Shown: positions 1 to 11,713 of the stretch, one piece after another
Position numbering within the stretch: position 1 is the stretch's first letter
Layout: each line of letters opens with the position of its first letter
Assembly: GCA_937967805.1 (NCBI GenBank)
Contig: CALBTC010000007.1
Coordinates: 1 to 11,713 of the forward strand
Direction: 5' to 3'
Source of the DNA: an uncultured Anaerolineaceae bacterium
GTDB taxonomy: Bacteria > Chloroflexota > Anaerolineae > Promineifilales > Promineifilaceae
DNA length: 11,713 bases
The notes under the pieces: generated by a model
What the model saw: the letters and a program-made list of their open reading frames with translations, nothing else
What the model was told of the DNA's origin: nothing
The model's database searches: none
Program-made: the position numbers and the translations under genes

Positions 1-1
1 A

Positions 2-64
2 GACCAACTATTTTGCTCGAAAGGTCGCTTCCGCGCTTATTTGAAAGGTATTGATCTTAAATGA
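2..64 (+). CDS. 3' end of an upstream gene (partial, uncertain)
   Basis: The first 60 bases are open in all three forward frames, with stops at 42-44, 52-54 and 62-64. The frame ending at 62-64 (final residues AYLKGIDLK) is favoured because its TGA overlaps the ATG of the next gene as ATGA, a common sign of translational coupling. Only about 20 residues are visible, so no product can be named. The other two frames cannot be excluded. Confidence 0.3.
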   Translation, partial: DQLFCSKGRFRAYLKGIDLK

Positions 65-924
65 AGGACAGTTGGCAGATTCAAGCAACCAGTTTCACAC
101 CAAAAGTGCAGCAATGGCTGCGGCAACCAACGGCCGTTTCCCTCCTGCACCTATTCGACCATGCCATCAATCTAATTGACACCAACGGCACCATCATCTC
201 TATCGTACAGATCAGCATTGGCGCGGGTCCATTTTCCATTGTGGTGGATGCGGAACGGCCGTTTCCCGCCACCATCCATCCCCCAACCAACATGCACAAA
301 ACGGCCGACGAGCTGACCATCGGTTCGCTGCATATTGATTTGCGTCGGGCACGGTTGTGGCAGCCCGCACCAAATTGGGCTTTATTGCGTCAACAGCAAA
401 AAGTTTGGTTAACCATTTTGCCGGAACTGGAAACGGCCGTGTCCCAGCACCAAGATCGCCTCACAAAAGGCGGTCCGGCCCACTTTGCCCCCACATTTCA
501 TGCCGCCACCAACGAGCTGTGTGCCGCCATCGCCCAGCCGAATGCGACGGGGCTGGAAACGACCGTCTCCCAACTGGCCGGCCTCGGCCCCGGCCTCACC
601 CCCGCAGGTGATGACTTTTTGCTGGGAGTGCTGCTGGGTTTGTGGGCGATACGGCCAGAGGTAGAGGTAGTTGAACTGGCAAAACGGGTGATGGAAACGG
701 CCGTGCCCCGCACCACCCAGCTCTCGGCCGCCTGGCTGCAAGCCGCCGCCCAGGGCGAAGCGTGGCTCGCCTGGCACAACCTGCTGGACGCGCTGCTGGC
801 AGGCAGCAACTGGCAAGTTCCATTCAATCGCATTCTAAACAATGGTGCCACTTCCGGCATCGCCTCTCTGCTAGGCTTCATCGCTTCTATCGGGACCGGC
901 AATCACCAAATTACCTGTTATTGA
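61..924 (+). CDS. DUF2877 / AllH-family protein
   Basis: This 287-residue protein belongs to the DUF2877 family. Its mark is the glycine-rich motif GLGPGLTPAGDDFLLG at residues 174-189, followed near the C terminus by GATSGIASLLGF (262-273). Length fits the family (roughly 270-300). In Escherichia coli the family member YlbF was renamed AllH and, with AllF (FdrA) and AllG, forms the oxamate carbamoyltransferase of anaerobic allantoin breakdown; that is family knowledge. Whether this copy has that activity is open, because no FdrA or AllG partner lies in the window. The protein has no signal peptide or clear membrane helix and should be cytosolic. The ATG probably overlaps the stop of an upstream gene by four bases, so it may end an operon that starts outside the window, where partners should be sought. 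The gene carries four ACGGCCGT palindromes. Confidence 0.85.
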   Translation: MKDSWQIQATSFTPKVQQWLRQPTAVSLLHLFDHAINLIDTNGTIISIVQISIGAGPFSIVVDAERPFPATIHPPTNMHKTADELTIGSLHIDLRRARLWQPAPNWALLRQQQKVWLTILPELETAVSQHQDRLTKGGPAHFAPTFHAATNELCAAIAQPNATGLETTVSQLAGLGPGLTPAGDDFLLGVLLGLWAIRPEVEVVELAKRVMETAVPRTTQLSAAWLQAAAQGEAWLAWHNLLDALLAGSNWQVPFNRILNNGATSGIASLLGFIASIGTGNHQITCY

Positions 925-983
925 AATATTGCATCAATTCAGGTATGTTTTGAACACGAAAATAGTTCGAAAACGCGACTCAT

Positions 984-1012
984 CTCAGCGCCTCCGCGCC
1001 TCTGCGTTAAAT
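984..1012 (+). repeat. CTCAGCGCCTCCGCGCCTCTGCG-type intergenic repeat (half element)
   Basis: This C/T-rich stretch (CTCAGCGCCTCCGCG, then CCTCTGCGTTAAAT) has the look of the short intergenic 'CCTCTGCG' sequences seen in many bacterial genomes. It occupies most of the gap between the DUF2877 and translin genes and ends just before the Shine-Dalgarno site. The right arm of the repeat at 9773-9831 is similar and also sits directly before a start codon. An ATG at 929 would extend the translin frame across this repeat, but the translated repeat looks non-coding. Confidence 0.5.
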
Positions 1013-1033
1013 TTCATTTGTAAGGAGCATTTA

Positions 1034-1663
1034 GTGGACCAACTAGACAGTACCGCCGACCAGATACGTGCCGAGTTTGAACAAGTGAACACCGCGCGCG
1101 ACCAGGCATACCAGCGTTCGCGCCAGCTCATCAGCCTGTGCGCCCGGGCCATTCGTGCCGTTCACCGCGAAGAGTGGCACAAGGCCGAAACGCTCATTGC
1201 TGAAGCGCGGGAAGCTACCGAAACGCTGGTAGACGGCGTGCGCGATCACCCAAATTTGTACCACGCTGGCTACACGCAGGATGCCGTCAAGGAGTTTGTC
1301 GAGGCCAATCTCACCTATGCCCTGATTCGCGACCGCCCCCTGCCCACGCCGGAGGAGCTAGGCACGGAAGGCAACACCTGGCTCAATGGGCTAGCCGAAG
1401 CGGCCACCGAGCTGCGCCGCCGCATTCTGGACATCATTCGGCACGGCCACAGCGACGAGGCCGAACGACTGCTGGACGTGATGGACCAGATTTACAGCCA
1501 GCTCGTCACCTTCGACTTCAACGACAGCATCACCGGCGGGCTGCGCCGCCGCACGGACACCGTGCGCGCCGTCCTGGAGCGCACGCGGGGCGACGTCACT
1601 AACAGCTTGCGGCAAGCACAGTTGGAAGAGGCGCTGGAAGCATTGGAAGCTCGTTTAAAATAG
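1034..1663 (+). CDS. Translin-family protein (COG2178-like nucleic-acid-binding protein)
   Basis: The product, 209 residues, is an all-helical protein of the translin/TRAX family, which binds single-stranded RNA and DNA and in eukaryotes forms the C3PO RNase. Family signatures are visible along the chain: EFVEA at 87-91, WLNGLAEAATELRRR at 116-130, DVMDQIYSQLVTFDF at 148-162, and LRRRTDTVRAVLERTRGD at 170-187. E87 and E90 in EFVEA fall where TRAX has acidic residues described as catalytic, so RNase activity is conceivable; that alignment is from memory. The start chosen is GTG at 1034, because AAGGAG at 1022-1027 lies six bases upstream and the in-frame ATG at 929 would translate an intergenic repeat. 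There is no signal peptide. The gene stands alone and faces the next gene convergently. It has no ACGGCCGT site, unlike both neighbours. Confidence 0.88.
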   Translation: MDQLDSTADQIRAEFEQVNTARDQAYQRSRQLISLCARAIRAVHREEWHKAETLIAEAREATETLVDGVRDHPNLYHAGYTQDAVKEFVEANLTYALIRDRPLPTPEELGTEGNTWLNGLAEAATELRRRILDIIRHGHSDEAERLLDVMDQIYSQLVTFDFNDSITGGLRRRTDTVRAVLERTRGDVTNSLRQAQLEEALEALEARLK

Positions 1664-1699
1664 GAGATTGGAGATTTTATCGAACGAATCTCCAATCTC
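1664..1699. terminator. Inverted repeat between convergent genes, candidate bidirectional terminator
   Basis: GAGATTGGAGAT (1664-1675) pairs perfectly with ATCTCCAATCTC (1688-1699) around a 12-base loop. The left arm begins right after the translin stop codon and the right arm ends on the stop codon of the opposing membrane-protein gene. A further AATCTCC copy follows at 1701-1707. On the minus strand the stem is followed by CTATTTTA, a weak T-run; on the plus strand no T-run follows. It may therefore act as a terminator mainly for the minus-strand gene, or simply be one of the local intergenic repeats. Confidence 0.5.
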
Positions 1700-2115
1700 T
1701 AATCTCCAGTCTCCTTCATTCCAGCCCAAATCAGCCCCAAGCCCATCCCGACCAGCAGCCCAACGGCCGTCCACAAAGGCAGGATGTTCCATACCCAGGC
1801 AATCTCCGCCTGGCTGAACTCCGGACCGTGGGCGTGCAGCCCGGTTTTCACCGCCATGAAAAGGAGAGAAAGCAGACCGCTGCCTCCACCTAAGATTAAG
1901 CCGGAAACGGCCGTCACCACCACCCCTATCTCTCGTCCCACTGTTTTGCCCCCCAGCCAGCGCTGCCAACCGTATCCCACCAGCAAAATCGTCGTCGTTG
2001 TGCCCATCGTCGCCACCTGCCACAATGCACCTTCACGGCTGATCCAGACGGCCGTATAAACCACCCACATCGCCAGCAGCAAGCGCCATCCAGGAATTTT
2101 TTGGGGAAACTGCAT
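1699..2115 (-). CDS. Small four-helix membrane protein, unknown function
   Basis: I do not recognise the family of this 138-residue protein. It is strongly hydrophobic, with probable membrane helices at about 9-25, 36-54, 62-90 and 105-132. Short polar links include SREGA (26-30) and a His-containing loop, LHAHGPEF (93-100). Glycines cluster in helix three (LILGGGSGLL, 73-82) and helix four (GLLVGMGLGLIWAG). There is no enzyme motif. It is read toward the translin gene and away from the flavoprotein gene. A candidate promoter, TTGACC-17-TTTAAG, ends 10 bases before the ATG, giving a leader of only a few bases; AAGGG lies within the same stretch as a weak ribosome site. Three ACGGCCGT sites read in frame as TAV support this as the coding strand. 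Confidence 0.75.
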   Translation of the reverse strand: MQFPQKIPGWRLLLAMWVVYTAVWISREGALWQVATMGTTTTILLVGYGWQRWLGGKTVGREIGVVVTAVSGLILGGGSGLLSLLFMAVKTGLHAHGPEFSQAEIAWVWNILPLWTAVGLLVGMGLGLIWAGMKETGD

Positions 2116-2125
2116 ATTAGGAACC

Positions 2126-2154
2126 CTTAAACATCAAAAGCGGACTACGGTCAA
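2126..2154 (-). promoter_or_regulatory. Candidate promoter for the membrane-protein gene
   Basis: On the minus strand, TTGACC (2154-2149) and TTTAAG (2131-2126) are separated by 17 bases and match the sigma-70-type consensus in 5 and 4 of 6 positions. The ATG follows 10 bases after the -10 box, so the transcript would have a leader of only about three or four bases. In the other direction, no good promoter was found in 2155-2301 for the flavoprotein gene; TATCAT at 2171-2176 is possible but lacks a -35 box. Confidence 0.45.
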
Positions 2155-2301
2155 CTAAAGCAAAATGGGGTATCATTTCCATGGTCAGGCAGATTTTAGC
2201 ATGACTCAACCCGTTTCTTGTAAATCATCAAAACGATTGGCAGCATTGGCCACAACCACGCCGGTTTGCGCTGCCATCAAGAACCCTTTAGGAGGTACTA
2301 A

Positions 2302-2853
2302 ATGGCAAAAGTAATTGTTGTAGGTGACGGTCCGGGTGGGCTAAGCTGCGCCCTGTTTTTAGCCAAAAACGAGATGGACGTGACCGTGTTTGGTCAAGAT
2401 GATACGGCAATGCACTATGCCAAACTGTATAACTATCTGGGTATTCCAGAAATTTTGGGCAGTGACTTCCAGGAAATTGCCCGGAAGCAGGTCACCGATT
2501 TTGGTGCAGACCTGCAGGACGCTTTGGTCACCGAGGTCAACAAAACGGACGATGGCTTTAGCGTCACGCTGGAAGATGGCTCCAGCCACGAAGCCAAATA
2601 TGTCGTTTTGGCCGAGGGCAAGGGGGTGAAATTAAACCAAAGTTTGGGGCTGACAAAAGAAGGTCGCAGTGTAGAAGTGGATCGGAATGGGCGTACGGCC
2701 GTTGACAGCCTCTACGCCGTCGGCCGCAGCACCAAAATGAACCGCAGCCAGGCTATTATTTCCGCCGGAGAAGGCGCCGCCGCCGCGTTGGACATCCTCT
2801 CCACCGAAGCCGGCCGCGACGTGCTCGACTACGATACACCTCCAAAAGAGTGA
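2302..2853 (+). CDS. Short thioredoxin-reductase-like FAD protein, no NADPH domain
   Basis: This 183-residue protein looks like a thioredoxin reductase reduced to its FAD-binding fold. It opens with VIVVGDGPGGLSCALFLAKN (residues 4-23), a dinucleotide-binding motif. NYLGIPEILGSDF (44-56) recalls the thioredoxin-reductase segment around 'NYPGFPE'. The C-terminal part, VDRNGRTAVDSLYAVGRS (126-143) followed by QAIISAGEGAAAALDIL, matches the final FAD-contacting segment. Full enzymes have about 310 residues; the NADPH domain normally in the middle is missing, as is the CxxC redox pair (only one Cys, C16). The usual ATG of strand four reads AEG, the final GD reads GR, and the acid expected after strand two is absent (VTVFGQ). 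It may still bind FAD and be reduced by a partner, or be a non-redox descendant. GGAGG at 2291-2295, six bases upstream, fixes the start. The frame is intact from this site to the stop, which argues against recent decay. Confidence 0.8.
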   Translation: MAKVIVVGDGPGGLSCALFLAKNEMDVTVFGQDDTAMHYAKLYNYLGIPEILGSDFQEIARKQVTDFGADLQDALVTEVNKTDDGFSVTLEDGSSHEAKYVVLAEGKGVKLNQSLGLTKEGRSVEVDRNGRTAVDSLYAVGRSTKMNRSQAIISAGEGAAAALDILSTEAGRDVLDYDTPPKE

Positions 2854-2860
2854 TCAATGA

Positions 2861-2928
2861 GCCAGTTTTCAGTAGGTCAGTGTTTGGTGAGTAACTGATT
2901 ACGGACCTACTGATTACCGATTACTGGC
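2861..2928. repeat. Nested inverted repeat between convergent genes
   Basis: CAGTAGGTC (2870-2878) pairs with GACCTACTG (2904-2912), and the outer GCCAGT (2861-2866) pairs with ACTGGC (2923-2928). The space between contains repeats of the form ACTGATTAC. The element fills almost all of the gap between the flavoprotein stop (2853) and the DUF4230 stop (2930, minus strand). It could work as a bidirectional terminator, but no T-run follows on either strand, so repeat is the safer label. Confidence 0.55.
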
Positions 2929-2929
2929 A

Positions 2930-3655
2930 TCATGGTTGTGGCGTCGGTGTGACCAAAATGTATCCTTTGGGGACTTCCTGTTCGTAAGGTTCTACAGTTG
3001 GGGGAACCTCGTCTGTAAAGATTACCGTTTCAAAACCCAGTCCCTGCATAAACGTCAGCATGAATTCCTGGGCATTGTAGTTGGCCCGGTCTAGCAGTTC
3101 TGTAGACATGGCTTCCTCGCGCAGCGCAGCTTCGGCTTCCTGGCGCACCAGCGTTTCCAGCTGCGGATCGACGCTGGCAAACAAGCCTGTATCCCGGTCC
3201 AGCACGCGCGAAGTTGGATTATTCAGCAAAGCCAAATCACGAAAAAGGATTGCTTCCGGCAAGTGAACCATCACTGTTGTTGAATCCACGACCTGGATAT
3301 CGGCTGGCGTCATGTTAGAAAAATCCACGCCGGCTACGGCCAACCCGTGGGCCTCAAAGATAAGGGTTTCGCCCATGACACCCCACAGCACATCGTTGTT
3401 CCGCTCAGCAATCACGTTTTTCTCCAGCTCCATTGAAGCCGTCTCTAGTCGGGCCAAATCATTGATCTGGCGCACGATTGTTGTGGAACTGGGTACAACC
3501 TCCGCTGTAGCCGGAATGACCAACTGCTGCACAAAGTCACCGATTGGCTGGGCCACGGTACCGGCCTTGTTAACCGTGGCGACAAAGGTGTAAGCGGCCA
3601 GTGCCCCCATCACAAAAAAGACAATTAAAAATAGGTAAGCTAATTTTCTTAGCAT
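2930..3655 (-). CDS. Membrane-anchored DUF4230 protein
   Basis: The product has 241 residues. One N-terminal hydrophobic segment (about 5-24, LAYLFLIVFFVMGALAAYTF) should anchor it, with the rest outside the cytoplasm. Residues about 58-215 match DUF4230: INDLARLETASMELEK (64-79), a GETLIFEAHGLAVAGVDFS core (95-113), and VHLPEAILF (130-138). The family has no firm biochemical role. The tail (216-241) is rich in Pro, Glu and Thr and probably flexible. The start is taken as ATG at 3655, because GGAG lies nine bases upstream; a TTG six codons earlier has no ribosome site. A perfect hairpin sits directly upstream of that GGAG and may affect translation. The gene faces the flavoprotein convergently and diverges from ylxP. 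It has no ACGGCCGT site. Confidence 0.85.
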   Translation of the reverse strand: MLRKLAYLFLIVFFVMGALAAYTFVATVNKAGTVAQPIGDFVQQLVIPATAEVVPSSTTIVRQINDLARLETASMELEKNVIAERNNDVLWGVMGETLIFEAHGLAVAGVDFSNMTPADIQVVDSTTVMVHLPEAILFRDLALLNNPTSRVLDRDTGLFASVDPQLETLVRQEAEAALREEAMSTELLDRANYNAQEFMLTFMQGLGFETVIFTDEVPPTVEPYEQEVPKGYILVTPTPQP

Positions 3656-3669
3656 CTTGTTCTGCTCCG

Positions 3670-3698
3670 GCAAAACTCAATTTTGCGGCGAGTTTTGC
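3670..3698 (-). promoter_or_regulatory. Hairpin in the 5' leader of the DUF4230 gene
   Basis: On the minus strand, GCAAAACTC (3698-3690) and GAGTTTTGC (3678-3670) form a perfect 9-bp stem with an 11-base loop. The stem ends one base before the GGAG ribosome site (3668-3665), so folding could change access to it. No riboswitch family is recognised. The remaining divergent region, 3699-3887, shows nothing else I can name. Confidence 0.45.
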
Positions 3699-3887
3699 AT
3701 AAATCACACTTCTTCGACACCACAGTTACCGTAGCGTCACCTGCCGGATTACCAAATTTTGACGAAATAGGCCTGTTTTGGGCCAGTTTGTTGCGAATCA
3801 GTAATAAAAACGTTAGATCAGCTTGTATAGTTGCACCTATTGGTACTTTTGGATGAATACTCTCATATTGCAAAATCACCCGCGTGC

Positions 3888-3916
3888 TTGACTTGCCCCA
3901 CCCCTTTCTCCACAAT
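3888..3916 (+). promoter_or_regulatory. Candidate promoter of ylxP, leaderless arrangement
   Basis: TTGACT (3888-3893) and CACAAT (3911-3916) are 17 bases apart and match the -35 and -10 consensus in 5 and 4 of 6 positions. The ATG begins at 3924, seven bases after the -10 box, where transcription would be expected to begin. No Shine-Dalgarno sequence is present, which fits a leaderless mRNA. Confidence 0.5.
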
Positions 3917-3923
3917 ACGCCTC

Positions 3924-4211
3924 ATGATTATTGCCTCTTGTATCATAACATTGCAATTGGATGAAGTTTTTTCTCTAAAAGAGAAGCGCCGTATTTTGAA
4001 ATCAATCCTAAAGCGGCTGCCGCAGAAGTTTAACCTGGCCGTGGCTGAAGTAGATCATCATGATGTGTGGGGAACGGCCGTTATCGGCCTGGTCACAGTA
4101 GGCAACGACGCCGCCCGCCTGCACAGCCAGCTGCAAAAAGCGGTCACCTGGCTGGAACAGCAGCGCCCGGACGTGCCCATTGCCGATTATGAAATTGAAA
4201 TTCTAGCGTAA
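3924..4211 (+). CDS. ylxP: DUF503 family protein YlxP
   Basis: This 95-residue protein is a full-length DUF503/YlxP member, a family of about 90-100 residues. The family signature is clear: SLKEKRRILKSILKRL at 17-32, then FNLAVAEVDHHDVWGTAVIG at 36-55. In many bacteria ylxP lies beside infB, rbfA or nusA and is linked to ribosome or RNA function, but its biochemical role is not settled. Here it is alone, with no translation genes nearby. The start at 3924 gives the family length; an upstream in-frame start at 3831 would add 31 residues unlike the family. One ACGGCCGT site reads in frame as TAV. Confidence 0.92.
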   Translation: MIIASCIITLQLDEVFSLKEKRRILKSILKRLPQKFNLAVAEVDHHDVWGTAVIGLVTVGNDAARLHSQLQKAVTWLEQQRPDVPIADYEIEILA

Positions 4212-4340
4212 GACCCTAAAGGTTTGGACTTCTACTTTTTGCACAATTCAGTGGCAAAACCCTTGGAGTCTGGTCCCTGAAGCAGATTAACAAAAGGTAA
4301 CCCGCACAGGAACCGTCATGTGTTCATGGGGCTCGTTCGG

Positions 4341-4346
4341 TATAAT
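4341..4346 (+). promoter_or_regulatory. TATAAT -10 box before the 827-residue gene
   Basis: A perfect TATAAT lies seven bases before ATG 4354, the same spacing as the -10-like box before ylxP. No good -35 hexamer is seen at the normal distance (4317-4324). The rest of the gap after ylxP (4212-4340) shows no convincing terminator; ACCCTAAAGGTTT at 4213-4225 resembles one half of an inverted repeat whose partner is missing. Confidence 0.5.
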
Positions 4347-4353
4347 CCGCCGC

Positions 4354-6837
4354 ATGGAACAATTGGCAACGGTAAAACGTATACAAACCATGTCCAACAA
4401 CAAAACCCGTAAAATCCAACTTTTCGGCCTGCTCTGCCTGCTTTTGCCCCTGATGGCTTTCCTCGCTGCACCTGCCGCTGCCCAAGACGATAGCAACGGC
4501 ATCACGATTGATATGACCGTGGGCTACGACAGCCAATACAAGAGCGAATTTTGGGTGCCTGTGCAGGTAACGGTGGCTAACAGTGGCCCGCCCGTTGAAG
4601 GCTATGTGGAAATTCTGGTCCCAACAAACAGCAGCCAGGACCCCGGTACGTTTCGCAGCCCAATCAGCCTGCCCACCCAATCGAACAAGCGCGTGACGCT
4701 TTATGTCAAGTTATCGCCCGGCTCCGGTGACGTGGAACTACAGTTACGGCAAAACGACGGCACCCTGGTGGCCGAAGCCAGCAGTGGCAGCATCAACCGC
4801 GTCAACCGCAACAGCCTGCTTTATGGCGTGGTTAGTCCAGAAGGCGGCGAATTCACCTTCTTGGAACGCATCAATGGCACCCAGGCCGATGCGGCCGTCG
4901 CCCTGCTCACGCTGGACGATTTGCCGGAAACGGCCGTTGCCTGGAACGCCCTCGACATCTTAATTCTCAATGACACCGACACCAGCCAGCTTACCGGCAG
5001 CCAGCGGACGGCGCTGGAATCGTGGGTGAACAACGGCGGGCAGCTCATCGTTACCGGCGGGGCAAACTGGCAAAAAACGGCCGTTGCCTTAACCGACCTG
5101 CTGCCCGTAACCATTGACGGCAGCCAATCCGTAGACGATCTGCCCGGTCTGCGCGAGCGTATCGGCATTCCGTTTCGCGATCCAGGGCCATACGTGGTAG
5201 CCACCAGCACCCTGCGCAACGGGGAACTCATCTTCCGCCAGGACGATTTGCCGCTGCTGGCCCGCCAATCGGTCGGGCGCGGCTCTGTTTACTTCTTGGC
5301 GCTGGATCCGCGGCTGGCTCCCCTGCTGGATTGGGACGGCAGCGAAGCGGTTTGGGCGTCGATTGCCAGTCGGGTGCCCAACACAAACAATTGGGGCTTG
5401 GGGCCACAAAACAGCTATGCGGCGACGACGGCCGTTTCCAGCCTCCCGTCTTTAACTCTGCCCAGCATCTTACAGCTCATTGGCTTTTTGCTGGTTTACA
5501 CCATCGTCGTGGGACCACTCAACTATTGGGTGCTCAAGCGGCGCGACCAGCTAGAGCGTGCCTGGATCACCATTCCGGTGCTGGTGCTGATCTTCAGCGG
5601 CGTCACCTACTTCACCGGCTTCCAACTGCGCGGCAACGACACCATCATCAATCAGATTTCCGTCGCCTACAGCCAATCAGGTGGGGAACAGGCAGACGTG
5701 TACAGTCTGCTTGGCCTCTACTCGCCACAGCGCCGGACCTACCACATAAATCTGCCCCAGGGCGCACTGGCCCGACCTTACCAGGAAAATTTCGGCGCCC
5801 CCTTCAATACAAACGAAGCCGATATTGGCTCGATCACCTATGGTAATGACGTGACTATCTCTAATGTACGCGCCGATATTGGCGAGGTGGTGGTCTTCCT
5901 GGCGCAGAGCAACCAGCCCGCTGTGGATGTCTCCGGCACGGCGACGCTGACGCTGGAGGGCAACAATCTGGCCCTGGAGCTGGATTTGCTCAACAACAGC
6001 GACATTACGCTGGAGACGGTCTCCGTGCTGCTGGGCCATTCGGCCGTTTTTGTGGGTGATTTGTTGCCCAATGAGCGAACGGCCGTTTCCCAAACCATCC
6101 GTTCTTCTGGCAGTAGCAGCACGGTCGGCTCGCCCTTTGGCGGCTTTAACTCTGGTGCCCCATTGTCAGCCAATGCTGAAACCATCCTCGATTCATTCGA
6201 TTTCTACAACAACCGGGAGCTTTTTCCCCGTTGGCAGCTGCTGCAATCATTAGAAAGTAGCAATTTTGGCGGTGCTGGCACCTTTACCCTGCCGCCGGAA
6301 TCTGTGGTGCTCATCGCCTGGTCCAGCGAGCAGCAGCTAGACGCCAGCCTGGCCGACGCCGATTTTGAAGCCCTCAACACCACCATGTACCTGATTGAGA
6401 TTCCGCTGGAGCAAAATATTGTAAGCGGCCGTAACATCACCATCCCCATCTCGCTGCTCAACTGGGAACCGTTGGCCAACAACAATGTTTACAATCCCAC
6501 CATTCAGGATTTGTACCTGAACGGCGGTTGGGTGGAATTTTCCTACACCCCCTGGCCCGAGTTCCAGCTAATGGAAGTGACCGAACTGGGCTTCTCTTTG
6601 ACCCAGCAGTTTGAAGACCCGGCCCAACTGCTGCCCGAGGTGCGGATTTGGGACTTCGAGCAAGGCCTCTGGCAGCCTGTCGGCGATCCGGTTTGGGGCT
6701 TAAACACCATTGCCGAATTTGCCCCCTACGTCGGCCCCAACAACGAGGTGCGACTGCGACTGCAAGACAACAACAGTCAGTTTGGCCTGGGCATTGGCGA
6801 ATTTTACCCGGTGCTTACCGGCAATCTTAATGAATAG
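4354..6837 (+). CDS. Large secreted, membrane-anchored protein of the ABC export cluster
   Basis: I do not know a named family for this 827-residue protein, but its layout is clear. A signal peptide ends in APAAAQ at about residues 39-44. An extracytoplasmic beta-rich part follows (TVGYDSQYKSEFWVPVQVTV, 55-74). Then comes a Rossmann or glutamine-amidotransferase-like segment at about 200-240, with ALDILILNDT and LESWVNNGGQLIVTGG, but without an evident catalytic Cys triad. Two membrane helices at about 372-393 and 404-423 flank a short basic loop (LKRRDQLER), and a long beta-rich C-terminal part lies outside. A similar pair of helices with 'VVGPLNYWVLKRRD' occurs, from memory, in proteins encoded beside ABC-2 exporters. 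The start is uncertain: ATG 4354 follows a TATAAT box by seven bases; ATG 4390 would give a more usual signal peptide. Neither has a ribosome site; ATG 4318 lies upstream of the box. The ABC ATPase gene follows on the same strand after 123 bases. Confidence 0.82.
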   Translation: MEQLATVKRIQTMSNNKTRKIQLFGLLCLLLPLMAFLAAPAAAQDDSNGITIDMTVGYDSQYKSEFWVPVQVTVANSGPPVEGYVEILVPTNSSQDPGTFRSPISLPTQSNKRVTLYVKLSPGSGDVELQLRQNDGTLVAEASSGSINRVNRNSLLYGVVSPEGGEFTFLERINGTQADAAVALLTLDDLPETAVAWNALDILILNDTDTSQLTGSQRTALESWVNNGGQLIVTGGANWQKTAVALTDLLPVTIDGSQSVDDLPGLRERIGIPFRDPGPYVVATSTLRNGELIFRQDDLPLLARQSVGRGSVYFLALDPRLAPLLDWDGSEAVWASIASRVPNTNNWGLGPQNSYAATTAVSSLPSLTLPSILQLIGFLLVYTIVVGPLNYWVLKRRDQLERAWITIPVLVLIFSGVTYFTGFQLRGNDTIINQISVAYSQSGGEQADVYSLLGLYSPQRRTYHINLPQGALARPYQENFGAPFNTNEADIGSITYGNDVTISNVRADIGEVVVFLAQSNQPAVDVSGTATLTLEGNNLALELDLLNNSDITLETVSVLLGHSAVFVGDLLPNERTAVSQTIRSSGSSSTVGSPFGGFNSGAPLSANAETILDSFDFYNNRELFPRWQLLQSLESSNFGGAGTFTLPPESVVLIAWSSEQQLDASLADADFEALNTTMYLIEIPLEQNIVSGRNITIPISLLNWEPLANNNVYNPTIQDLYLNGGWVEFSYTPWPEFQLMEVTELGFSLTQQFEDPAQLLPEVRIWDFEQGLWQPVGDPVWGLNTIAEFAPYVGPNNEVRLRLQDNNSQFGLGIGEFYPVLTGNLNE

Positions 6838-6852
6838 ATTGAATTATCCAAC

Positions 6853-6941
6853 TGTCATTCCCGCGATGGCGGGAATCCACTGCGGTAACAAATGGATGCC
6901 TGCCGGAGTTTATCCCCGCGAAGGCGGGGGCAGGCATGACA
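6853..6941. repeat. 89-bp palindromic repeat with TGTCAT/ATGACA ends
   Basis: The element runs from TGTCAT to ATGACA and contains two hairpins. The first is ATTCCCGC / GCGGGAAT (6857-6864 and 6869-6876) with a four-base loop. The second has an outer 9-bp stem, ATGCCTGCC (6896-6904) with GGCAGGCAT (6929-6937), around an inner CCCCGC / GCGGGG (6914-6919 and 6924-6929). It strongly resembles the 'TGTCATTCCCGCGA' intergenic repeats found in many bacteria, which behave like small non-autonomous mobile or REP-like elements. It lies between the secreted-protein and ATPase genes and ends 19 bases before the ATPase start. Confidence 0.8.
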
Positions 6942-6960
6942 ATGCAAACGAGTTAGATTT

Positions 6961-7914
6961 ATGTCAGCAATCATCGAAATACAAGGCCTAACCAAAAAAT
7001 ATGGCGATCTGACCGCCCTTAATGATCTCACGCTCAACATTGATGAAGGCGAGGTTTTTGGCTTCATTGGCCCCAACGGCGCAGGCAAGACCACCACCAT
7101 GCGCATTCTCACCACGCTGCTCAAGCCCACCAGCGGCAAAGCGTGGGTGGCCGGCGAATCGGTCATCGACAACCCACGGGCCGTGCGGCGTAACATCGGC
7201 TACATGCCGGACTTCTTTGGCGTGTACGACGATATGAAAGTGTGGGAATATCTCGACTTTTTTGCCGCCTGCTATGACATTCCCCCCGCCACCCGCCTGG
7301 GCATGATCGATGATCTGCTGGCGCTGGTGGATTTGGGTCATAAAAAGGATGCCTTCGTAGATAGCCTGAGCCGCGGCATGAAGCAGCGGCTCTGCCTGGC
7401 GCGCACGCTGGCCCACGATCCGCAGGTGCTCATTTTGGACGAGCCGGCCAGCGGCCTGGACCCGCGTGCCCGCATCGAGATGCGCGAACTGCTGCGCGAG
7501 CTGAAGCTGATGGGCAAGACCATTTTCTTCTCGTCGCACATTTTGTCTGAAGTAGCGGACATTTGCACCAGCATCGCCATTTTAGAGGCGGGCAGCCTAG
7601 TTGCCTACGGCGACATGAGCGAAATGAAGCGCCAACTGCGGGCTCATCGCCTCATCCAGATTCGCGTGCTGGGCGAACTGCTGCCGCTACAGGAATTTTT
7701 GCTGCGGCACGAGGCGGTCGAAAGCATCATCACCTCCGAGGAGGTCGATATCCCATCGGACGCCCTCCGCTTTGATTTCACCGGCGACGACGAAAGCTTG
7801 AGCGGCTTGCTGGCCAGCCTGATTGCCAACAACTTCCGCGTGGTTGCCTTTCAGGAAGAAACGGGTGATCTGGAAGATGTCTTTTTGCAGGTAACCAAAG
7901 GGATTGTGAACTGA
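6961..7914 (+). CDS. ABC-2-type exporter, ATP-binding protein
   Basis: This 317-residue cytosolic ATPase energises the two permeases encoded next to it. All main motifs are present: Walker A GPNGAGKT at 37-44, signature LSRGM at 136-140, Walker B VLILDEPAS at 156-164 with catalytic E161, D-loop SGLDP at 164-168 and the switch histidine H193 in FFSSHIL. The Q-loop position reads GYMPDFFGVYDDM, with Asp (D84) where Gln is classical. Residues 230-317 form the extra C-terminal domain common in CcmA/NatA-like ATPases. The ATG at 6961 gives a standard N terminus (IEIQGLTKKYGDLTAL), but no clear Shine-Dalgarno is seen; the upstream gap is mostly a palindromic repeat. The permease start lies one base after this stop, so the two genes should be coupled. 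No ACGGCCGT site occurs in the gene. Confidence 0.95.
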   Translation: MSAIIEIQGLTKKYGDLTALNDLTLNIDEGEVFGFIGPNGAGKTTTMRILTTLLKPTSGKAWVAGESVIDNPRAVRRNIGYMPDFFGVYDDMKVWEYLDFFAACYDIPPATRLGMIDDLLALVDLGHKKDAFVDSLSRGMKQRLCLARTLAHDPQVLILDEPASGLDPRARIEMRELLRELKLMGKTIFFSSHILSEVADICTSIAILEAGSLVAYGDMSEMKRQLRAHRLIQIRVLGELLPLQEFLLRHEAVESIITSEEVDIPSDALRFDFTGDDESLSGLLASLIANNFRVVAFQEETGDLEDVFLQVTKGIVN

Positions 7915-7915
7915 G

Positions 7916-8764
7916 GTGATCTCCCTGGCACGGCTGCGGCATGGTTGGCGCTGGGTTCGTTCACTGAATGAGAACCCCATTTACCTACGCGAAAAAGGCA
8001 GTTGGGGCAATCCAAATCCATTTTATGAGACGCTGCGCCGCTATTCGCCCTTTGTGGTGATGGGGGCCATTTTATTGGGCCTTTGCGCGGGCACCAATCC
8101 GGCCCTTTTGGGCGCCACAGAAGATGATGAGCTGTTTGCTTTTTTGTGCGTGCTTTGTTTGCCCGGCGCGCTGCTGTCTATGTTAACAATTTATGGCTCG
8201 TTTATGGCGCCGGCTTTAACAGCACCAACCATCAGCATGGAGATGGATCGGGGTACCTGGGATATTTTGCGCCTGACGCCCCATTCCACTGCGTCGATTT
8301 TGCTGGCCAAGCTGTTTGGCGGATTGTCCCGCCTGCCCATCTGGCGGGTGATGGCCATTTTGAGCGTCTTCCAGGCGTTGATGCTGTTTTGCGTGCTGAG
8401 TTTTGCGGCGGGCGTCACGGCGACTTCGGCTTCGCTCAGTGCGGGTGTTGCCGGTTTTTTCATAGGGCTGGGGGCATTGATACGGCCGTGGGTTGAAGTG
8501 CTGTTTGCCGCTTTTACCGGCATGTATTTGTCCACCTGGGTACGCTCAGCGCGATATGCGCTGGCGGGCAGCTACACCATCGTGGTACTGATGAAAGTTT
8601 TTAGCAACAGCGGCATCTGGCTGGGCATCTGGAGCCTGCTGGGCGTCAATGACAGCGGCCTGTTAACCGGCAGCATTTTATCACCGGCGATTGTGTATGG
8701 AACGGCCGTGATCTTCCTCTGGTGGGGCATTGTGCGGCAGGCCAACAAACTGAGCATCACTTGA
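7916..8764 (+). CDS. ABC-2-type permease, first subunit
   Basis: This 282-residue protein is a membrane subunit of the exporter. Hydrophobic helices are visible at about 45-65, 75-100, 143-168, 173-190, 192-208, 218-230 and 255-273. The stretch ISMEMDRGTWDILRLTPHSTASILLAKL (107-134, here written in its key parts: E109, D111, R112, T114, L118, TP at 121-122, K132) is the cytoplasmic motif typical of ABC-2 permeases that contacts the ATPase. The start is GTG at 7916, one base after the ATPase stop; AAAGGG lies about 13 bases upstream, rather far, so translation probably depends on coupling. The N terminus (PIYLREKGSW, 21-30) is charged and cytosolic. Its sequence differs clearly from the second permease, so the exporter is probably a heterodimer. 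Confidence 0.85.
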   Translation: MISLARLRHGWRWVRSLNENPIYLREKGSWGNPNPFYETLRRYSPFVVMGAILLGLCAGTNPALLGATEDDELFAFLCVLCLPGALLSMLTIYGSFMAPALTAPTISMEMDRGTWDILRLTPHSTASILLAKLFGGLSRLPIWRVMAILSVFQALMLFCVLSFAAGVTATSASLSAGVAGFFIGLGALIRPWVEVLFAAFTGMYLSTWVRSARYALAGSYTIVVLMKVFSNSGIWLGIWSLLGVNDSGLLTGSILSPAIVYGTAVIFLWWGIVRQANKLSIT

Positions 8765-8792
8765 GTAATTACCCAGTTACCCAATTACTCAA
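8761..8792. repeat. Inverted and direct AATTAC repeat over a stop codon
   Basis: TTGAGTAATT (8761-8770) and AATTACTCAA (8783-8792) form a perfect 10-bp stem with a 12-base loop; the first arm includes the stop codon of permease one. The stretch also contains four tandem units of the form (A)(A/G)TTAC(C/T)C. No T-run follows, and the next gene starts 23 bases downstream, so a strong terminator is unlikely. Confidence 0.6.
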
Positions 8793-8814
8793 TTACAATC
8801 AATTCAGAGGCATT

Positions 8815-9768
8815 ATGACTGAACTTGTACCAGAATCACCCATCAAAAAGAAAAGCTTCTGGCAGCGACTGCGGGAAAATCCGGTAACGGTAAAGGAGCT
8901 GCGCAGCCGAATGCGTGGGCGGCGCGCTTTTGTCGTGCTCACCATTCACCTGGTGGTGATGAGCGCCTTCATCACCCTGGTTTATTCCGCCTTTGCTTCG
9001 TCTGCCAGCGGGCCTTTTGGGCCGGATTCCCGCGATGTAGGCAAGGTCATCTTTAGCTCGGTGCTGGGCTTGCAGGTGATGCTGGTCATTTTTGTCGGGC
9101 CATCGTTTACCGCCGGAGCCATCAGCGGTGAAAAAGAGCGGCAAACGTATGATCTGCTGCGCACCACGCTGCTGTCGGCCAGATCGTTTGTGGCGGGCAA
9201 GCTGGTTTCTGCCTTGAGCTACGTGCTGCTGCTGATCTTTGCCGCCATCCCGCTGCAATCGATTGCCTTTTTGATGGGCGGTGTCGCTTTTATCGAACTG
9301 TTTTTATCCCAGGTGATTGTGTTAGTGGGGGCCGTTGTTTTTGCTTTGTGGGGTTTGTATTCTTCGGCACGGATGCGCACCACCCTGTCTTCCAGCGTCG
9401 TTACCTTTGCCGGCTCGCTGTTTGTCACCGTGGGCATTCCCGTCATTGTGGGACTGTTTGCCATGATTTTAAGTCCATTTTTTGCCGGCGCAGCCATCCT
9501 CAGCTGGCAGGTAGAAGCAGCTCTCATGTACGTGCTGATGTTTCTGGCCTCAACCAATCTGCCGGCCACGCTCATTGTCAGCGATGTGGTGCTGGTGGAA
9601 GAGGGCTCGCTCTGGTATTTTAGCAGTGTCGTCGGCGGCGCTTCGGGAACCAGCCACACAATCTGGCTCTTTTCGCCCTGGCCGCTCTTTTTGATTTTGT
9701 ACAGCCTGCTGGCAATTATCCTCTTCTGGGCCACCGTGCGCCGGGTGCGGAAGATAGCCACGCAGTGA
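8815..9768 (+). CDS. ABC-2-type permease, second subunit
   Basis: This 317-residue membrane protein has the ABC-2 permease hallmark ISGEKERQTYDLLRTTLLS at residues 103-121, the cytoplasmic segment after helix two. Membrane helices are visible at about 38-60, 82-102, 133-152, 158-182, 196-222, 232-258 and 290-308. The N terminus reads NPVTVKELRSRMRGRRAF (22-39), typical of subunits that keep a basic cytosolic tail before helix one. ATG 8815 is chosen because AGAGG at 8806-8810 precedes it by four bases; the frame could be extended to a start at 8722, but that would translate the AATTAC repeat and overlap permease one. It should pair with permease one and the ATPase. No ACGGCCGT site is present, whereas permease one has two. 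Confidence 0.9.
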   Translation: MTELVPESPIKKKSFWQRLRENPVTVKELRSRMRGRRAFVVLTIHLVVMSAFITLVYSAFASSASGPFGPDSRDVGKVIFSSVLGLQVMLVIFVGPSFTAGAISGEKERQTYDLLRTTLLSARSFVAGKLVSALSYVLLLIFAAIPLQSIAFLMGGVAFIELFLSQVIVLVGAVVFALWGLYSSARMRTTLSSSVVTFAGSLFVTVGIPVIVGLFAMILSPFFAGAAILSWQVEAALMYVLMFLASTNLPATLIVSDVVLVEEGSLWYFSSVVGGASGTSHTIWLFSPWPLFLILYSLLAIILFWATVRRVRKIATQ

Positions 9769-9772
9769 ATTA

Positions 9773-9831
9773 GCCACAGAGGGCACAGAGAATTTAGAGA
9801 GCTTCTCTTTTGCCTCTCTGCTCTCTGTGGC
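9773..9831. repeat. CCACAGAG / CTCTGTGG inverted repeat
   Basis: The left arm (9773-9792, beginning GCCACAGAG) and the right arm (9812-9831, ending CTCTGTGGC) match as reverse complements in about 16 of 20 positions around a 19-base space. This resembles the 'CCACAGAGG...CTCTGTGG' intergenic repeats seen in several phyla. It starts four bases after the permease stop and ends 11 bases before the next ATG, taking the place where a ribosome site would be expected. Confidence 0.7.
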
Positions 9832-9842
9832 GAAAAATTTTG

Positions 9843-11501
9843 ATGAACGAACGATTTGAGGAATTGAAGCAGCAGTTAAAGCGGTGGAACGGCCGTCGCC
9901 GGCTGCGTGATGGCTTGTTGTGGCTGCCGCGCGGCCTGCTGCTTGGCCTGCTGCTGGGTGTCGTCGTGGCCACTATCGCCCGCTTCCGTCCGCTGCTGAC
10001 GAATGCGGAAGTCGGCTACGTGGCCGGCGGCCTGGGGCTGCTGGGGCTGCTGCTGGCGGTGATTATTTTGCTGGCACGCCGTTTTGATTTGCTGCAGCAG
10101 GCGCGCTTTGCCGACCGGCAGTTTTTGCTGAAAGAACGGGCCAGTACGGCCGTTGAAATCCACACCCACCAACTGGAAGCGACGCCAACTTTTGCCGATT
10201 TGCAGCTGAACGATACGTTAACGGCCGTGCAGCGCGTAGACACCAAAGCGATGCTGCCTTTCAAAATAAATCGGCAGGATTGGCTGGTTGTTTTGTTGGC
10301 GATTGTGTTGTTGGGAACGGCCGTTCTCCTGCCCAATGCCCAAGAAGCCGAACTCCTCAAAAGCCGCGCCATCCAGGAAAGCATCGAAGAGCAGGTGGAG
10401 GCGCTGGAAGCGCTGGAAGAAGAAATCATCCAGAATCCCGAACTGACCGACGAGCAGGAAGAAGAGCTTTTGGAGCCGATTCAAAGCGCTTTGGAAGGAC
10501 TCCAAGAAGGCAGCCTGAGCCAGGAAGAGGCCGTGGCTACCCTATCCGAAGCAGAAGCGGACCTGCGTGAACTGGCGGCGGCCAACGACCAATCCAACCT
10601 GCAGCAATCGCTGCAAGACGCCGGGCAGCCGCTGGCGCAAAACCAGAACAGCCAGTCGCTGGGACAAAATTTGCAAAGCGGTAATTTGTCCCAGGCGGGC
10701 GCGGCTGCGGCGCAGTTGGCGGATAGCTTACCAACCTTGTCTGATGAAGAGTTGGCAGAACTGGCAGAAGATTTGGCGGAAACGGCCGCATCCCTGCAGG
10801 ATGTCGATAGCGAATTAGCCGCAGAGCTCGCTGCCGCTGCTGAAGCCCTGCAAAACGGCAATGTCGCTGCGGCACAGCAGGCGCTCCAGCAAGCCGCCGG
10901 TACCCTTCAGCAGCGCGCCCAAAGCAGCGCCGCCGCCGGGCAGGCCAATGCCGCCGCCAATCAGTTGGGTGAAGGACGGCAGGAAGTAGCCCAGGCAGGC
11001 CAGGGTAATCAATCTGGCCAGGGTGAGCAGGCCGAAGGCAGCGGCCAGGGTCAAGGACAAGGCGAGGGTGAAGGTCAGGGTCAAGGGCAAGGCAGCGGTC
11101 AGGGTTCGGGACAGGGGCAAGGCTCCGGTTCCGGGCAGGGTAATGGCCAGGGACAGGGTTCCGGGCAAGGTGGCCAAGAGGGTGGTCAGGGCGGCGGCAT
11201 CGGTGGGCCAGGACCAGGCGGCGGTCACACCGAGAATGTCTTCGTGCCTGATTTTGTCGATTTGAGCGAGTTTGAAGGTGAAGACATTGAACTGCCCGCT
11301 GAATGTGTTGCCGATCCGGCCTCTTGCGGCGGACTGTTGAGCGAAAACCCCACCGAGTTTGGTGATGAGCAAAGCATCGTCCCCTACGAGCAGGTCTTTG
11401 GCGACTACCGCAACGCCGCCAACGAAGCCCTCGCCGACGACTACATCCCGCTCGGCCTTAAAGGATACATTCGCGACTACTTTTCATCCCTCGAACCGTA
11501 G
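9843..11501 (+). CDS. Membrane protein with coiled-coil region, Gly/Gln tract and C-terminal domain
   Basis: This 552-residue protein is of unknown function. Three membrane helices are likely at about 25-47, 57-78 and 146-164, after a basic N terminus (RWNGRRRLRDG). A long, acidic, Glu/Leu/Ala-rich region (170-380) should be helical and coiled-coil-like. Residues 387-460 are a low-complexity Gly/Gln/Ser tract. A compact C-terminal domain follows (462-552), with Cys488 and Cys495 and the end VPYEQVFGDYRNAANEAL...YIPLGLKGYIRDYFSSLEP. The layout recalls DUF4175-type proteins, and the C terminus recalls, from memory, proteins encoded near MoxR/DUF58 genes; neither link is proven. ATG 9843 is chosen since the alternative at 9810 lies within an intergenic repeat; no ribosome site is seen. 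It shares strand with the exporter and follows it after 74 bases. Four ACGGCCGT sites lie in its first 500 bases. Confidence 0.8.
   Translation: MNERFEELKQQLKRWNGRRRLRDGLLWLPRGLLLGLLLGVVVATIARFRPLLTNAEVGYVAGGLGLLGLLLAVIILLARRFDLLQQARFADRQFLLKERASTAVEIHTHQLEATPTFADLQLNDTLTAVQRVDTKAMLPFKINRQDWLVVLLAIVLLGTAVLLPNAQEAELLKSRAIQESIEEQVEALEALEEEIIQNPELTDEQEEELLEPIQSALEGLQEGSLSQEEAVATLSEAEADLRELAAANDQSNLQQSLQDAGQPLAQNQNSQSLGQNLQSGNLSQAGAAAAQLADSLPTLSDEELAELAEDLAETAASLQDVDSELAAELAAAAEALQNGNVAAAQQALQQAAGTLQQRAQSSAAAGQANAAANQLGEGRQEVAQAGQGNQSGQGEQAEGSGQGQGQGEGEGQGQGQGSGQGSGQGQGSGSGQGNGQGQGSGQGGQEGGQGGGIGGPGPGGGHTENVFVPDFVDLSEFEGEDIELPAECVADPASCGGLLSENPTEFGDEQSIVPYEQVFGDYRNAANEALADDYIPLGLKGYIRDYFSSLEP
11001..11222 (+). 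repeat. In-frame Gly/Gln hexanucleotide tract
   Basis: Irregular tandem 6-base units of the form GG(N)CA(A/G) encode Gly-Gln pairs, broken by Gly-Ser and Gly-Glu pairs, over about 74 residues. Third codon positions vary between units, so this is an old, selected protein repeat rather than a recent slippage run. It is probably a flexible linker between the coiled-coil part and the C-terminal domain. Confidence 0.85.
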
Positions 11502-11502
11502 C

Positions 11503-11519
11503 CGCGCATTCTTTGCGCG
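11503..11519. terminator. Short GC hairpin after the last gene, weak terminator candidate
   Basis: CGCGCA (11503-11508) pairs with TGCGCG (11514-11519) around loop TTCTT, two bases after the stop codon. It is followed by CAAAACC, so no T-run exists on the plus strand and intrinsic termination is doubtful. Confidence 0.35.
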
Positions 11520-11565
11520 CAAAACCTGGGGAGATTGAACCTGGCAAAACAAAACAACCTTCACC

Positions 11566-11684
11566 TGTCATTTCGAGAGCCTGCACTGAGGCCGCCGAAG
11601 TGTCCTCTGAGAAATCCCTGACGCGTTCGCAGACCAGTTGTTTGCCAGAAGAGTAGAGAGATTTCTCGCCAAAAGCGGCTCGAA
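11566..11684. repeat. TGTCATTTCGAG-type inverted repeat
   Basis: The element begins TGTCATTTCGAG and has two sets of arms: TTCGAG (11572-11577) with CTCGAA (11679-11684), and GAGAAATC (11609-11616) with GATTTCTC (11660-11667). It looks like a worn copy of the 'TGTCATTTCGAGCG...GAGAAATCTC' intergenic repeats known from many genomes. The right end lacks the expected ATGACA. The last 212 bases of the window (11502-11713) hold this element, the small hairpin and no gene. Confidence 0.6.
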
Positions 11685-11713
11685 GCAACTGTGTAATGCG
11701 AAACCCGAATTTA

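Follow-up and report, generated by a model that had tools for sequence, protein, structure and literature searches.

The window analysed here, a stretch of 11,713 bases, contains 19 copies of the palindromic octamer ACGGCCGT, the first at 130–137 and the last at 10317–10324, an exact count that agrees with the 19 copies reported for this span in an earlier sequence-only reading. All 19 sites lie inside ORFs, where 16 encode Thr-Ala-Val (TAV), two encode x-Arg-Pro-x and one encodes Asn-Gly-Arg (NGR). An AllH-like ORF (61–924) carries TAV sites at 130–137, 433–440 and 697–704, together with a phase 2 site at 255–262 that is read as ERPF. Three TAV sites (1763–1770, 1907–1914 and 2048–2055) fall in a minus-strand ORF (1699–2115), followed by single TAV sites at 2695–2702 in a Pyr_redox_2 ORF (2302–2853) and at 4074–4081 in a DUF503 ORF (3831–4211), and by four at 4930–4937, 5077–5084, 5428–5435 and 6079–6086 in a DUF7408 ORF (4318–6837). 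The ABC2_membrane_2 ORF at 7916–8764 has a phase 2 site at 8482–8489 (IRPW) and a TAV site at 8702–8709, while the ORF at 9810–11501 has a phase 1 site at 9889–9896 (NGR) and TAV sites at 10146–10153, 10221–10228 and 10317–10324. When ORFs are defined by the longest-ORF rule, every one of the 16 Thr-Ala-Val tripeptides in the window is spelled ACG GCC GTN.

The random expectation of about 0.18 copies given in the sequence-only reading was reproduced by dinucleotide shuffles of the window (n = 200), in which ACGGCCGT averaged 0.18 copies and never exceeded two, and a second-order Markov model gave an expectation of 0.38. Every other palindromic 8-mer is present at most twice in the window.

Syntenic relatives of the window are Promineifilaceae-like Chloroflexota, and genome-wide tests were made on these relatives, with 11.7 kb of the window's own source genome examined. 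Motif-rich genomes were defined as those with more than 400 copies of ACGGCCGT per Mb. By this threshold, a family set of 52 genomes comprises 30 motif-rich genomes, with up to about 2,100 copies/Mb, and 22 others; the incompleteness of MAGs blurs every presence/absence count. A density of 500/Mb is exceeded in 28 of the 52, while G170 and G008 stand at 420–440/Mb. None of the genomes sampled outside the family exceeds 400/Mb. Genome-wide counts lie far above those of a reversed-pattern control, which is low in all 30 motif-rich genomes (for example, 11,512 copies versus 99 in G002). In the four motif-rich genomes sampled (G002, G004, G012 and G251), ACGGCCGT ranks first of all 8-mers that occur 40 times or more, and its frequency in motif-rich genomes is ∼64–80 times the second-order expectation calculated with the motif masked. 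The excess is not a general property of GC-rich palindromes, a possibility that the sequence-only reading had raised, as no other palindromic 8-mer comes near ACGGCCGT in motif-rich sequence. Shuffles, Markov models and 8-mer ranking together rule out chance and base composition as its source.

The predominance of Thr-Ala-Val (16 of the 19 window sites) is what would be expected if codon, amino-acid or base-composition bias simply happened to yield ACGGCCGT, but this explanation can be practically discounted. ACG GCC spells 90–98% of Thr-Ala-Val versus 0–10% of Thr-Ala-Leu in four motif-rich genomes. In the relatives, moreover, every codon phase is enriched for the motif and so is intergenic DNA, with a similar order of magnitude throughout, and this indicates that the bias works at the level of DNA and not through mRNA or protein. 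Where the amino acids allow it, the palindrome occupies 54–98% of synonymous opportunities in motif-rich relatives. In G002, 328 of 342, 176 of 200 and 95 of 128 such opportunities are filled, versus 45.8, 9.7 and 1.9 expected, and 12 estimates from four genomes give a log-odds shift of 3.8–5.6. Intergenic copies number 62 versus 0.66 expected (ln 4.5). The synonymous counts in motif-poor G087 cover 26 Thr-Ala-Val tripeptides. The bias fills most synonymous opportunities and also shifts tripeptide usage: in each of the four motif-rich genomes, no tripeptide counted 40 times or more is over-used as strongly as Thr-Ala-Val (3.7–4.1-fold).

Sites are also kept between diverged genomes far beyond the neighbouring DNA. 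From G002 to G004, 58 of 72 sites are conserved, versus 24% of GC-matched control 8-mers; from the window to L004 the figure is 15 of 16 (15 of 20 in the reverse count), with GC-matched controls again at 24%. Additive selection with a scaled strength of ∼5 predicts strong conservation and, across contexts, log-odds shifts of similar magnitude. Both features would fit direct selection for a DNA-binding site without methylation, in which a putative protein of the nucleoid, of segregation or of repair depends on closely packed symmetric sites that each bring a small fitness gain, as would the failure to find a methyltransferase that tracks the motif (see below). However, how many sites occur depends on coding opportunity and not on even spacing: the gaps between sites have a coefficient of variation of 0.9–1.0 in three genomes out of four and of 2.4 in the fourth, G004, which has a Tn7-like island. 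On five selected contigs with a viral classification, ACGGCCGT reaches a mean of 3.3 copies per kb. We consider direct selection a rather unlikely explanation, although one to be taken seriously.

The sequence-only reading had likened ACGGCCGT to HIP1 (GCGATCGC) of cyanobacteria, and this likeness was borne out. HIP1 is described as a GC-rich octamer palindrome with hundreds to ∼2,000 copies/Mb, near-misses that are commonest at positions 1 and 8, and alternate palindromes in some relatives (PMC4390886). ACGGCCGT is likewise a GC-rich octamer palindrome, spread genome-wide at about 400–2,100 copies/Mb; in the relatives this reaches the range of about 500–2,500/Mb associated with HIP-type palindromic 8-mers (Elhai 2015), the window's genome being represented by 11.7 kb. 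As in HIP-type sequences (Elhai 2015), one-off deviations are commonest at the first and last base: outer-base near-misses occur at 5.7 (T), 2.8 (G) and 0.9 (C) times expectation, and core near-misses at 0.4–1.7 times. The corresponding outer-base values in motif-poor G087 are 2.1, 2.0 and 1.0. Unlike in HIP1, the two central positions have no special protection (ACGaCCGT occurs at 1.7 times expectation). Variants at position 4 occur at 1.69, 0.77 and 0.73 of expectation and position 2 is the most depleted (0.40 and 0.46), so a bias against deviation at positions 4 and 5 is not seen in observed/expected ratios, which differ from Elhai's measure. ACGGCCGT further differs from HIP1 in its core (CGGCCG versus CGATCG), in its phylum and in having no established matching methyltransferase; as a different octamer found in Chloroflexota relatives, it is not HIP1 itself. 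No earlier description of ACGGCCGT in a HIP-like role was found in the open-licence literature searched, and the sequence-only reading knew of none.

Three relatives that lack the main motif (G315, G200 and G321) carry TCGGCCGA, GCGGCCGC or TGCCGGCA in its place, matching the alternate palindromes of HIP-type systems (Elhai 2015). Two of these relatives retain the CGGCCG core with a different outer base pair and the third has a wholly different palindrome, while the other motif-poor relatives sampled have no comparable replacement. The alternate HIPs of cyanobacteria, which include TCGATCGA, GGGATCCC and GGCGCC, similarly reflect an outer-base or whole-motif change in single lineages (PMC4390886), whereas here three other palindromes occur in one family, two of them with the CGGCCG core. 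Separately, in-place site switching was hinted at, but no more than hinted at, in rpoB and a methylase gene.

A density of ∼1–2 copies/kb, the enrichment of outer near-misses and the conservation of sites are also compatible with preferential uptake and recombination of motif-bearing DNA, and the 25.8 kb transposon-bearing Tn7-like island, which contains no ACGGCCGT, fits this model too. The DNA uptake sequences DUS and USS occur at about one site per kb across a genome. However, they are not palindromic, and known uptake signals are directional, whereas ACGGCCGT is an exact palindrome, which makes uptake an improbable driver.

CGGCCG is a known type II restriction target, and the motif could in principle be the footprint of a restriction-modification system, with a cognate methylase shielding the target. 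Genomes normally avoid restriction sites, as exemplified by GGGCCC at 0.02–0.13 of expectation in five genomes sampled, but in the four motif-rich genomes sampled no 6-mer palindrome is as strongly enriched as CGGCCG. In addition, the neighbourhood of the best candidate methylase, described below, has no gene family common to more than four of 14 genomes, and such a footprint is very improbable.

The sequence-only reading had also proposed protection by an orphan methyltransferase. We searched four methyltransferase families (PF00145, D12, PF01555 and PF02384) together with a DUF1156-like candidate and found none that tracks the motif; each of the four families either has a scattered distribution or occurs in both motif-rich and motif-poor genomes. 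PF00145 was rejected as a common factor (eight of 21 genomes, six of 13 motif-rich), as were D12 enzymes (27 of 31 genomes), PF01555 (29 of 31) and PF02384 (25 of 26, absent from motif-rich G186). The D12 members tested, one from each of the two largest clusters, resemble the GATC enzymes EcoDam or DpnM; one of these clusters is joint second in size with four members, and another four-member cluster comprises G011, G251, G270 and G296. The clearest orthologous group in PF01555 (∼320–330 residues) spans G004, G009, G010, G013, G251, G270 and motif-poor G014. The best candidate, the DUF1156-like protein, has strong matches in 26 of 30 motif-rich and 14 of 22 other family genomes, which does not amount to significant tracking (Fisher p = 0.094). 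It also occurs in motif-poor genomes such as G196 (62% identity; 84 copies of ACGGCCGT in 4.3 Mb), no strong match was found in motif-rich G152, G170, G296 and G328, and the three phylogenetically independent pairs available were uninformative. No PDB entry matches its predicted fold at E ≤ 0.001, and the nearest folds belong to methyltransferase domains that act on RNA or on DNA, which leaves even a DNA target uncertain. The structure and fold search was silent on specificity. A methyltransferase link to the motif is unproven.

Known methylation systems offer partial parallels. In Dcm/Vsr very short patch repair, a methylated motif can accumulate through biased repair; by contrast, a Vsr endonuclease is encoded in just eight of 52 family genomes and six of 30 motif-rich ones, and Vsr repair was rejected. 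M.Ssp6803II, DmtB and M.CbeI perform GGm4CC methylation with four-base specificity, and loss of M.Ssp6803II has been associated with altered replication and repair (PMC6560206, PMC3425538). GGCC is nested in the CGGCCG core, a likeness at the sequence level.

Collectively, we give about even odds (roughly 0.5) to ACGGCCGT being a HIP-type highly iterated palindrome of one Chloroflexota family that is maintained, most likely, through an orphan DNA methyltransferase and biased repair or selection. A symmetric DNA-binding protein would read CGGCCG and the outer pair, and this reader would most likely be the orphan methyltransferase. Near-matches could then become full sites through mismatch repair that depends on methylation, or through selection favouring methylated sites, and the same repair or selection would prevent the loss of full ACGGCCGT sites. 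The published GmeC rule (PMC4390886) does not alone explain an outer base of A, T or G. More tentatively, a site-specific DNA system in this family may turn permitted near-matches into its own palindrome, thereby altering sites by the thousand along with parts of some proteins, and its outer-base specificity may shift from one lineage to another, each shift being followed by a new round of genome rewriting. If true, such a HIP system, found outside cyanobacteria, would allow a specificity change to be traced to a gene.

This is a HIP-type system in a phylum other than the cyanobacteria, and ACGGCCGT lies at most gene positions where the protein code permits, much like HIP1, the function of which has been open for decades. 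The Chloroflexota case is independent and built on another core, and one family includes motif-rich, motif-poor and differently marked genomes; such a mixture is a natural experiment for finding the gene responsible, and the relatives with a different palindrome may help to show what such sequences do. Every mechanism must account for the measured log-odds strength of about 4–5.5 at each site, which is of similar magnitude in coding DNA and between genes. If this reading is true, the motif would separate resident from newly acquired DNA and could help to assign MAGs, plasmids and phages to this Chloroflexota family.

A count of the window returned exactly 19 copies of ACGGCCGT, the eight-base palindrome with a CGGCCG core that the sequence-only reading had likened to cyanobacterial HIP1, in agreement with the number given there. 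The expectation of about 0.18 copies was reproduced by 200 shuffles (mean 0.18, maximum 2), and a second-order Markov model predicts 0.38. Other palindromes are not equally common, each other palindromic 8-mer occurring at most twice in the window. All 19 sites lie inside ORFs, where they encode Thr-Ala-Val (16), x-Arg-Pro-x (2) or Asn-Gly-Arg (1), and the palindrome spells all 16 Thr-Ala-Val tripeptides of the called ORFs. Positions 6961-9768 hold genes for an ABC transporter ATPase and for an ABC-2 permease (7916-8764), along with another ORF that has no Pfam match (8722-9768, taken as the longest ORF) and overlaps the permease by 43 bases. No account of ACGGCCGT in this role in Chloroflexota was found in the open-licence literature, in line with the sequence-only reading, which knew of no such description; its sole occurrence there as a word concerns data encryption. 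According to one paper (PMC3497702), which marks the point as "unpublished", octamers that reach the frequency of HIP1 occur in very few bacterial genomes.

Four related loci (L001-L004) share the window's gene order at 74-87% nucleotide identity, in alignments that span the greater part of the window or, where the contig is shorter, of that contig. The window ORF at 929-1660 (244 aa, no Pfam match) matched 21 loci, 20 of them titled Chloroflexota or its subgroups. Based on rounded genome sizes from listings, as for all densities per Mb here, ACGGCCGT occurs at ~1,000-1,700 per Mb in 12 of the 21 genomes behind these loci, at 437 per Mb in G008, at ~90-180 per Mb in G014-G017 and below 50 per Mb in G018-G021. 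The excess held in whole-genome counts of relatives, which far exceeded the reversed pattern used as a control (for example, 11,512 versus 99 in G002). A gene of G002 has two close homologs named Candidatus Leptofilum, the NCBI family being Promineifilaceae. The window itself probably belongs to this family too. Within the family of G002, 30 of 52 genomes exceed 400 per Mb (hereafter motif-rich), with a top density near 2,100 per Mb. A class-wide sample of 298 genomes contained 10 above this threshold, all in the same family, and a phylum-wide sample of 301 contained only G002.

In samples of 200-400 kb from each of four family genomes (G002, G004, G012 and G251), ACGGCCGT is the most over-represented of the 8-mers with at least 40 copies, at 25-26 times a third-order model and, in ratios from counts, ~64-80 times a motif-masked second-order model. 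At the outer base, near-misses exceed expectation for T (5.7x) and G (2.8x) but not C (0.9x), and those in the core occur at 0.4-1.7x expectation. The motif-poor G087 gave 2.1x, 2.0x and 1.0x for T, G and C, and 23 copies of ACGGCCGT in 200 kb versus 13.4 expected. Gaps below 50 bases between sites occur at 0.40-0.84 of the random-spacing frequency, and site density is 1.5-2.0 per kb within ORFs versus 0.8-1.4 per kb between them. Some other palindromic 6-mers are strongly avoided in the four samples (L107-L156), including GGGCCC (0.04-0.13) and, in three of them, GGATCC (0.04-0.25), a pattern like that of restriction avoidance.

The sites are also conserved, as judged from BLAST alignments, which are biased to conserved stretches, with window sites aligned gap-free and 8-mers of equal GC as controls. 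Window sites are retained at 17/19, 15/15, 7/9 and 15/16 in L001, L002, L003 and L004, respectively, versus 41%, 26%, 19% and 24% of controls; in the reverse direction, 17/17, 15/18, 7/12 and 15/20 are retained. At 69-71% identity, L006, L010 and L007 retain 7/9, 5/7 and 3/6 window sites, versus 8% of controls. Between G002 and G004, 58/72 and 58/76 sites are retained in the two directions versus 24% of controls, and between G002 and G001, 29/35 and 29/29 versus 31%; neither of two G002 sites is retained in G012.

Three relatives carry alternate palindromes, two of which keep the CGGCCG core with another outer pair, the third being wholly different. G315 features TCGGCCGA (57 copies in 44.7 kb, plus 27 in another 20 kb), G200 features GCGGCCGC (62 copies in 36.6 kb, plus 29 in another 20 kb) and G321 (L169-L173) has TGCCGGCA in place of ACGGCCGT (43 in 44.5 kb; 3,665 genome-wide). 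The last was first noticed in the reversed-pattern control counts. A quick tree built on rpoB covers 30 genomes, 28 from the family, and leaves 7 of its 27 inner branches open. In it, the family's earliest branch is G200, followed by G317/G318, which lack the motif; the ACGGCCGT genome G170 is sister to G315, and the position of G321 has low support. Motif-poor G018 adjoins G005 and G009, both motif-rich, a placement that suggests loss. CGGCCG is enriched 3.3-8.1x with no single dominant outer pair in G222, G333 (L186-L188) and G241 (L246, L247; outside the family), at 16-27 kb each, possibly an early or relaxed state. No comparable replacement palindrome was seen in samples (9-200 kb) of G018, G318, G087, G014, G015 and G017.

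The methyltransferase search suggested by the sequence-only reading yielded a lead that does not significantly track the motif. Matches were found to PF00145 in 8/21 genomes, PF01555 in 29/31, PF02086 in 27/31 and PF02384 in 25/26. PF00145 matches are missing from G002, the genome with 11,512 sites. That genome encodes a Dam-like D12 enzyme and has PF02384 genes, together with a protein of 690 residues that matches PF01555 and is distantly similar to DUF1156 antiphage proteins. This DUF1156-like protein is a candidate for the motif's methyltransferase, as a lead only: strong matches (E <1e-80) occur in 40 of 52 family genomes (26 of the 30 motif-rich ones and 14 of the remaining 22; p=0.094) and are absent from G321, G018 and four motif-rich genomes of the 52. 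It was matched in 58/298 class genomes (E<=1e-20). Vsr was found in 8/52 family genomes.

In the 200 kb sampled from G004, the widest interval between neighbouring sites is a motif-free stretch of 25.8 kb (GC 0.47; G004:C90:103166-128945; L152, L153) encoding TniB, TniQ, a Mu-type transposase, a C5-cytosine methylase, an Mrr-type nuclease/helicase (Mrr/ResIII) and an HATPase protein. This looks like a Tn7-like element with defence genes, and we infer a recent arrival. An IMG/VR scan for two ACGGCCGT within 34 bases, which favours dense contigs by design, returned at least 120 stretches; 96 of at least 4 kb each, among the matches listed, had a median observed/expected ratio of 5.6, with five above 50. 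Site density averages 3.3 per kb over five selected stretches, two of which share a contig, and virus-classified L343, L305 and L288, whose genes include a PAPS reductase, carry about 3-3.7 per kb, above chromosomal density. Because three annotated stretches match ParA, ParB, FtsK-like, helicase-loader and replication genes, such stretches may be plasmids or phages of motif-bearing hosts.

Saturation was scored as in-frame places where the amino acids permit the palindrome, with ORFs called by a longest-ORF rule rather than a gene finder. In G002, ACGGCCGT fills 328/342, 176/200 and 95/128 places in phases 0, 1 and 2, where codon usage would predict 45.8, 9.7 and 1.9. The corresponding values are 162/179, 105/127 and 36/67 for G012, 189/193, 122/141 and 41/55 for G251, and 139/152, 82/97 and 48/71 for G004. 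The 12 estimates (four genomes, three phases) imply a log-odds shift of 3.8-5.6. Strictly intergenic DNA (65.6 kb pooled) has 62 sites versus 0.66 expected (ln 4.5), and motif-poor G087 gave shifts of 1.7, -0.3 and 1.8 (26, 91 and 58 places). The alternate palindromes likewise fill their own synonymous places, at 55/58, 18/40 and 8/17 in G315, 45/48, 22/28 and 16/21 in G200, and 4/4, 17/31 and 21/44 in G321. Among tripeptides with at least 40 copies, Thr-Ala-Val is over-used the most in each of G002, G004, G012 and G251 (3.7-4.1x); therefore, protein sequence is affected too.
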